Shown here piece after piece: positions 1 through 64,000 of a DNA stretch of 64,000 nucleotides. This stretch comes from Halostella limicola (GTDB lineage Archaea > Halobacteriota > Halobacteria > Halobacteriales > Natronoarchaeaceae), in the NCBI RefSeq assembly GCF_003675875.1, contig NZ_RCDI01000001.1:372001-436000 (forward strand), given 5' to 3'. Within the stretch, counting starts at the first letter, position 1, and the number at the start of each line of letters is the position of its first letter. The position numbers and the translations under genes are program-made. Under the pieces are notes generated by a model. It searched no databases and was not told where the DNA came from. It was given only the letters and a program-made list of their open reading frames with translations.

Positions 1-2700
1 CAGGTACAGCGACACCACGGCCCCGCCGAGGTCGCTCTCCCCGAACTCGACGTCCCCGCCGTAGGCGTCGACGATCCATGCGACGAGCCACAGCCCGAGA
101 CCGCTCGCGTGCTGTAGCGGCGTGATCTCCGCCTCGCCTGTGACGACCTCCCGCTCGTGCTCCGGGATGCCGGCGCCGTCGTCGGCGATCCGGAGCGCGA
201 CCCGGCCGTCCACCGCGTCGTCGATCGACACGCGGACGCGCGGGGCCCCGTCGTCGCCGGACGCGGGGTGGTGCTCGATCGCGTTCTCGAGCAGGTTCTC
301 CACGGCGACGGTGAGGCGCTCGTCGCCGGCGACGCGGGTCTCGATCGGGCCGTCGAAATCGATGACCGCGTCGCCGTACCGCCGCCGGTACCGCGCGACG
401 GCGTCCGCGGCGACGGCGCTCGCGTCGACCCACGACGAGTCCGTCTCCGCCTCCAGCACGTCCTCGGCCTCCCGCGCCTTGTTCGAGAGCGCGACGAGCT
501 CCTCGACGGTCGTGGTCAGCGCGTCGACGTAGTCGGCGACGGTCTCTTTCGTCGCCGCGTCGGCGATCTGCTCCGCGTACCCGACGACGAGGTTCAGGTC
601 GTTGCGGAGGTTGTGTCGCAGGACGCGGTTCAGCACTTGGAGCTGCCGGTGGCGCATCTGCCGGTCGGTGATGTCCGTGTAGATGCCGAACCCGTACAGG
701 TTCTCGTCCTCGTCGCGGTACGGCAGGCCGCGAAACAGGAACTGGCGGGGGCCGTCGGCGGTGAGGCGTCGGATCTCGCGCCGGACTACGCCCTTCTCCC
801 GCGCCTCGTCGTCGAGCGCCCGCGCGTCCCCTCGCTGCTCGGGGAGCAGGATGTGATCGTTGAGCGACTCGCCGATGATCGCTGCGGGGTCGTACCCGAA
901 TACGTCGGCGAACGCCGGGTTGACCGACTGGACGATCGGCTCGCCGTCCCGGAACCGGACCTCGACGACCGCGTCCGGGATGTTGTCGAACAGGAACTCG
1001 AACCGGTTGCGCTCCTCCTCGAGGCGGGTCCGCGCCCGTTCGAGCTCCGAGCGGTCCCGGACCGTGCCGACGGCCCCCTCGAACCCGTCGTCCGCCGGGA
1101 GCAGGGAGAGCTCTATCTCCACCGGGAACTCGTCCCCGGTCGCGGTCGGCATCGTGCTCTCGTAGGTCGCGCCCTCGGGATCGTCCGCCGCGACCATCGT
1201 CCGGACGAGGTCCTCGGCCGCCGCGACGCCCTTCTCGCCGCAGATCTCGCTCGCGTGCTGCCCGACCAGGTCCGCCCGGTCCCTCCCCAGTCGGTCGGCG
1301 AGGGGCTGGGTCACGTTCGTGAGGCGGCCGTCCCCGTCGACGATGAACAGCATGTCCCCCGCGTTCTCGAAGACGGTCTCGAACCGCTCCAGTTCGCGCT
1401 GGCGGTCGATCCGTTCGAGCGCGGCCGCGGCATTCGCGGCGAGCAGGCGGGCCAGTTGCAGGTCGGTCGTGTCGAAGGCGTTCGGCTCGGGCTCGCTGAA
1501 GAGGAGGACGCCGTGCTCGCCGAGCGGCAGGTGGAGCTCGCTCACGAACGGGCTCTCCGGATTGTGCGTCTCCCGCCCGCGGAGGTCGTGGTATACCTTC
1601 GGCTCCCCGGAGCGGTACGCCGCCCACACCAGTCCCTGGCCGCGGTCGAACGCGGGCGGCGCACCGGCCGCGGCTTCGACCTCGTCGGTCCAGACGACGG
1701 GTGCGAGCCGCTCGGAGTCCGGGTCGAACAGGTGGACGCCGACCAGCCGGTGGCCGAGGACGTCCCGGGCGGCGTCGCGCAGGATGGCGCAGGTCTCCTC
1801 GCGGCTCTCGGCTCGCATCATCGCCCGCGTCCGGCGGTGGAGGCGCTCGATCCGCTCGACCCGGCTCGTCCGGTCGAGCGCCGCCGTGGCGCCGGTCGTG
1901 AGCAGCTTCGCCGTCCGTCGGTCCGCCTCGTCGAACGCCGCGGTCGAGCGCGCGCCGATGCTCAGGACGCCGTGTCTCCCGAGCGGGAGCAACAGCAGCG
2001 ACCGGATCGGCCCGTCGCCCGCGTCGTCGATCGTCCGCGCCTCGCCGGTCGCGAACGCCTCGCCGACGTGGCCCTCGCCCGCGTCGTACCCGGAGAGGTC
2101 GCCGACGAGGTCGCGGGTCGCCTCCGTGACGGCGGCGGGTTCGAGCCGTTCGGCCGCCGCGTCGCGCAGGAACACCGCGTTGGTCTCGAACCCGAGGACG
2201 TCGGCGGTCGCCGTCGCGACGCGGTCGGCGACGGCCTCGCGTGACTCCGCCTCGATGAACGAGTTGCTGACAGAGAGCAGGTCCGAGAGGACCCGCTCGC
2301 GATCGGAGGGGTCGGCGCCGCGCCCGACCACCGACGACGCCCGGTCCGCGACGGCGGCGACGCGGTCGGCCACGGTCTCGTCGCCACCGAGCGCGTCTCG
2401 CGGGACGTACTCCGCCACGCCGCGGCGCGTCGCCGCGGCCGCCTCCGCGCCGTCCGCCTCGTCGGCCACCAGCAGGACGGGGACCTCCGGGGCCTGCTCG
2501 CTGACGGCGGCGACGGCGTCGAGGCCGTCCTCCGCCCCTAACTCCGACTCGCAGACCGCGCAGTCCACGTCGAGGCCCTCCAGGCGCTCGCGGGCGGCCG
2601 CGACCGACGACGCGGCGTGGACGATCGCGCCGTCGGGGAACTCGACGGCCGACGCGTCGCCCTTTTGACGAACGTACAACACGTCGGATTCGTGATGCAC
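1..2700 (-). CDS. GAF/PAS sensor histidine kinase (3' end cut by window)
   Basis: Reads in from the right and is truncated at the left edge; 900 codons are visible. Domains in order: a degenerate receiver-like region (about 1-120), two GAF domains (about 135-290 and 310-450), two PAS domains (about 460-580 and 585-690), then the dimerisation helix with the phospho-acceptor in RHNLRND (His696). The HATPase domain follows, with an N box, DDGAGIP and GLGLWLV. No transmembrane segment is seen, so it is probably a cytosolic sensor whose GAF/PAS domains bind ligand or sense redox state. No partner regulator is adjacent. The start chosen is GTG at 2700; no in-frame ATG lies upstream. The long plus-strand frames here are GC-driven shadows. 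Confidence 0.85.
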   Translation of the reverse strand, partial: MHHESDVLYVRQKGDASAVEFPDGAIVHAASSVAAARERLEGLDVDCAVCESELGAEDGLDAVAAVSEQAPEVPVLLVADEADGAEAAAATRRGVAEYVPRDALGGDETVADRVAAVADRASSVVGRGADPSDRERVLSDLLSVSNSFIEAESREAVADRVATATADVLGFETNAVFLRDAAAERLEPAAVTEATRDLVGDLSGYDAGEGHVGEAFATGEARTIDDAGDGPIRSLLLLPLGRHGVLSIGARSTAAFDEADRRTAKLLTTGATAALDRTSRVERIERLHRRTRAMMRAESREETCAILRDAARDVLGHRLVGVHLFDPDSERLAPVVWTDEVEAAAGAPPAFDRGQGLVWAAYRSGEPKVYHDLRGRETHNPESPFVSELHLPLGEHGVLLFSEPEPNAFDTTDLQLARLLAANAAAALERIDRQRELERFETVFENAGDMLFIVDGDGRLTNVTQPLADRLGRDRADLVGQHASEICGEKGVAAAEDLVRTMVAADDPEGATYESTMPTATGDEFPVEIELSLLPADDGFEGAVGTVRDRSELERARTRLEEERNRFEFLFDNIPDAVVEVRFRDGEPIVQSVNPAFADVFGYDPAAIIGESLNDHILLPEQRGDARALDDEAREKGVVRREIRRLTADGPRQFLFRGLPYRDEDENLYGFGIYTDITDRQMRHRQLQVLNRVLRHNLRNDLNLVVGYAEQIADAATKETVADYVDALTTTVEELVALSNKAREAEDVLEAETDSSWVDASAVAADAVARYRRRYGDAVIDFDGPIETRVAGDERLTVAVENLLENAIEHHPASGDDGAPRVRVSIDDAVDGRVALRIADDGAGIPEHEREVVTGEAEITPLQHASGLGLWLVAWIVDAYGGDVEFGESDLGGAVVSLYL

Positions 2701-2825
2701 TATGCCCGGGAATTGATCCGGGCGGCTATGAAACCATCGGCTACATATCCGAAACGTCGGCTCGCCGACGGGGTCGGACCGCCGTCGTGCGAGCGGTCAC
2801 GTCGCCTCCCGGCGGCGCTGCAACA

Positions 2826-2833
2826 CTTATAAG
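2826..2833 (+). promoter_or_regulatory. TATA-like box for the ACT-domain gene
   Basis: CTTATAAG ends 25 nt before the ATG at 2858, the spacing of leaderless haloarchaeal promoters. It supports that start. Confidence 0.55.
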
Positions 2834-2857
2834 ACGAGTTCCCCTGTAGCGGGGGAC

Positions 2858-3361
2858 ATGTTCGACGAGATCATGGAGAAGTTCGAGGGCTCGCCGAGCC
2901 AGCAGGCCGTGATCCGCCTGCTGCTCGAGCGCGGCTTCTCCGTCAACGACGAGGGTCGGGTCGTCTCCGGCGGGATCGAGATCCCGAACACCGGGATCGC
3001 CCGCGAGATCGACGTCGACCGTCGCGTCGTCGACTCCACGACCGACGCCATCCTCGCCGACGACGAGCTCCGCCGCATCTTCCAGAACATCTCCGCCATC
3101 CCGAGCCTGATGGACCTCGCGCCGGTGCTCGACCTCACGGTCCTGACGGTCGCGCCGACGGACGCCGAGCGCGAGGGGATCGTCGCCGAGGTCACCGGCC
3201 GCATCGCCGACCGCGGCATCTCCATCCGGCAGACGATAAGCGAGGACCCCGAGTTCACCGACGAGCCCCGCCTCTACCTCGTCACCGACGGGGAACTGCC
3301 GGGCGACCTGATAAACGAGATCAGCGACATGGAGTTCGTCCGGAAGATCGAGTTGCAGTGA
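2858..3361 (+). CDS. ACT-domain amino-acid-binding regulator
   Basis: A 167-residue soluble protein. The C-terminal part (about residues 80-165; LDLTVLTVAPTDAEREGIVA...) has the beta-alpha-beta pattern of ACT domains, which bind amino acids and control metabolic enzymes or transcription. The N-terminal 75 residues (SPSQQAVIRLLLERGFSV) look like a winged-helix or helical regulatory part. It resembles the archaeal group of ACT proteins called regulators of amino-acid metabolism. The ligand cannot be told from sequence. A TATA-like box 25 nt upstream supports the ATG start. It stands alone, ahead of an unrelated membrane gene. Confidence 0.75.
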   Translation: MFDEIMEKFEGSPSQQAVIRLLLERGFSVNDEGRVVSGGIEIPNTGIAREIDVDRRVVDSTTDAILADDELRRIFQNISAIPSLMDLAPVLDLTVLTVAPTDAEREGIVAEVTGRIADRGISIRQTISEDPEFTDEPRLYLVTDGELPGDLINEISDMEFVRKIELQ

Positions 3362-3432
3362 CCCGCCGGCCGTGTAACGGTCGACCGGCGACGGATCGAC
3401 GCGCTATTCACGCGCCCCCCGATAGATTCGAT

Positions 3433-3933
3433 ATGGAACGGCGGACGCGAAACGCCCTGGAGTCCGCGGGCGTGCTCATGGCCTCGCTCACCGGCGGCCT
3501 CCACCTGATGATCGGGATCGAACGCCTCACGTTCTACCTGATGGCCGCCCGTCCCTTCACCGACGTCCGCCAGCCCCTCTTCGTGCTCTCGGGCGTCGCC
3601 ATCTTCCTCGGGATCACGCTGTGGTACCGCGGCCTCCGGCGCGACGTCGTCTACGGCGCCGGCATCCTGCTCATGCTCGGCTACGTCGTTGGCTGGCTGC
3701 TTCTGGGCGGCCACGGGAGCAACTACGCCTGGGAGGCCGGCGGTCACCACGCCGCGAGCCCGCTCGTCACCCTGATCGACCACCTCACCGGCGACATTTA
3801 CCTGTTCGCGACGAAGGTGACCGAGACGGCGCTGCTCGGCATCCTCTCGGTGCTTTTGTACGACGAACTGACGCGGGACGACGCGGACGAGGACGGCGAC
3901 GACGCGGACGCCGACGACGCGAACCCCACATGA
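3433..3933 (+). CDS. conserved haloarchaeal membrane protein
   Basis: 166 residues with about four hydrophobic segments (residues ~12-32, 47-62, 72-92, 118-140) and a very acidic C-terminal tail (DDADEDGDDADADDA), probably cytoplasmic. A histidine-rich loop (GGHHAASP) lies between segments 3 and 4. No family with a known function is recognised. The ATG at 3433 was chosen because an upstream extension would be non-hydrophobic and Arg/Pro-rich. Its stop overlaps the start of the next gene (ATGA), so the two are probably co-translated. Confidence 0.65.
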   Translation: MERRTRNALESAGVLMASLTGGLHLMIGIERLTFYLMAARPFTDVRQPLFVLSGVAIFLGITLWYRGLRRDVVYGAGILLMLGYVVGWLLLGGHGSNYAWEAGGHHAASPLVTLIDHLTGDIYLFATKVTETALLGILSVLLYDELTRDDADEDGDDADADDANPT

Positions 3934-4526
3934 CCGCCGAAACGTACCGCACCGTCGCCGAGCGGGCCAGCGCCGCCTTCGAGGTGCAGGGCTCGGAGTT
4001 CATCGGCCACGTCACCCCCGTCGCGGACGTGGCCGAGGCGGAGGTCTTCGTCGAGGAGGTGCGCGAGGAGTACGCCGACGCGACGCACAACGTCCCCGCG
4101 TACCGCGTCCGCGCCGACCCGTTCCGCGAGTGGTCGAGCGACGACGGCGAGCCGACGGGGTCGGCGGGCAAGCCGGCGCTGAACGTGCTCCAGCAGAACG
4201 ACGTGGAGAACGTCGCGGTCGTCGTCACCCGGTACTACGGCGGGACGAACCTCGGCGTCGGCGGCCTCGCGCGGGCCTACTCCCGCGCCGTCAAGGACGT
4301 GCTGGACGAGGCGGGCGTCGTCGAGCGCGAGCCGCACGAGACGGTCGCCGTCACGGTCGACTACGACGACTCCGGGACGGTCCGCGGGCTGTTAGAGAGC
4401 GCCGGCGTCGAGTTCGACGCCGACTACGCGGAGCGCGTCCGGTTCGAGGCGCGGGTCCCCGTCGCGGAGGCCGACGACCTGCGCGACCGCATCCGGAGCG
4501 CGACGAGCGGGCGGGCGGACCCGTAG
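3930..4526 (+). CDS. IMPACT/YigZ family protein (UPF0029)
   Basis: 198 residues. The N-terminal UPF0029 fold is clear: SEFIGHVTPV, then DDGEPTGSAGKPALNVL, then VVVTRYYGGTNLGVGGLARAY, which are the family signatures. A C-terminal DUF1949-like ferredoxin-fold domain follows (about 130-195; VTVDYDDSGTVRGLLE). In eukaryotes IMPACT modulates GCN2; the prokaryotic role is unsettled, possibly nucleic-acid binding. The start ATG overlaps the stop of the membrane-protein gene by 4 nt, indicating an operon. Confidence 0.85.
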   Translation: MTAETYRTVAERASAAFEVQGSEFIGHVTPVADVAEAEVFVEEVREEYADATHNVPAYRVRADPFREWSSDDGEPTGSAGKPALNVLQQNDVENVAVVVTRYYGGTNLGVGGLARAYSRAVKDVLDEAGVVEREPHETVAVTVDYDDSGTVRGLLESAGVEFDADYAERVRFEARVPVAEADDLRDRIRSATSGRADP

Positions 4527-4583
4527 GGTCGCCGCGCCTTCCGGCACGTCAAGGCATAACCCGTCCGGCGTCGGAACGACCCC

Positions 4584-6602
4584 ATGGAGACCATCGACGC
4601 GAACGACTACCGCGATCTGGCGAAGGTGTCCGACCCGCGCGTCTCGCCGGGCGGCGAGCGGGTCGCCTTCGTCCGAACGGTCCCGGACGACGACGAGGAG
4701 TACGAGGCGACGGTGTACGTCGTCCCCCTCGGCGGCGGCGACGCGCGACGGTTCACCGTGAGCGACGGCGTCGACGCGGACCCCCGGTGGAGCCCCTCGG
4801 GCGACAGGCTGGCGTTCGCCAGCACGCGCGGGGAGGGCGATCGCCAGCAGCTGTGGGTGATGCCCGCCGACGGCGGGGAGGCCCGGCGGGTCACCAGCGT
4901 GGTCGGCGACGTGTCGAGCGTCGCGTGGGGGCCGGACGGTGACCGAATCGCCTTCACTCAGCGGGTGAGCGACGCGGACCGCGAGGCCGGGCGGGATCGC
5001 GACGCCGACCCGGAGTACGACCCCGACCCGCCGGACCCGCGGGTGATCGACCGGACGGTGTACCGCGCCGCGGAGGAGTACGCCGACGGCCGGCGCTCGC
5101 AGGTGTACCTGCTCGACCTCGCCGACGAGTCGGTCGCGGCGGTGACGACGGCCGACCGGGACGCCGTCTCGCCGACGTGGGGCGACGCGGGGACGCTGTA
5201 CTACGCTCGGAAGCGGGGCGAGGACCCGGACGACAGCGTCGAGTGGGACCTGGTCGCGCACGACGTTTCGGCCGACGAGGCGGAGACGGTCGGCGAGACG
5301 TCGGGCTGGCAACCTCGCCTCGCGGCGACCGGCGACGGCCGTCTCGCGCACACGTACACGCCGGCGGAGCGCGCGTCGATGCGACAAACGGAGGTGCGAG
5401 TCATCGACGGCGCGGGGAGCGACTCCGCGACCCTCACCGCCGACCTCGACCGGACGGTCGAGCGGGAGTCGGGGCTCCACTGGGACGCCGACGGGGAGCG
5501 CGTCTACTTCCTGACGCCGGACGAGGGGTCGGTCGTCCTCCGGCGCGTCCGGGCCGACGGGAGCGAGGACGCCGAGGTGGTCGCCGGCGAGGGCGGCCAC
5601 GTCGCGGCGGCGTCGGTCGGCGAGGACGTGGTGGCGTACGTTCAGAGCGAGTGGGACCACCCCGGCGACGTGTTCGCGACGACGCCCGCGGGGGCGGAGC
5701 GCCGCCGCCTCACCCGGATCAACGCCGACTACCTCGACGGCCGGGCGGTCGCACAGCCCGAGGAGGTCCGGTTCGAGCGCGACGGGACGGAGCTACAGGG
5801 CTGGCTGCTGACTCCGCCCGGCGCGGACGGCGGGGAGTACCCGCTGGTCGTCGAGGTCCACGGCGGCCCGCACGCGATGTGGTCGACCGGCGGGACGGTG
5901 TGGCACGAGTTCCAGACGCTCGCCGCCCGCGGCTACGCCGTGTTCTGGTGCAACCCGCGCGGGTCGACGGGGTACGGCGAGGCGTTCGCCGAGGCGATCG
6001 CGGGCGACTGGGGCGACGTGACGCTCGGCGACGTGCTCGCGGGCGTCGACGAGACGATCGACCGCGACGCAGTCGACGCCGACCGGCAGTTCGTCACCGG
6101 CGGCAGCTTCGGCGGCTACCTGACGGCGTGGGCGCTCGCAGAGACCGACCGGTTCGACGCCGGCGTCGCCCAGCGCGGGGTGTACGACCTCGTCTCCTTC
6201 TACGGGTCGTCGGACGCCTACCGGCTCGTCGAGTGGGAGTTCGACGCGGTGCCGTGGGCGGACCCCGAGACGCTGTACGAGCACTCGCCGGCGGTCCGCG
6301 CCGACGGTATCGACGCGCCGACGCTCGTGCTCCACGCCGACCGGGACTACCGGGTGCCGGCCGGCGGCGCGGAACTGCTCTACCGGACGCTCCGCAAGCG
6401 CGGCGTCGACACCCGGATGGTGCGGTACCCGCGCGAGGGCCACGAGCTCTCCCGGAGCGGCGAACCGGCCCACGTCGTCGACCGCATCGAACGCATCGCG
6501 CGCTGGTTCGACGGCTACGGCGGGGCCGACGTTCCGCCGGCGCTGGAGCGGGAGCGGAACGCGGGACTGTCGGCCGAGAACGAGAGCGTCGAGAACGAGT
6601 AA
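4584..6602 (+). CDS. S9 family serine peptidase (acylaminoacyl-peptidase-like)
   Basis: 672 residues. The N-terminal ~390 residues form a beta-propeller of TolB/WD-like repeats (for example DPRWSPSGDRLAFAS). The C-terminal alpha/beta-hydrolase carries the GGSFGG nucleophile elbow with Ser508, the acid in HADRDYRVP (Asp588) and His620 in GHELS. This is the prolyl-oligopeptidase/acylaminoacyl-peptidase architecture, which cleaves short peptides entering the propeller. There is no signal peptide, so it is likely cytosolic and involved in peptide turnover. It appears monocistronic, converging on the TRAP operon. Confidence 0.92.
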   Translation: METIDANDYRDLAKVSDPRVSPGGERVAFVRTVPDDDEEYEATVYVVPLGGGDARRFTVSDGVDADPRWSPSGDRLAFASTRGEGDRQQLWVMPADGGEARRVTSVVGDVSSVAWGPDGDRIAFTQRVSDADREAGRDRDADPEYDPDPPDPRVIDRTVYRAAEEYADGRRSQVYLLDLADESVAAVTTADRDAVSPTWGDAGTLYYARKRGEDPDDSVEWDLVAHDVSADEAETVGETSGWQPRLAATGDGRLAHTYTPAERASMRQTEVRVIDGAGSDSATLTADLDRTVERESGLHWDADGERVYFLTPDEGSVVLRRVRADGSEDAEVVAGEGGHVAAASVGEDVVAYVQSEWDHPGDVFATTPAGAERRRLTRINADYLDGRAVAQPEEVRFERDGTELQGWLLTPPGADGGEYPLVVEVHGGPHAMWSTGGTVWHEFQTLAARGYAVFWCNPRGSTGYGEAFAEAIAGDWGDVTLGDVLAGVDETIDRDAVDADRQFVTGGSFGGYLTAWALAETDRFDAGVAQRGVYDLVSFYGSSDAYRLVEWEFDAVPWADPETLYEHSPAVRADGIDAPTLVLHADRDYRVPAGGAELLYRTLRKRGVDTRMVRYPREGHELSRSGEPAHVVDRIERIARWFDGYGGADVPPALERERNAGLSAENESVENE

Positions 6603-6627
6603 GGGGTCGCGGTGGACCGGTGGCCGG

Positions 6628-9408
6628 TCAGGCGGCCGGCGCCGCCGCCTCCTCCGCTCGCTCCTCGTCCATCGCACGGCGGTTCCGTACGGTCAGCGCG
6701 GCGAACACCGCGAAGCCGACGGCCCGGAGCGACAGGTCGACGAGGAGGGGGTCGGCGGCGATCCGCAGGTTCATCAGCCCGAGGATCCCCTGTGCGGCGT
6801 CGAACAGCGCCAGCGGCGCCATCAGCAGGAGCGACGCCGCGGCGAGCAGCGCCCGGGTGGACCGCGAGACGGTGGTGTAGTAGTAGCCGATCACCGTCGG
6901 GCCGAGCGCGACGACGCCGAGGAACATCGCGATCACCGGGATCACGACCTCGGGGACGAAGAAGCCGAGGTCGGCCACGTCCGCCCATCCGACGACCGAC
7001 GCCTCGCCGCCGCTCCCAGTGACCCGCAGGAGCAGGATCCCGGGCGCGAACATGAAGGCGAACGGGACGATCGCCTTGTTCAGCGACAGGGTGAACGCCT
7101 TGACGCCCGTCTCGAACTGGTCGGACTTCGCGACGCCGGAGGCGGCGTACGCGGCCACGGCCACCGGCGGCGTGATGTCGGCGATGACGCCGAAGTAGAG
7201 GATGAACAGGTGCGCGGCGAGGATCGGCAGGCCGGCCTGCGAGATGGCCCCGCCGAGCATCGAGACGAGGATGATGTACGTCACGGTCGTCGGCATCCCC
7301 ATCCCGAGGATGATCGAGGAGACGGCGGTCAGCAGCAGCAGGAGGACGGTCGACCCGCCGCTGGCTTCGAGGATCACCTGCGTCAGGTTCGGGCCGAGGC
7401 CGCTGACGCCGATGACGCCGGGGATGACGCCCGCGGCGGCGACGGCGACGACGACCGCGGTCGCCGTCCGCGCGCCGGCGTCCATCGCCTTGACGACGAA
7501 CGCCCCCACGCGGAACGCCCGGTTGTCGGCGAGGCGCTCGCGGGAGAGCGCGCCGGCGGCGCGCTCGGACGCGTTATCGACCGCCGGGTCGAGTTCGAGC
7601 AGCGGCGAGTCGCCGTGCGGACGGGCCAAGAGCATCGCGAGGCTGACGAACAGCGTGATCCACGATAGCTGCTGGAGCGCGGCGCCGAGCGCCTCGGTCG
7701 CCGGCAGGCCGCCCGAGGCCGCCCCCGTCGCGACCGTCGCCAGCGCGCCGAGGGGGTCGGTGCCGGCGACGGCGTACGACGCGAACGTGAGCGCGAACAG
7801 CGCCGCGATGCCGCCCAGGAGCGGTCCCCGTTCGCGCTTCGAGTACGCGGCCGCGAAGGCGATGAGCGCCGTGATCGCCACGAGCGAGAACCACGCGGCG
7901 CGGTCGATCGTCAGCCGGTCGATCAGGATGTAGTACAGCAGGACCCCGATCGGCAGGAGGTAGAACCACCCGCGCTTCAGGTGGTCGCGGACCTCGACGA
8001 TCTCCTCGTCGCCGACCCCGGAGATGCCCTCCTGTGACGCCTTCAGGTGGACCATCACCCAGACGCCGAAGAAGAACACGATGGCGGGGATGGTCGCGGC
8101 GATGATCACCTCGGCGTACGGGATGCCGGTGAACTCGACGATGAGGAACGCGGCCGCGCCCATCACCGGCGGGAGGATCTGGCCGCCGGAGGAAGCGGAG
8201 GCCTCGACCGCGCCGGAGAACTCGGGGTCGTACCCCGTGCGCTTCATCAGCGGGATGGTGAACGCGCCCGTCGTGACCGTGTTCGCGATCGACGAGCCGC
8301 TGATCGTCCCCATGAAGCCGCTGGCGATGATGCTCGCCTTCGCCGGCCCGCCCTTCCGGCGGCCCGTGAGGCCGTACGCGAGCTCGATGAACCACTGGCC
8401 CGCGCCGCTCATCTCCAGGAACGCGCCGAAGAGGATGAACACGAAGATGAAGGCGACGCTCACCCGGACCGGGACGCCGAAGATGCCCTCGGTCGTGTAC
8501 CAGAGGTTCCGGACGATCTGCTCCCAGCCGAGCTCCTTGATGGAGAAGACGCCGATGAAGGGGAGCTTGACGTCCGGGATCACGACCCTGAACAGGCCGA
8601 GGTTCACGGCGAAGCCGATCCGCCCGTCGCCGGGGATCAGGTAGCCCCACCGGGCGTAGACGACGAAGGTTCCGACGATGGTCATCAGGTAGAACCCGAG
8701 CGCCCGCCGCGTCGCCTCGAGCACGAGCAGGATGCCGAGCGCGCCGAGCAGGAACGCGGCCGACCGCGATTCGAGCGGGAGACCGAGCGCCGACAGGAGC
8801 GCCACGGGGGCCTCCAGGAGCGGGGCGATCTCGGCGATCGTCTCCCCGCGCTGGAGGCCGAACACGCGCATCGTTCGGATCTCCTCGAACCGGGTGATCA
8901 TGTACACCGGCGCGAGCGCGGTCGCGACGATCATGAGCACGTCGACCGGCGTGATGCGGTCGCGGTCGGCGTCGAGCGCCAACCAGCGTACCGCGTCGGT
9001 GATCCGCTCGACGGCCCCCGTCACCGGGTGGTCAGCGCCCGCGCGCTCGCGGACGAACGGCGGGATCCGCCCCAGCCGCCGCGCGAGGAAGCCCTCGCCG
9101 GTGCTCGTCGGGAACAGCAGGAAGGTGAGCACCAGCGCGAACGCCACGTGGATCGAGTGTGTCTGGAGCGACTGGAGCGAGATGAGGTGGATCTCCTCGC
9201 CGGTGAACGGCACCGGGAGCGCGACCCGCGAGCTCCGGGCCGCGAGATAGAGCTGGAACACCGAGAACGCGATGGCGATCGCCGAGACGACGAGCGTCGC
9301 GACGCCCGAAAGCGATCGCTTCCGCTCGATCTCCTCGATGAGTTCCTGCTGCTCTTCTTCGGGAACCGGTTCGTCGGTACCGACGCCGCCTGTCGTATCG
9401 CTGGTCAT
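6628..9408 (-). CDS. TAXI-type TRAP transporter, fused permease (DctQM)
   Basis: 926 residues, mostly membrane-spanning. The small-subunit-like N-terminal part is fused to a large DctM-type permease (GTISGSSIANTVTTGAFTIP and GMGMPTTVTYIILV are permease signature loops). A soluble insertion (about 595-640) separates two halves of the permease. Such fused permeases take up organic acids using an ion gradient with a TAXI binding protein. It is the last gene of a three-gene operon with the DUF1850 protein (3-nt gap) and the binding protein. The substrate is unknown. Confidence 0.92.
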   Translation of the reverse strand: MTSDTTGGVGTDEPVPEEEQQELIEEIERKRSLSGVATLVVSAIAIAFSVFQLYLAARSSRVALPVPFTGEEIHLISLQSLQTHSIHVAFALVLTFLLFPTSTGEGFLARRLGRIPPFVRERAGADHPVTGAVERITDAVRWLALDADRDRITPVDVLMIVATALAPVYMITRFEEIRTMRVFGLQRGETIAEIAPLLEAPVALLSALGLPLESRSAAFLLGALGILLVLEATRRALGFYLMTIVGTFVVYARWGYLIPGDGRIGFAVNLGLFRVVIPDVKLPFIGVFSIKELGWEQIVRNLWYTTEGIFGVPVRVSVAFIFVFILFGAFLEMSGAGQWFIELAYGLTGRRKGGPAKASIIASGFMGTISGSSIANTVTTGAFTIPLMKRTGYDPEFSGAVEASASSGGQILPPVMGAAAFLIVEFTGIPYAEVIIAATIPAIVFFFGVWVMVHLKASQEGISGVGDEEIVEVRDHLKRGWFYLLPIGVLLYYILIDRLTIDRAAWFSLVAITALIAFAAAYSKRERGPLLGGIAALFALTFASYAVAGTDPLGALATVATGAASGGLPATEALGAALQQLSWITLFVSLAMLLARPHGDSPLLELDPAVDNASERAAGALSRERLADNRAFRVGAFVVKAMDAGARTATAVVVAVAAAGVIPGVIGVSGLGPNLTQVILEASGGSTVLLLLLTAVSSIILGMGMPTTVTYIILVSMLGGAISQAGLPILAAHLFILYFGVIADITPPVAVAAYAASGVAKSDQFETGVKAFTLSLNKAIVPFAFMFAPGILLLRVTGSGGEASVVGWADVADLGFFVPEVVIPVIAMFLGVVALGPTVIGYYYTTVSRSTRALLAAASLLLMAPLALFDAAQGILGLMNLRIAADPLLVDLSLRAVGFAVFAALTVRNRRAMDEERAEEAAAPAA

Positions 9409-9411
9409 AGT

Positions 9412-9918
9412 TCAGAGATTCAAATAGTCCGCGACGATCCCGACGGTCGTTCGGCGCTCGACGGTGAACACCACGGCGCTGTCGGAAGACAGCGCGACGA
9501 GGTCGTGGCGCTCGCCGTCGACGACGAGTTCGTGGCCCGCGACCGGGCCGGGGTTGACGACGAGTCGCTCGTACGACCGATCCGGATCGAAGACGAACGA
9601 GCCGTTTTCGCGCGTTACCTCCTGATTCGCGGGGAGCCCCGCGCCGTACGAGGAGAACTCCATGCGGACGTTGTCGAGCTCCGTCCCGCGGACCTCGTAG
9701 GCGTCCACGACCGGCGTCTTCTCGACGCTGTGCGTGTACTCTATCACGACCGGCGTCCCGTCGTCGACCGGTTCGGTGAGCAGTCGCTCACCCGTGTCCG
9801 CGTCCCGGACGACGAGCGCCCTGTCGACCGGAACCGTCGCCGCGGCGGCGACGGTCCCCGCGGTCACGCAGAGGAGCACGAGCGCGGCGACGAGCGTCCG
9901 GCGCTGGGCCACTCCCAT
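9412..9918 (-). CDS. DUF1850 protein of the TAXI-TRAP operon
   Basis: 168 residues. An N-terminal hydrophobic segment (about 8-28) acts as a signal or anchor, followed by an extracellular beta-rich domain with TEPVDDGTPVVIEYTHSVEKTPV, a pattern typical of DUF1850. These proteins sit beside TAXI-type TRAP transporters and probably assist the binding protein or permease outside the cell. The position between binding protein and fused permease, with gaps of 12 and 3 nt, agrees. The exact function is not established. Confidence 0.85.
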   Translation of the reverse strand: MGVAQRRTLVAALVLLCVTAGTVAAAATVPVDRALVVRDADTGERLLTEPVDDGTPVVIEYTHSVEKTPVVDAYEVRGTELDNVRMEFSSYGAGLPANQEVTRENGSFVFDPDRSYERLVVNPGPVAGHELVVDGERHDLVALSSDSAVVFTVERRTTVGIVADYLNL

Positions 9919-9930
9919 TGCGACGCGTCG

Positions 9931-10947
9931 TTATCCGAAGTAGGCGTCCGCGCCCTCGTGGAGCTCGATCGACATCCCGTCCTGGGCGGAGTCCTTGCTG
10001 ATGAAGTCCGTCTTGATCGTCAGCTGGTCGACGTTGTCGAAGATGGCCGCCGTCACGTTCTCGACGACCTGCGCGTCGACGCCCTCGTGGGTGGCGATCA
10101 TCGCCTGGACGGAGACGGTCTCGACGTCCTCGTCGATGCCCTCGTAGGTGCCGGCGGGGATGGTGTCGTCCGCGAACCACTGGGCCTGCTCCTTGACGGC
10201 TTCGCGGGTGTCGCCGCTGACCTCGACGATGTTGATGTCGGAGGTCTGGGCGAGCTCCTCGATGGCGCCGACCGGCCAGCCGCCGACGACGAACGCCGCG
10301 TCGACGTCGCCGTTGCGGATCTGGTCGCTGGCGCTCTCGAAGTCGCTGTTCTCCTCTTCGAAGTCGCCCTCCTCGATGCCGACGGCGCTGAGGATCTGCA
10401 GGGCGTTGACCTGCGTCCCGCTGCCGAGGTCGCCGGTGTTGATGCGGGCGCCCTCTAGGTCCTCCAGCGTCTCGATGCCGCTGTCGGCCTGCGTGACGAT
10501 GGTGATCGTCTCGGGGTACAGCGTCGCGACGCCGCGGAGGCTGTCGATCGCTTCGCCCTCGAACGTGTCGAGGCCGGTGCCGTTCTTCGCGAAGTACGCG
10601 ATGTCGTTCTGGATGAGCGCGAAGTCGGCGTCGCCGCTCGCGAGGCTGCCGACGTTCTCGACGCTCGCGCCCGTCGACTGCACCGTCAGCGAGTAGTCCG
10701 TGTTGCCGTCGACGATCGTCTTAAACTCGTTCGACAGCGGGTAGTACGTGCCGCCGGTCCCGCCGGCGTGCCAGGCGAGGTCCGTGCCGCCACCGCCGCC
10801 GTTGCCGCCGTCACCGTCGCCATCGCCGCCACCGTCGCCGTCTCCGTCACCGCTGTCGTCCGTGCCTTCGATACAACCGGCCAGGCCCGCGATGCCCACG
10901 ATACCGGCTGACTGTAGGAACCGTCTTCGGGAAGAGTTCGACGTCAT
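9931..10947 (-). CDS. TAXI family TRAP solute-binding lipoprotein
   Basis: 338 residues. The N-terminus has a twin-arginine signal (SRRRFLQSAG) and a lipobox (LAGC), so it is exported folded and lipid-anchored at Cys24. A Gly/Asp-rich linker (about 30-55) leads to the binding domain. GGTGGTYYPLSNEF near its start and the region around INTGDLGSGTQVNA match TAXI proteins. First gene of the TRAP operon; a TATA-like box lies just upstream. The C-terminal half contains the helical stretch found in ligand-cleft proteins. Ligand unknown; glutamate and other organic acids are bound by relatives. Confidence 0.92.
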   Translation of the reverse strand: MTSNSSRRRFLQSAGIVGIAGLAGCIEGTDDSGDGDGDGGGDGDGDGGNGGGGGTDLAWHAGGTGGTYYPLSNEFKTIVDGNTDYSLTVQSTGASVENVGSLASGDADFALIQNDIAYFAKNGTGLDTFEGEAIDSLRGVATLYPETITIVTQADSGIETLEDLEGARINTGDLGSGTQVNALQILSAVGIEEGDFEEENSDFESASDQIRNGDVDAAFVVGGWPVGAIEELAQTSDINIVEVSGDTREAVKEQAQWFADDTIPAGTYEGIDEDVETVSVQAMIATHEGVDAQVVENVTAAIFDNVDQLTIKTDFISKDSAQDGMSIELHEGADAYFG

Positions 10948-10968
10948 ATCGCTCTATTCGTCAAACTG

Positions 10969-10976
10969 ATTTAAAT
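10969..10976 (-). promoter_or_regulatory. TATA-like box for the TAXI-TRAP operon
   Basis: ATTTAAAT, self-complementary, lies 22-29 nt before the ATG at 10947 on the minus strand. It fits a leaderless start for the binding-protein gene. Confidence 0.55.
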
Positions 10977-11183
10977 AGTCACTCATATTCACTCGATGAG
11001 TTAGATATACGAACAGTAAACTGAGGAATAGTTGAAATATCACGCAATGGTACCTGCCGGGAATGGCCGTTCGGACGCGTCGTACCGGCCGGAAAGGGGC
11101 GCTTCGTCAGGAGATACTGCCCGTAGAATCGGGCGGCGGCGTACGGGTTCGAGTCGAAACGATGGGGTTCGACGGACGTCGAA

Positions 11184-11387
11184 TCAGTCGACGATGATCT
11201 CGTCGTCGCCGTCGTCGATCGTCTCCGGACCGGGCTGCATCTCCCGCTGGTAGCGGTCGATCCAGTCGGCGAAGCACTCGGGGCAGAGCCGCTGGGCGTC
11301 TATCTGCGAACGGTCGACGGTCAGTCGCACGGTCCGGGCGAGCGCGTCGGTGACGGAGTCCCCGCAGGCGTCGCAGCCGTCTGTCAT
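11184..11387 (-). CDS. small zinc-finger protein
   Basis: 67 residues. Two cysteine pairs, CDACGD near the N-terminus and CPEC near residue 40, can bind one zinc ion. The C-terminus is acidic (ETIDDGDDEIIVD). Haloarchaea carry many such tiny zinc proteins, mostly of unknown function and thought to act in regulation or protein contacts. The ATG at 11387 starts just before the first CxxC; longer versions of the frame are arginine-rich shadow sequence. It lies downstream of upp on the same strand with a ~110-nt gap. Confidence 0.6.
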   Translation of the reverse strand: MTDGCDACGDSVTDALARTVRLTVDRSQIDAQRLCPECFADWIDRYQREMQPGPETIDDGDDEIIVD

Positions 11388-11497
11388 GGGAACCCCGTGG
11401 AAGCCCGCGACAATAGTGTTTTGCGTCCGAGGAGTCCGCGCCGGACCGGCCGGCGCCGGGCGACGGCGCGGCCGCCACGAAACCGCCCGCGAACGCG

Positions 11498-12172
11498 CTA
11501 CGTCGTGCGGAAGGCGCGGTCGCCGGCGTCGCCGAGGCCGGGAACGATGAAGCCGTCGTCGTCGAGGCGGTCGTCGATGCTGACGGTCAGGAGGTCGGCC
11601 TCCGGGTACTGGTCGTCGACGCGCAGCAGGCCGTCGGGGGCGCTGACCGCCGAGAGGACGATGAGGTGCTCGGGGTCGGGCGAGTTCTCGATGACGTGGT
11701 CGAGGACGGCACACATCGTGCTCCCCGTCGCGAGCATCGGGTCGGCGATGATGACGGTGTCCTCCTCGTGGATCTCGGGCAGTTTCACGTAGTCGATGGT
11801 GATGGGGAACTCGCCGTCCTCCATGCCGGCGCTCTCGTCGCGGGAGGCGCTGATGACGCCCTGGCGGGCGCGTGGGAACGCCTTGAGCAGTCCCTCGACG
11901 AACGGGGTCGCCGCGCGGAGGACGTTGATGATGACGACGTCGTCGAGTCCCTTCACCCGCTCGCCCATCGTCTCCTCCAGCGGCGTCTGGATGGAGACGT
12001 ACTCCGTCTCCATGCGGCCGTCGATGATCTCGTAGCCACAGAGGCGGCCGAGCTTCACGAGGCCCTTGCGGAACGCGACCTGTTCGGTTTCGACGTCTCG
12101 GAGCTGTGAGAGCGTGTCTTTCGCGAGCGCGTGGTCGACGACGTACGCGTCGCCGCGGTCTTCGATGGTCAT
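11498..12172 (-). CDS. upp: uracil phosphoribosyltransferase
   Basis: 224 residues; converts uracil and PRPP to UMP in pyrimidine salvage. Recognised by the PRPP-binding loop [13 protein letters not shown] (residues ~130-142), the N-terminal [15 protein letters not shown], the flexible loop region around [13 protein letters not shown], and the uracil-binding C-terminal [10 protein letters not shown]. Length is normal. ATG at 12172 is preferred over an in-frame TTG three codons earlier. It is divergent from the SRPBCC gene. Confidence 0.96.
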
Positions 12173-12196
12173 TGGTCGCAACAGCGTGCGCGGAGG

Positions 12197-12204
12197 ATTA
12201 TAAG
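12197..12204 (+). promoter_or_regulatory. TATA-like box for the SRPBCC gene
   Basis: ATTATAAG lies 24-31 nt upstream of the ATG at 12228. Being nearly symmetrical and in the divergent spacer, it might also serve upp. Confidence 0.5.
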
Positions 12205-12227
12205 GTAACGATCCGTAGCCCCCCGTG

Positions 12228-12638
12228 ATGACCAGTGTCGAGGTATCGCGGTTCGTGCAGGCACACCCCCCGGAGGTCGAGCGCGCGCTGACGCCCGCCG
12301 CGGTCGTGGAGTACGAGGGCAGCTTTCAGGTGCGCGACGTGGACGAGCGGGACGGCGAGTGGATCGTGACCGTCGGCCGGGCCGGCGTCGAACTGACGCT
12401 CCGGTTCGAGCGCCGCGACGAGGGCCTCTACTACGAGCAGCGCGGCGACGCCGGGCCGCTCGACCGCCTGGAGACGACCCTCTCGCTGACGCCGGAGAAC
12501 GAGGGGACGCGGGTCACCGCCCGCTCCACGGTCGAGGCGGGAATGCCGCTCGCGTCGGTCACCGACCGCATCGCGGCGTGGAAGCGCAAGGGCGAACTGG
12601 AGCGCGCGCTCGACGCGCTGGCGGCCGACCTCGGCTGA
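12228..12638 (+). CDS. SRPBCC (START-like) family protein
   Basis: 136 residues with the helix-grip pattern of polyketide-cyclase/START-like proteins: an initial beta strand ([21 protein letters not shown]), a run of strands, and a long C-terminal helix ([17 protein letters not shown]). Such proteins bind hydrophobic ligands; this one cannot be assigned a ligand. ATG at 12228 is preferred over the GTG one codon earlier because of the TATA-like box spacing. Monocistronic. Confidence 0.75.
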
Positions 12639-12727
12639 CCGGTCCGGTTGACGCCGCCGGCCACGCGCGTGCGACTACACCGCACACTCGCGTCGGGGTT
12701 TAAGCCGCTCGGCGACGACCTACGACC

Positions 12728-12952
12728 ATGAGCATCATTGACACGGTCCGCGACGTGCTCGCCGCGTCGACGGAGTCGCCGAACCGCGGCGGCGGCACCG
12801 GCGACGAGTCGATGGGCGCGTACTGGTGTCACGACTGCGACGAGCGGCTCCGCGACGTGGACGTTGCCGGCGACGATGCGCCCGACTGCCCCGAGTGCGG
12901 CGAGGCGATGGAGTTCGAGCGGTCGGTCGGGTCGACGGGTTGTGCCTGTTAG
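12728..12952 (+). CDS. small zinc-ribbon protein
   Basis: 74 residues. CHDC (residues ~36-39) and CPEC (~56-59) form a plausible zinc ribbon; a further CAC sits at the C-terminus. The first 28 residues are polar and probably flexible. Function unknown; typical of haloarchaeal mini zinc-finger proteins. Its stop codon overlaps the stop of the convergent membrane gene by 4 nt. Confidence 0.7.
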   Translation: MSIIDTVRDVLAASTESPNRGGGTGDESMGAYWCHDCDERLRDVDVAGDDAPDCPECGEAMEFERSVGSTGCAC

Positions 12953-13131
12953 CGGATCACGAGAAACGTCAGCGCCATCAGCACGAGCGTCAGGAGGAGG
13001 ACGTTCCGCCAGGCGAAGGGAGCGCCGCCAGCGAACGCGTACCCGCGGACCACGAGGTAACTCAGCGATCCGGACAGGACGGCGTTCATCACCAGCAACA
13101 CGCGCGGGTCACCTTCCGACGAGGGAGCCAT
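12949..13131 (-). CDS. small two-helix membrane protein
   Basis: 60 residues with two hydrophobic stretches (about 11-28 and 41-58) separated by a short polar loop. No recognisable family. The frame has normal haloarchaeal codon bias, and the ATG lies ~60 nt from the divergent membrane gene at 13193. The 3' end overlaps the convergent zinc-ribbon gene by 4 nt. Confidence 0.55.
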   Translation of the reverse strand: MAPSSEGDPRVLLVMNAVLSGSLSYLVVRGYAFAGGAPFAWRNVLLLTLVLMALTFLVIR

Positions 13132-13192
13132 GCGGAGTCGTGACGACGCGATCGCCTTAAAGCTATATTGCGCTCAACCCCGTTCTTCCGGT

Positions 13193-13513
13193 ATGGCGCT
13201 CCGGAACCAGGAGGGTCAGTCCGTCGATCCGGTGCCGTTTCTGGTCGTCGTCGCGCTGTCCTTTCTCGTCATCTACTCGTTCGGCCCGCTGTACCTGCAG
13301 GCGCTCGGGCTGCGGGTGGACTACGGCGTGCCGGTCTGTACCCTCGTCTTCCTGGCCGTCGCCGCGGCCGCGTACCACCGGCTCGTCTGGACTCACCGCC
13401 CGGGCGTGAGCGGAACCGTCTCCGGCGGCGTGAGCTTCGGGCAGCTCTGGTACGCGATCCTGATCCTCACCGCGCTGGTCGTGCTGCTGTCGCTGCCGCT
13501 GATGTTCGGATAG
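13193..13513 (+). CDS. small membrane protein, three or four segments
   Basis: 106 residues with hydrophobic segments at about 14-35, 42-62 and 83-104. No cysteine pairs or catalytic motifs are seen. Probably a haloarchaeal integral membrane protein of unknown role. ATG at 13193 was chosen; the longer in-frame extension is polar and overlaps the divergent gene's start. Confidence 0.65.
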   Translation: MALRNQEGQSVDPVPFLVVVALSFLVIYSFGPLYLQALGLRVDYGVPVCTLVFLAVAAAAYHRLVWTHRPGVSGTVSGGVSFGQLWYAILILTALVVLLSLPLMFG

Positions 13514-13567
13514 GCCGGGCGTCGTCGGCGACGGCGGTTGGGTGGTCAGTGCGCAGTCCCGTCATCC

Positions 13568-13576
13568 TTTTAAATA
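13568..13576 (+). promoter_or_regulatory. TATA-like box for the helical-protein/ArsA operon
   Basis: TTTTAAATA ends 21 nt before the ATG at 13598, fitting a leaderless or near-leaderless transcript covering the next two genes. Confidence 0.6.
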
Positions 13577-13597
13577 CGACCCCCGTCATGTGAGGAC

Positions 13598-13894
13598 ATG
13601 ACACTCTCAGAACGGATCGAGGCGTACCGGGAGTACCTGATGGAGGTGCTGCACGGTCTCTATCACGGTATGATAGAGCACCCCGCGTACGAACTGATCG
13701 AGAAGGAGGCCGAGGACACCGACGACGTGTTCCTCTTCGCCTGCTTCGCGGACGCGTTCGGCATCCCGAGTCCGATCTCCTACTACACCGCCGAACTCCT
13801 GCCGTACCTCGGCGAGGAGTTCGAGCAGTGGGAGCGGCGGATGTGGGACCGCGAGTCGCTCGTCGAGCGCAAGGGACAGCAGTACCACTTCTAA
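13598..13894 (+). CDS. small helical protein encoded with an ArsA/Get3 ATPase
   Basis: 98 residues, predicted almost entirely helical (SERIEAYREYLMEVLHGLYH... YLGEEFEQWERRMWDRESL), with a central hydrophobic stretch (DVFLFACFADAFGIPSPISYY) too short and polar for a clear membrane anchor. No known family is recognised. Only one base separates its stop from the ATG of the ATPase gene, so the two are likely co-translated. An obvious idea is a partner or cargo adaptor for the ATPase, but nothing in the sequence proves it. Confidence 0.75.
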   Translation: MTLSERIEAYREYLMEVLHGLYHGMIEHPAYELIEKEAEDTDDVFLFACFADAFGIPSPISYYTAELLPYLGEEFEQWERRMWDRESLVERKGQQYHF

Positions 13895-13895
13895 G

Positions 13896-14861
13896 ATGGA
13901 GAAGTTCGTCTTCTTCGGCGGCAAGGGCGGCGTCGGCAAGACCACGGTGTCGAGCGCCTACGCCACGCGGTGCGCGGACGCGGGGCTCGACACGCTCGTC
14001 GTCTCGACGGACCCGGCCCACAGCACCTCCGACGTGTTCGACCAGCAGTTCGACGACGACCCGAAGCCCGTCGAGGGTCACGACGGGCTGTGGGCGATGG
14101 AACTCGACCCCGAGGAGGAGGTCGAGGCGCACATGCAGGAGATAAAGCGGACGATGAGCGACCAGGTGAGCCCCTCCATCGTCAACGAGATCGACCGCCA
14201 GATCGAACTCGCTCACCGGACGCCAGGCGCGTACGAGGCGGCGCTGTTCGACCGCTTCATCGACGTGATGCGCGACGCCGACGAGTACGACCGCGTCGTC
14301 TTCGACACGTCGCCGACCGGCGGGACGCTGCGCCTGCTCGCGCTGCCTGAGTTCCTGGAGTCGTGGATCGAACGGCTCGTCAGCAAGCGCGCGAAGAGCA
14401 TCGACCTCTACGAGAAGGCGGCGATCGGCGACAAGGACGCCCGCCGCAAGGCCGAGGAGGACCCGATCATCGAACGGCTACAGGAGCGCAAGGAGATGTT
14501 CGAGTTCGCCGGCGAGACGCTGCGCGACGACGCCGCCTTCTACCTCGTGTTGAACCCCGACGAGCTCTCGATCCGGGAGACCGACCGCGCGATCCAGAAC
14601 CTCACCGAGTACGGCCTCGGCGTTCGCGGCCTCGTGATCAACAAGATATCGCCGGAACCGGACGACGACGAGCAGGGCCGCGGCGCGCGGTTCCTCCGCC
14701 GGCGCCACGAGACCGACCGCGAGCGGGTCGCCACCATCCGCGAGACGTTCGACGAGCCGGTCGTCGCGGAGATCGAGTTGCGGATAGAGGAGATCAAAGG
14801 CGACCTCCTCGAGGACGTCGCCGCGGAACTCGATCTGGAGGTCGCGGCGGCCACCTCTTGA
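13896..14861 (+). CDS. ArsA/Get3 (TRC40) family ATPase
   Basis: 321 residues. The deviant Walker A GGKGGVGKT (residues 8-16) includes the signature lysine of the MinD/ArsA class. Switch I (DPAHSTSDVFD) and switch II (DTSPTGGTLRLL) follow. A single ATPase copy is present, like archaeal Get3, not the double-length arsenite pump ArsA. Archaeal relatives bind tail-anchored membrane proteins; arsenite efflux is less likely because no arsB or arsR is nearby. The CxxC of eukaryotic Get3 is absent. Coupled to the preceding small helical protein. Confidence 0.88.
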   Translation: MEKFVFFGGKGGVGKTTVSSAYATRCADAGLDTLVVSTDPAHSTSDVFDQQFDDDPKPVEGHDGLWAMELDPEEEVEAHMQEIKRTMSDQVSPSIVNEIDRQIELAHRTPGAYEAALFDRFIDVMRDADEYDRVVFDTSPTGGTLRLLALPEFLESWIERLVSKRAKSIDLYEKAAIGDKDARRKAEEDPIIERLQERKEMFEFAGETLRDDAAFYLVLNPDELSIRETDRAIQNLTEYGLGVRGLVINKISPEPDDDEQGRGARFLRRRHETDRERVATIRETFDEPVVAEIELRIEEIKGDLLEDVAAELDLEVAAATS

Positions 14862-14985
14862 ATTCCACCGAAAAGTACTTAGGGAAAATACCGTTCGGAA
14901 CGGAGACAACTGTCCGGTTCGATCGGGCGAAGAGAGTGCACAACCGCCATATCTAGCCGCCGGAGTGTCTACTACAAGAACAAAA

Positions 14986-14993
14986 GTTTAAAT
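14986..14993 (+). promoter_or_regulatory. TATA-like box for cstA
   Basis: GTTTAAAT, 37 nt ahead of the ATG at 15031, in an AT-richer stretch. The spacing implies a leader of roughly 10-15 nt. Confidence 0.45.
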
Positions 14994-15030
14994 CATAGTT
15001 CCACATGTTTTCATCACGAGGCAGGTTACC

Positions 15031-16839
15031 ATGGTACAGGTTATTTGGCTGGTGCTTGCGGTGCTGGTGATGTTTAGCGCGGGGTACCTCGGGTACTCGC
15101 GCTACCTCGCGAACTTCGTCGAGCTCGACGAGAGTAACGAGACGCCGGCACACAAGTACGAAGACGGTCAGGAGTACGTACCGGCGAAGAAGCCGGTGCT
15201 ACTGGGGCATCACTATTCGAGTATCGCGGGCGGCGCGCCCATCGTGGGGCCGATCACGGCGGGCGTCGTGTGGGGCTGGGTGCCCGCACTGCTGTGGATC
15301 GCCATCGGCAACCCGCTGATGGGGAGCGTCCACGACTTCGTGTCGCTGTCGGGCAGCCTGCGACACGAGGGCAAGTCGATCGGCTACATCATCGGCGAGT
15401 ACGTCGGCGACCGCGGCAAGGACATGCTGCTGTGGTTCGCGTTCCTGACGATCATCCTCGTCGTCGCGGTGTTCGCGCTGGTGGTCGCGATCGTGTTCAA
15501 CGCCTACCCGCAGGCCGCGACCGCGAGCTTCATCTACATCGCGCTGGCGCTGGTGTTCGGGGTGTGGCTCTACCAGCTCGACCTCCCGTTCCTCGTCGGC
15601 ACCGTCATCTTCGTGGCGGGCGTGTTCGCCGGCGTGGGCGTCGGGATCGAGTACCCGTTCGCGCTGTTCCCGGGCGACTATCCGGCGGGGACCATCGTCC
15701 TGTTCTCGGGCGGCGGCTCGGCCATTCCGGGCGCGGGCCTGTTCGGCGCGAACATCGCCGCCTGGATCCCGGTGATCCTGGTGTACGCGTTCGTCGCCAG
15801 CGTCCTGCCGGTGTGGACGCTGCTCCAGCCCCGTGACTACCTCTCGTCGTTCCTGCTGTACACGGGCGTCGGGGGGACCCTGCTCGCGATCATCGTCGGC
15901 ACGATCCTCGGCTCCGCGAGCGAGCCGCTGGTCGTCAACATCGACGCCTACTACGGCTTCATGGGGACGACCGGCCTCCCGCTGTTCCCGCTCCTGTTCG
16001 TCACCATCGCGTGCGGGACGATCAGCGGGTTCCACTCGCTGGTCTCCTCCGGGACCACCGCGAAGCAACTCGACAAGGAGACCGACGCCCGCCTGATCGG
16101 GTACGGCGGCATGCTCGGCGAGGGGCTGCTCGCGACGGTCGCGCTCTCGACGGTCGCGCTCGTCGGCATCACCGTCGAGGGCGGCGGTATCGGCCAGGCG
16201 CTGCCGAACTTCGCGACCGGCGGCGGCATCTTCCTTACCAGCTTCGGCATCCCCGCCGAGATCGGCGCCCCGTTCATGGCGCTCGTGCTGGTGAGCTTCC
16301 TCCTGACCAGCACAGACACGGCCTGTCGGCTCGGCCGGTACATGATGGAGGAGATCGTCGGCACCCCCGAGACGACGACCCAGGAGTACGCGGCCAACCG
16401 GTACTTCAACTCCGGTCTGCAGGTCGTGCTCGCGTACTTCCTCGTCGTCAGCGGCCGCTGGGCGGACCTGTGGCCGCTGTTCGGCGGCGCGAACCAGTTG
16501 CTCGCCGCGCTGGCGCTGCTGACGGCGACGGTCTGGCTCGCCAACTGGTCCGACACGAAACAGCTCGTCAGCACCGGCGTCCCGATGGCGATCATGACGA
16601 CCATCACGGTGCTCGCGCTGCTGTACCTGGCGTTCATCCAGAACTTCCAGCAGAAGTTCCTCGACAGCGAGTGGATGGCCGACGCGACGACCCTCGACAT
16701 GGTGTCGAGCGGCCTGCAGATCGTCATCGCGCTCGTCCTCGTCGGACTGGCGCTGTCGCTGGTGAAGATGGGCTACGAGAACGTCCGGAAGGCGCGGTCC
16801 GGTCCCGCGCCGGCGAGCAGCGAACCGTCCGACGACTGA
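15031..16839 (+). CDS. cstA: CstA family peptide/pyruvate transporter
   Basis: 602 residues, integral membrane throughout (about 15 or more segments). Family signatures: PVLLGHHYSSIAGGAPIVGP near residue 60, GNPLMGSVHDF, FHSLVSSGTTAKQL and the C-terminal FGGANQLLAALAL. CstA carriers import peptides or pyruvate, often when carbon is scarce. Monocistronic with its own AT-rich promoter region, and converging on the cupin pair. Substrate cannot be told. Confidence 0.92.
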   Translation: MVQVIWLVLAVLVMFSAGYLGYSRYLANFVELDESNETPAHKYEDGQEYVPAKKPVLLGHHYSSIAGGAPIVGPITAGVVWGWVPALLWIAIGNPLMGSVHDFVSLSGSLRHEGKSIGYIIGEYVGDRGKDMLLWFAFLTIILVVAVFALVVAIVFNAYPQAATASFIYIALALVFGVWLYQLDLPFLVGTVIFVAGVFAGVGVGIEYPFALFPGDYPAGTIVLFSGGGSAIPGAGLFGANIAAWIPVILVYAFVASVLPVWTLLQPRDYLSSFLLYTGVGGTLLAIIVGTILGSASEPLVVNIDAYYGFMGTTGLPLFPLLFVTIACGTISGFHSLVSSGTTAKQLDKETDARLIGYGGMLGEGLLATVALSTVALVGITVEGGGIGQALPNFATGGGIFLTSFGIPAEIGAPFMALVLVSFLLTSTDTACRLGRYMMEEIVGTPETTTQEYAANRYFNSGLQVVLAYFLVVSGRWADLWPLFGGANQLLAALALLTATVWLANWSDTKQLVSTGVPMAIMTTITVLALLYLAFIQNFQQKFLDSEWMADATTLDMVSSGLQIVIALVLVGLALSLVKMGYENVRKARSGPAPASSEPSDD

Positions 16840-16891
16840 TCCCGACGCCGTCGTTTTTCTTGCCGCGCCCGTACCGATACCGCCGAGAGAC

Positions 16892-17512
16892 TCAGATCTG
16901 CAATCGCCGCGATATCAGGCCCAGCAGACCCGGTTCCTCCCGTTCGATGGGTTCCCAGGTCGTCAGCGCCTCCTCGATGTCGGCGACTTCGCTCGTCACC
17001 ACGTCGCGCTCGTCGGGCGCGACGACGGCGAGGTTGATCTCGTAGTGGCCGTAGTAGCCGTACTTCAGCAGGGTGCGGTCGCGGAAGCCGTCGACGTACT
17101 CGCGCACGTCGTCAGTGACCCGCGGCACGACGGTGACGAAGGTGAACTCGGTCCCGTAGTGCTCCTCGTTGGCCTCGATCCAGTCGTCGGCCAGGTCGTG
17201 GCCCAGCTGGACGAGGGCGTCCAGGTCGCCGGTCGACAGCGATTCCCGGCGACGCAGGAACAGGTGCTCGTGGGCCTCGTGGTGCGCGTAGGAGAGAAGC
17301 GGCGAGAAGAAGTGCTTCTCGCTCTCCATCTGGAGGCGGCCGTACAGCGAGAACCGCTCGCCGCGCTCGCTGACGTCCTTCTCGAGGTCGTAGTTGAACA
17401 GCAGACGGTCGCTCAGGCGGTCGACGTACTCGTCGTCCCACTCGGGTACGTCGAGGTCCGGGTCCGCTTCCGCGTCGGGGGCCGCCCCCGTCTCGGCAGA
17501 GTCCCCGCTCAT
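16892..17512 (-). CDS. conserved haloarchaeal protein of unknown function
   Basis: 206 residues, soluble, acidic N-terminal 25 residues. The middle has many aromatic and histidine residues (KHFFSPLLSYAHHEAHEHLF), followed by an alpha/beta part (EFTFVTVVPRVTDDVREYVDGF). No catalytic motif can be named. The HHEAHEH cluster could bind metal; this is inference. The start ATG overlaps the upstream cupin's stop by 4 nt, so both form one operon read leftwards. Confidence 0.75.
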   Translation of the reverse strand: MSGDSAETGAAPDAEADPDLDVPEWDDEYVDRLSDRLLFNYDLEKDVSERGERFSLYGRLQMESEKHFFSPLLSYAHHEAHEHLFLRRRESLSTGDLDALVQLGHDLADDWIEANEEHYGTEFTFVTVVPRVTDDVREYVDGFRDRTLLKYGYYGHYEINLAVVAPDERDVVTSEVADIEEALTTWEPIEREEPGLLGLISRRLQI

Positions 17513-17877
17513 GGCTCGTAGGGGTGGACGTCGTCGACCGCCGGCGCGCCGAGGACGAGCACGCGCGCCCCCTCGTCCGCGTCCTCGTCGACGGCGGCGA
17601 GTTGCGGGCTCTCCGGCTCGACGACGAACGCCTCGTTCTCGCCGACGCGGTACGTCCGCTCCGGCGTCTCGACGGTCAACTCGCCCGAGACGACGTAGAA
17701 CACCTCTTCCTGCTCGTCGTGGTAGTGGTACGCGAGCGGGATCTCCTCGCCTGGGTCGGGTTCGTAGAGGTTGACCGCGACGTTCTCCAGATCGACGGTC
17801 TCGCTGATCGGTCGCCGGACGCAGGGCCGGTCCGGCGTCGGCTCGACCTCGTCGAGATCCACGTGATGGTATCCCAT
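17509..17877 (-). CDS. cupin domain protein
   Basis: 122 residues forming one cupin barrel. Motif 1 is visible as PLAYHYHDEQEEVFYVVSGEL (His52, His54, Glu58 in G-x-HxH-E style) and motif 2 as VGENEAFVVEPESPQ, where the usual histidine is missing. Metal binding would then be by fewer ligands than in classic cupins. Small cupins bind sugars, acids or act in regulation; the ligand here is not predictable. First gene of a two-gene operon (4-nt overlap). Confidence 0.85.
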   Translation of the reverse strand: MGYHHVDLDEVEPTPDRPCVRRPISETVDLENVAVNLYEPDPGEEIPLAYHYHDEQEEVFYVVSGELTVETPERTYRVGENEAFVVEPESPQLAAVDEDADEGARVLVLGAPAVDDVHPYEP

Positions 17878-17999
17878 GTCCGATACTGTCACGACCCAAC
17901 CTAAATACCTCTGTCGGCGGCGGCGAGCGCCCGGACGCCGGCCGCGCGATCGCGGGAAAGGTTTATCAGGATTCTTCACCCAGCTTCGTGACGAGAGCC

Positions 18000-18212
18000 A
18001 TGGACAGCGACAAGAGCGAGGCCTGCGGCCGCTGCAGCATGACCACGGTCGTCGACGCCACCGACGGCGAGGGGGGATCGGACCCCTTCGACGGCGAGCG
18101 CATCGAGGTCGACCCCGACGAGATGCGCGCGGTCGCCAAGCCGGCTATCCTGCTCGGCCGCGTCAAGGACCGCCTCGACGCGGTCGCGACCCGGCTGACT
18201 TACGGCCGGTAA
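18000..18212 (+). CDS. small CxxC protein
   Basis: 70 residues. One CGRC motif near residue 10, then an acidic centre and a basic C-terminus (LGRVKDRLDAVATRLTYGR). A single CxxC could bind zinc as a dimer or be redox active. Function unknown. ATG at 18000 is preferred to a GTG four codons earlier, since a TTTATC box lies ~33 nt upstream. Confidence 0.55.
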   Translation: MDSDKSEACGRCSMTTVVDATDGEGGSDPFDGERIEVDPDEMRAVAKPAILLGRVKDRLDAVATRLTYGR

Positions 18213-18224
18213 CCGCCGTAAAGG

Positions 18225-18232
18225 GTTTAACC
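18225..18232 (+). promoter_or_regulatory. TATA-like box for the DUF5828-like gene
   Basis: GTTTAACC lies 27-35 nt before the ATG at 18260. Confidence 0.4.
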
Positions 18233-18259
18233 GATCCCCCATTACCCCGCTCCAGCGCA

Positions 18260-18979
18260 ATGGAAGAGAGCATCTCGGGATTCAAGGTCCGAGGGACGTG
18301 GGGCGACGTCGTCGAGCACGGCGAGCGCATCACCCGCGCCCTCCGCGACCTCGACGTCAACGAGTCCTCGGACGACGGGGACGAGGAAGACGACTACGTC
18401 GACGCCTTCGAGGAGTGGAACGAGTGGCGGCCGAAACCTCACGAACAGATCGAGGCCGACGTGAGCGAAAAGACCGCCGAACAGGCGAGCGTCAAGGAAG
18501 GCAAAGGCGAGAAGGCCGGCAAGGATCCCGACGAGGACATCCAGACCGCGGGCGAGAAACTCACCGAGTCCTACGAGAAACTGGAGGACGACGACACCGA
18601 GGGGGCGGTCGGCAAGTGGGGCGAGTCGCTCGAGTACGTCGCCCGCGCCGCCGACTCGGCCGGCCGCAAGGCCCTGCGCGCCGTCGAGGACACCGTCTAC
18701 CAGCGCGTGATGACCCAGATCGCGCCGTACTACTTCGACAACGAACTCGTCAGCGCCAACCTCCAGCACAACACCAACGGCGACGAGGAGACGTTCACCT
18801 TCGAGATCAACGTCAACGACGACGCCCTGAAGGAGGGCGTCTCCGAACGGCTCGCCGAGTACGAGGACACCGTCGACCGCTGGCACGTCGACACCGAGCG
18901 CGACACCGAGAACGTCGAGGCTGTCGAGGGCGTGGAGGCGCCGGAGCAGGAGGAGCGGTCCAAGCCATCTTCCAACTAA
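18260..18979 (+). CDS. haloarchaeal DUF5828-like acidic protein
   Basis: 239 residues, highly acidic. Residues ~1-60 form one conserved part (SISGFKVRGTWGDVVEHGERI), 70-115 a charged linker, and 120-225 a helical part plus beta strands (TFTFEINVNDDALKEGVSERL). I believe it matches the haloarchaeal family DUF5828, but from memory only. No function known. Its stop codon lies inside the first of three nested hairpins that continue downstream. Confidence 0.7.
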   Translation: MEESISGFKVRGTWGDVVEHGERITRALRDLDVNESSDDGDEEDDYVDAFEEWNEWRPKPHEQIEADVSEKTAEQASVKEGKGEKAGKDPDEDIQTAGEKLTESYEKLEDDDTEGAVGKWGESLEYVARAADSAGRKALRAVEDTVYQRVMTQIAPYYFDNELVSANLQHNTNGDEETFTFEINVNDDALKEGVSERLAEYEDTVDRWHVDTERDTENVEAVEGVEAPEQEERSKPSSN

Positions 18980-19116
18980 GCGCCGCCTGTCGGCGCGGCG
19001 GGAAGATGGTTTGGGAAAAGCCTTCGTCGAACTGACCGCAGTTCGTCTGCGGTTTCGCGACGAATGCTTGGAAGAAACCGTCTTCGAACTGAGCGCCGCC
19101 CGAGGGCGCTGCGATT
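18958..19116 (+). repeat. array of three nested hairpins (REP-like)
   Basis: Copy 1: CCATCTTCC (18965-18973) pairs with GGAAGATGG (19001-19009), and the stem can extend to about 14 pairs; inside it GCGCCG/CGGCGC (18980-18985/18991-18996). Copy 2: TTCGTCG (19023-19029) with CGACGAA (19058-19064), inner CCGCAG/CTGCGG (19036-19041/19047-19052). Copy 3: inner AGCGCC/GGCGCT (19092-19097/19105-19110). All three have the single-stranded AACTRA just before the inner stem. Copies 1 and 3 agree at 18 of 20 bases. It may act as a terminator or mRNA-stabilising element. Confidence 0.6.
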
Positions 19117-19186
19117 CCCCATTTTCCCCGCTCTCTGCCGTCCGAGACGGTAGGCACTTGTATCGGCCCGCAGTAGCGAAACCCCA

Positions 19187-20371
19187 ATGGTAGACGCCGC
19201 GACGCTCGGGACGGTTGTCGTCGCCGGACTGGCGAGCCTGTTCATGGCGTGGGCGATCGGCGCCGGATCCAGCGGGTCGACGCCGTTCGCCCCCGCGGTC
19301 GGCGCGAACGCCATCTCCGTGATGCGGGCCGGGTTCATCGTCGGCATCCTCGGGTTCGCCGGCGCCGCGTTGCAGGGCGCGAACGTGTCGGAGGCCGTCG
19401 GCCGCGAGCTGATCGGGGGCGTGACGCTCTCGCCCGTCGCGGCGACGGTCGGGCTGACGATCGCCGCGGTGCTCGTGGCCGCCGGAGTGTTCAAGGGGTA
19501 CCCCATCGCCACCGCGTTCACGGTCACGGGCGCCGTGATCGGCGTCGGGCTGGCGATGGGCGGCGACCCCGCGTGGCCGAAGTACCGCGAGATCGCCGCG
19601 CTCTGGGTACTGACGCCGTTTATCGGCGGCGGCATCGCCTACGCAACCGCGCGGCTGCTCCGGAACGAACGGATCCCCGAGATAGCGCTGATACCGACGC
19701 TCGCGGGGATCGTCGGCCTGCTCGTCGCCAACATCGAGTTCGTCCTGCTGGGGCCGCCGGGCGAGAGCCAGTCGATCGCCGCGACGGCCGCCGCGTCGCT
19801 GCCGCTCTCCGCGACGCTCGGGCGGGTGCTGGCGTCGCTGGCGCTGGCGCTCGCGGTCGCGCTGGCGCTTGCCTCCGACATGCGACGGGACGCCGCGGCG
19901 GCGCAGCGGCGCTTCCTCCTGGTGCTCGGGGGGCTGGTCGCGTTCTCCGCCGGCGGGAGTCAGGTCGGTCTCGCGATCGGGCCGATGCTCCCCCTGCTGG
20001 AGCCGTTCGCCGTTCCGCTGACCGCCGCGCTGGTCGGCGGCGGGCTCGGCCTGCTGATAGGGTCGTGGACCGGCGCGCCGCGGATGATCAAGGCGCTGTC
20101 GCAGGACTACTCCTCGCTGGGGCCGCGCCGCTCCATCGCGGCGCTGATCCCTTCCTTCGCCATCGCGCAGGCGGCCGTCTTCTTCGGCATCCCCGTATCG
20201 TTCAACGAGATTATCGTCTCGGCGATCATCGGGAGCGGCTACGCGGCCGGCGGGAGCGGCGTCAGCGGCCGGAAGATGCTCTTCACCGTGCTCGCGTGGG
20301 TCGCGTCGCTGACGATAGCGGTCGTCGCCGGCTACGCCGGCTTCCTCGGCGTCGACGCGCTGGTCAGCTGA
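19187..20371 (+). CDS. inorganic phosphate transporter, Pit family
   Basis: 394 residues with about 10 membrane segments. The inverted-repeat Pit architecture is visible: the GANAISVMRAGFIVGILGFAGA signature in the N-terminal half and a second related segment (FNEIIVSAIIGSGYAAGGSG) in the C-terminal half. Pit permeases import metal-phosphate driven by ions. The loop between halves holds a charged segment (SDMRRDAAAAQRR). No PhoU-like partner is adjacent. Convergent with the amine-oxidase gene (8-nt overlap). Confidence 0.85.
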   Translation: MVDAATLGTVVVAGLASLFMAWAIGAGSSGSTPFAPAVGANAISVMRAGFIVGILGFAGAALQGANVSEAVGRELIGGVTLSPVAATVGLTIAAVLVAAGVFKGYPIATAFTVTGAVIGVGLAMGGDPAWPKYREIAALWVLTPFIGGGIAYATARLLRNERIPEIALIPTLAGIVGLLVANIEFVLLGPPGESQSIAATAAASLPLSATLGRVLASLALALAVALALASDMRRDAAAAQRRFLLVLGGLVAFSAGGSQVGLAIGPMLPLLEPFAVPLTAALVGGGLGLLIGSWTGAPRMIKALSQDYSSLGPRRSIAALIPSFAIAQAAVFFGIPVSFNEIIVSAIIGSGYAAGGSGVSGRKMLFTVLAWVASLTIAVVAGYAGFLGVDALVS

Positions 20372-21500
20372 ACCGGTCGAGGCGGAACAGGTCGACGTCG
20401 TGCTCCGTCTCGCCGTCGACGGCCAGGTCCGCCAGCACCTCGCCGACGGCGCTCGCGAACTTGAACCCGTGTCCCGAGAACCCGGCCCCGACGACGATCT
20501 GGGGGTGGTCCGGATGCGTATCGAGGACGAAGTGCTCGTCCGGCGAGTTCGTGAACGTGCAGGTGGCGAGCCGCATCGTCGGCCCCGCGCCGTCGGGGAA
20601 CCGCCGCTCCGCGTACGCCCTGAGCAGCGCCTCGTCCTCGGGGCGGGGCTCCCGGTCCATCGCGTCCGGGTCGACGGTCTCGCCGAGGTGGTTGAACTTC
20701 CCGAACTTGAACCCGGGGACGTCGTAGCGCGGGAACCCGTAGTAGTGGCCGTCGTCGTCGTCCGCGTGGACGAACACCGGGAAGTTCTCCGGGTCGAAGC
20801 GCTCGGGCCGCTCGGGCTGGAGCCACGCGAGCACCTGCCGCTCGGGGACGGCGAGGTCCGCGAGTTCGGGCAGGAGCTTCCGCGTCCACGCCCCCGCCGT
20901 GACGACGAGTCTGTCCGCCTCGTAGGTCCCTTTTCGGGTCGTCACGCGCACGCCGTCCTCGCCCAGCGGCGAGAAGTCCGCGACCGGCTCGCGCGCCCGG
21001 ACCTCCGCGCCGTCGGCCTGCGCGGCCTCGACGTGGGCGACGATGCACTGCTCCGGGACGAGGAAGCCGCCGTCGGGCTGGTACACCGCCCGGTGGCCCG
21101 GCGGGAGGTCGTAGCCCGGGAACCGTTCGTTCACCTCGCGCGCGTCGAGCACCTCGTGGTCGATGCCGTGCGCCTCGCAGGACCGCCGCGAGCCGTCGAA
21201 CACCCGGCTGTCGGGCGGCCCCGCGTCGATGCCGCCGGTGACGTGCAGCAGGTCCCGACCCGTCCGCTCCTCCAGGTCCCGCCAGAGGTCGTACGCCCGC
21301 CGGACGAGCGGCACGTACGCCGGGTCCTCGTACTGCACCTTCCTGATGATGCGCGTCACGCCGTGGGACGACCCCATGTCGTGCGGCACGTCGTACCGTT
21401 CGAGGCCGAGCACGTCCAGCCCGCGGGCCGCGAGGTGGGCGGTCGTCGCGCTCCCCATGCCGCCGACGCCGACGACGATAACGTCGTAGCGGTTCGACAT
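20364..21500 (-). CDS. N-methylamino-acid/sarcosine oxidase family FAD enzyme
   Basis: 378 residues. N-terminal dinucleotide fold GVGGMGSATTAHLAARG binds FAD. The C-terminal part holds ATCTFTNSPDEHFVLDTHP, matching the monomeric sarcosine oxidase region whose cysteine links covalently to FAD, and GAGFSGHGFKF, the second flavin-contact loop. Likely oxidises an N-methylated amino acid to the free amine, formaldehyde and peroxide; substrate uncertain. ATG at 21500 gives the normal length. Confidence 0.9.
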   Translation of the reverse strand: MSNRYDVIVVGVGGMGSATTAHLAARGLDVLGLERYDVPHDMGSSHGVTRIIRKVQYEDPAYVPLVRRAYDLWRDLEERTGRDLLHVTGGIDAGPPDSRVFDGSRRSCEAHGIDHEVLDAREVNERFPGYDLPPGHRAVYQPDGGFLVPEQCIVAHVEAAQADGAEVRAREPVADFSPLGEDGVRVTTRKGTYEADRLVVTAGAWTRKLLPELADLAVPERQVLAWLQPERPERFDPENFPVFVHADDDDGHYYGFPRYDVPGFKFGKFNHLGETVDPDAMDREPRPEDEALLRAYAERRFPDGAGPTMRLATCTFTNSPDEHFVLDTHPDHPQIVVGAGFSGHGFKFASAVGEVLADLAVDGETEHDVDLFRLDRFS

Positions 21501-21571
21501 ACCCGCCGTTCGCGGTGAGACACGAAAATAGGTGCCCCCGCGGTTGACGGCGCTTGCCCCCCCGGTCGGCG

Positions 21572-22960
21572 TTACTCCTTCGGCGGGATCTCGTCGGGCT
21601 CCGTGTCCAGTTCCTTGCCCTCCTCGCCCTCCAGCTGGGCGAGGCGGGCGCTCATGATCCGGGTGTTCTCGACCTGCTCGACGGTGATGCGGACGCCGTC
21701 GTACTCGATGGACTCGCCCGCCTCGACGAGGCGGCCGGCGCGGTTGAAGATGAACCCGGCGATGGTTTCGAACTCCTCGCCCTCGGGCAGGTCGATCTCC
21801 AGCGCCTCGTTCACCTCGTCGATGTTGACCTCGCCGCGGACGACGACCGACTCGTCGTCGAGGTACTCGATCGGCTCCTCCTCTTCGCCTTCCAGGATCT
21901 CGCCGACGATCTCCTCTATCATGTCCTCCATCGTCACCAGCCCCTCCGTCGTCCCGAACTCGTCGATGACGATGACCATGTGCATGCGGTTCTCCCGCAT
22001 CTCGGTGAGCAGTTCGTCGACGTTTTTCGACTCGGGGACGTGGAGGGTAGGCTGGATGAAGTCCTCCAGGTCGAGGACGTCGGCGTCGGCCTCGCCGTAG
22101 TTCAGGTCCCGGACCAGGTCGCGGATGTGGACCACGCCGATGACGTTGTCGAGGCTCCCCTCGTACACGGGGAGTCGGGCGTGACCGCTCTGAACGCAGG
22201 TCTGGATGGCCTCCTCGACGCCGGCCTCCTTCGGGATGCCGGTCATGTCGAGGCGGGGCGTCATCACCTCCTTCGCGATCGTGTTGTTGAACCGGAAGAT
22301 TCGCTGGAGCATCTCGCGCTCGTCCTCCTCGATGACGCCCTCGCGCTCGCCCGTCTCGATCATGTCCTGGATCTCGTCGCGGGTGACGTAGGACGTCTCG
22401 ATGGCGGAGCGCCCGCCGGTCACCTTGTTCACGACCCGGGTGAGGTAGTCGAACGTGACGATGAGCGGCAGGAGGACGTACTCCGAGAGCTTCAGCGGGC
22501 GCGCGATCTTCAGCGCCCACGACTCCGTGTTCTCGACCGCGTAGGACTTGGGCGCGCTCTCGCCGAACAGCAGCACCAGGGCCGTGATCCCGAACGTCGC
22601 GACGGCGACGGCCTCGCCCTGGCTGAGATACAGCGCCAGCAGCCCCGTCGCGATCGAGGACATCGCGATGTTGACGATGTTGTTGCCGACGAGGATCGTC
22701 ACCAGCAGCCGGTGGGGGTCCGACTTCAGCTCCCGGAGCGTCTTCGCGCCCGGTTCCCCCTCCTCGACGAGCGCCTCGATTCGGTGTTTCGCCAGCGAGA
22801 ACATGGCGATCTCCGAGGAGGAGAAAAACGCCGACAGCCCCATGAGCACGGCGAGGACGACGGCGCCAACGGTCGTTACCGCGGTGTTGCCGAACGTGAC
22901 GCCGAAGAGTTCGTACGCCTGCGCCGGCCGTAAGGGGATCCAGAGCCCAGATATACCCAT
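21572..22960 (-). CDS. CNNM/CorC-HlyC family membrane protein
   Basis: 462 residues. An N-terminal DUF21/CNNM domain with about four membrane segments (FFSSSEIAMFSL near residue 50 is the family signature). Then two CBS domains (about 210-335; EVMTPRLDMTGIPKEAG and VIDEFGTTEGLVTMEDM) and a C-terminal CorC_HlyC domain. Relatives export Mg2+ or act in ion homeostasis; the name hemolysin is historical. ATG at 22960 chosen; an in-frame TTG lies one codon upstream. Monocistronic. Confidence 0.92.
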   Translation of the reverse strand: MGISGLWIPLRPAQAYELFGVTFGNTAVTTVGAVVLAVLMGLSAFFSSSEIAMFSLAKHRIEALVEEGEPGAKTLRELKSDPHRLLVTILVGNNIVNIAMSSIATGLLALYLSQGEAVAVATFGITALVLLFGESAPKSYAVENTESWALKIARPLKLSEYVLLPLIVTFDYLTRVVNKVTGGRSAIETSYVTRDEIQDMIETGEREGVIEEDEREMLQRIFRFNNTIAKEVMTPRLDMTGIPKEAGVEEAIQTCVQSGHARLPVYEGSLDNVIGVVHIRDLVRDLNYGEADADVLDLEDFIQPTLHVPESKNVDELLTEMRENRMHMVIVIDEFGTTEGLVTMEDMIEEIVGEILEGEEEEPIEYLDDESVVVRGEVNIDEVNEALEIDLPEGEEFETIAGFIFNRAGRLVEAGESIEYDGVRITVEQVENTRIMSARLAQLEGEEGKELDTEPDEIPPKE

Positions 22961-23085
22961 CAACCCCCTACTTGCCCTGCCTCCGAATTAACTCTTGTCA
23001 CGTTTCCGGCGTTCCGGCCCGCCGAGAACCCCCGGTCCCTGCCGTGAGCGAAGGGTATACACGCGAACCGACCGAAACGGTACGT

Positions 23086-23355
23086 ATGGGCGATCCCGAC
23101 ATCACGTTCTACCGGCTACAGGCGTGTCCGTACTGCGAGCGGGTCACGCGCACGCTGCAGGAGTACGACCTCGACTACCGGTCGCGGTTCGTCGAGCCGA
23201 TGCACTCCGAACGCAACGTCGTCAAACGGATCAGCGGCAAGCGCACCGTCCCCGCCATCGTCGACGAGAACACCGGCGTCACGATGAGCGAGAGCGCGAA
23301 CATCGTGGAGTACCTCGACCGGACGTACGGCGACGGCGCTGGGGGTGAGGCCTGA
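23086..23355 (+). CDS. glutaredoxin-like/GST N-terminal thiol protein
   Basis: 89 residues with a thioredoxin fold: TFYRLQACPYCERVTRTLQEY holds the CPYC active site (residues ~14-17), KRTVPAIVDEN the cis-proline, and SANIVEYLDRTYG the glutathione-type C-terminal signature. Haloarchaea lack glutathione and use gamma-glutamylcysteine, so it may reduce disulfides of that thiol. Its stop overlaps the start of the redoxin gene (TGATG), so the two are co-translated. Possibly the reductant of a partner protein. Confidence 0.88.
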   Translation: MGDPDITFYRLQACPYCERVTRTLQEYDLDYRSRFVEPMHSERNVVKRISGKRTVPAIVDENTGVTMSESANIVEYLDRTYGDGAGGEA

Positions 23356-23867
23356 TGGTCGACTTCGAGGTCGTCGACCTCCCCGAGACCGACCACGTCG
23401 ACGAGGGCGACACCGCGCCGGACTTCACCCGGCCGCTGGTCAACGACGAGTACTGGGAGGACGCGGCGCTGTCGGACCTGACCGACGAGGGCCCGGTCCT
23501 GCTCGCCTTCCACCCGATGGACGGCGCGTTCCCCGCGACGTACATGTGGAACGAGATCCGCGACCGCGCGTGGGACGAGGGCACCGACGTCACCATCGTC
23601 GGCCTCTCGATCTCCTCGCCGTACGAGCACAAGACGACGGTCGAGGAGCGGCGGATCGACTATCGCCTGTTCAGCGACCCCGCGAACGGCGTCGCCGAGG
23701 AGTACGGCATCGTCAACGACCTCGACGGCATGGCGGGGATCAGCGAGCCCCGCCCGGCAGTCTACCTGCTCGACGAGGACCGCACCGTCGAGTACGCGTG
23801 GGTCGCCGAGGAGTGGCCCGCGTTCCCCGACTACGACGAGGTCGAGGACGTGGTCGAGTCGCTGTAG
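23355..23867 (+). CDS. peroxiredoxin-fold (redoxin) protein lacking cysteine
   Basis: 170 residues. AhpC/TSA pattern: GDTAPDFTRPLVN, then PVLLAFHPMDGAFPATYMWN where a peroxidatic site would read PxxxTxxC, then a typical C-terminal half (LFSDPANGVAEEYGI, RPAVYLLDEDRTVEYAW). There is no cysteine in the entire protein, so it cannot be a thiol peroxidase. It may bind, chaperone or sense. Translationally coupled to the CPYC glutaredoxin-like gene. Confidence 0.85.
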   Translation: MVDFEVVDLPETDHVDEGDTAPDFTRPLVNDEYWEDAALSDLTDEGPVLLAFHPMDGAFPATYMWNEIRDRAWDEGTDVTIVGLSISSPYEHKTTVEERRIDYRLFSDPANGVAEEYGIVNDLDGMAGISEPRPAVYLLDEDRTVEYAWVAEEWPAFPDYDEVEDVVESL

Positions 23868-23919
23868 TCGCCGCCGGAGGACGACACGCTTTTTTGCCGA
23901 CCGACGGGACTGTCGAGCC

Positions 23920-24501
23920 ATGAGCGACGTCACTGCGGCCGCCGCCGCGGTCCGCGACGGCGAGCTGGTCGTCTACCCGACCGAGACGGTGTACGGCCTC
24001 GGCGCGGACGCGCTGGACCCCGACGCGGTCGAGCGCGCGTTCGCCGCGAAGGGACGCGACCGGTCGAAGCCGCTGTCGCTCGGCGTCCCGGACGCGGACA
24101 CGGCGCTGTCGTACGTCCGGCCGACCGAGCGCGCGGAGCGGTTCATGCGCGAGTTCCTCCCCGGCCCGGTCACCGTCGTCTGCGAGCGCACCGACGACGT
24201 GCCGGACGCCCTCACCGCGGGCAGCGACCGCGTCGGCGTGCGCGTCCCCGACCACGACCTCGCGCGGGAGCTGCTCGCCGAGGCCGGCCCGCTCACCGCG
24301 ACGAGCGCGAACCTGAGCGGGCGCGGGAGCGTCACGCGCGTCGACGACCTCTCCGCGGAGTTCCTGGACGCCGTGGCGGTCGTGCTGGACGCCGGCGAGA
24401 CGCCCGGTACCGAGAGCACCGTCGTCGACGTGGCGAACGACGAGATACTCCGCCGCGGCGCGAACGCCGACGCCATCGAGGCGTGGCTCCGGGAGCACTG
24501 A
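23920..24501 (+). CDS. L-threonylcarbamoyladenylate synthase (YrdC/Sua5 family)
   Basis: 193 residues. Makes the threonylcarbamoyl-AMP used for the t6A modification at position 37 of ANN-decoding tRNAs. Signatures: LVVYPTETVYGLGADA near residue 18, KGRDRSKPLSLGV, PGPVTVV and LTATSANLSG. It is the short YrdC-only form without the Sua5 C-terminal domain. ATG follows a CTTTTTTG box by about 27 nt. Converges on the Cas4-like gene. Confidence 0.92.
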   Translation: MSDVTAAAAAVRDGELVVYPTETVYGLGADALDPDAVERAFAAKGRDRSKPLSLGVPDADTALSYVRPTERAERFMREFLPGPVTVVCERTDDVPDALTAGSDRVGVRVPDHDLARELLAEAGPLTATSANLSGRGSVTRVDDLSAEFLDAVAVVLDAGETPGTESTVVDVANDEILRRGANADAIEAWLREH

Positions 24502-24519
24502 CGCGGGCGTCCGTCCCGC

Positions 24520-25170
24520 CTACGACAGCAGCGAGCGGAGCGTCCGCGTCGACACCCCGCACTCGTCGCTGTACTCGCAGGGGTTGCACTTGTCCCGGTT
24601 CTCCAGCCGCGGCGGCGGGCCGTCCAGCGACTCGACCGCGCGGAGCGTCTTTCGGTACGCCGCTTTCTTCCGGGTCGTCAGTCGCACCTCGCGGACGACG
24701 CCGTGGGCGGGGTACTCGACGAACGCCGTCTCGACCGGCCGCTCGCGCTCCCACGCGAGCGCCTTCGCGGCGGCGACGGCGTGGACCGCGTGCGGGTGCC
24801 AGACGCCCTCGTCGGGCGGGCTGCCCGGCGAGACGACCGAGGGCCGCGGCGGGCCCTCGACGACCTTGTGCGCGACGCCGCGGCAGTCCTTCCCCGAGAG
24901 CCGCACGTCCCGCCGCGGCGGGTCCGCGAGGGCCGGCCAGTCGTCGAACCGGTCGCGGGCGCGCCGGAGGTTCCGCCGGTAGCGCTCCGGCGGTACGTCG
25001 GTCGGGAGGCCGGTGAAGGCAGCGTCCGGCGCGTCGACCAGTTCCTCGTACCTGTAGGCGAGGTCGCGGCGCTCGGCGACGGCCGGCGGCGGGTCGCGGT
25101 CGCCCTTGCGCGCGTAGTACAGCTTTCGCGGACAGTAGGCGGCGGTCCGGAGGTCGCTGAACGGGATCAC
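24520..25170 (-). CDS. stand-alone Cas4/Dna2-like iron-sulfur protein
   Basis: 216 residues. Fe-S cysteines of Cas4 type are all present: Cys13 in AAYCPRKLYY, and Cys195, Cys198, Cys204 in KCNPCEYSDECG. In the middle, a GKDCRGVAHKVV region stands for the RecB-like G-x-x-D motif, but the E-x-K step looks replaced (PSVVSPGSP), so nuclease activity is doubtful. No cas genes or CRISPR repeats are nearby. I infer a haloarchaeal house family, not a CRISPR adaptation protein. Confidence 0.8.
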   Translation of the reverse strand: MIPFSDLRTAAYCPRKLYYARKGDRDPPPAVAERRDLAYRYEELVDAPDAAFTGLPTDVPPERYRRNLRRARDRFDDWPALADPPRRDVRLSGKDCRGVAHKVVEGPPRPSVVSPGSPPDEGVWHPHAVHAVAAAKALAWERERPVETAFVEYPAHGVVREVRLTTRKKAAYRKTLRAVESLDGPPPRLENRDKCNPCEYSDECGVSTRTLRSLLS

Positions 25171-25318
25171 GCCGCGGAGTGGCCGCGAGTTGATACAAAA
25201 AGGTGTGGCCGTTTTCCCGTGGTCGGACCTCGGACTCGCGGACGTTCGTCCATCTCCGACGTGCGGAAACTCCGTTACGACGGTCTAAAGGGACCGGCGC
25301 GCCTAGCGCGCCCGCGAA

Positions 25319-25501
25319 ATGCTGGGTTCGACGAACGCCGATGACGATGGAAGCGGTAGTACAGTCGGATCGAACGTTCGGTACGGCGAGCGCCGCGAGT
25401 GCGAACTGTGCGGCCAGACGCGGCGGTGTTTCGACCGGTTCGAGGTGGTCGCCTGTCGGGCCTGCCATCGCGATTTCCTGCCGACGAGCGGAATACTGTA
25501 G
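25319..25501 (+). CDS. small zinc-finger protein
   Basis: 60 residues. CELCGQ (residues ~29-32) and CRACH (~46-49) form a four-cysteine zinc site; the first 25 residues are polar and disordered. No family recognised. Reading frame and cysteine spacing resemble other haloarchaeal mini zinc proteins. No clear TATA box upstream, so it is less certain than its neighbours. Confidence 0.5.
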   Translation: MLGSTNADDDGSGSTVGSNVRYGERRECELCGQTRRCFDRFEVVACRACHRDFLPTSGIL

Positions 25502-25607
25502 CCGGGAGTTCGACGGCGGCGGACGGATCCGCTGGTCTCGTCGAGGGCGTCCGGCGGCGCGCCGCCCCGTTACGGAGAAACGAGCCAGTAGAAAACGAGT
25601 CGGCCGC

Positions 25608-26033
25608 TCAGTCGTCGTCTTCGGTCGTCGTCTTGTCGAGGTCTTTCTCGCCGAGGTAGATCTCGGCCCCGTCCTGCGCGACCTTCTCGGCGAGGACGGC
25701 GCACTTCACGCGCATGGGGCTGATGTCGACGCCGAGCATGTCGGTGACGTCGTCGCGGTCCATCTCCTCGAGCTCGTCGAGCGTCTTGCCGCGGAGTTCG
25801 CTCGACAGCATGCTCGCGGAGGCCTGACTGATGGCGCAGCCGTCGCCCTGGAACGCGACCGCCTCGATCGTCTCGTCGTCCTCGTCGAGTTTGACGTCCA
25901 TCCGGATCTCGTCGCCGCACATCGGGTTCTCGCCGACGTGGGTGAACGTCGCGTCCTCGATCTCCCCGTAGTTGCGCGGGTTCTTGTAGTGATCGAGGAT
26001 CTGCTGCCGATACATGTCCGAGCCCATTCCCAT
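25608..26033 (-). CDS. sufU: SufU/IscU-type Fe-S cluster scaffold
   Basis: 141 residues. Conserved ligands of the U-type scaffold are present: Cys39 and Asp41 (NPMCGDE), Cys66 (GDGCAIS) and Cys111 (RVKC). In SufU-type proteins these bind zinc or a nascent cluster and accept sulfur from SufS. The N-terminal YRQQILDHYKNPRNYG is a family signature. ATG at 26033 was chosen (MGMGSDMYRQ); in-frame codons upstream look non-coding. SufS lies ~1.6 kb upstream on the same strand. Confidence 0.92.
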   Translation of the reverse strand: MGMGSDMYRQQILDHYKNPRNYGEIEDATFTHVGENPMCGDEIRMDVKLDEDDETIEAVAFQGDGCAISQASASMLSSELRGKTLDELEEMDRDDVTDMLGVDISPMRVKCAVLAEKVAQDGAEIYLGEKDLDKTTTEDDD

Positions 26034-26162
26034 TGTTGTCACACGGTACGTACGGCCCGCGGAAAAGGATTCCGAGGCAGGTGGTCGCACGTTCGCCGCG
26101 CTCGGGGGTCGCTCCGCGGTATCTGCCAGCTCTCCCGGGCACGACCGTCCCGCCCGACCGGC

Positions 26163-27155
26163 TCAGATGTCGGCGAAGGGGCCGCCCTTCGCCTCCGCGA
26201 GGCGGCGGAACTGGTCGTCGGAGAGTGAGACGGCGGCCGCGCCGAGGTTCTCCTCTAGCTGCTCGGTCGTCCGCGCGCCGACGATCGGCGCGCTGACGGC
26301 GTCGTGGTGGGTGAGGTAGGCGATAGCGACCTGCGCCGGCGTCGCGCCGACCTCGTCAGCCACCGCGCGGACCACGTCGAGGACGTCGAAGTTCTCCTCC
26401 GTCAGGTAGTGGTCGCGCCAGCGGTCGCCGTCGGAGGCCGTGGAGTCCTCCGGCAGGTCCGCGTCGCGCTCGTACTTCCCGGTGAGAAAGCCCTGCGCGA
26501 GCGGGCTCCACGGGATCACGCCCACGTCGTACTCCCGGCACATGTCGAGGTACGGTCCCTCGATCTCCCGGTCGATGAGGTTGTAGCGGGGCTGGGAGAG
26601 CTTGAACGGCTCGTACCCCTTCCGGCGGGCCACCTCGTTCGCGCGCGCGACCTTCCAGCCGTTCGGTTCGAGCGTCGAGGTGCCGAGGTAGTTCACCTTC
26701 CCCGCCTCGACGAACTCGTTCAGCGTGCGCATGAACTCCTCGACGGGGGTGTCGTCGTCGAAGCGGTGGGTGTACAGCACGTCGACGTAGGCGGTGTCGA
26801 GGCGCTCCAGGATCCGGTCGATCTGCCGCCGGAGGTGCTTGCGGTTCAGCCCCGCGCCGTTGGGGTCGTCGTCGCGGGTGGGCCAGTACACCTTCGACGC
26901 GACGACGAAGTCCTCGCGGTCGCGCTCGTCCAGCCAGTTGCCGATCCAGCGCTCGCTCTTCCCGCCGCCGTACACGTCGGCAGTGTCGATGAACCGCCCG
27001 CCGTGGGCCTCATACGCGTCGAGCAGGTCGTAGGCGCGTCCCTGCCGGATCTCGATCGACCCGCCGGGCGTCTCGCGGCCGAAGCGCCACGTGCCGAACG
27101 CGAGTTCGCTCACCTTGAGGCCGGTTCGCCCGAGCGGTACGTAGTCGAGTTCCAT
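26163..27155 (-). CDS. aldo/keto reductase
   Basis: 330 residues, a TIM-barrel NADPH oxidoreductase. Catalytic tetrad visible: Asp and Tyr in IDTADVYGGGKSE, Lys in VVASKVYW and His in DVLYTHRFD. The coenzyme site (SAPIVGARTTEQLEENLGA) is near the C-terminus. It resembles the voltage-gated K+ channel beta/YhdN group acting on aldehydes or ketones; natural substrate unknown. It sits between sufS and sufU on the same strand, probably without a functional link. Confidence 0.92.
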   Translation of the reverse strand: MELDYVPLGRTGLKVSELAFGTWRFGRETPGGSIEIRQGRAYDLLDAYEAHGGRFIDTADVYGGGKSERWIGNWLDERDREDFVVASKVYWPTRDDDPNGAGLNRKHLRRQIDRILERLDTAYVDVLYTHRFDDDTPVEEFMRTLNEFVEAGKVNYLGTSTLEPNGWKVARANEVARRKGYEPFKLSQPRYNLIDREIEGPYLDMCREYDVGVIPWSPLAQGFLTGKYERDADLPEDSTASDGDRWRDHYLTEENFDVLDVVRAVADEVGATPAQVAIAYLTHHDAVSAPIVGARTTEQLEENLGAAAVSLSDDQFRRLAEAKGGPFADI

Positions 27156-27306
27156 CGCCCGTGACTGACGGGCGAGCGCGTGAAGAACCGGTCGGTTTCG
27201 GCCGGGTCGGCCAGTGCCCGCGCCGTCCGCGACGGCGCCCGTCAGTACCTCCGCTCGGCAGCCGTCCGTGGACGGCGCTCCCCGACGGTCGTCGTCGGCC
27301 GGTCGC

Positions 27307-27486
27307 TCACGCCGGCCGTCGCCGGTCGCGCTCCTCGACGCGCCCGGCGCGGCGGGCGGCGACGAACCCGAGGACGCCGGCGACCGGTGCGGCGGCGTAG
27401 GCCTCCGCGTACACCGCGAGCACCGCGCTTGCGAGCGCAGCGCAGGCGACGCCGCAGTAGATCCACGACTTCCAGACGGTATCCAC
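27307..27486 (-). CDS. small membrane protein
   Basis: 59 residues from GTG at 27486: an N-terminal membrane segment (KSWIYCGVACAALASAVLAVYA) and a second (APVAGVLGFVAAR), then a basic tail (RAGRVEERDRRRPA), likely inside. No family known. A TTTATATTA box about 25 nt upstream of this GTG argues for a real leaderless gene. Confidence 0.5.
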   Translation of the reverse strand: MDTVWKSWIYCGVACAALASAVLAVYAEAYAAAPVAGVLGFVAARRAGRVEERDRRRPA

Positions 27487-27510
27487 GATAATTGATGAAA
27501 ATGATCGCGG

Positions 27511-27519
27511 TAATATAAA
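27511..27519 (-). promoter_or_regulatory. TATA-like box for the small membrane gene
   Basis: TTTATATTA on the minus strand ends 24 nt before GTG 27486. Confidence 0.45.
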
Positions 27520-27648
27520 ACGGTCGCTGCGGCGGATCGCGCCGAAACCCGCTCGGACGGTACCGTCTGGCGACCGCTCCGCGACTGACCGCACCGCGAC
27601 CGCTCTCTGTGGCGCCCGCCTGCTCCGCGACCGACTCCCCGGGGGCCG

Positions 27649-28896
27649 TTACGCGAAGAGGTCGCGGGCGGCGTCGATGCCCTCGATCAGGCGGTCGATC
27701 TCCTCGCGGGTGTTGTAGACGTAGAACGACGCCCGCGCGGAGGCGGCGACGCCGAGCTTGTCGTGCAGCGGCTGGGTGCAGTGGTCGCCGGCGCGGATGG
27801 CGACGGCGTAGTCGTTGAGGATGCTCGCGAGGTCGTGGGCGTGGACGCCGTCCAGGTTGAACGCGACGAGGCCGCCGCGCTCCTCGCCGGCGGGCGGGCC
27901 GTAGATCTCCACGTCGTCGAACTCGGTGAGGCGGTCGTAGGCGTACGCCGCCAGCCGCTCCTCGTGGCGCTGCACGTTCTCCATCCCGAGGTCCTCGAGG
28001 TAGTCGACGGCCTCCGCCAGCGCGACTCCCTGCGCGATGTTCGGCGTGCCGGCCTCGAACTTCCACGGGAGGTCGTTCCAGGTGGCGTCCTCGTAGGTGA
28101 CCTTCTTGATCATGTCGCCGCCGTAGAGGTACGGCTCCATCGCTTCGAGGATCTCCTTCTTGCCGTAGAGGCCGCCGATGCCGGTCGGCCCCGCCATCTT
28201 GTGGCCGGAGAAGGCGTAGAAGTCGGCGTCGACCGCCTCGACGTCGACGGGGCGGTTCGGCACGGCCTGCGCGCCGTCGACGAAGATGTACGCGTCGTGG
28301 TCGTGGGCGACGTCCGCGAGCGCGCCGACCGGGTTGACGGTGCCGAGCGTGTTCGAGACGTGGACCGCGCTGACCATCTCGGTGTCGTCGGTGATGATCT
28401 CCTTGGCGTGGTCCATGTCGAGCTGTCCGTCCTCGTCGACGCGGATGTACTTCACGTCGGCGCCGGTCCGCTTGCCGATCTGCTGCCACGTCACGAGCGA
28501 CGCGTGGTGCTCCATCTCCGTGAGCACGACCTCGTCGCCGGGGCCGAGCTCGTTCAGGCCCCACGCGTAGGCGACGAGGTTCTCGGCCTCGGTGGTGTTT
28601 TTCGTGAAGACCATCTCCTCGCGGCCGCCGCTCGCACCGACGAACTCGGCGAGCTTGTCGTGGGCCTCCTCGTAGGCGATGGAGGCCTCCTGGCTCAGGT
28701 GGTGGATGCCCCGGTGGACGTTCGCGTTGGTGTGCCGGTAGTAGTGGACGATGGCGTCGACCACGCGGTCCGGCGTCTGCGTCGTCGCGGCGTTGTCCAG
28801 GTACACCACCTGTTCGCCGTCGAACTCCCGCTGGAGGATCGGGTACTCCTCGCGGATGGACTCGACGTCGAGCGGCGCGGACTCTTGGGTTTCCAT
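27649..28896 (-). CDS. sufS: cysteine desulfurase SufS
   Basis: 415 residues, PLP-dependent group II desulfurase that moves sulfur from cysteine to SufU for Fe-S cluster assembly. Signatures: YLDNAATTQTPDRV, the PLP lysine in FSGHKMAGPTGIG, the active cysteine in RAGDHCTQP and the C-terminal SARASFYVYNT. ATG at 28896 is preceded by non-coding sequence, though the frame stays open further upstream. The sufBCD genes are not in the window. Confidence 0.94.
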   Translation of the reverse strand: METQESAPLDVESIREEYPILQREFDGEQVVYLDNAATTQTPDRVVDAIVHYYRHTNANVHRGIHHLSQEASIAYEEAHDKLAEFVGASGGREEMVFTKNTTEAENLVAYAWGLNELGPGDEVVLTEMEHHASLVTWQQIGKRTGADVKYIRVDEDGQLDMDHAKEIITDDTEMVSAVHVSNTLGTVNPVGALADVAHDHDAYIFVDGAQAVPNRPVDVEAVDADFYAFSGHKMAGPTGIGGLYGKKEILEAMEPYLYGGDMIKKVTYEDATWNDLPWKFEAGTPNIAQGVALAEAVDYLEDLGMENVQRHEERLAAYAYDRLTEFDDVEIYGPPAGEERGGLVAFNLDGVHAHDLASILNDYAVAIRAGDHCTQPLHDKLGVAASARASFYVYNTREEIDRLIEGIDAARDLFA

Positions 28897-28990
28897 TACG
28901 TGATCACAGGCGCTCGAAACAAAACACTCCTTCGGTCGCGGCGGAGCGGCCGCGTACGCGTGCCGGCGGACGCACGCCGCTGACGGCCGC

Positions 28991-29758
28991 TCACGGCCTG
29001 TGGGCGTGCGTCCCACGGAGGAGGAAGGCGGTGTACTTCCCGAACGCCCACGCCAGGCCGTTGAGCAGGTGGAGCGCGACGACGGCCAGCAGGACGCCGA
29101 CCGCGGAGAACGCGAGCGCGCCGAGCAGCGTGTCGGCGTACGTCGAGACGAGTTCGCCGCTGGCGACGGTGACCTCGAACGGGACCCCGACCCCGACGCT
29201 CCAGACGTCGTGCCGGAAGGCGAGGTTCGGGCTGATCACCGTCGGCTCCGCCATCGACACGTGGATCCCCACCGACGAGTCGTCGTAGTGGACGGGCGCG
29301 CTCAGGAAGGAGAACACGACCGCGCCGAGGACGATGGAGACGACGAACGCGGCGATCCCCGCGAAGAACTTGCTGAACAGGTAGACGATCCCCTTCCACG
29401 TCCCGAGGTCGAGCAGCATGCCCGTCAGCCAGTCGCCGATCCCGTCGGGCTCCGGGCGGTCGGCGGCCGGCACGTCGACGGCGAGCAGCGAGTCGGCGAG
29501 CGCGCGCTCGACGGCGGCGAGGTGGGTCGACACCGTCACCACGAGCACCGCGATCGGCAGGCCGATCAGGATCAGCGTGAGGGCGGTCGCGACGGAGAAG
29601 CCGGTGACCAGGAAGACGAAGTACGTCAGCCCGAGCGGGAACGCGAGCAGGAGGTACGCGAGGTTGTAGTACGTCTGGCGGCGGGCGACGACGCCGAAGA
29701 ACCAGCCCAGACGGCCCCGGGCGCCCGCCTCGCCGAGCGCGCCGTCGAGCGCGCTCAC
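28991..29758 (-). CDS. membrane sensor-domain protein
   Basis: 255 residues with about six hydrophobic segments. RQTYYNLAYLLLAFPLGLTYF near residue 27 and the following region resemble the putative sensor domain (Pfam Sensor, PF13796) found in actinobacterial and haloarchaeal regulators. A polar segment (about 90-115) separates the first pair from later helices. No kinase domain follows. GTG at 29758 overlaps the stop of the upstream gene, so it is the last gene of an operon led by an HTH protein. Confidence 0.75.
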   Translation of the reverse strand: MSALDGALGEAGARGRLGWFFGVVARRQTYYNLAYLLLAFPLGLTYFVFLVTGFSVATALTLILIGLPIAVLVVTVSTHLAAVERALADSLLAVDVPAADRPEPDGIGDWLTGMLLDLGTWKGIVYLFSKFFAGIAAFVVSIVLGAVVFSFLSAPVHYDDSSVGIHVSMAEPTVISPNLAFRHDVWSVGVGVPFEVTVASGELVSTYADTLLGALAFSAVGVLLAVVALHLLNGLAWAFGKYTAFLLRGTHAHRP

Positions 29759-30090
29759 GCCGGACCACCCCGCAGGGAGATCGCGATGGCGGCGAGCCCC
29801 GCGACGTTCGTCGCCGTCACCGAGGCGAGCACCTGCGCGTCCGTCGCGGCGCTCGCCCACGCGATGCCGTACGAGAGGACGAACGGGACCGTCGTGAGCA
29901 GGACGACGCCGACCGAGAGAAACAGCATGCGGCGACTCCCGTGGCGGGCGTAGCCCCGGTAGGCGAGCGTCGCGACGAGCAGGCCGAGCGCCGCGCTCGC
30001 GACGCCGGCGGCGAAGACCACGTCGCTCGATCCGACGGAGACGTCCCGGACGGTCCGGAGGACAGCCGGCCCGACGCCGACTGCCGTCAC
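29755..30090 (-). CDS. small DUF7521-like membrane protein (second copy)
   Basis: 111 residues with three membrane segments (about 22-42, 53-72, 85-105). The motif AYRGYARHGSRRMLFLSVGVVLLTT recalls the haloarchaeal small membrane family I know as DUF7521 (recalled, not searched). GTG at 30090 was chosen; upstream codons are arginine-rich. It is related in layout to the preceding 107-residue gene, suggesting a tandem pair, and ends inside the sensor-protein start. Confidence 0.6.
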   Translation of the reverse strand: MTAVGVGPAVLRTVRDVSVGSSDVVFAAGVASAALGLLVATLAYRGYARHGSRRMLFLSVGVVLLTTVPFVLSYGIAWASAATDAQVLASVTATNVAGLAAIAISLRGGPA

Positions 30091-30230
30091 GGCGACCCCC
30101 CTCGGCGCCGTCGCTCTCCGCCGGTACCGCGGCGAGAGGCGGTTCGAGCCCGCGGGGTCGCGGCTGCGGGCCGCGCGATCGGTCGGTCGGTTCGGCCGTG
30201 AGTCGGGTCGGTTGTCGTGGTCATTGGGTA

Positions 30231-30554
30231 TCACCCGCGTCGCGGAACGCCGTAGATCGCGTAGAGGATCGCCACCAGCCCGGACACCTCGCTCGACCGC
30301 GCGACGAGCGTCGTCACGACGGTCGCGGTGCCGACCGTCGGGAGCAGGAACTCGGCGGCGGTCGACCCGGCGGCGAGGAGGGCGATCCCCACCGCCAGCC
30401 ACAGCAGGGCGGCGTCGTCGGACCGCCGATAGCTCCGCAGCGTCCGGAGCGCGATCCACCCGGCGAGCACCGCGGTCGCCGCCTGCCCGACGACGACGAG
30501 AGCGACGAGCGAGGGCGTCCCGCCGGAGAACGTCCAGAGGTGGGTTCCGATCAT
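30231..30554 (-). CDS. small DUF7521-like membrane protein (first copy)
   Basis: 107 residues with three membrane segments (about 14-36, 47-68, 75-97), separated by RTLRSYRRSDDAALLWLAVGI, the same basic-then-hydrophobic pattern as its neighbour. Its ATG lies 2 nt after the stop of the HTH gene. Likely works with the HTH protein as a membrane-linked regulator; mechanism unknown. Confidence 0.7.
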   Translation of the reverse strand: MIGTHLWTFSGGTPSLVALVVVGQAATAVLAGWIALRTLRSYRRSDDAALLWLAVGIALLAAGSTAAEFLLPTVGTATVVTTLVARSSEVSGLVAILYAIYGVPRRG

Positions 30555-30556
30555 GG

Positions 30557-30901
30557 TCAGAGGCGCTCGTAGAGGCGGGTGAACCGGTCGGTGCCGTCCT
30601 CGTCGTCGTCGAGGTAGACGTCGACGTCCATCCCCCCGTCGTCGATGTCGACGGTGACCCGCTCCAGACGGGCGCTGTAGGTCTTGTAGTGGTGGCCGTC
30701 CGGGTCCATCTCCTGACGCTCGTCGAGCAGGTCGTGCTCGTCGAGGCGGTCGATCCGCCGGTAGATGGTCGGCGGCGAGGCGTCGCAGCGTTCGCTGAGG
30801 GCGTCGGCGGACATCGGTTCCTGGCTGGTCTCGATGAGGATCGTCCTGGCGTACTCGTCGTCGAGCAGCGAGAGCACGGCCGCTTCCTCATCGTCCGGCA
30901 T
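30557..30901 (-). CDS. winged-helix (ArsR-like) transcription regulator
   Basis: 114 residues. The HTH is in residues ~8-60: LLDDEYARTILIETSQEPMS, then SERCDASPPTIYRRIDRLDEH as the recognition helix, followed by the beta wing. The C-terminal acidic part (DIDDGGMDVDVYLDDDEDG) is unusual and may be a contact surface. It leads an operon of two small membrane proteins and a sensor-domain protein, so its activity probably responds to the membrane. Confidence 0.85.
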   Translation of the reverse strand: MPDDEEAAVLSLLDDEYARTILIETSQEPMSADALSERCDASPPTIYRRIDRLDEHDLLDERQEMDPDGHHYKTYSARLERVTVDIDDGGMDVDVYLDDDEDGTDRFTRLYERL

Positions 30902-30923
30902 TGATGCAATCTACGTGAGGCCT

Positions 30924-30932
30924 GATATAAAA
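30924..30932 (-). promoter_or_regulatory. TATA-like box for the HTH/sensor operon
   Basis: TTTTATATC on the minus strand ends 22 nt before ATG 30901; leaderless start. Confidence 0.55.
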
Positions 30933-31010
30933 CCACCCGCGGTTTCACGCGGTGAAACTGCGAGCCGCGGGAGGACGTCAATTTATCCCGCAGCGACCCC
31001 TGCCTCGGGT

Positions 31011-31205
31011 ATGGTGACGAAACGCTCGATCGCCGTGACGGGTATCCTGCTCGGCGTCGCGTTCGCCGGCGTCTTCCACGCTGTCGCCGCCCTCGCGTAC
31101 GACACCGGACTGCGGTACGTCGGCCTCGGCGTTGCCGCCCTCGCGCTCCTCGGGATCGTGCTCGAAAACGTCTCGATCACCGGGCCGCCGCGGGAGGAGG
31201 AGTAG
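31011..31205 (+). CDS. small two-helix membrane protein
   Basis: 64 residues with two hydrophobic segments (about 9-29 and 36-52) and a charged C-terminus (GPPREEE). ATG at 31011 lies 30 nt downstream of an ATTTATC box, supporting it as a real gene. Family and function unknown. Convergent with the MFS gene. Confidence 0.65.
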   Translation: MVTKRSIAVTGILLGVAFAGVFHAVAALAYDTGLRYVGLGVAALALLGIVLENVSITGPPREEE

Positions 31206-31214
31206 GCGACGTCC

Positions 31215-32546
31215 CTACCGGTAGGCCTCGAACTCCTCGCCGAACAGGAGGAAGTAGCCGGTGCCGACGAGCCCGACCGCGGCGGCGAGCGTGAACGCGA
31301 CCTCGGGACTGACGAACTCCCAGAGGTAACCGCCGAGCGCCGCGCTCGGGACGACGACGACGTTCCGGAGGAGGTAGTACGTCCCCGTCACGCGCCCGCC
31401 GGTCCCCTGCTCCGCGGGGCCGACGATCAGGGCCTTGTGCGATGGGAGGCCGGCGAAGCGCAGCCCCGAGAACGCGAAGACGAGAACCATCGCGACCGCG
31501 TTCGCCGGCGCGTTGATCAGGACGACCGGAAAGACCGCGTAGACGGCGAACCCGAGCGCGACGACCGGTTTGAGCCCCACGCGCTCGGCCGCCTTCGCGG
31601 CCGGGGCCATCACGAGGAGCGCGACCAGCATCTCCACGCCGAGCAGGTAGCCGAAGAAGGCCTCCGGCGAGAGCTCGACCGCGTACGAGAGACCGCCGAG
31701 CGAGACCGTCGTCGCCAGCCCGACGTCGAGGAACCGGGTGACGACCAGCACGAAGAACACGTACACCATCCCGTTGGCGAACCTGACGAGCGTGTCCCCG
31801 ACCAGCAGCGGCCGGAGCTCGTCGGGCATCTCGCGCAGGTCCCGCCGGACCCGGGCGAGCCCCTCGAACGACCCGCCGATGGTGTCCTGACTCGCATCGT
31901 AGAGGACGTGCTGTACGACGGTTCCGACGGCGCCGAAGACGACCGCGACCGCGAGCACGAACTGGAAGCTCGCCGTGAACTCGTCGCGGGTCCCGATGAG
32001 GACGGCGGCGAGCACCGGCCCGACGAGAAAGGCGGTGCGGCGGAACGTCTCCGTGCTCGCGAAGCCCGCCGCCAGCCGCGACGGCTCGGTCGCCTGCTTG
32101 ACGACGGCGAACGTCGCGCCGAGCCCGAACGACTTCCACGCCTGCGCGAGCAGCAGGCCGACGAAGATCCAGACCCACGGCTCGACGGTGACCCCCGCAA
32201 CGGTGACGGCCCCGATGCCCGGCGCGACGAGCCACACGGCGAAGCCGAGCGTCGACAGCAGGCCGAAGACGGTCAGCGCGTACCGCGATCCGACCCGGTC
32301 CGACACCGCGCCGCCGGGGTAGGGGTACACCGCCGAGATGACGTTCCCGAACGTCCCGAACAGGCCGACGACGAACCCCGACGCGCCGAGCGCCGCCATG
32401 TACTCGGGGAGGAACCGGCTGGTCATCTGGAACCCGAGGCTGAACGCGAACATCGCCAGCGAGAGCACCAGCACGTCCCGTCGCAACGCGAAGAACTGGC
32501 GGAACGCGTCGACCGGCCCCGCCGCTTCGGCCTGCTCCTGCGCCAT
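31215..32546 (-). CDS. MFS family permease
   Basis: 443 residues with 12 predicted segments. The loop 2-3 motif reads GGAVSDRVGSRYAL, the MFS motif A. A long cytoplasmic loop between helices 6 and 7 (about 200-235) contains RVRRDLREMPDELRP. The substrate cannot be deduced; drug or sugar efflux are possible. Monocistronic. Confidence 0.88.
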   Translation of the reverse strand: MAQEQAEAAGPVDAFRQFFALRRDVLVLSLAMFAFSLGFQMTSRFLPEYMAALGASGFVVGLFGTFGNVISAVYPYPGGAVSDRVGSRYALTVFGLLSTLGFAVWLVAPGIGAVTVAGVTVEPWVWIFVGLLLAQAWKSFGLGATFAVVKQATEPSRLAAGFASTETFRRTAFLVGPVLAAVLIGTRDEFTASFQFVLAVAVVFGAVGTVVQHVLYDASQDTIGGSFEGLARVRRDLREMPDELRPLLVGDTLVRFANGMVYVFFVLVVTRFLDVGLATTVSLGGLSYAVELSPEAFFGYLLGVEMLVALLVMAPAAKAAERVGLKPVVALGFAVYAVFPVVLINAPANAVAMVLVFAFSGLRFAGLPSHKALIVGPAEQGTGGRVTGTYYLLRNVVVVPSAALGGYLWEFVSPEVAFTLAAAVGLVGTGYFLLFGEEFEAYR

Positions 32547-32607
32547 GGGCGAAGCTGTTCGACCAGCTACCTAAACGGTTTCTCTCGAAGGAGGCCGGCG
32601 CCGCGAC

Positions 32608-32901
32608 TCAGGCCAGTTGCAGCACCTGCGCGTGCAGCGTCGACTCCACTTCGAGGACGTTCGCCTCGTCGACGAACCCCTCGTCGATCGCCAGTTCGAC
32701 CGACTCGCGGCCGACGATGTTGGCGACGGTGGCGCGCGCGAGGCTCTCGACGACGGCGTCGGCGTCGACCTCCTCGCCGCCGTAGAACTCCTCGGTGACG
32801 GTGAGCGAGACGTTCCCCTCCTCGAACGTCTCGCCGAGCAGGTCGTCGTCGCAGACCGCGACGAGCAGCCCCTCCTCCGTCTCGCGCTCGTTGACGATCA
32901 C
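32608..32901 (-). CDS. DUF424 family protein
   Basis: 97 residues. Matches the archaeal DUF424 pattern: EGLLVAVCDDDLLGETFEEG near the N-terminus and a central NIVGRESVELAIDEGFVDEANVL. Structure-based suggestions link the family to RNA or tRNA biology, but no function is established. GTG at 32901 overlaps the stop of the TPR gene (GTGA), so the two are co-translated. Confidence 0.85.
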   Translation of the reverse strand: MIVNERETEEGLLVAVCDDDLLGETFEEGNVSLTVTEEFYGGEEVDADAVVESLARATVANIVGRESVELAIDEGFVDEANVLEVESTLHAQVLQLA

Positions 32902-33635
32902 TCTACCAGCTCCTGCTCGGCCTCCTTGCGCATCTCCTCGGCCTCCTCGGCGATCTCTTCGGCGCGGTCGTACTCGCCCAGTTCTTCGAGCGCGCGGGAC
33001 TTCTCGTTGAGGACGGCGGCGTTGCGCATCCCCAGGCGGATCGCGTTGTCGATGCTGTTCAGCGCGTCCTCGGCGAGGCCGCGCTCCAGCAGGAAGAAGC
33101 CGCGGTTGTACCACGCCTGCGCGAAGCGCTCGTCGATCTCGACGGCCTTCTCGGCGTGTTCGAGCGCCTGCTCGCTCCGCCCGGACTCCCACAGCGCGTA
33201 CGCGAGGTTGGTGTGGGCCGTCGCGGCGTGCTCGCTGGAGTCGTCGATGCGCAGGGCCTCGCGGTACGCGCCGATGGCGGCGTCGTACTCCTCCAGTTCG
33301 GCGTGGGCCGCGCCCTTGTTCGCCCGGGCCTCCTGCTCGACGAGGTCGTCGTCGGCGTACTGTGCGGCCCGCTCCAGGGCGTCCGTCGCCTGCTCGTAGC
33401 GGTTGATCCGCATGTACTCGATCCCCACGTCGACGAGGGCGTCGGCGTCGATCTGGTCGTCCGGGATCGCCTCGTCGTCCAGCATGTCGGCGACGACCCG
33501 CGAGTCGACGGGGTCGACCTTGTCCGGGTCGACGTCGAGCTCCGGCGGGTCGAGGTCGAACTCGTCGTAGGAGCCGGAGAACCCCTCGCCCTCCGAGAAG
33601 CGGTGGTCGTCGGGATCGCCGTGATCGTCGGTCAT
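32898..33635 (-). CDS. TPR-repeat protein
   Basis: 245 residues. An acidic, disordered N-terminus (about 1-65) is followed by four to five tetratricopeptide repeats (for example [42 protein letters not shown]) and a charged C-terminal helix. TPRs bind protein partners. Coupled to the DUF424 gene downstream, so the two may form a complex. Confidence 0.88.
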
Positions 33636-33802
33636 ACTCCCTGATACGCCCGGAAGGGGGTTAAGGCCTGCGAACCGGGAAGCTCTCCGGCGGATCGGCG
33701 GTCGAGACGGTCGTCCGCGCATCAGCGCGCGGCCGCGTGGCGACGACGGGCCGGCGGCGTATTGGGGCGCATCTTCAAGGCTTCAGCCGTGGCAGGTCGG
33801 GT

Positions 33803-34372
33803 ATGCGACTGTTCGTCAGTATCGATCTGCCCGACGAGTTAGCGGACGCGGTGCGGGAGGCCCAGGAGCTGTTCGAGGGGGCGAGCGGCCTCAGCTTCAC
33901 CGACCCCGAGCAGGCCCACGTGACGATGAAGTTCCTCGGGGACGTCGAGGAGGAGCGTCTCGACGAAGTGACCGCCGCCGTCGAGCGCGGGGTGGACCGC
34001 GGCGTCGACCACGCCGGCATCGCGGGCTCGTTCCCGGCGCGGTTCGCGGGGCTGGGGGTGTTCCCGAGCCTCGACTACATCAGCGTCGTCTGGCTCGGCG
34101 TCGAGGTCGGCGACGACGAGATGACGGCGCTGCACGAGTGCATCGAGGACGAGACGACCGACCTCGGCTTCGACCCGGAGGAGAACGAGTTCACGCCCCA
34201 CGTCACGCTCGCCCGGATGGAACACGCCGGCGGGAAAGAGCGGGTGCAGGAGGTCGTCGAGAACCGCCACCCCACGGTGGGCGAGATGGCCGTCGAGGAG
34301 GTGCGCCTGACGAAAAGCGACCTGACCGAGGACGGGCCCGAGTACTCGACGGTGGAGTCGTTCCCGCTGTAG
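33803..34372 (+). CDS. thpR: RNA 2',3'-cyclic phosphodiesterase
   Basis: 189 residues of the 2H phosphoesterase family. Both catalytic H-x-T motifs are present: HVTMKFLG (~residue 40) and HVTLARM (~residue 134). Archaeal ThpR opens 2',3'-cyclic phosphate ends and can ligate tRNA halves. N-terminal [14 protein letters not shown] is typical. ATG at 33803 gives the usual length. Confidence 0.93.
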
Positions 34373-34473
34373 CGTCGGCAGTGCCGCAACCGAACCTGCG
34401 CTCCCGGGCCGCCCCGAGACCGTACGCGGGGCGGCGTGCCGGTGTCTCGCACCTTCGGGTTGAAAGGAACAAG

Positions 34474-34481
34474 ATTTTAAG
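34474..34481 (+). promoter_or_regulatory. TATA-like box for the ribosomal/eIF6 operon
   Basis: ATTTTAAG ends 25 nt before the L39e ATG at 34507; leaderless promoter for the gene cluster. Confidence 0.55.
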
Positions 34482-34506
34482 CGACGGCGGGGTAGCTAGT
34501 GCCACT

Positions 34507-34659
34507 ATGGGTAAGAAATCGAAGGCGAAGAAAAAGCGGCTCGCGAAGCTCGAGAACCAGAACAGCCGGGTGCCGGCGTGGGTCATGATGAAGACGGACA
34601 TGGAAGTCCAGCGAAACCCCAAGCGGCGCAACTGGCGGCGTAACGACACGGACGAATAA
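34507..34659 (+). CDS. rpl39e: 50S ribosomal protein L39e
   Basis: 50 residues, very basic. Family core: [26 protein letters not shown] and the C-terminal [15 protein letters not shown]39e lines the peptide exit tunnel. The TAATG overlap with rpl31e shows translational coupling. First gene of the cluster L39e-L31e-eIF6-L18Ae-prefoldin-FtsY. Confidence 0.97.
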
Positions 34660-34937
34660 TGAGCGCCAACGACTTCGAGGAGCGGGTCGTCACCGTTCCG
34701 CTGCGTGACGCGAAGGCGGAGGCGAAGCACAAGCGCGCGGACAAGGCGATGACGATCGTCCGCGAGCACCTGGCCCAGCACTTCTCCGTCGACGAGGAGG
34801 ACGTGCGCCTCGACCCGTCGATCAACGAGGCGGTCTGGTCCCGGGGCCGCAAGAAGCCCCCGAGCAAGCTCCGCGTCCGCGCCGCCCGCTTCGAGGAAGA
34901 GGGCCGCGGCGTCGTCGAAGCCGAGTACGCCGAGTAA
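34659..34937 (+). CDS. rpl31e: 50S ribosomal protein L31e
   Basis: 92 residues. [22 protein letters not shown] and [19 protein letters not shown] are family signatures; the end (VVEAEYAE) is acidic as in other haloarchaea. It sits at the rim of the exit tunnel. Start overlaps the L39e stop; the eIF6 gene begins 2 nt after its stop. Confidence 0.96.
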
Positions 34938-34939
34938 CT

Positions 34940-35605
34940 TTGCTTCGCGCCGCGTTCTCCGGTTCCGCGTACGTCGGTGTCTTCGCGCGTGCGACCGACA
35001 ACTGCCTGCTCGTCCGCCCGGACGTCGATCAGTCCCTGATTGAGGACCTCGAAGACGAACTCGACGTCCCCGCGGCGGCCACGACCGTCGGCGGGTCGGG
35101 CACTGTCGGCGCGTTAGCCGCCGGCAACTCCAACGGCCTGCTGGTCAGTAGCCGCCTCCGCGACGTCGAGCGCGAGCGCGTCGACGAGGTGGTCGACGTG
35201 CCGGTCGCCGAGCTCCCCGGTCGGATCAACGCCGCCGGCAACGTCGTCCTCGCGAACGACGCGGGCGCGTACGTCCACCCCGACCTCCCGCGAGACGCGG
35301 TGCAGGTCGTAGAGGACACGCTCGACGTACCGGTCGAACGGGGCGAACTCGCGGGCGTCCGCACCGTCGGTACGGCCGCCGTGGCGACTAACGACGGCGT
35401 GCTCTGTCATCCCAAGGCGACCGACGGCGAGCTGGACTTCCTCGAGGAGCTGCTCGACGTCCGCGCCGACATCGGCACGATCAACTACGGCGCGCCGCTG
35501 GTCGGCTCCGGCCTGGTCGCGAACAGTCACGGCTACGTCGCCGGGCAGGACACGACCGGTCCGGAGCTCGGGCGCATCGAGGACGCGCTCGGCTACATCG
35601 ACTGA
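34940..35605 (+). CDS. eif6: translation initiation factor IF-6
   Basis: 221 residues built of five quasi-symmetric repeats (pentein fold), for example [20 protein letters not shown] and [21 protein letters not shown]. Binds the 50S subunit and stops premature joining with 30S. The best start is TTG at 34940, directly after the L31e stop; no ATG or GTG fits the conserved N-terminus. Rare start codon in an essential operon may moderate expression. Confidence 0.94.
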
Positions 35606-35708
35606 CGCCGCGACAGCCGGACCCTATTCTTTCTCCCGCCCGCGGACCGGCCGCCGCCGGGAGGTTCATGTAGGAAGATTCTTCCGGCGCAAGGTCGGAT
35701 AGTGAGTC

Positions 35709-35882
35709 ATGAGCCAGTTTACTGTCAGCGGTGAGTTCCAGTCGCGCGACGGCTGGGCAGCGTTCGAAAAGTCGGTCGACGCCGAGAACGAGGACGTCGC
35801 GGTCGAGTACGTCTACTCGCGCATGGGGAGCCACCACGGTCTCAAGCGCACGCAGATCGAGATCGAGGAGGTCGGCGAATAA
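35709..35882 (+). CDS. rpl18a: 50S ribosomal protein L18Ae/LX
   Basis: 57 residues. FTVSGEFQSRDGWAAFEKSV and the end VYSRMGSHHGLKRTQIEIEEV match archaeal LX/L18Ae. The stop overlaps the start of pfdA (TAATG), so the two are co-translated. Part of the same cluster as eif6, after a ~100-nt gap that may hold its own promoter. Confidence 0.95.
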   Translation: MSQFTVSGEFQSRDGWAAFEKSVDAENEDVAVEYVYSRMGSHHGLKRTQIEIEEVGE

Positions 35883-36343
35883 TGATGGGCGGTGGCCAGC
35901 AGGAGCTGCAGCAGCTCTCCCAGGAGATCCAGGAGATCCAGGAACAGGTCGAAGCCCTCGAAGAGGAGGTCGAGGAGCTCCAGACCGAGAAACGCGAGAT
36001 GGACGAGGCCATCGAGGCCATCGAGAAGCTCGACACGGGGTCGACGGTGCAGGTGCCGCTCGGCGGCGACGCGTACCTCCGCGCCGAGGTGCAGGACATC
36101 GACGAGGTCATCGTCGGCCTCGGCGGCGGCTACGCCGCGGAGCAGGAGGAGGGCGACGCCATCGACACGCTGGAGAACAAGAAAGACGCCGTCGACGACC
36201 GTATCGACGAGGTCAACTCCGAAATCGCCGAGCTCGAGTCCGAGAGCGAGGAACTCGAGCAGAAGGCACAGCAGATGCAGCAGCAGCAGATGCAACAGCA
36301 GATGCAGCAGATGCAACAGCAGGAGCAGGACGACGACGAGTAA
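35882..36343 (+). CDS. pfdA: prefoldin alpha subunit
   Basis: 153 residues. Two long coiled coils (about 8-50 and 92-140) flank a beta-hairpin core (DTGSTVQVPLGGDAYLRAEV). Prefoldin hexamers hold unfolded proteins for the thermosome. The C-terminal tail is a run of Gln and Met (QQQQMQQQMQQMQQQ) then acidic. ATG overlaps the L18Ae stop; ftsY starts 6 nt downstream. Confidence 0.95.
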   Translation: MMGGGQQELQQLSQEIQEIQEQVEALEEEVEELQTEKREMDEAIEAIEKLDTGSTVQVPLGGDAYLRAEVQDIDEVIVGLGGGYAAEQEEGDAIDTLENKKDAVDDRIDEVNSEIAELESESEELEQKAQQMQQQQMQQQMQQMQQQEQDDDE

Positions 36344-36349
36344 CGGGCG

Positions 36350-38032
36350 ATGTTCGACAGCCTGAAGGACAAGCTGGGTAGTTTCCGCGACGAGGCGGAG
36401 GAGGTCGCCGAGGAGAAGGCCGAGGAGCTCGACGAGGAGGAGCTCGAAGAGCTCGAGGACGAGGCGGCCGCCGAGGAGACGGCGGCGGTCGACGATACCG
36501 ACGCCACCGACGCGGAACCCGCCGACGGCGACGCGTCCGATCCGGAGGCCACCGCCGAGGCCGCGGCGGCCGAGGACGTCGACGTCGATCCCGACGCGGC
36601 CGCAGCGGTCGACGAGGGCGAAGCCGTCGCCGCGGAGGCCGAGTCCCCCGAGACGGCGGCCGCCGCGGAGGCCGTTGCGCGAGAGGACCCGGACGCGCCG
36701 ACGAGCGAGGACGCGGACGAATCCGGCGTTGATACTGCCGATGAGGACGCCGACGAGGTCCGCGCAGCTGCCGACGAGGCGGACGCAGCCGCGGAGGGCG
36801 CGGAGTCCGACGCGGACGAGAGCGCGGACGCCGCCGAGGAAGAGAGCAGCGGCGGCGGCTTCCTCAGCAGGGCGAACCCCTTCTCTAGCGGATCGAGCGC
36901 CGACGACGCGGCGGACGAATCCGCGGAAGACGACGCTGTCGACGAAGCGGCGGCCGATGCGGACGTCGCCGAGGCCGACGCCGAGACGGGACCCGCCGAG
37001 CCGGAGGCGGCGGCAGATTCGGTCGAAGCGGAGCCCGTCGACGGCGGCGCGGCCGAACCGGAGGCGGCCGCGGAGGCCGACGAGCCGGACGAGGACGCGG
37101 ACGACGCCGCGGACGAAGAAATCGAGGACGACGAGGGCGATACCGGCTTCGCCGCCAAGGCGAAGGCGGTCGCCACCGGCAAGTTCGTCATCGAGGAGGA
37201 GGACCTCGAGGACCCGCTGTGGGAGCTCGAGATGGCGCTGCTCGAGAGCGACGTGGAGATGAGCGTCGCCAAGGAGATCCTCAGCAACATCGAGGACCAG
37301 CTCGTCGGCCAGACCCGGCGGTTCACCGAGAGCACGGGCGCGGTCGTCGAGGAGGCGCTCGGCGAGGCGATCCTCGACGTCATCAGCGTCGGGCAGTTCG
37401 ACTTCGACGAGCGAGTCGCGGAGGCGGACAAGCCGCTGGTCATCATCTTCACCGGCGTCAACGGCGTCGGGAAGACGACGAGCATCGCGAAGCTCTCGAA
37501 GTACCTGGAAGACCGGGGCTTTTCGTCTGTGATGGCCAACGGCGACACCTACCGCGCCGGGGCGAACGAGCAGATCCGCGAGCACGCGGAGAACTTGGAT
37601 CGGAAGCTCATCACCCACGAGCAGGGCGGCGACCCCGCTGCGGTCATCTACGACGCCGTGGAGTACGCCGAGGCGAACGACGTCGACGTCGTGCTCGGCG
37701 ACACGGCCGGCCGGCTCCACACCAACGAGGACCTGATGGACCAGCTGGCGAAGATCGAGCGCGTCGTCGGCCCGGACATGACGCTGTTCGTCGACGAGGC
37801 GGTCGCCGGTCAGGACGCGGTCAACCGCGCCAAGCAGTTCAACGAGGCCGCCGAGATCGACGGCACCGTCCTGACGAAGGCCGACGCCGACTCGCAGGGC
37901 GGCGCGGCCATCTCGATCGCCCACGTCACCGGGAAGCCGATCCTCTTTCTCGGCGTCGGGCAGGGGTACGACGACATCGAGCCGTTCGACCCCGAGGAGC
38001 TGGTCGACAGCCTGCTCGGCGACGAGGAGTAG
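36350..38032 (+). CDS. ftsY: signal recognition particle receptor FtsY
   Basis: 560 residues. The first ~260 are an Asp/Glu/Ala-rich acidic region, then the NG domain: N helix bundle from about 275 and the GTPase P-loop GVNGVGKT at 369-376, DTAGRLH and TKADADSQG further on. It receives SRP-ribosome complexes at the membrane; the acidic region probably contacts lipid or translocon. Gene order pfdA-ftsY is conserved in archaea. SRP54 is encoded at 45.3 kb. Confidence 0.96.
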   Translation: MFDSLKDKLGSFRDEAEEVAEEKAEELDEEELEELEDEAAAEETAAVDDTDATDAEPADGDASDPEATAEAAAAEDVDVDPDAAAAVDEGEAVAAEAESPETAAAAEAVAREDPDAPTSEDADESGVDTADEDADEVRAAADEADAAAEGAESDADESADAAEEESSGGGFLSRANPFSSGSSADDAADESAEDDAVDEAAADADVAEADAETGPAEPEAAADSVEAEPVDGGAAEPEAAAEADEPDEDADDAADEEIEDDEGDTGFAAKAKAVATGKFVIEEEDLEDPLWELEMALLESDVEMSVAKEILSNIEDQLVGQTRRFTESTGAVVEEALGEAILDVISVGQFDFDERVAEADKPLVIIFTGVNGVGKTTSIAKLSKYLEDRGFSSVMANGDTYRAGANEQIREHAENLDRKLITHEQGGDPAAVIYDAVEYAEANDVDVVLGDTAGRLHTNEDLMDQLAKIERVVGPDMTLFVDEAVAGQDAVNRAKQFNEAAEIDGTVLTKADADSQGGAAISIAHVTGKPILFLGVGQGYDDIEPFDPEELVDSLLGDEE

Positions 38033-38071
38033 ACAGAAGACACTTGCTTTCGCGGGGCGAGTCGGCGGACG

Positions 38072-38707
38072 ATGCCCTCCCCCCGCTCCCGCCGCGCCCT
38101 GATCGCCCAGTGTAGCGTCTCGGTGTCGGCGCTCGCCGCCGGCTGTCTCGGCGACGACGTGGTCTCCGACGGCGGAACGTCGACGGACCCGACGACCGCG
38201 GACGGGCCCTCGATCGCCGAGTCCTTCGACTGCGAGAACGCGTCGCGGCCCGAGCCCGACGTGGCCGGGGGCGTCGAACGGGAACTCACCGTCGACGGCG
38301 AGACGCGAACGGAGACGAGCGTCGGCAGCGTCGACTATCCATCGGCACCGGACCCGAGCGACGACGACGCCGTCGTCGCGTACGCCGCGGCCCACGAGGA
38401 GGCGTACCGCCGGAACGACCTCGCCGCGGACAACGGCGAGGACCTGGTCGGGTACGGGTTCAGCTCTCGCGGCTCGGAACTGGTCGACCGCCGGGACGGC
38501 GTCGCGTTCGTCCGCGTCGAGTACGTCTACTACGCGAACGTCGTCCGGGAAAACGCGGTCGTCCACGCCGACTCGCCGATCTACGCCGCGACGTACGCGG
38601 TGAGCGACTGGGGCGTCGCGCGAGCGGTCGGCGGGACCGCGGACGCCGACGGCGGTCTCGACCCGCATCCCGTCGAGGACGGGACGCTCGTCGCCTGCTT
38701 CGAGTGA
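38072..38707 (+). CDS. putative lipoprotein, haloarchaeal
   Basis: 211 residues. N-terminus RSRRALIAQC...AAGCLG suggests a twin-arginine signal and a lipobox with Cys25. A Thr/Ser/Asp-rich linker is followed by a beta-rich domain (RDGVAFVRVEYVYYANVVRENAVV). No known family. Secreted and probably lipid-anchored. Confidence 0.7.
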   Translation: MPSPRSRRALIAQCSVSVSALAAGCLGDDVVSDGGTSTDPTTADGPSIAESFDCENASRPEPDVAGGVERELTVDGETRTETSVGSVDYPSAPDPSDDDAVVAYAAAHEEAYRRNDLAADNGEDLVGYGFSSRGSELVDRRDGVAFVRVEYVYYANVVRENAVVHADSPIYAATYAVSDWGVARAVGGTADADGGLDPHPVEDGTLVACFE

Positions 38708-38744
38708 CGCCAACGATTACGGCGCTTCGCTCCGTGCGTACCCC

Positions 38745-40193
38745 ATGGATCGCGCGCTCGGCTTTCACTCGATCGACCGGGAGTACGACGTCACCCTGCC
38801 GGTCGAGGGGTCGATACCGGCGTGGCTGTCGGGCAGCCTGATCCGGAACGGTCCGGGGTCGTTCGAGACGGCGGACGGGTCGGTCGACCACTGGTTCGAC
38901 GGGTTCGCGATGCTGCGGAAGTTCTCGTTCGACGGCGGCGAGGTGCGCTACCGGAACCGGTTCCTGCGGACGGACGCGTACGAGGCGGCGCGACGCGGCG
39001 AGTTCGCCGGCGGGTTCGGCACTGGCGGGGGCGGGCTGCTGTCACGGTTGCGGTCGTTCCTCTTCGACGACCCCTACGACAACACGAACGTGATCGCGGA
39101 GCGGATCGGCGACGAGTACGTCGCCCTGACCGAGTCGACGCGGTGGGTCCGATTCGATCCCGAGACGCTGACGACGCTCGACCGCGTCGAGTACGACGGC
39201 GACGAACCGAGCGGGAACCTCGCCTGCGCGCACCTCCACCGCGACCCGTGGACGGGAGCGGTGCTGAACGTCGAGACCGAGTTCGGCCGCACGTCCGAGT
39301 ACCTGGTGCACGAACTGACCGCGCCGACCGCGCGCCGCCACCTGGCGTCGATATCGACCACGGAGCCCGCCTACCTCCACTCCTTCGCCGCCACGCGGAA
39401 CTACGTCGTCCTCGTCGAGTTCCCGTTCGTGGTGAACCCGCTCGATTTCTTCCGGCCGGGCGACGGGACGTTCGTCGAGCGCTACCGGTGGGAGCCGACC
39501 CGCGGCACGACGTTTCACGTCGTCGACCGGCGGGCGGGCGAGGTCGTCGCGGCCCCGACGGCGGCCCCCTTCTTCGCGTTCCACCACGTCAACGCGTACG
39601 AACCGGACGGCGGCGCCGACGCTCCCGACGTGGTGCTCGACGTCGAGACCGTACCCGACGCCGCGTCGATCGACGCGCTGTACCTCGACGAACTGACCGA
39701 GGGGTTCGACGCGAACGGCGGTACCGTCGAGCGCTTCCGGCTGTCGTTCGACGCCGGCGGCGGGACCGTCGACCGCGAGCGACTGTACGACGGCGGCACC
39801 GGCCTCCCGACGGTCTCCCCGGCAGTCAGGCTGCGCGAGCACCGGTACGTCTATGCCCAGCGGTTCGGCGACCCGGACGAGAACTGGGCGACGGCGCTAG
39901 TCAAGATCGACGCGGACGCGGGCCGGGCCGACGAGTTCTCGCGGCCGGGGTGGTTCCCGAGCGAGCCGATCTTCGTCCCGTCGCCCGCCGCCCGGCGCGA
40001 CGCGGACGACCCCGACGCCCCGCTCGACGCGCCCGAGGACGAGGGGGTGGTCCTCTCGGTGGTGCTCGACCGCGCCGCCGAGCGCTCCCTGCTGGTCGTC
40101 CTCGACGCGGCGACGATGGAGGAGCGCGCGCGAGCGCCGCTCCCGCACGCCCTTCCGTTCGACTTCCACGGGCGATACTTCCCGGAGGTGTAG
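38745..40193 (+). CDS. carotenoid oxygenase family protein
   Basis: 482 residues, seven-bladed propeller iron enzyme. The four iron-binding histidines are visible: H163/H165 (CAHLHRDP), H212 (YLHSFAA), H280/H281 (FAFHHVNAYE) and H475 (DFHGRYFP). It cleaves carotenoids or related polyenes with O2. Haloarchaea make retinal through Brp/Blh, so an apocarotenoid role is more likely. N-terminal GFHSIDREYDVTLPVEGSIP is typical. Confidence 0.93.
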   Translation: MDRALGFHSIDREYDVTLPVEGSIPAWLSGSLIRNGPGSFETADGSVDHWFDGFAMLRKFSFDGGEVRYRNRFLRTDAYEAARRGEFAGGFGTGGGGLLSRLRSFLFDDPYDNTNVIAERIGDEYVALTESTRWVRFDPETLTTLDRVEYDGDEPSGNLACAHLHRDPWTGAVLNVETEFGRTSEYLVHELTAPTARRHLASISTTEPAYLHSFAATRNYVVLVEFPFVVNPLDFFRPGDGTFVERYRWEPTRGTTFHVVDRRAGEVVAAPTAAPFFAFHHVNAYEPDGGADAPDVVLDVETVPDAASIDALYLDELTEGFDANGGTVERFRLSFDAGGGTVDRERLYDGGTGLPTVSPAVRLREHRYVYAQRFGDPDENWATALVKIDADAGRADEFSRPGWFPSEPIFVPSPAARRDADDPDAPLDAPEDEGVVLSVVLDRAAERSLLVVLDAATMEERARAPLPHALPFDFHGRYFPEV

Positions 40194-40262
40194 CGCCGCG
40201 AACGGGACCGCCGGCGGCGCGACCGGCCGAACGACTATGTCGGTGCTTTCCCTAGCCCGGAC

Positions 40263-40967
40263 GTGACAGACAGCGACATCGACCGGCTGCTGGTCGCCGG
40301 CGCGTCGGGCGGCACCGGCCGGGAAGTGCTCCGCCTCCTCGCGCCGCGCCCGGTGACGGTCCAGGCGCTCACGCGGTCGCCCGAGCGCCGGCAGTCACTC
40401 CGGGCGGCCGGCGCGGACGAGGTGGTCGTCGGCGACCTGTTCGACCCGGGCGACGCTCGGCGCGCCGTCGAGGGCGCCGACGCGGTGGTCTCCGCCGTCG
40501 GGTCCGGCGCCCGCGACCTCCTCTCACCCGGGGAGTTCGTCGACGGCAGGGGGAACCGGACGCTGCTCGACGCGGCCGTCGCCGAGGGCGTCGCGGCGTT
40601 CGTCATGGAGTCGGCGCTCGGCGTCGGCACCGGGCCGGCGAGCTGGCTCGGGAGCGTCTTCGACGCGGTCATCGGCCCGATCCAGCGGGCGAAGGCCGGC
40701 GCCGAGGCGGCGATACGCGAGGCGCCGGTCCGGCACATTATCCTCCGCCCCGGCGTTCTGACGAACGGCCGGCGGACCGACGAGGTCCGGGTCGCGCGAC
40801 CCGGCGCGAGCCTGTGGGGGGCGGTGTCCAGAGCGGACGTCGCACACCTGCTCGCCGCCGCGCCGTGGACGCCGGCCGCGGCTAACGAGACGTTCGAGGT
40901 CGTCGGCCCGTGCGGCGGCGGTCGCGGGGACAGGGTCGCCGTCGACTGGCGGCTCCCCGGTCGCTGA
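40263..40967 (+). CDS. NAD(P)-binding SDR-like protein
   Basis: 234 residues from GTG. Glycine-rich NAD(P) motif VAGASGGTGREVLRLL near residue 12, then GDLFDPGDARRAVEGADAVVSAVGSG. This is the atypical SDR (NmrA/YwnB-like) group acting on sugars, quinones or as a redox sensor. No YxxxK catalytic pair is obvious. Monocistronic. Confidence 0.8.
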   Translation: MTDSDIDRLLVAGASGGTGREVLRLLAPRPVTVQALTRSPERRQSLRAAGADEVVVGDLFDPGDARRAVEGADAVVSAVGSGARDLLSPGEFVDGRGNRTLLDAAVAEGVAAFVMESALGVGTGPASWLGSVFDAVIGPIQRAKAGAEAAIREAPVRHIILRPGVLTNGRRTDEVRVARPGASLWGAVSRADVAHLLAAAPWTPAAANETFEVVGPCGGGRGDRVAVDWRLPGR

Positions 40968-41255
40968 GGGCGACGCGGCTCGGTCACGCCGCGATATCGG
41001 CGTTCCGGACGAGCGACCCGTCGCGAGATAGCGGCAAGGGTTGCGCGAAGGCGCGACGCTGGCGCGCCGCGGGCGGCGGCGCCCCCCACGCCGCCCTCCG
41101 TTTCGTGTGGAACGACCCGCCAGCTAGCGGCAACCTTTTCCCCTACAGGGTAGCCGCGTCACGATTGACCACTTTGCGCGGACACTTCGTGCGGGATGGG
41201 TTCTAGGGTCACGATAGATGAGAACAGTTACCATCACATCGCGGGGGCGGTACGC

Positions 41256-42953
41256 GTGAACACCGTCGAGCGACACAAGCAGGAGAAACACCCGCTGGAC
41301 GTGATCGAGGACGTGAAGGAGTACGCCGAGGAGGGGCTGACGTTCGACGAGATCGAGGCGCGCGCCGGCGACGGCGAGTGGGAGCGCCTGAAGTGGGCCG
41401 GCATGTACGCCCACGGCCGCCAGCGCGGCTACTTCATGATGCGGACGAAGGTCCCCGGCGGCTACCTCACGCCGGAGCAGGCCGAGGTGATCGGCGAGGT
41501 GGCCGAGGAGTACGCCACCGCGCCGCCGGAGTACGGCGGTGAGAACCAGAACGAACTGTGGGGCGACGCGTTCCTCGACGTCACGACGCGGCAGGACGTT
41601 CAGAAACACTGGATCGAGGTCGAGGACGTGCCGGAGATCTGGGAGCGCTACGACGAGGTCGGACTGACGACGATCCAGGGCTGCGGCGACTCCGCGCGCA
41701 ACGTACTGGGCTGTCCGGCGGCCGGGCTGGACGGCCACGAGTGCTTCGACGCCCAGCCCGTCATCGACGCCGTCTCGGAGTTCTTCACGGAGAACCGGGA
41801 GTACGCCAACCTCCCGCGGAAGTTCAAGATGACCATCACGGGCTGTTCGCGGGACTGCAGTCAGTCCCAGATCAACGACGTGGGGCTGACGCCGGCGCGA
41901 AAGACGGTCGACGGCGAGGACCAGTACGGCTTCCACGTCAAGGTCGGTGGCGGCCTCTCGGACGGCCCACGGATGGCCACCGCGATGGACGTGTTCGTCC
42001 TCCCCGAGCACGCCGTCGAGTTCTGCCGCGCCGTCGCGCAGACGTTCAAGGAACTCGGCGACCGGAACAACCGCGGCGTCTGCAGGATGCGCTACCTCGT
42101 CCAGCAGCTGGGCACCGAGAAGTTCGAGGAGGCGGTGCGGGACCGCTGCGCGGTGGACCTGCCCTCGCGCGGCGTCGACCTCACCGAGGGCTACCTCGGC
42201 GACCACGTCGGCGTCCACGACCAGAAGCAGGACGGCCTCTGTTACGTCGGGTTCAACGTGATCGCCGGACGGATGGGCGGCGACGAGTTCGCCGCGGCGG
42301 CTCGCGCCGCCAGGGAGTACGGCACGGAGGACGCCTCGATCCGGCTCGCGACCGACCAGAACTTCCTGATCACGCACGTTCCGGAAGAGAACGTCGAGGA
42401 CCTCCTCGCCGAGCCGTTCGCCGAGGACTACCAGCCCGACCCCGGCCCGTTCGCCCGCGGCGCGGTCGGCTGCACGGGCAGCGAGTTCTGCAACTACGGC
42501 ATCATCGAGACGAAAAAGCGCGTCAAACGGTGGGCGCGCGAGCTAGACGACCGGATCGACACGCCGGACGGCCTCGACGTGGTCCGGATGCACATGAGCG
42601 GCTGCTCGGCGTCGTGCGCGCAGCCCCAGATAGCCGACATCGGGTTCCGGGGCGAGACGGTGCAGATCGATACGGACGGCGACGGGGACGAAGACGAGAT
42701 GGTCGAGGGGATGGACTTCGGCCTCGGCGGGAGCCTCGGGTCCGACAACGAGTTCCTCGACTGGGTGGAGAACGCGGTGCCCGCGGACGCCGTGCTCCCG
42801 GCGCTGGAGAGCCTGTTCGATGCGTACGGCGAGGACCGAACCGACGAGGAACGCTTCTACGAGTGGTGCCGACGCGTCGACAACGACCGCCTGCGGCGCG
42901 TCATGCAGCGGGCGGACGCGCCCGTCGCGAAGGGGGTGGCCGCGGATGACTGA
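41256..42953 (+). CDS. nirA: sirohaem nitrite/sulfite reductase (ferredoxin-type)
   Basis: 565 residues from GTG 41256 (VNTVERHKQEKHPLDV, the conserved start region); an ATG at 41196 would add 20 unconserved residues. Two half-domains carry the fold. The C-terminal half holds the sirohaem-4Fe4S ligands C406-x5-C412 and C450-x3-C454. The N-terminal half keeps GCGDSARNVLGCPAAG and C197-x3-C201. It reduces nitrite to ammonia or sulfite to sulfide; the two cannot be separated by motif. Coupled by an 8-nt overlap to an F420-dehydrogenase-like gene, a likely electron donor. Confidence 0.88.
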   Translation: MNTVERHKQEKHPLDVIEDVKEYAEEGLTFDEIEARAGDGEWERLKWAGMYAHGRQRGYFMMRTKVPGGYLTPEQAEVIGEVAEEYATAPPEYGGENQNELWGDAFLDVTTRQDVQKHWIEVEDVPEIWERYDEVGLTTIQGCGDSARNVLGCPAAGLDGHECFDAQPVIDAVSEFFTENREYANLPRKFKMTITGCSRDCSQSQINDVGLTPARKTVDGEDQYGFHVKVGGGLSDGPRMATAMDVFVLPEHAVEFCRAVAQTFKELGDRNNRGVCRMRYLVQQLGTEKFEEAVRDRCAVDLPSRGVDLTEGYLGDHVGVHDQKQDGLCYVGFNVIAGRMGGDEFAAAARAAREYGTEDASIRLATDQNFLITHVPEENVEDLLAEPFAEDYQPDPGPFARGAVGCTGSEFCNYGIIETKKRVKRWARELDDRIDTPDGLDVVRMHMSGCSASCAQPQIADIGFRGETVQIDTDGDGDEDEMVEGMDFGLGGSLGSDNEFLDWVENAVPADAVLPALESLFDAYGEDRTDEERFYEWCRRVDNDRLRRVMQRADAPVAKGVAADD

Positions 42954-44601
42954 CTCTCCCGACGACCGTCTCCCCGGCGTCCCCGACACCGGCGGCGACG
43001 GTGAATCGGTGCCCCCGGCGGACGGCGTGCGTATTCACCGCCCCGACGCCGAACACCGGACGATCCCGGGGGACCAGGTCGGGCCGGCCGACGAGGGGAC
43101 GAGCGAGGCGGCGGCCGCCGGCACGGCCGAGACCGCCGACGGGTGCTCCGACGACGACTGCGGCTGCGAGGGCGGCGGTGCCGAGGGGGCGGCGGACGGG
43201 GTCCGCGCGGGCGAAGCGAGCGCGGGCTCGTCGGAGATCTACTCCGACGGCGGTGCCACCCCCTCGAACGTCGACAGCGACGGCAACCTCACCGGCGTCG
43301 AGTTCACCCCGCCCGTCGAGGGGCAGAGCCAGGACGTGGAGAACGGCCGGCCGGACGAGCGCGTGCAGGTCCCCGACGGCGTCGACCTCGACACGCCGGG
43401 CTACGAGATCCGCTCGGAGATGAACGACATCGAGACGCCGGACGAGAAGACGTGGTTCATGGAGCTCGACGAGGCGGTCATCGACGACGGCCGCTGCATC
43501 CAGTGCGGCACCTGCGTCGCGGCCTGTCCCTCCGACTCCATCGGCATCGGCGACGACGACCTGCCTGAGCTGGTGAAGATGTGCACCGGCTGCTCGCTGT
43601 GCTGGGACTTCTGCCCGCGCGGCGGCCTGCGCTACGAGCGGCAGTGGAAGATCACCGGCGGCGACGACAACGTGTCCGGCGCGGGCGACCCCATCACGGA
43701 GTTCTCCGCCAGAGTCGAGGAGGCGTGGCGCGACGGCGCGCAGGACGGCGGCGTCGTCACGAGCGTCCTCTCGCACCTGCTGGAGTCGGGCGAGATAGAC
43801 GGCGCGCTCATCGCCACCGAGTCCGACGAGGACCCGTGGAAGGCGGAGTCGTTCCTCGCGACGAGCCGCGAGGACCTCGTCGAGAACGCGGGGAGCTTCT
43901 ACAACCAGACGCTGGCGCTCGGCAACCTCGGCCTCGATCGGTGGGAGCACAAGCTTCCGGACAAGGATCCCGAGGACCTCAGCCTCGCGATGGTCGGCAC
44001 GCCCTGCGAGATCGAGGGGATCCGCGCCCTGCAGGACTTCGACTGGGACTACCAGTCCCAGAACGCCGGCGTCCGCGCCGTCGACTACACGATCGCCCTG
44101 ATGTGCACGAAGAACTTCAACTACCACCGCCTCATCGGGGAGAAGCTCCAGGAAGAGCGAGACATCCCGCCCGAGGAGATCGGCAAGCTCGACGTGCTCG
44201 ACGGCGAGATGCGCGTCTACGGCACCGACGGCGACCCCCTCCTCGTCGAGGACGTCGAGGCGTTCCACGACGCCGCGCTCAAGGGCTGCGACGAGTGCGC
44301 CGACTTCACGGGCTACTGCGCCGACCTCACCGTCGGCTCCGTCGGGTCGAGCGACGAGTACTCGAGCGTCATCGTCCGGACGGAGCAGGGACTGAAAGCG
44401 TGGGAGCTGACGGGGCCCGACCTCGACTATCACGACCTGGAGGACCGCAGCGCCGTCGGCGGCCTGCAGTCCTGGGACAAGAAGAAGGCGTTCGAGTCGC
44501 TGGAGCGGCCGTTCGACCCGGACGCCCCGCGGTTCATCGACTACACCGACCACGCGGAGCGGTACGGGACGGAGCTGAACCCGCACGAGGCCGGCCACTG
44601 A
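42946..44601 (+). CDS. F420 hydrogenase/dehydrogenase beta-like protein (FrhB/FpoF type)
   Basis: 551 residues. The first ~180 are low-complexity and acidic, with a Cys patch (CSDDDCGC). Two 4Fe-4S motifs follow: C184-x2-C187-x2-C190-x3-C194 and C213-x2-C216-x2-C219-x3-C223. The FrhB N- and C-terminal domains then extend to about 530 (MVGTPCEIEGIRAL and GCDECADFTGYCADLTVG are family marks). FrhB proteins bind FAD and oxidise or reduce F420. The ATG overlaps the end of the sirohaem reductase gene by 8 nt; a paired function is strongly suggested. Confidence 0.87.
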   Translation: MTDSPDDRLPGVPDTGGDGESVPPADGVRIHRPDAEHRTIPGDQVGPADEGTSEAAAAGTAETADGCSDDDCGCEGGGAEGAADGVRAGEASAGSSEIYSDGGATPSNVDSDGNLTGVEFTPPVEGQSQDVENGRPDERVQVPDGVDLDTPGYEIRSEMNDIETPDEKTWFMELDEAVIDDGRCIQCGTCVAACPSDSIGIGDDDLPELVKMCTGCSLCWDFCPRGGLRYERQWKITGGDDNVSGAGDPITEFSARVEEAWRDGAQDGGVVTSVLSHLLESGEIDGALIATESDEDPWKAESFLATSREDLVENAGSFYNQTLALGNLGLDRWEHKLPDKDPEDLSLAMVGTPCEIEGIRALQDFDWDYQSQNAGVRAVDYTIALMCTKNFNYHRLIGEKLQEERDIPPEEIGKLDVLDGEMRVYGTDGDPLLVEDVEAFHDAALKGCDECADFTGYCADLTVGSVGSSDEYSSVIVRTEQGLKAWELTGPDLDYHDLEDRSAVGGLQSWDKKKAFESLERPFDPDAPRFIDYTDHAERYGTELNPHEAGH

Positions 44602-44731
44602 GTCTGGGCGGACGCGGTGCGGCGGAGCCGTCGGCGCCCGGATAATGTAGGTCATCCTACTGCTCGCCTCCGTTACACTTTTGACCGGCAGCGACGAAGG
44701 GCGATCAGACCCTCATGGAGGCCGTCACCGA

Positions 44732-45292
44732 ATGACCGAAGACGCCACCGTCCTCGTCGTGGACGACGAGGACAAGCTGGCGGACATGTACGTGCTCTGG
44801 CTCCGGAACGAGTACGACGTCGACACCGCATACGGGGCGCGCGAGGCGATGAACGAACTCGACGAGTCGGTCGACGTCGTCCTGCTGGACCGCCGGATGC
44901 CGGGCGTCTCCGGCGACCGCCTCCTCGACGAACTCCCCGAAGACCGGCCGTTCAGCGTGGTCATGATCACGGCGGTCGAGCCCGACTTCGACATCGTCGA
45001 GATGCCGTTCGACGACTACCTCTGCAAGCCCGTCCAGCACGACGACCTGACGGCCGCCATCGACCACCAGCTACTCGCCCAGGACCGGCAGGAACCGCTG
45101 CGGGAGTACCTGGTCGCGCGCTCGAAGCTCTCCGTGCTCGAAACGGAGATGTCGCCTCACCAGCTGAGCGGCCACGACGCCTACGAGGACCTCCGCGCGA
45201 CGACCGAGCGCCTGGAGGCGACGCTCCGGCGGTCGATCGCGGACTTCGACGACATCGTCGAGGACTTCCTCGCGATCGACCGGGGCGCGTAG
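44732..45292 (+). CDS. response regulator with HalX domain
   Basis: 186 residues. Receiver domain (1-115): acidic pair D11-D12, phospho-site D53 in LLDRRMPG, T80 and K99. The C-terminal helical part (DLRATTERLEATLRRSIADFDDIVEDFLAID) is the HalX domain found in haloarchaeal regulators. No DNA-binding HTH is present, so output is by protein contact or unknown. A short inverted GTAGG/CCTAC lies ~80 nt upstream. Confidence 0.92.
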   Translation: MTEDATVLVVDDEDKLADMYVLWLRNEYDVDTAYGAREAMNELDESVDVVLLDRRMPGVSGDRLLDELPEDRPFSVVMITAVEPDFDIVEMPFDDYLCKPVQHDDLTAAIDHQLLAQDRQEPLREYLVARSKLSVLETEMSPHQLSGHDAYEDLRATTERLEATLRRSIADFDDIVEDFLAIDRGA

Positions 45293-45304
45293 CCCGAGAA
45301 AAAG

Positions 45305-45312
45305 CCTTTAAC
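45305..45312 (+). promoter_or_regulatory. TATA-like box for SRP54
   Basis: CCTTTAAC ends 27 nt before the ATG at 45340. Confidence 0.45.
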
Positions 45313-45339
45313 ACCGTGGTGCCGTAGGTCGCGGTAATA

Positions 45340-46737
45340 ATGGTACTCGACGATCTCGGGAGTTCGCTGCGGGGTACGCTCGACAAGCTCCGCGGCAAGT
45401 CCCGAATCAGCGAAGAGGACGTCGAGGAGGTCGTCAAGGAGATACAGCGCTCGCTCCTGCAGGCCGACGTCGACGTCTCCCTCGTGATGGACCTCTCGGA
45501 CAGCATCAAGGAGCGCTCGCTGGAGGAGGAGCCCCCCGCCGGCACGACCGCGCGCGAGCACGTCCTCCGCATCGTCTACGAGGAGATGGTCGACCTCGTC
45601 GGCGAGAGCACCGAGCTCCCGCTCGAAGAGCAGACGATCATGCTCGCCGGTCTCCAGGGCTCGGGGAAGACGACCACCGCCGCCAAGATGGCGTGGTGGT
45701 TCTCGAAGAAGGGCCTCAAGCCCGCGGTCATCCAGACCGACACCTTCCGCCCCGGCGCGTACGACCAGGCCCAGCAGATGTCCGAGCGCGCGGAGGTCGA
45801 CTTCTACGGCGACCCCGACAGCGACGACCCGGTCGAGATCGCCCGCGAGGGCCTCGAAGCGACCGAGGAGGCCGACGTCCGCATCGTCGACACCGCCGGT
45901 CGCCACGCGCTGGAGGACGACCTCATCGCCGAGATCGAGGAGATCGAGGACGTGGTCGCTCCCGACCGCTCGCTGCTCGTGCTCGACGCGGCCATCGGTC
46001 AGGGCGCGAAAGACCAGGCCCAGCAGTTCGAGGAGTCGATCGGCATCGACGGCGTCGTCATCACCAAGCTCGACGGGACGGCGAAGGGCGGCGGCGCGCT
46101 CACCGCCGTCAACGAGACGGGCTCCTCTATCGCCTTCCTCGGCACCGGCGAGGAGGTGCAGGACGTCGAGCGCTTCGAGCCCGACGGCTTCATCTCCCGC
46201 CTGCTCGGCATGGGCGACCTCAAGCAGCTCACCGAGCGCGTCGAGCGCGCGATGCAGGAGACCCAGGAGGAGGACGAGGAGTGGGACCCCGAGGACATGC
46301 TTCAGGGGCAGTTCACCCTCCGGGACATGAAAAAGCAGATGGACGCGATGAACCGGATGGGTCCGCTCGACCAGGTGATGGACATGATCCCGGGCTTCGG
46401 CGGCGGCATCAAGGACCAGCTCCCGGACGACGCCATGGACGTCACCCAGGAGCGCATGCGGAGCTTCGAGGTCATCATGGACTCGATGACCGAGGACGAA
46501 CTGGAGAACCCCCGTCAGATCGGCCAGAGCCGCACCGAGCGCATCGCCCGCGGCAGCGGCCAGCCCGAGGAGCGCGTCCGCGAACTGCTCCAGCAGCACA
46601 AGATGATGGAGCGCACCATCAAGCAGTTCCAGGGCATGGGCCAGGGCGACATGGACATGCAGCGCATGATGAAGAAGATGGAGAACCAGGGCGGTGGCGG
46701 CGGTGGCGGCGGCATGGGCGGGAACTTCCCGTTCTAA
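45340..46737 (+). CDS. ffh: signal recognition particle protein SRP54
   Basis: 465 residues. N domain (1-90), G domain with P-loop GLQGSGKTT (104-112), DTAGRH and TKLDGTAKG, then the Met-rich M domain (about 300-440), which binds 7S RNA and signal sequences. The C-terminus is a glycine run. It delivers nascent membrane proteins to FtsY (encoded at 36.3 kb). A hairpin-rich spacer begins 7 nt after its stop. Confidence 0.97.
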
Positions 46738-47052
46738 ACGACCGTTTTCGCCCCGGGTTCGCTCGCGGCACGAGCGAACCGCTCTCTGCTCACGGGTCGG
46801 AGGCCCGTTCGCACGGCCCGCGGGAGCGAAGCTCCCGCGCTGGGCGAAAAATGCCGATCAAGAAAGGCCGGGCGCTCCCTGCGGTCGCGCTCGGTAACCC
46901 GCTCACTTCGTTCGCGGGTACTCGCTAGGGTGGTCGCTGACGGCGAAACGGCGGCACCGCCGCCGTACGATCGCCGCTCCGGCCGCCTGTCCTTCCCCTT
47001 TTGCCGGACACGCTCTCCGAGCGGTCCGTTGCAGTCGGCGTCTCTCCGCGGT
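46738..47052 (+). repeat. hairpin-rich spacer with a cloverleaf-like fold
   Basis: No gene is seen in this stretch. An outer perfect 9-bp stem TTTTCGCCC/GGGCGAAAA (46745-46753/46842-46850) encloses three hairpins: a perfect 10-bp stem 46756-46765/46771-46780, a 5-bp stem 46792-46796/46804-46808 and an 8-bp stem 46820-46827/46831-46838 with a GAA loop. A further 6-bp hairpin ACCCGC/GCGGGT is at 46897-46919. It sits between convergent ffh and surE. It could be a two-way terminator, a REP-like element or a structured RNA. Confidence 0.6.
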
Positions 47053-47886
47053 CTACCGCGCGTTCAGCGTCTCGACGATGGCGTCCAGTTCCTCGTGATG
47101 GGTCGCCTCGCGGGGCGCGGTCAGCGGCGAGACGCTCACCTCGCCGTCGACGACGGCGCGGCGGTCGGAGCCGACCTCGTAGCGGTCGCGGACGTCGTCG
47201 ATGTCCGGGAAGGGGTTCTCGTAGCCGACGGTGTGGGGCCAGAACTTGTCCCGGAGGGCGACGTGGCGCTCGCCCTCGCCGACGGTGAGGTCGTCGGGCA
47301 CACCGGCGTCGTGGTCGACGGTCACGTCGAAGTCGTCGTCCGGGTGCGTGACGCGGATGCGGGGGTCCTCGGCGTCGATGGGCGCGTTGACGTTCAGTAC
47401 GTCGACGGCGTCGAAGACCCCCGCTTCGAGCGACCGGGAGACCAGTTCGCGGGCGACGGCGGCGGGGGCGTCGAAGTCGTAGTCCGCGGGCGGATGCGGG
47501 AAGAACTCGGCGTTGTGGTAGGCGGAGACGGCGACGGCCGGCGTGCCGAGGAAGGCCGCTTCCATCGCCGCGCTGACGGTGCCGGAGCGGCCGATGACGT
47601 ACGCGCCCATGTTCGGGCCGTGGTTGCAGCCCGACACCACGAGGTCGAACTCGCGGTCGAGGCCGCGGAGGCCGTAGGCGACGCAGTCGGCGGACGTCCC
47701 GGCGACGGCGTAGCCGCGGTCGCGCTCCGCCAGCGTGGCGTGGGTCGAGCGCTTGCGCCCGACGCCGGACTGGTCGTCGGCGGGGGCGACCACCGTCACG
47801 TCGCCGACGGTCCCCAGCTCCCGGTGGAGCGCCGCCAGGCCGTCGCCGTCGATGCCGTCGTCGTTCGTGAGGAGGATGTCGGTCAC
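47053..47886 (-). CDS. surE: 5'/3'-nucleotidase SurE
   Basis: 277 residues. Metal-binding ILLTNDDGIDGDGL at the N-terminus (acidic pair DD), VAPADDQSGVGRK and VVSGCNHGPNMG are SurE signatures. Hydrolyses nucleoside monophosphates and possibly polyphosphate. GTG at 47886 gives the conserved VTDILL start; no ATG fits. Divergent from the MgtE-like pair. Confidence 0.94.
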   Translation of the reverse strand: MTDILLTNDDGIDGDGLAALHRELGTVGDVTVVAPADDQSGVGRKRSTHATLAERDRGYAVAGTSADCVAYGLRGLDREFDLVVSGCNHGPNMGAYVIGRSGTVSAAMEAAFLGTPAVAVSAYHNAEFFPHPPADYDFDAPAAVARELVSRSLEAGVFDAVDVLNVNAPIDAEDPRIRVTHPDDDFDVTVDHDAGVPDDLTVGEGERHVALRDKFWPHTVGYENPFPDIDDVRDRYEVGSDRRAVVDGEVSVSPLTAPREATHHEELDAIVETLNAR

Positions 47887-47947
47887 GTCGTTCGGTGATA
47901 CGAACCCGCTCCCGTAAGCCTGCCGAAGCGCTCCGCGGAGTCGCCGG

Positions 47948-47955
47948 CTTTTATC
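47948..47955 (+). promoter_or_regulatory. TATA-like box for the MgtE-like pair
   Basis: CTTTTATC ends 24 nt before the ATG at 47980. Confidence 0.5.
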
Positions 47956-47979
47956 CGGTACCGGCGCGTGGGAACGCCC

Positions 47980-48558
47980 ATGAGTGTCCGCGAGGTCGCC
48001 GTCGACGCCTACCGGGAGGCGTTGCCGGTCCTCGGGGCGAGCGCGGTCGGCGGGCTCTTCGCCGGCGCGGTTCTCAGCGGCATGCGCGCCGAACTGGAGG
48101 CGGTCGCCGGCCTGCTGGTGCTCGTCCCCGCGCTGCTGGCCACGCGGGGCAACGTCTACGGCGCGCTCGGCGCGAAACTCTCCTCGGCGCTCCACCAGGG
48201 GCTGGTCGATCCGGTGTTCGATTTCGACGACGAGCGCCTGGTGGCCGCCGTGACCGCCGCGATGGCCAACGGCGTCCTCGTCAGCGTGTTCGCGGCGGTC
48301 GTCGCGTACGCCGTCCTGGTCCTGCTCTCCCGGCCCGCCGCGTCGCTCGTCACGCTCGCCGCCGTGGCCTTCGTCGCGGGCCTGCTGTCGGGGATCGCGC
48401 TGACGGTCGTCGTCGTGTTCGCCGTGTTCGCCGGCTACCGGCGCGGCCTGAACCCCGACACGCTCGTCGGGCCAGTCGTGACGACGACCGGCGACGTGTT
48501 CGGCATGGCGACGCTACTGATAGCGGTCAGGATCGTGCTGGCGCTGGGAGGGGGCTGA
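47980..48558 (+). CDS. MgtE/SLC41-type transporter half, first
   Basis: 192 residues with about five membrane segments. VLVPALLATRGNVYGALGAKLSSAL matches the conserved pore region of the MgtE transmembrane domain, and GPVVTTTGDVFGMATL the last-helix signature. No cytoplasmic N or CBS domain is present, unlike bacterial MgtE. The next gene encodes the matching half, directly abutting, so both probably assemble into one Mg2+ carrier or channel. Confidence 0.88.
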   Translation: MSVREVAVDAYREALPVLGASAVGGLFAGAVLSGMRAELEAVAGLLVLVPALLATRGNVYGALGAKLSSALHQGLVDPVFDFDDERLVAAVTAAMANGVLVSVFAAVVAYAVLVLLSRPAASLVTLAAVAFVAGLLSGIALTVVVVFAVFAGYRRGLNPDTLVGPVVTTTGDVFGMATLLIAVRIVLALGGG

Positions 48559-49128
48559 ATGGGCGGTTCTCGCGGCGGCACGTGGTCGGTTCGGGGCATC
48601 GCCCGGGCGATGCTTCCGCTGCTGGCCGTCCTCACGGTCGTCGAGGTCGGCAGCGGTCTCGTGCTCGACGCGTTCGAGGAGCAACTGCTGCGGTATCCCT
48701 CCCTGCTCGTGCTCGTCCCGGTCACTATCGGGACCGCCGGCAATCTGGGGAGCATCCTCGCGGCCCGCCTCTCGACGGCGTTTCACCTCGGGACGCTCTC
48801 CTTCGCCCCGGACGACGACCGCCTGCTCGGCAACGCCGCCGCCACGGTCGCGCTCGCGCTGACGGTCTTTCCCGTCGTCGGGGTCAGCGCGTGGCTGGTG
48901 ACGCTCGCGACGACCGGCACGGAACTCTCTCCGGGCACCGTCGTGCTGGTCGCGACGATGTCGGGTGCCGCGCTGGCCGTCCTCGCGGTCGTCGTCACGC
49001 TGATCGCCACCTACGCCGCGTACCGCTTGCGGCTCGACCCGGACGACGTCGTCATCCCCGTCGTGACAAACACCTGTGACGTACTGGGTGTCCTCGTTCT
49101 GTTCGCAGTGGTCCGGATACTCATCTGA
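48559..49128 (+). CDS. MgtE/SLC41-type transporter half, second
   Basis: 189 residues with about five segments. VLVPVTIGTAGNLGSILAARLSTAF and IPVVTNTCDVLGVLVLF repeat the two signatures of the first gene. Starts on the base after the first gene's stop. The tandem pair equals the two repeats fused in eukaryotic SLC41. CBS regulation is absent. Confidence 0.88.
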   Translation: MGGSRGGTWSVRGIARAMLPLLAVLTVVEVGSGLVLDAFEEQLLRYPSLLVLVPVTIGTAGNLGSILAARLSTAFHLGTLSFAPDDDRLLGNAAATVALALTVFPVVGVSAWLVTLATTGTELSPGTVVLVATMSGAALAVLAVVVTLIATYAAYRLRLDPDDVVIPVVTNTCDVLGVLVLFAVVRILI

Positions 49129-49167
49129 GGCGGAAGTGTCAAGTACACGTATCACCGCGGTGGGGGT

Positions 49168-50151
49168 ATGCGACGACGCCGCTATCTTCACGCAGTCTCT
49201 ACGACTACCGCCGCCCTCGCGCTCGCCGGCTGTACCGGCGCGGTGGGGGACGGCGGGGACGGGAACGCGGGCTCCGACGACGACACGACGACCACCGCCG
49301 ACGGGAGCCGACAGGTCGACGCGGCCATCGCGGCGGCCGTCGGCGAACTCAACACGGCCGCGGGCGAACTCGACGCCGCGCAGGCCCGCTTCGCAGAGGA
49401 CCAGTCCTTCGAGTTCGAGGGCGTCGCCGATCGGGTCGAGACGGCCCGCTCGGAGCTCGACGACGCCGAGCCGGACGCGTCCGAGGAGCAGCGGGCCGTC
49501 ATCGAGGAGGTCCGCGAGTACGCCGCGGTCGTCGCCGCGATGAACGACGCCTTCCTGACGCTCGTCGGCGCCGAGGACCGCGTCGCCGAGGTGCGCTCCG
49601 CCGTCGAGAACGAGGAGTTCGACCGCGCGGGCGGCCTCGCCGACGACCTGGCGAGCGAGACGGGCGACGCCCGGTCGACCCTCGACGGCGCGAGCGACGC
49701 GGCAGCGGGGATGGACGCCGACGTCCTCGAGGCCCGGGAGTCCGTCGAGATCGCCCGGCTCCGCGACGGGTACGACCAGCTCTCTGCGCTCGCCGCGGGG
49801 TTCGACGCGCTCGCCGTCGCCTACGGCGACCTGATCGACGGCCGGGCCGCGCTGGGCGAGGGCCGCGCCGCCGCGGACGACCGCGATTACTCGGCCGCCG
49901 CGGAGGCGTTCGACCGCGCCGCGGGGCGCTTCGAGTCGGGAACGACCACCGCGGAGGACGCGCTGACCGAGGAGCCGCCGGAGCGAGTCGGGTCGGAACT
50001 CCGCGCGCTGTCGTGCCGGGGCGGCCACCTCGCGACCGCCGCCAGTCACTTCCACGCGAGCGCGGAGGCGGCGGCCGAAGGGGACCACGCCACCGCGCAG
50101 GAGGAGCGCGAGGCGGCGGAGGACGCGCTCGACGCGGTCGCGGAGTGCTGA
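49168..50151 (+). CDS. haloarchaeal helical lipoprotein
   Basis: 327 residues. Twin-arginine-like N-terminus (MRRRRYLHAVS) and lipobox LALAGC give a lipid-anchored extracytoplasmic protein. After a Gly/Asp/Thr linker, the mature part is long Ala/Glu/Asp-rich helices (for example AAGELDAAQARFAEDQ), likely helical bundles with TPR-like periodicity. Two cysteines occur late (LSCRGG and the last residue AEC). Function unknown. Confidence 0.7.
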   Translation: MRRRRYLHAVSTTTAALALAGCTGAVGDGGDGNAGSDDDTTTTADGSRQVDAAIAAAVGELNTAAGELDAAQARFAEDQSFEFEGVADRVETARSELDDAEPDASEEQRAVIEEVREYAAVVAAMNDAFLTLVGAEDRVAEVRSAVENEEFDRAGGLADDLASETGDARSTLDGASDAAAGMDADVLEARESVEIARLRDGYDQLSALAAGFDALAVAYGDLIDGRAALGEGRAAADDRDYSAAAEAFDRAAGRFESGTTTAEDALTEEPPERVGSELRALSCRGGHLATAASHFHASAEAAAEGDHATAQEEREAAEDALDAVAEC

Positions 50152-50209
50152 CGCGCTCGGCGCCGACGCGACCGACGGAACTTTGCTCGCTCCGCCGTCA
50201 GGGTGACCC

Positions 50210-51178
50210 GTGCAGTGGCTCGTCGACCTCCTGCTCGGCACCGTCCTCCCCCGCGTCGCCAAGATAACGCTGTTTATCGCGCTCGGTGTCGGCCTCGCGA
50301 ACCTCGCCGTCGAGTTCGGCGCGGTCCGCTACATCGCCGGCCTGGCCGCGCCGCTGACCGACCCCGCGAACCTCCCGCGGGAAGTCGGCACCGCCATCCT
50401 CACGACGACCGCCTCGACGACGGCGGGCTACGGCATGCTCGCCGAGTTCCGCGAGTCCGGCACGCTGGACGACCGCGCGACGCTCGTCGCCATCACCATC
50501 AACACGTTCTTCGGCTTCGTCCAGCACATCTTCACCTTCTACGCGCCGGTGCTGATCCCCATCCTCGGCCTCGAAGTCGGCCTGCTGTACGTGGGCACCC
50601 GCGCGGCCATCGCGCTCGCCATCACCGCCGTCGGCGTCATCGCCGGCGCGCTCTTGCTCTCCGAGGAGAACGTCGACCCGGTCGCCACGCCCGACGACGT
50701 GGAGGGGCCGGACCCCGACGAGACCACGCTCGCGGAGAAGGTCCGCGCCGCGGCGGCGAGCACGGAGTCGAAGGTGGTCGACATCCTCCCGCGGCTGCTC
50801 GTCGTGTACGCGCTGGTGAGCGTCCTCACGGCCCGCGCCGACCTGACGGAACTCACCGCCGTCGCGGAGCCGCTGACCTCGCTGCTCGGGCTGCCGGGCG
50901 CGGCCGTCCCCGTCATCGCCGTCTTCGCGTTCGACACGACGAGCGGGGCCATCGCCATCGCGCCGCTGCTCGGCGACACGTTCACGCCGCGCCAGGCCGT
51001 CGCGACGATGCTGGTCGGCGGCATCGTCTCGTTCACCGTCTCGACGTTCAAGCGATCCATCCCGTTCCAGTACGGGATCTGGGGCCCCGAGTTCGGCTCG
51101 AAGGTGATAGCGGTGAACACGGGCCTGAAGGTGGCGTTCATCGCCGTCGCCCTCGCCGTCCTGCTTTCCCCGCTGTGA
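50210..51178 (+). CDS. nucleoside-recognition (Gate) domain membrane protein
   Basis: 322 residues from GTG, with about eight hydrophobic segments in two halves. The halves share the Gate-domain motif (TTTASTTAGYGMLAEF in the first, FDTTSGAIAIAPLLGDTFT in the second), as in SpmA/SpmB and CNT-like nucleoside-recognition proteins. A polar loop (about 160-190) separates them. Transport substrate unknown. Last GC-rich gene before the island. Confidence 0.85.
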   Translation: MQWLVDLLLGTVLPRVAKITLFIALGVGLANLAVEFGAVRYIAGLAAPLTDPANLPREVGTAILTTTASTTAGYGMLAEFRESGTLDDRATLVAITINTFFGFVQHIFTFYAPVLIPILGLEVGLLYVGTRAAIALAITAVGVIAGALLLSEENVDPVATPDDVEGPDPDETTLAEKVRAAAASTESKVVDILPRLLVVYALVSVLTARADLTELTAVAEPLTSLLGLPGAAVPVIAVFAFDTTSGAIAIAPLLGDTFTPRQAVATMLVGGIVSFTVSTFKRSIPFQYGIWGPEFGSKVIAVNTGLKVAFIAVALAVLLSPL

Positions 51179-51458
51179 GCGCCTTCTCGCGGTTTCACCC
51201 TCGTTCTCTGGTCCAGACTCTCTACTGACAACTACTTAAAGCAGTCAATAGAGGGTTGTGAATCCAGCATCAGTGGTGCCACCATGCCGTACCATCATGT
51301 GGTTCACTCGGATTATCTATTTGAAGGAACCTACACTTTTCGATTTCATGTAAGGAAAAATAATTAATAAGTTAAATAACTATAGATAATAAATATAAAT
51401 AGAAATATAATACTCGACAAGGTACTAAGGATTACGGCGTACAAGAGAGCATGAAGTC
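51179..51458. other. composition boundary and AT-rich island edge
   Basis: The GC-rich chromosomal sequence ends near 51235 (CTACTTAAAG) and the next bases are much richer in A/T, extreme at about 51350-51420. No tRNA, integrase or clear direct repeat marks the edge. Small open frames of 27-31 codons here look like noise or relics. Confidence 0.5.
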
Positions 51459-52373
51459 ATGACTAATATCTCGGAGAGATCGTGGATTGAATCTATAGCT
51501 GGCTTTGTGTTAGCTGCCTTCGTTATCACTGGAGTCATATCTATAGCATTAGTTATGTATTTCAATAATAGTATACCTAATAGTTATATAAATTTGGGGC
51601 CACTTCTTCTGGTTCTTGTAACTCTCATAAACATAGGCCTGAGTGGGTTAGGCTATTTAGAAAGTAGAAAAGAAAGAAGGCTGAATAGAGAAACTCTTTC
51701 CGAATATAGGAAAGATGGAATAATCGAACTCTTAGCGAGATCTACTAAACGATATATGGAGGGCTTCTATTCGGATCGAAGGAAGATAAACGTTGAAACT
51801 TATGAATTCCCCCTTTATGGAGAGCTGGAGGGGGTACCGATCTCTCAATTTCTCTCCGAAGATATCATAAACGATATTGAAAAGCATTATCCTGATATCA
51901 GAGATGATTTTTCAGAATATATTGACGTCAGAAGGCGATACGTGAAGCAACGGAGAACTGCCAAAGAAAAAATAAAATCTTCTATCACTGACAAATTGCC
52001 TAATCACATCAGCGAAGAATTACACAATGAAGGAGCATCTGAAAGAAGCATAATACATAATTCAGAGGATCTTGCAGAAATAGTTTTAACAGGGACTCCT
52101 CCAGAAAGCTCAACAGGGTGGGTTGAATCGTCTCTTGACCAAACCCAAGAGCCATTACTTGAGTGGCGAAAATCGGAAGAATTGGTAGACTGTTTTCGAT
52201 CTCTTGATTGTGTAGCAAAAGAACTCCTAACTATAAGCGATAAGATAGAAGAAGAAATAGAAGATGTTGAAGAGGAAGTGATGAGTACCTACAATATCAC
52301 GCATGCGGAGATTAAGAGCCGTGAGGAGGAATTAGGATTAGATCAGACAGAAGTAGATGTCATAACTTTATAA
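51459..52373 (+). CDS. membrane-anchored coiled-coil protein of unknown function
   Basis: 304 residues. Two membrane helices near the N-terminus (about 12-34 and 44-64), followed by a soluble helical domain rich in Glu/Lys/Arg (for example RRYVKQRRTAKEKI, ISDKIEEEIEDVEEE). No known family. Low GC and codon use differ from the region to the left, fitting acquired DNA. First gene inside the island. Confidence 0.65.
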   Translation: MTNISERSWIESIAGFVLAAFVITGVISIALVMYFNNSIPNSYINLGPLLLVLVTLINIGLSGLGYLESRKERRLNRETLSEYRKDGIIELLARSTKRYMEGFYSDRRKINVETYEFPLYGELEGVPISQFLSEDIINDIEKHYPDIRDDFSEYIDVRRRYVKQRRTAKEKIKSSITDKLPNHISEELHNEGASERSIIHNSEDLAEIVLTGTPPESSTGWVESSLDQTQEPLLEWRKSEELVDCFRSLDCVAKELLTISDKIEEEIEDVEEEVMSTYNITHAEIKSREEELGLDQTEVDVITL

Positions 52374-52476
52374 TAAATACGAGCCCAGGCAATTTCAGCA
52401 AGAAGGCACTCTTCACCGCCGTTGCACTTACCGTCCTCTCTCTATCCGCACTCGTACAATCTCTATGATATATTCT

Positions 52477-52935
52477 CTAAATCTTATCTTCAATTTCTCC
52501 GATCGCATTTTGTCTATTCACGGCAATAGTTCTCATACTATCTATGATTTCGGAATAGGCCTCATCGCTGCTTATATTCCCTTGGCGCGTTTCTTCTAAC
52601 TGAAAATTGACTTCTTTTTGTGCCATCTTTGCACTTGAGTAGAATTGGGTGATCGCTGATGCTTCTTCTTCTGATAGGAGTCCTAATTCAACCGCATTTG
52701 CTTGATAAACAGTATCTTCTACAAAATTTATTCCTGGATAATCCAGCGGAGTAGCTTGTTCTACCCAGTTATCAATCACATCCATAGCCTCTAATTCTGA
52801 TTTCAAGGAGGCCCGAAGCTTCTGCTTCTTACGACGCGTTTTATAGAATGAGATGAACCAATTTGATCCAAGCGAGAGTATTGCCCCGAGTACTACGAGT
52901 GAAAGGTCTCGAATGAATGCCATTGGGAAATCCAT
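52477..52935 (-). CDS. small membrane-anchored protein of unknown function
   Basis: 152 residues. One N-terminal membrane helix (FIRDLSLVVLGAILSLGSNWF) followed by a basic cluster (KTRRKKQKLR) and a soluble helical domain. Domain size and layout resemble many membrane-tethered phage or island proteins, but no family can be named. A second ATG at 52923 is possible. Confidence 0.6.
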   Translation of the reverse strand: MDFPMAFIRDLSLVVLGAILSLGSNWFISFYKTRRKKQKLRASLKSELEAMDVIDNWVEQATPLDYPGINFVEDTVYQANAVELGLLSEEEASAITQFYSSAKMAQKEVNFQLEETRQGNISSDEAYSEIIDSMRTIAVNRQNAIGEIEDKI

Positions 52936-53507
52936 AACCCTACTTTTTGATTAGGTATCTTGATTGTACTGGAAGAGACGGAATGAGGCTTAGAAACACC
53001 CACAGAAAGAAAAGGAGAAGAAATATCCACCAGGTGAAATGACTTAGCAGAGACGGAAAAACACAGCTGGGAGTTCCTATGGAAAAGAAGTACGGAAGGA
53101 TAAAGGTAGGGAACGAAAGTCTGGGAAGAACCCATTTGCAGACAGGATAGATTAAAAGACACGGGAATTCATAAAGAAGAGAACTTATCCCCCGTTCTTG
53201 AGACGATTTTGTCGGTTAATATCCTCAGGGAATCCTACCTTCCACGTGAAGGTGGTTTCAGCAGGTGTCAAATTCAAGCCAATATACGCTCCATTAATGA
53301 GGATCTCTTTCTGGATGGTGAGTGAACTATTCCCACTTCTCCTAAACCGATGAGGGTGCCGCACAACGATTTTCAGAGACGATCTCTTCTCTACTGTAGC
53401 TCACACCTGGGCGTTTGTCAATAGTCTCATCGTCTCGATGAGAGTTCCTCATTTGTTATAACATACCAAACGTATTTCGTCCACACTGTAGGATTCAGAA
53501 ATGAGGC
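52936..53507. other. gene-poor spacer with purine-rich tract
   Basis: No convincing gene. 52960-53165 is strongly purine-rich on the plus strand; the minus-strand 89-codon frame within it lacks protein character. Further on, GTCTCATCGTCTCGATGAGAG (53424-53444) holds a short imperfect inverted repeat. Confidence 0.5.
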
Positions 53508-53777
53508 ATGAACTACGATTTAAACAAGGAAAGGACGGAGACGGATAGACAAGGTAACGTCATCAGAATATTCTATGAAGGAGAACAGATATACCATGAA
53601 TACTACCATTGCTTTAATTGTACCTGGACAGGGGAAATAGACCACTACAGTAGATTCTTGGAGAATTGTCCCCACTGTGCAGCTGGGAGACACCAAGGTG
53701 GGCTCCAAATAGAATATAGGTGGGATGGGATATACAAGGATGCTCGTGAGCAGGCACTAAGTAGAGATAATCCATAG
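53508..53777 (+). CDS. small zinc-ribbon protein
   Basis: 89 residues. CFNC (~35-38) and CPHC (~54-57) form a zinc ribbon within HCFNCTWTGEI and LENCPHCAAG. The rest is polar with many Tyr and Asp. No family recognised. Low GC. The conserved spacer motif A begins ~50 nt downstream. Confidence 0.55.
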   Translation: MNYDLNKERTETDRQGNVIRIFYEGEQIYHEYYHCFNCTWTGEIDHYSRFLENCPHCAAGRHQGGLQIEYRWDGIYKDAREQALSRDNP

Positions 53778-53827
53778 CAGCACTTCTATTCTTGATCCGA
53801 GGATCAATTTCACGTGACCATTGCTTG

Positions 53828-53884
53828 CCACCCCCATCAAAATTAGCCATGAATTGGGTCCCCACCTTTGCTGGGCGGGGGTGG
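53828..53884. repeat. conserved structured spacer motif, copy A
   Basis: An 8-bp stem CCACCCCC (53828-53835) / GGGGGTGG (53877-53884) encloses ATCAAAATTAG and an inner TGGGTCCCCA. It shares CCCCATCAARATTAG and GGGGTGGAT, at almost equal spacing (31 versus 32 nt), with copy B at 63741. Function unknown. Confidence 0.5.
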
Positions 53885-54034
53885 ATAAGACCGCACGTCA
53901 CTACACGAAATGACTGTAATATTTAATCTTCTAGTTATTAATCAATAGAGTATTAAATATCCCCATTACATGTCTTTGTAGTTGAGGTAATCAGGACAGT
54001 GGAGAGGTAGAACGATAAAAGGAGGATAGTTCCG

Positions 54035-54823
54035 TTATCCACTCAGTTGTCTATGGAGTTGTCTGAGCGCGCCACGGACATCGTCGCGGTCCATTCCCAG
54101 GTCTTCCGCTAATGATTGAAAATCATCACGAGTCTCTATACGGTCCTCAATGTCAGTGATTCCCTTATTACCTACATAGGCGATAGCCGCAACGATATGA
54201 GCGTCTTGGCCACCACCTTCTTGATTAGGACCGTAAGAGGTGAAGGCCCCTGAATTGATCGAGGTAACGAGATGCACCACTTGCTTCACTTCGATACCTG
54301 ACAATCCAACCGTTGTGGCACATGCCTCTGCTCGACTCTTGAGGAATCGACGTTCACGATCGAGTTTCTGCACACCATTTTCCCGTCCCCGATGGGCATC
54401 TCGTCCATCGTTGTATTGGTCGAGTGAGTAGACATTGAAGTCCAGTTTGTCCCCATTGAATGTGGTCTCAGCCGCAGAATCTTCGTTGATTGTATCATGC
54501 TCGTTTTGGAGGGTTCCATTTCCACTCACGCTATTGTGGTCAAACTGCCGTCGCTCCGCCTCGATTTCAAATGACGTGTGCCAGAAGTTTCGCTGTTCGT
54601 GAATCAGACCACAGTCACTACAAAACAATTCCAAATCATTGCTCACAAGGGGACCGCCACACTCCTCACATTCCTTTCTCTGGTTGGTGGATTTCCTTTT
54701 ATCGACATGGACCACTGCATCGAGTTCATAGGGAATCCATCGGTACGGGGTACTGCCGCTGATCGTCGGAGTCGGTACATCGGCTGTTGTCTCTTCGAAG
54801 TTGCTGGAATTGCTGACGGACAT
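54035..54823 (-). CDS. truncated TFB-like transcription factor
   Basis: 262 residues. An N-terminal zinc ribbon (C52-x2-C55, C68-x2-C71; CEECGGPL...FCSDCG) as in archaeal TFB. After a linker there is one cyclin-like region (about 155-260: KLDRERRFLKSRAEACATTVGL...). Normal TFB has ~300 residues and two cyclin repeats, so this form could bind TBP or polymerase in an altered way or act as a repressor. A perfect inverted repeat lies about 60 nt upstream. Start ATG 54823; longer in-frame starts exist. Confidence 0.65.
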   Translation of the reverse strand: MSVSNSSNFEETTADVPTPTISGSTPYRWIPYELDAVVHVDKRKSTNQRKECEECGGPLVSNDLELFCSDCGLIHEQRNFWHTSFEIEAERRQFDHNSVSGNGTLQNEHDTINEDSAAETTFNGDKLDFNVYSLDQYNDGRDAHRGRENGVQKLDRERRFLKSRAEACATTVGLSGIEVKQVVHLVTSINSGAFTSYGPNQEGGGQDAHIVAAIAYVGNKGITDIEDRIETRDDFQSLAEDLGMDRDDVRGALRQLHRQLSG

Positions 54824-54882
54824 GTATTGGCGCTCGTTCCATCGAACAGCCCGTTCAGCCCATCCGTCCGCCTTCAGAATGA

Positions 54883-54906
54883 GACGCAAAGTAGTGTATT
54901 TGCGTC
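54883..54906. promoter_or_regulatory. 8-bp inverted repeat upstream of the TFB-like gene
   Basis: GACGCAAA (54883-54890), 8-nt spacer GTAGTGTA, TTTGCGTC (54899-54906). The perfect symmetry and position ~60 nt before the TFB-like ATG suggest an operator. A protein binding it cannot be named. Confidence 0.45.
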
Positions 54907-55205
54907 CCGATCCGTCGCAGGGGCAAAAAGGCCATTCAGAGCGACGGGGCGTGTGGGGCAGGGATGTTCGCACTAATAACTACGTTCTGAGAAATAATAA
55001 AATCACCGATAATAAAGGACTCTGTCATTCAAACTGTCAGCCTGTGCTCACCCATTTAGGCCTTCAGAGGTGTACAAAAGGGAGATTCCATTGAAGTATA
55101 CTCCTAACACAGCGTAATATCTGCAGAACAATAAGAGGAGTCAGGGATTGAAATGGTAGGCAGAAACACTGTATCTTGAAGATGTAACCAGTCAAATACC
55201 TGTGC

Positions 55206-55224
55206 AGAGGAAATTTTTTCCTCT
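55206..55224 (-). terminator. hairpin after the defence operon
   Basis: AGAGGAAA (55206-55213) pairs with TTTCCTCT (55217-55224) around a 3-nt loop, about 50 nt beyond the stop of the last operon gene on the minus strand. A candidate transcription end; archaea mainly use T-runs, so this is tentative. Confidence 0.35.
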
Positions 55225-55275
55225 ATAGCCTGGCCTATCTCCTGATACGGCCATGCCTTGCGCGCGTGCGACCTT

Positions 55276-55671
55276 TTACGATTGCACGTTAATATTGCTG
55301 TAGTACCACCCTGAACCTTCCTGCCCAATCCCGTGGAAAATCCTTCTGAGAGGAATTTCGGCATCACCATTTCGGAGAATAGGGTCGTCCCAATATTCGA
55401 GACCATTGACCACAAACTGAACACGAGGATTTTCGGTTAAGAGAAAGTTGACATGGTCGCGGAGAATTTCATGAATGTAATCGCACGCAGTAAGTGAGTC
55501 GTCTACACCTCGTAGGAAGTCATCGAAACCATAGACGGTGACATCATAGGGGAGACTCTCCATCCGCTCAACGTGACGGAGGAACTCCACAATGCTCATC
55601 TCGTCGTCAAATGTCCCGTGCCGCTCAATGGCATCCTCCGAATGTACATGAAAGCCGATGTCCAAACTCAT
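55276..55671 (-). CDS. unknown small protein, last gene of defence operon
   Basis: 131 residues, acidic, soluble. Features: an N-terminal MSLDIGFHVHSED, a middle SLPYDVTVYGFDDFLRGV, and a C-terminal part with GIGQEGSGWYYSN. No cysteines that pair, no membrane segment; no family recognised. Begins ~70 nt after the methyltransferase stop, on the same strand, so likely in the same transcript. It occupies the place of accessory proteins seen in related DUF499/DUF1156 clusters. Confidence 0.6.
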   Translation of the reverse strand: MSLDIGFHVHSEDAIERHGTFDDEMSIVEFLRHVERMESLPYDVTVYGFDDFLRGVDDSLTACDYIHEILRDHVNFLLTENPRVQFVVNGLEYWDDPILRNGDAEIPLRRIFHGIGQEGSGWYYSNINVQS

Positions 55672-55740
55672 TTACTCACCTCCAACTGGTGTCGCTTACA
55701 ATATAAACGTCAGTATAGCTGGAGGTTCTATGTCCCATCG

Positions 55741-58539
55741 CTATGAGAAGTCATCCAGATCAAGTTGAGTGTCCGTTCGCTTCTCAACATACTCCGCGAT
55801 ATCTGTGTACTCATCGTCATTCTCAATTTCAGCCAAGCGTCGAAGTGCAGCAATTGAACCCTCGTCGACCCACTTTCCGAACTTCTGTGATAACTGGTCA
55901 GTCTCGTAGAGATAGCGCATGTAATGTGCCTTGTCTACCGCCAGAGCGTCCCGTTTCGATTCGACATCGTCGGCACGGTCCAACGGCCCACATACGTTCA
56001 GCTGGTCTCCCTCCTGCTCCAGTAGACCCTCGTGGACGAGTTCGGAGACGTCAACCCCTCGCTGGCGGAGATCCTTGTTGAGTGCGTTGTAGGATATGGA
56101 ACTGCCACGCCCGAGCACGTAGGTGAGATAGACGGCACTGAGGGTGTCCATCTCGTCGCTCATTGTCTGGACCCGCTCTTCCATCAACTGCTCGTCGACG
56201 ATATCGCGGATCGTCTCGACGGCGTCATTGACGGACATCTGCTCGCCTTCGTGGGTGACGTTCGGGAAGTGGCGCGAGTACACTTCAAGGCACTTGCCCA
56301 TCGTCACCGCGAAGACATCTCCCTGCGTGAGCCGCGATCCGCTCTCTTCGAGACGGTTGATTTCCTCCTCAGCGCGGAAGTAAATCTCATCCTCCAGTGA
56401 GCGCCAGCTCACCTCTTCAGGTTCCTCTTCTCGTTTCCGACAGACAACAATCATGTCGTACTCGATGTTTGCCTTCTCGTGGATATGCGTGGAGCCGCGC
56501 ATCTCCCCACGGATGGGATACAGGGACGTGACGTAGAACCCTGCATCAAGTACGGAACGGAGAACAGAACTCCACCCTTCCGTCTCCTTATGGTGGAAGG
56601 TGAAGGCCATGATACCGTCGTCGCGGAGCTTGTCGTGGGACTCCGCAAAGACGTTCGTCAGCACGTCGATGAAGTGATTTTCGTCGCGGAAGGTCTCAAC
56701 GTTGTCCTCACTCTTCCGATCCACTACTGCTTCGCTGGCCTTCGGAGTGAGTTCGGCGTTGAAGTGCTCATACTCGTCTCCGAGTACCTGCTTGAGCCAG
56801 ACGTAGTAGAAGTCCGCCACCTCGGCATACATCACGTTGTCGAAATATGGGGGGTCGGTGACGACCGCGTCCACACTATTCTCTTCGAGAGGTAGGTATT
56901 CCGATGTCCCACATCGGAGATGAACGTTGTAGGAGGCGTCGTCGATTCCTTCGACTGGCTCACCAATCTTTTCAGGGTCGTCTGTAACAAAGCCTTCCAC
57001 CTTTCCAATACCGTCTCGCTGCTTCGTTTCGCCGTCTTCAACGTACTTCTCATATGGATTCAGGCAGAACTCTTTGCCTGCTCGCATTTTGTCAAACTCA
57101 CCAGAGAAGGTCCCTCGTCCATATTCTGTACCCCAGATGTTGTTTTCGATAGGCGCGTGACGGGCCGTAATCGTATGGCGTTTGTAGATACCCTCCAGCT
57201 TGTTTGCAGAACGATTATACTCGCAAAGCATGTTGTTGAACTCTGTTGCGCTTGAGAAAGCCAGCAGCAGAAACTCCTTCACATTCTGATTCTCGATATC
57301 GTCAATCTCGTTTAGGAGCTTAGAGAGGCAGAGTAGTTGCCGTGAGTTGAACATCTGGTCATACCGCTCATATCCGTGGTTGCGGACGAAGTCAGAAGTA
57401 CCGATGTACCGCTCAGTAGTCGGAATGGGAAGCTCGTCGCGTTTTTCTTCAAGTTCTGCTTCTGCTTCCTCGAACAGTTGGCGATCGAAATCCTTAGCAG
57501 ATTTGTAACCTTTCTCGTCGGTCTCAGGACAGTAGTATTCGATAGCGTGGAGGGATTCGTCTGGTTTCCCAAACCGCTCTACACTCTCGATAATCGACAT
57601 CTCAGGGTGCTCATCGCAGTGGGGACAGGTATAGTTCTTTCGTGAGACGTGTCCCGCGTCCTTAGGAACAAACGTATGGTCACATTCCGTATCCTCGCTA
57701 TCTTCTCCATTGCACTCAGAGCACTCGGACGAACAGCGTGGACATTCTGTTTTTGTTCGATAATCGTCAGTCTGAAAAACGTGCCAACAGTCGGGACAAA
57801 CGACGTTATAGTGGTCGTCTTTCGATGAACGCGCATTCGCAAGTCGGTAGTCTTTGAACAGAGGGACTTTCTCACCACAGTTCCGACAGGGAAGTTCCTT
57901 CACCCAGAAAGAGTACATTACGTCAGCGAGTGGCTTTCCTTCTTCCTGTGCCGCACTGCCTGTGTGTTCATTGCAGTGCGGGCACTCTGTCTTGTAGTAA
58001 TCAAGAATCCCTTTCTCCTCATCTTCATGTTCCCTACCGACACTCTCGTAGATAGACTTGTAAGCAGCATCCAGTTTGTCGAGATCGACAGGTTCGACTT
58101 CTTTCTTGACAATAAACCACGCCACAGGGCTTAGCTCGCTTCCGATAGCGTTACACCCCATGCGGAGCGCCTCGACGATACTGGTCCCGCCACCCATGAA
58201 CGGATCGAGGACCGTCTTCCCATCGAAGTCCACGTCTTCGAGGTAGTATTCCCAAAGTGCGTCGGGATTCTCCCAGTCTACCTCGGGAAGTCCGCTTTCG
58301 TCTTCGAGTGTGGACTGGCGGTCACTGTCGACGGACATCTCCTCGTCCGCGAGGGCGTAGAGGAGCATCGTGCGGAAGACTGATCCCAATCGCCGCGCCC
58401 ACCACTTGTGCATGGTGTAGACGGGACGATAGTAGCGTTTGGCGTGAGCTTCCTTCTCCGCGATCTCATTCACCTGGTCGATGGGAAACGAAATCTCGAT
58501 AGGTCGACGGCGGGGTTTCTGATCTTGTTCCTGACTCAT
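55741..58539 (-). CDS. DUF1156-type DNA methyltransferase with zinc ribbons
   Basis: 932 residues. DUF1156 region at ~10-60 (RPIEISFPIDQVNEIAEKEA, HKWWARRLGSVFR). AdoMet motif I LDPFMGGGTS (111-120), catalytic DPPY at 562-565 (TDPPYFDNV), suggesting an adenine or cytosine amino-methylase. Between them are several CxxC pairs (186-189, 218-221, 248-251, 266-269, 273-276, 305-308). The C-terminal ~200 residues are helical. Role: marks host DNA as self in defence, as PglX does in BREX. Starts 2 nt after the PglZ-like stop. Confidence 0.88.
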   Translation of the reverse strand: MSQEQDQKPRRRPIEISFPIDQVNEIAEKEAHAKRYYRPVYTMHKWWARRLGSVFRTMLLYALADEEMSVDSDRQSTLEDESGLPEVDWENPDALWEYYLEDVDFDGKTVLDPFMGGGTSIVEALRMGCNAIGSELSPVAWFIVKKEVEPVDLDKLDAAYKSIYESVGREHEDEEKGILDYYKTECPHCNEHTGSAAQEEGKPLADVMYSFWVKELPCRNCGEKVPLFKDYRLANARSSKDDHYNVVCPDCWHVFQTDDYRTKTECPRCSSECSECNGEDSEDTECDHTFVPKDAGHVSRKNYTCPHCDEHPEMSIIESVERFGKPDESLHAIEYYCPETDEKGYKSAKDFDRQLFEEAEAELEEKRDELPIPTTERYIGTSDFVRNHGYERYDQMFNSRQLLCLSKLLNEIDDIENQNVKEFLLLAFSSATEFNNMLCEYNRSANKLEGIYKRHTITARHAPIENNIWGTEYGRGTFSGEFDKMRAGKEFCLNPYEKYVEDGETKQRDGIGKVEGFVTDDPEKIGEPVEGIDDASYNVHLRCGTSEYLPLEENSVDAVVTDPPYFDNVMYAEVADFYYVWLKQVLGDEYEHFNAELTPKASEAVVDRKSEDNVETFRDENHFIDVLTNVFAESHDKLRDDGIMAFTFHHKETEGWSSVLRSVLDAGFYVTSLYPIRGEMRGSTHIHEKANIEYDMIVVCRKREEEPEEVSWRSLEDEIYFRAEEEINRLEESGSRLTQGDVFAVTMGKCLEVYSRHFPNVTHEGEQMSVNDAVETIRDIVDEQLMEERVQTMSDEMDTLSAVYLTYVLGRGSSISYNALNKDLRQRGVDVSELVHEGLLEQEGDQLNVCGPLDRADDVESKRDALAVDKAHYMRYLYETDQLSQKFGKWVDEGSIAALRRLAEIENDDEYTDIAEYVEKRTDTQLDLDDFS

Positions 58540-58541
58540 GT

Positions 58542-59432
58542 CTACAACCTCACCTCGATACGCGGCGTGATGCACTCCAGCAGACTGAGACCACCGTGCT
58601 GGAAGGTACTATACTTGCCTCGTGCGGGCCACGTGTATTTACCGATAGGCATGTAGTAGCCGTCCGCCTCAACGACGAGACCCTCATCGACAAGATGACT
58701 CGCGTTGACGTCACCGACGCTCTCGAAGCGCCCGCTGAAAGTCTCCTGTAGGGCCGACTTCTGTCTGTCGCTGATCTGGAAGGTGTGACCAGCGTCGAGT
58801 CGCGCATACCCATGGTCCGACCCGATCACTACACGGTCGGTATCGAGTTGATCGAGAACTGCCCGTAGTGCCGTCTCGGTCTTCTCGTACATCTCCTTGA
58901 TGGAGGAGAGCTTCGTCTTCCCCTCCTGAATATTTTCGAGCAGGGCATCGGGATAGCGACACCAGATGATTTCCTCGTCACCGTCGAGTGATGGCTCCTG
59001 GCTCTTGACGCTCGCCGTCTTGTGCTCTTTCTTGAGGTCGGAGTAGCCGACGCGGTCACGGTAGAACTTCGTCTCTGACGGTACCGAGGAGAACGAGTAT
59101 CCTGTCTCAGGTTCGTGCCCTCGCTCTTCGAGCATGTCGACAAACATTGCTGCCTCGCGGACACTCATGGCGTCCATCACCACGAACGTGCCACCGTCAG
59201 GGACGTCAAGAGACGCTTCGTTGACGCACTTGTCGGGAAGCACGTCGTCGAAGAACTCCCGATAGACATCCAGCAGCAACCGCTCATAGCTCACTGCGTC
59301 GGTCTCTTTGTCGTAGTGGTCGCTGACGTCATCACCAGCGGGATACCAGATCTCCCAAAGGGCGTTCCAGACTGGCGAGACGGGATCGTCGTTCTCGATC
59401 AACTGAGCGAGATCCTCAGTTTTCAGTCTCAC
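58542..59432 (-). CDS. compact PglZ-like phosphatase-fold protein
   Basis: 296 residues from GTG 59432. Alkaline-phosphatase-superfamily core: metal/nucleophile site VVMDAMS (Asp87, Ser90), second metal site SDHG (Asp206, His207) and a C-terminal HGGLSLLE histidine. This fits the PglZ domain of BREX, but here without the large N-terminal part (PglZ is usually 700 residues or more). GTG overlaps the end of the DUF499 gene by 17 nt, so the proteins are made together. Substrate unknown. Confidence 0.75.
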   Translation of the reverse strand: MRLKTEDLAQLIENDDPVSPVWNALWEIWYPAGDDVSDHYDKETDAVSYERLLLDVYREFFDDVLPDKCVNEASLDVPDGGTFVVMDAMSVREAAMFVDMLEERGHEPETGYSFSSVPSETKFYRDRVGYSDLKKEHKTASVKSQEPSLDGDEEIIWCRYPDALLENIQEGKTKLSSIKEMYEKTETALRAVLDQLDTDRVVIGSDHGYARLDAGHTFQISDRQKSALQETFSGRFESVGDVNASHLVDEGLVVEADGYYMPIGKYTWPARGKYSTFQHGGLSLLECITPRIEVRL

Positions 59433-61926
59433 GCTCGACCACCACCGTTGCGTCAATGTGATTGCCGCTTGGGAGCTGTTCAAGGAACTCGATCAGTTCG
59501 TCTTTCGAAAGTTCGTCAACATCGTAATTCAGGTCGACACTGAGCGTCGTGTCACTATCGCTGTTTATCCGTGCTTCGGCTTGGCTCCTGAGTACGCGGG
59601 CACTGTTGCCTTCCAACTCAATGGCTTCCTTCGTCGTAGAGACGGGCGAGGAACCGCCTCCCCCGCTGCTGCCGACATCGCTACCACCTCCTGTCGTGAT
59701 TGGTTTGTTAGGACCATCGCCGCCGTCTCCGCCGCTATCACCGACGTCGTCGCCACCATCACTGCCACCTGTCGGTTCTGGTGGTTCCTCTTCCTCGAAA
59801 ATCGAGTCGTCGAGATTGTCGGGGTGATGAATTGTCAGATCGTCGTCGAGATTGGGGCGACGGTCGTCTTTATGCGGGACGTAGAAGTTCGCTCGGTCGC
59901 CTTCGAGTACGATATTCTCGTCGCGGTACAACTGGCTGACCGCAGAGTAGAACACCTCGTCGGAGAGGAGTACGGGCATTCGACGGAACTGCCTGAAGTC
60001 ATTGAGCATCGACGCGATAGCGATACCGTTCTCGGCGTCCGCAACCTCCTCTCGGATCTTCTCACTGACGTAGGTCTTGTCCCGACCGACTTTGTCCTTC
60101 ACGTCGTCGACGTCCGCCGCCACGTCGATTCGCCGCATCCGCACGCCGTCGCCGTTCGGGTCTTCACTCCACTTGACCCACTTCCCGAAGCGGTCTTCGA
60201 GTTCATTCCGCAATTCCCGACGTTCGTCGCGGATGATCGATGCGAGTTCCCCACCGTCATCGACGTTCCCACGGAGGTTTTCAGCCCCGAGTACGCGGGC
60301 GGCCTTGCTGATGATCTCCTCGTCGTCGCGGATCTCCTTCTTTGGCGTGACGAACAGTACCGTGTTCTGGTAAGTGCGTCCCTCGAAGAAGTCGTTAAGC
60401 TTCGTTCGGAGTGTCCCGTTCGAGAGATAGTCGAGTATTACGACCGTGGTCAGTTCCTTGGTGTCGGGGACATCTTCGTCGGGATACACGTAGACGTTGT
60501 CTCCCCATACCTCGTTTCGAACAACGTCGACGAGCGTATCCTCAATGCTATCACGATCGTCTTTGAGTGCACGCTCCTGTTCCCGAGTAACGAGTGCGGT
60601 GAGCTTCGGATCTTCCGTCAGGTAATAGTTCTCTTTCTGTGAGTCGCGGTCGAGATAGTGAGCAACCCCGTAGAGACTCTCAAGCGACATGTGGAGTTTG
60701 TCGATGGTCGCCTTATTGGGCTTGAACGTCCCGAGTAAGCACTCGGTCACAGACGCCCGCTGTTCCCGTTCCTCGATGGTGTAGAGGAAAATTGTCCGTA
60801 GAAGGTCGTCCCCGAAGTCAATGTCCTCGACGGCGTCCTTGTCGGAGACATAGCGGTTGAATAATGTTTGGTTGATGCCACGGAAGGCACTCGGTTCAAT
60901 GTCGCACGTGACGATGAGATCGGTCTCTTCGTACTTACGGCGGACTGTGTCAGCAAGAACGTTCATCGCACCACGAACGCTCTGGCGCTCTCGTCCAGCT
61001 TCATAGATATCGTCAAGAAGATCGAGAAGTTCTGGATGGAAGGGATATGTCTCGACCATCCGATTCTCGTATCGCTTTGGTTCGTCGATATTGACAGGGT
61101 AACTATAGTGGTCAATGTACTTGCTGACAACATTTCGCACTTCTCGCTTATCGACATTATCCTGCCGAGTCTCGAATAGCCGATGGAGGATGATTTTCTC
61201 ACGGTCCCCCGTATCGTTCATATCCACTGAATATGGGTTGGTTCGATCGAGAATGCGCTTGATGTCTTGGCTCTTGTCTAATAGCGTGACGAAAGCGAAG
61301 AGATCCTCTTGAGGATCATTAGCCACTTCGAAGAGGTTCTGGAGGAAGAACTCGTTACGTTCGAGTAGATCTTCGTTCTCATTCTCGTCGAAAGACTCCC
61401 ACCACGTTTCTATCTCGTCAAAAAAGATAGCGATGGGATCTTCAGCAGTAAGTTTTTCAATATGCTCTGTTGTGGGATACCGCTTGATATCGTTGAGTAA
61501 GTCTTCCCGACCCAGGTTCCTGAATATCGGCTCCCAGATAAGATCGGCGTCAGTTTCGCTGGTGGAAAGAATAGATGCCTTCGCACGATCAGGTAGGTTG
61601 AGAGAGATATCCCACTCGTCTATCCACTCCTGTGCAGCTGTGGGATTGTTGAACATATGATACAAAACGAGCAACCCGTGGGACTTCCCAGCGCCGTAGG
61701 GGCCAGATAGGGTGATACCCCCTTGACTATCCCGTCCACACAATTTGTTATCAACGTGATCAAAGGCCGTCTGGAGGGCATTCGAAGGATAGGTCATAGA
61801 GAGAAGTCGGTCAACATCATTCTCCAGGCGATCCTCCGCCTCACCGACTTTGTGTGCCTGTAAGACGCCTTGGAACTGCCCCTCCACCACCTCATCACGA
61901 GGGGCAAGGAAATCAGCGATACTCAT
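59416..61926 (-). CDS. DUF499-type P-loop ATPase of the defence operon
   Basis: 836 residues. Walker A GPYGAGKS (75-82), Walker B IFFDE (167-171), followed by a large AAA-like helical region and a C-terminal Gly/Ser-rich linker (~705-760) leading to a small alpha/beta end. The pattern fits DUF499, a BrxC/PglY-like ATPase class found beside DUF1156 methyltransferases. It may couple ATP use to recognition or blocking of phage DNA. First gene of the operon; upstream is a 250-nt purine-rich leader. Confidence 0.85.
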   Translation of the reverse strand: MSIADFLAPRDEVVEGQFQGVLQAHKVGEAEDRLENDVDRLLSMTYPSNALQTAFDHVDNKLCGRDSQGGITLSGPYGAGKSHGLLVLYHMFNNPTAAQEWIDEWDISLNLPDRAKASILSTSETDADLIWEPIFRNLGREDLLNDIKRYPTTEHIEKLTAEDPIAIFFDEIETWWESFDENENEDLLERNEFFLQNLFEVANDPQEDLFAFVTLLDKSQDIKRILDRTNPYSVDMNDTGDREKIILHRLFETRQDNVDKREVRNVVSKYIDHYSYPVNIDEPKRYENRMVETYPFHPELLDLLDDIYEAGRERQSVRGAMNVLADTVRRKYEETDLIVTCDIEPSAFRGINQTLFNRYVSDKDAVEDIDFGDDLLRTIFLYTIEEREQRASVTECLLGTFKPNKATIDKLHMSLESLYGVAHYLDRDSQKENYYLTEDPKLTALVTREQERALKDDRDSIEDTLVDVVRNEVWGDNVYVYPDEDVPDTKELTTVVILDYLSNGTLRTKLNDFFEGRTYQNTVLFVTPKKEIRDDEEIISKAARVLGAENLRGNVDDGGELASIIRDERRELRNELEDRFGKWVKWSEDPNGDGVRMRRIDVAADVDDVKDKVGRDKTYVSEKIREEVADAENGIAIASMLNDFRQFRRMPVLLSDEVFYSAVSQLYRDENIVLEGDRANFYVPHKDDRRPNLDDDLTIHHPDNLDDSIFEEEEPPEPTGGSDGGDDVGDSGGDGGDGPNKPITTGGGSDVGSSGGGGSSPVSTTKEAIELEGNSARVLRSQAEARINSDSDTTLSVDLNYDVDELSKDELIEFLEQLPSGNHIDATVVVERETEN

Positions 61927-62205
61927 TATCGCCTTCTACTGTATGGTACTCCCTCTTTGATGTTTCCCATCAAGGAAGTATCAGGCACCTATCTATCTCA
62001 CTATCTCTGTACCACCTGTATCAGATTCATCCTACCCCCTCTTTCTCTATTCTTCAGTTCCGTTATTCCTTTCTACCTATATTCCCCATCTCACTATTTC
62101 CTCCATCTATCTTCTAAGTTCTATGTTCATTCTGTGTTGCTTCCCCCCTGCCTCCCTTCTCACTTTGAAAGACACATAATGGGGGCTTATAAAAGGAGTT
62201 CTAAC
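61927..62205. other. long purine/pyrimidine-skewed leader region
   Basis: No gene. The plus strand from about 61940 to 62160 is almost all C and T, so a transcript of the DUF499 gene would have a purine-rich leader of up to ~250 nt. A TTATAAAAG box at 62188-62196 could be the promoter. Confidence 0.45.
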
Positions 62206-62349
62206 TTAGCAATCAGGACAGTACGTCTCAAAATCATCCTTGGTAAGTGGATTACCACATTCCTCACACAAACCAGACCGCTTCGGGGGGATTGATGTTT
62301 CCGTTACTCGGGTTTTCACTTTCACTCTGGATTGGTGACATTTATACAT
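62206..62349 (-). CDS. mini zinc ribbon resembling TFB N-terminus
   Basis: 47 residues. C28-x2-C31 and C44-x2-C47 in CEECGNPL...YCPDC, followed directly by the stop codon. The ribbon is close to that of the TFB-like gene at 54.0-54.8 kb (CEECGGPL...FCSDC). Could be a functional mini-protein or the relic of a TFB-like gene. Its start overlaps the upstream region of the divergent gene. Confidence 0.35.
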   Translation of the reverse strand: MYKCHQSRVKVKTRVTETSIPPKRSGLCEECGNPLTKDDFETYCPDC

Positions 62350-62370
62350 CTGTCTGCTTTCTTTAGAAAC

Positions 62371-62718
62371 ATGTCCGTGAAAAATCTCATACAAGAGTTC
62401 ATGGAACTACCAGTCTCACTTCAGTTGACAATTGGTGCCCTCGGCCTAGCCGCAGTCCAGCAATCCAGACAGGGACATATTGGACGAGTAGGGATTGCTA
62501 GTGCTGGAGCAATAGTTATTGGAGCTGCGTATCCAATTTGGGGACAGCTCCCTGAGATGTGGAGAATGTATTCAATTGTTGCTGTTCCATTTACAGCCAT
62601 CGCAGCCCTATCGTATCTTAGCAGAACTTCTCTACCTACTGAATTCTACAAGCTCGCTCTACTGCTATACGGTGCAATTCCTGTAATATTGGCGCTTGTG
62701 TACGGTTTCCCCCTGTAA
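62371..62718 (+). CDS. small membrane protein
   Basis: 115 residues with about three hydrophobic segments (~15-30, 37-56, 66-83, end 95-113). ATG at 62371 has a TTTATAC box ~23 nt upstream. No family recognised. Low-GC island gene. Confidence 0.6.
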   Translation: MSVKNLIQEFMELPVSLQLTIGALGLAAVQQSRQGHIGRVGIASAGAIVIGAAYPIWGQLPEMWRMYSIVAVPFTAIAALSYLSRTSLPTEFYKLALLLYGAIPVILALVYGFPL

Positions 62719-63025
62719 TATAGAGAGTTTGTAAGCCGCTGAGCACTGTTCTGAGGTGAATTTATCATAGAGGATTATAACTACTTGGTCATCTCTCAAA
62801 CCGACTGTGAGTAATATTAGATGGGATAGAGATACGTGTGGGTTATCCACTGCGTTGTTCTACTCTCCACGCTCCTGACGCATCTGTTGCACAGGTTACT
62901 TGCGGCGATATTCTCCGCTTGAGCGAACGAGTCTGCACGGAAACCCGTTCGGTCAGTAATTACTTGTACTGTGTTCAGTATAATGGGATAATAATTAACA
63001 CGGTTTGGGTTGTTCATGGTGAGAT
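62719..63025. other. spacer with GC-richer relic
   Basis: No convincing complete gene. The part 62850-62965 is GC-richer than its surroundings and reads as protein-like on the minus strand (VITDRTGFRADSFAQAENIA), perhaps the end of a lost gene or insertion element. Confidence 0.4.
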
Positions 63026-63706
63026 ATGAGTACAAATCCCGTACATGATCCAGATACTGGAGAGATTAATTATCTTACCGATGTGTGGGATGAAATGCAG
63101 GATATTCCTCCTGAATATACTCTAATCCCAGTGCCGAAAAAGTCGAATGTAGATCCAGGAGACCCATACGAAATTGACATCTATATCGTTGGACATGGTC
63201 ACTTTTCTAACTCAAAACTCCAAGTTCATTATCCATTTCCAGACTTGATTACAGAAAATGAGGAAAAAGGAGAATTGGGCCACAGTATACAAACGATCGA
63301 GGCTTCTGCATATCACACGCTACAAAGTAGAAATACTCCCCCCGAGAATCATGATATAGGAGCCTGGGGAGCAACGGCTATCTTTGAACCCGAGATGATT
63401 TCACCATTACGAACTACGGATTATTCATACCCTCAACTTTCAAGTGAGGTCACCTTTGCTGGATGCCCGTTTCTTCAACTTAAATTATATACTTCAGAAG
63501 ACGCGGATGCAGGAGACTATCCAATTCACTATACGTTCACGTATGGTGATAATGAAAACGTTTTACAGGATCACAAGAAAACTATGCTTCACATTAATAA
63601 TGCCCGTGAACGTCGGGAGCCTTGGGTAAGCAGAGCAGGAATAATTATTGTACTAGTTGCCACTCTCAGTCTCCTTATTCAGGCATGGAATACAATTGGT
63701 TTTTAA
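63026..63706 (+). CDS. C-terminally anchored protein of unknown function
   Basis: 226 residues. A long soluble, beta-rich part (for example YEIDIYIVGHGHFSNSKLQVHY) and a single membrane helix at the C-terminus (~203-221; IIIVLVATLSLLIQAW), so tail-anchored. No family recognised. Low GC. Copy B of the spacer motif follows 35 nt after the stop. Confidence 0.6.
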   Translation: MSTNPVHDPDTGEINYLTDVWDEMQDIPPEYTLIPVPKKSNVDPGDPYEIDIYIVGHGHFSNSKLQVHYPFPDLITENEEKGELGHSIQTIEASAYHTLQSRNTPPENHDIGAWGATAIFEPEMISPLRTTDYSYPQLSSEVTFAGCPFLQLKLYTSEDADAGDYPIHYTFTYGDNENVLQDHKKTMLHINNARERREPWVSRAGIIIVLVATLSLLIQAWNTIGF

Positions 63707-63740
63707 GTGTATCTATACTGATTCTGATCCTCATTCCCCG

Positions 63741-63797
63741 ACCCCATCAAGATTAGAAAGTGGGCGAGCCCCATACGTAGGCAGGCCAGGGGTGGAT
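63741..63797. repeat. conserved structured spacer motif, copy B
   Basis: Shares CCCCATCAARATTAG and GGGGTGGAT with copy A at 53828. Pairing of ACCCC (63741-63745) with GGGGT (63789-63793) and an inner TGGGC/GCCCA hairpin are kept though intervening bases differ. Confidence 0.5.
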
Positions 63798-63853
63798 TTG
63801 CCCCCACGACGTGAATGGAACATATCGAAGGGTAATCTAGTAGTATATGGATA

Positions 63854-64000
63854 ATGAACATTCTCTCTATGCTGATTGACCTACTCCCGATGTCAATAGC
63901 GATCCTCCTCCCCGAACTATCCCTACTCCTTATCGGGTATGTGGTCGAGAAACACTACGTGAGTCGAGTAACGTGTTTTACGAACGTGCTGGCTCTCAAC
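63854..64000 (+). CDS. partial membrane protein at window edge
   Basis: An open frame from ATG 63854 runs off the right edge (49 codons). It begins with a hydrophobic stretch (MLIDLLPMSIAILLPELSLLL) consistent with a membrane segment. Nothing more can be said. Confidence 0.35.
   Translation, partial: MNILSMLIDLLPMSIAILLPELSLLLIGYVVEKHYVSRVTCFTNVLALN

What the first reader, a model, noticed from the sequence alone, without database searches (positions are those of the whole stretch)
55276..61926. Reduced BREX-like operon: DUF499 ATPase, mini-PglZ, DUF1156 methylase, small unknown
Four same-strand genes, the first three overlapping or nearly so, form one unit in a low-GC island. The sequence shows Walker A/B (GPYGAGKS, IFFDE), a phosphatase-fold core (VVMDAMS, SDHG) and methylase motifs (LDPFMGGGTS, DPPY). 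Known BREX systems combine a BrxC/PglY ATPase, PglX and PglZ, and DUF499/DUF1156 gene pairs are known near defence genes. The set seen here has no BrxA, BrxB or helicase in the window and has a very small PglZ. It may be an undescribed minimal variant.
Basis: partly seen in the sequence, partly recalled or inferred. Interest (0 to 1): 0.8.

Follow-up and report, generated by a model that had tools for sequence, protein, structure and literature searches.

The report
Helicase-free four-gene BREX-related defence operon
A salt-loving archaeon carries, on a mobile DNA island, a four-gene set (ATPase, small PglZ nuclease-like enzyme, DNA methylase, small adaptor) that very probably blocks viruses; it is a stripped-down relative of a recently described defence family, kept together from archaea to bacteria but without the helicase that family normally has.

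Summary
Four minus-strand genes at 55276-61926 encode a DUF499 AAA+ ATPase, a ~296-aa PglZ, a DUF1156 N6-methylase and a 131-aa protein with no library match. The same four genes, in the same order and on one strand, occur in all 37 loci examined: haloarchaea (two PglZ clades), one Bacillota genome and three Chloroflexota genomes. PglZ active-site residues are intact and all four genes are under purifying selection. The closest described system is Type-3 BREX-related (BR; Rakesh & Krishnan 2026): DUF499 ATPase, standalone PglZ, DUF1156 methylase, iSTAND, BrxHII-like helicase. Plasmid examples of it show the same gene order plus a terminal SNF2 helicase. Here that helicase is absent from every four-gene core, and the window's genome has no match to it. 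The operon sits on a 14.6-kb integrase-bearing island with 91-nt direct repeats; the site is empty in four congeners. Best reading: a conserved helicase-free variant of Type-3 BR, with methylation marking self and PglZ as effector. Function is untested. New variant of a known kind.

The parts
59416..61926 (-). DUF499-family AAA+ ATPase (BrxC-like scaffold), 836 aa, Walker A GPYGAGKS, Walker B IFFDE
   Evidence: Pfam DUF499 31.4 bits (cut-off 23), PADLOC HmaC 64 bits, NCBIfam DUF499_antiphage 45 bits, below its cut-off
58542..59432 (-). minimal PglZ (296 aa, GTG start): helical linker plus alkaline-phosphatase-superfamily core; D87, T121, D162, E166, D206, H207, H279
   Evidence: Foldseek PorX 5e-8; VIA Z 17.4 to PorX 141-517 and Z 14.2 to BREX PglZ 379-749; six of these residues invariant and the seventh E or H in 42 of 42 PglZ sequences
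55741..58539 (-). DUF1156 N6-adenine DNA methylase (932 aa, ATG start), motifs LDPFMGGGTS and DPPY, six CxxC pairs in the insert
   Evidence: Pfam N6_N4_Mtase 63 bits and DUF1156 28.6 bits; PADLOC HmaB 160 bits, PglX|PglXI 72 bits
55276..55671 (-). 131-aa fourth core component, probable BrxB/iSTAND-type adaptor (eroded P-loop-like fold)
   Evidence: conserved in 37 of 37 four-gene loci; related to the protein in the iSTAND position of Type-3 BR, hhalign E 6e-4 over 58 columns; AF2 pLDDT 87, weak VIA matches nearly all to P-loop/AAA+/RecA folds, best Z 5.2
51091..51181 (.). left copy of a 91-nt direct repeat (island end), covering the 3' end of the host gene at 50210-51178; right copy (98% identical) at 65667-65757, outside the window
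   Evidence: contiguous empty site in four congeneric genomes
51091..64000 (.). window part of a 14.6-kb low-GC integrative island; a tyrosine-type (phage-family) integrase lies at ~64559-65638, just beyond the window
   Evidence: Phage_integrase 38.4 bits, cut-off 27.1

Best explanation
The operon is a helicase-free, four-gene variant of the Type-3 BREX-related (BR) antiviral system, carried as main cargo of an integrative island. Proposed working: the DUF1156 enzyme methylates adenine at a specific site and so marks self DNA (inferred). The DUF499 AAA+ ATPase, with the small adaptor in the role BrxB has in BREX, holds the enzymes together and samples DNA (inferred from the BrxB:BrxC:PglZ core complex of Type-I BREX). 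When unmarked or viral DNA is sensed, the assembly releases the metal-dependent phosphodiesterase activity of PglZ, which nicks or cleaves that DNA and stops its replication (inferred from Type-I PglZ). No helicase or other nuclease is encoded in the operon; PglZ is its only effector candidate. Shown here: composition, order, conservation, intact catalytic residues, purifying selection, mobility of the island. Not shown: defence, methylation, complex formation, nuclease activity.
For: Same order and strand in 37 of 37 loci in haloarchaea, Bacillota and Chloroflexota. Type-3 BR plasmids (Klebsiella, Tenderia, Aminobacter, Ensifer) have the same order, DUF499-PglZ-DUF1156-small, followed by SNF2. 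Small protein related to the one in their iSTAND position (E 6e-4). PglZ fold and catalytic residues intact. Helicase profile finds BR helicases in L011, L012, L024, L025 but none at four-gene loci except one generic SNF2 hit 3.9 kb from L061; none in the window's genome. Defence context: other defence genes inserted between PglZ and methylase in several loci (Hachiman HamAB, SIR2-HerA). Mobile island. Type-I BREX: PglZ is a metal-dependent nuclease (PMC12205998) and BrxB:BrxC:PglZ is a core complex (PMC13326643).
Against: No functional data on this lineage. PglZ scores under the Pfam cut-off by sequence. This PglZ lacks the N-terminal ~98 residues with which BREX PglZ binds BrxB, so the adaptor contact must differ or be absent. 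The ATPases of helicase-plus Type-3 BR form a distant clade, so closeness to that subtype rests on gene order and content. Most host genomes, though not this one, contain other SNF2 helicases that could act in trans.
Confidence: 0.7

Rival explanations
1. It is an ordinary Type-3 BR system that lost its helicase and either works with a helicase supplied in trans or is decaying.
For: Helicase is a core part of Type-3 BR as published; 25 of 34 host genomes have some SNF2-family match.
Against: Helicase absent at 37 of 37 cores across phyla; dN/dS about 0.05-0.1; the window's genome and eight other hosts have no SNF2 match at all at E 1e-5.
Confidence: 0.12
2. PglZ does not cut DNA but hydrolyses nucleotides or cyclic oligonucleotides, so the system acts by depleting or signalling rather than by cutting the invader.
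For: Nearest solved relative is PorX, a phosphodiesterase on oligonucleotides (citing the literature); Type-I PglZ is inhibited by ATP.
Against: Type-I BREX PglZ nicks and linearises DNA; in a sampled haloarchaeal set the PglZ-less relatives carry an McrBC-type restriction pair next to ATPase-methylase-small, which suggests PglZ stands in for a DNA-cutting effector.
Confidence: 0.2
3. A selfish modification or addiction module that keeps the island in the host, or an epigenetic regulator, with defence only as a by-product.
For: Sits on a mobile island with integrase and direct repeats; relatives lie on plasmids.
Against: The composition matches a described restriction-like family, and other defence genes gather between PglZ and methylase in relatives.
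Confidence: 0.08
4. A reduced canonical BREX system (type 1, 3 or 5).
For: PglZ plus ATPase plus methylase; PADLOC PglX|PglXI 72 bits, BrxC 13 bits.
Against: ATPase matches DUF499 only in Pfam, not the BrxC family DUF6079; methylase is closer to HmaB (160 bits); PglZ lacks the BREX N- and C-terminal domains.
Confidence: 0.04

Closest known systems
Type-3 BREX-related (BR) system, Rakesh & Krishnan 2026 (PMC12839542)
   Same: DUF499 ATPase, DUF1156 N6-methylase and a standalone PglZ; a small protein after the methylase in the position of iSTAND; same gene order as plasmid examples L103, L104, L107, L108.
   Different: No BrxHII-like SNF2 helicase in any of 37 loci; small protein 129-134 aa in most loci instead of ~166-173; ATPases form a separate, distant clade.
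Hma / Type-1 BR system
   Same: HmaB-like methylase (160 bits) and HmaC-like ATPase (64 bits).
   Different: No HmaA helicase-nuclease; PglZ and the small protein instead.
Type-I BREX core BrxB:BrxC:PglZ:PglX (PMC13326643, PMC12205998)
   Same: Analogous four parts: AAA+ ATPase, PglZ, methylase, probable eroded P-loop adaptor.
   Different: Different ATPase family; PglZ lacks the N-terminal BrxB-binding domain and the C-terminal Ig-like domain; no BrxL found near the operon, BrxA test inconclusive.
Haloarchaeal DUF499-DUF1156-small loci beside McrBC (seen here)
   Same: ATPase, methylase and small protein of the same families.
   Different: No PglZ; McrB/McrC-like pair next to the small gene.

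Membership tests
Type-3 BREX-related (BR) system | DUF499 AAA+ ATPase | tested here: met
   Pfam DUF499 31.4 bits over cut-off 23
Type-3 BREX-related (BR) system | N6-methylase with N-terminal DUF1156 | tested here: met
   DUF1156 28.6 bits (cut-off 24), N6_N4_Mtase 63.3
Type-3 BREX-related (BR) system | standalone, catalytically intact PglZ | tested here: met
   VIA Z 17.4 to PorX, Z 14.2 to BREX PglZ; metal and nucleophile residues conserved in 42 of 42 sequences
Type-3 BREX-related (BR) system | iSTAND component (in 82% of published taxa) | tested here: inconclusive
   131-aa protein related to the one in the iSTAND position of plasmid examples (E 6e-4); weak P-loop/AAA+ fold matches, best Z 5.2
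Type-3 BREX-related (BR) system | BrxHII-like SNF2 helicase in the core locus | tested here: not met
   No match in any core locus; one generic SNF2 hit 3.9 kb from L061; none in the window's genome; positive controls L011, L012, L024, L025 and L103/L104/L107/L108 match
Hma / Type-1 BR | HmaA helicase (usually with fused nuclease) | tested here: not met
BREX types 1/5/6 | BrxC (DUF6079) ATPase | tested here: not met
   Only DUF499 matched in Pfam at E 0.1; PADLOC BrxC only 13 bits
BREX types 1/5/6 | BrxA | tested here: inconclusive
   PF08849 found nothing in the own genome, but the controls did not ring either
Antiviral defence system | protects against virus infection | not testable with these tools
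   needs plaque assays
Integrative element | integrase, flanking repeats, empty site in relatives | tested here: met

The most novel reading that the evidence does not exclude
The four-gene set is a separate, fourth BR subtype in which exclusion works without any helicase or translocase: an ATPase-methylase-adaptor module shared by haloarchaeal loci, onto which different effectors are plugged (PglZ here, an McrBC-type pair in others).
Probability: 0.4. Interest if true: 0.72.

Novelty: new variant of a known kind. Interest (0 to 1): 0.58.

Why it matters
How BREX-type systems stop viruses, and which parts are essential, is still open. A natural four-gene version, stable from haloarchaea to Chloroflexota and without BrxL or a helicase, would be the smallest PglZ-based set met in this work and would let one ask directly whether ATPase, adaptor, methylase and PglZ are enough. 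A test bed may exist: Halorubrum lacusprofundi carries a homologous operon on pHLAC01, and a laboratory derivative that lost that plasmid is sensitive to virus HRTV-DL1 (confounded by the loss of CRISPR and other systems; PMC10544981).

Tried and rejected
Canonical BREX: rejected on the ATPase family and the PglZ architecture. Helicase just outside the window or elsewhere in the genome: none. Small protein as a chance ORF: rejected, conserved in 37 of 37 with few amino-acid changes against many or saturated synonymous changes. Sequence search of the small protein and of the Type-3 BR iSTAND-position protein against solved structures: nothing; Foldseek gave no match under E 0.001. BrxA in the own genome: uninformative, the controls did not ring. 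PglZ in phage records: no match. tRNA at the island end: none found in 45-64 kb; the island uses a protein gene's 3' end instead. ATPase and methylase trees: quick trees with long branches; they separate the helicase-plus ATPases but do not settle whether the helicase was lost or never present. The paper's supplementary tables could not be read, so whether its authors counted these haloarchaeal loci as Type-3 BR is unknown.
Full report
Observation. Homologue starts refine PglZ to 58542-59432 (GTG, overlapping the ATPase end) and the methylase to 55741-58539 (ATG, 2 nt after PglZ); the small ORF starts 69 nt after the methylase stop with a GGAGGTG ahead of its ATG. The region lies in a 41-57% GC stretch between ~70% GC flanks.

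Families. ATPase: DUF499 (31.4 bits, cut-off 23), HmaC 64 bits. Methylase: N6_N4_Mtase and DUF1156, HmaB 160 bits, six CxxC pairs. PglZ: weak by sequence (Pfam 18.9 of 25), clear by structure. Small protein: nothing in Pfam, NCBIfam or PADLOC.

Conservation. A scan of the 84,980-species collection with the methylase and profile searches of 391 Halobacteria, 400 genomes of the Chloroflexota phylum and 199 of the Bacillota genome's phylum, with a plasmid search, gave 37 distinct four-gene loci: 30 haloarchaeal genomes in two PglZ clades, two further haloarchaeal plasmids (L106, L109), Fuchsiella (L007), and Chloroflexota (L015 and L019 from one MAG, L099, L100). In all 37 the order is ATPase-PglZ-methylase-small on one strand. 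Between close relatives dN/dS is about 0.05-0.10, with synonymous sites saturated in some pairs. One locus (L083) has its ATPase in two frames.

PglZ. The AlphaFold model (pLDDT 85) matches PorX residues 141-517 (VIA Z 17.4, rmsd 3.6, 265 residues) and BREX PglZ residues 379-749 (Z 14.2). It is thus the helical linker plus catalytic core. D87, T121, D162, D206, H207 and H279 are invariant and position 166 is E or H in 42 of 42 sequences; T121 lies in the PSxT motif that aligns with the PorX LPTAT segment holding the nucleophile (residue-level match inferred).

The fourth protein. AlphaFold gives a confident alpha/beta fold (pLDDT 87). Foldseek has no significant match; VIA's rows are nearly all P-loop, AAA+ or RecA-like, best Z 5.2, which is weak. 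Against the 166-173-aa protein that follows the methylase in helicase-plus plasmid loci it aligns at hhalign E 6e-4 over 58 columns with a shared (S)xxEFLR...LP...VTVxGLD stretch (first attempt E 0.003). Its place in the operon is the same. I read it as the BrxB/iSTAND counterpart; that is inference.

Known relatives. PMC12839542 defines Type-3 BR as DUF499 ATPase, DUF1156 methylase, BrxHII-like helicase, standalone PglZ and, in 82%, an iSTAND. Klebsiella pKP0155-2 (L103), Tenderia (L104), Aminobacter pSR6 (L107) and Ensifer pT173c (L108) fit that definition with the order DUF499-PglZ-DUF1156-small-SNF2. The window's operon is that order without the last gene. A profile of those helicases recovers BR helicases in L011, L012, L024 and L025 but nothing at the four-gene cores except one weak SNF2 hit 3.9 kb from L061. 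The window's genome has no match at all; 25 of 34 host genomes have generic SNF2 matches elsewhere, none above 212 bits. The defining helicase is therefore tested and not met, so I do not file the operon as a Type-3 BR member but as a helicase-free variant related to it. In quick trees the ATPases of helicase-plus loci are a distant clade; long branches prevent a firm statement on loss versus ancestral absence.

Effector logic. Between PglZ and the methylase other genes are inserted in several loci: HamA, HamB and an AlbA-type protein in L015, DUF3800 in L019, a RelBE-like pair in L100, SIR2 and HerA in L103. The small-protein family occurs in 80 of 391 Halobacteria genomes, 30 of them also with PglZ. 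Of 20 sampled loci outside the PglZ group, 17 carry the small gene with an McrB/McrC-like pair close by, mostly convergent to it, in loci with DUF499 and DUF1156 genes, and several have a helicase near. This suggests that ATPase, methylase and small form a shared module with exchangeable effectors, and supports PglZ as the effector here (inference).

Mechanism. Type-I PglZ is a metal-dependent nuclease that binds BrxB (PMC12205998) and BrxB:BrxC:PglZ form a core complex that, with PglX, is needed for methylation and restriction (PMC13326643). The four genes here correspond part by part to that core. The present PglZ lacks the N-terminal ~98 residues used for BrxB binding in Type-I BREX, so the contact must be different. 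Methylation, complex formation, nicking and defence are not shown for this lineage.

Setting. A tyrosine-type (phage-family) integrase gene lies at ~64559-65638. A 91-nt direct repeat, 98% identical, stands at 51091-51181 and 65667-65757; the left copy is the 3' end of the host gene 50210-51178. The joined flanks align without interruption in four congeneric genomes (in one of them, G327, as two adjoining pieces on one contig). The operon is thus the main cargo of a 14.6-kb integrative island.

Literature link. pHLAC01 of Halorubrum lacusprofundi carries a close homologue of the operon (PglZ 71% identical). A laboratory strain without pHLAC01 and part of a second replicon is sensitive to HRTV-DL1 while the type strain is not; the authors favour CRISPR but list other lost systems. 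This is suggestive only.

Verdict. Real, conserved, very probably an antiviral system; a helicase-free variant of a family described in 2026. Interest lies in the minimal composition and the available test strain.

Noticed in passing
L014:14560-17994, L011:14953-18391, L013:20060-22327, L023:14995-18421, L120-L133, L135, L136, L138: Haloarchaeal loci with DUF499 ATPase (~1080 aa), DUF1156 methylase and the small protein but no PglZ, with an McrB/McrC-like pair close by, mostly convergent to the small gene; often several DUF1156 methylases and a SNF2 helicase near. McrB/McrC are not mentioned in the main text of PMC12839542.
   Followed up: partly
L015:4040-9955, L019:9109-9891, L100:3763-4258, L103:6110-8987, L004:9476-9922: The gap between PglZ and methylase is a recurrent insertion site for other genes, several of them defence genes (HamA/HamB, AlbA, DUF3800, RelBE-like, SIR2+HerA).
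   Followed up: partly
L079-L082, L105:19133-19987: A Dam-like DNA adenine methylase gene follows the small gene on the same strand in four related loci (L105 is the annotated record of one of them).
   Followed up: no
window 62186-62194 (minus): A TATA-like TTTTATAAG lies ~260 nt upstream of the ATPase start, followed by a long purine-rich stretch; possible long leader.
   Followed up: no
window 54035-54973: 312-aa island protein with a weak TFIIB-type zinc ribbon (below cut-offs); perhaps a transcription-factor-B-like protein.
   Followed up: no
L103 and more than 30 enterobacterial plasmids: A helicase-plus PglZ locus, in L103 with SIR2 and HerA inserted and IS26 on both sides, is spread over many Klebsiella and other enterobacterial plasmids (same PglZ identity in all listed rows).
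   Followed up: no
L083:9943-12512: ATPase split over two frames, and larger gaps in the operon: a possibly inactivated copy.
   Followed up: no
L008, L009, L010, L021: Thorarchaeota contigs encode a shorter relative of the methylase (686-732 aa, 39% identical); no ATPase or PglZ match was found beside it in L008.
   Followed up: no
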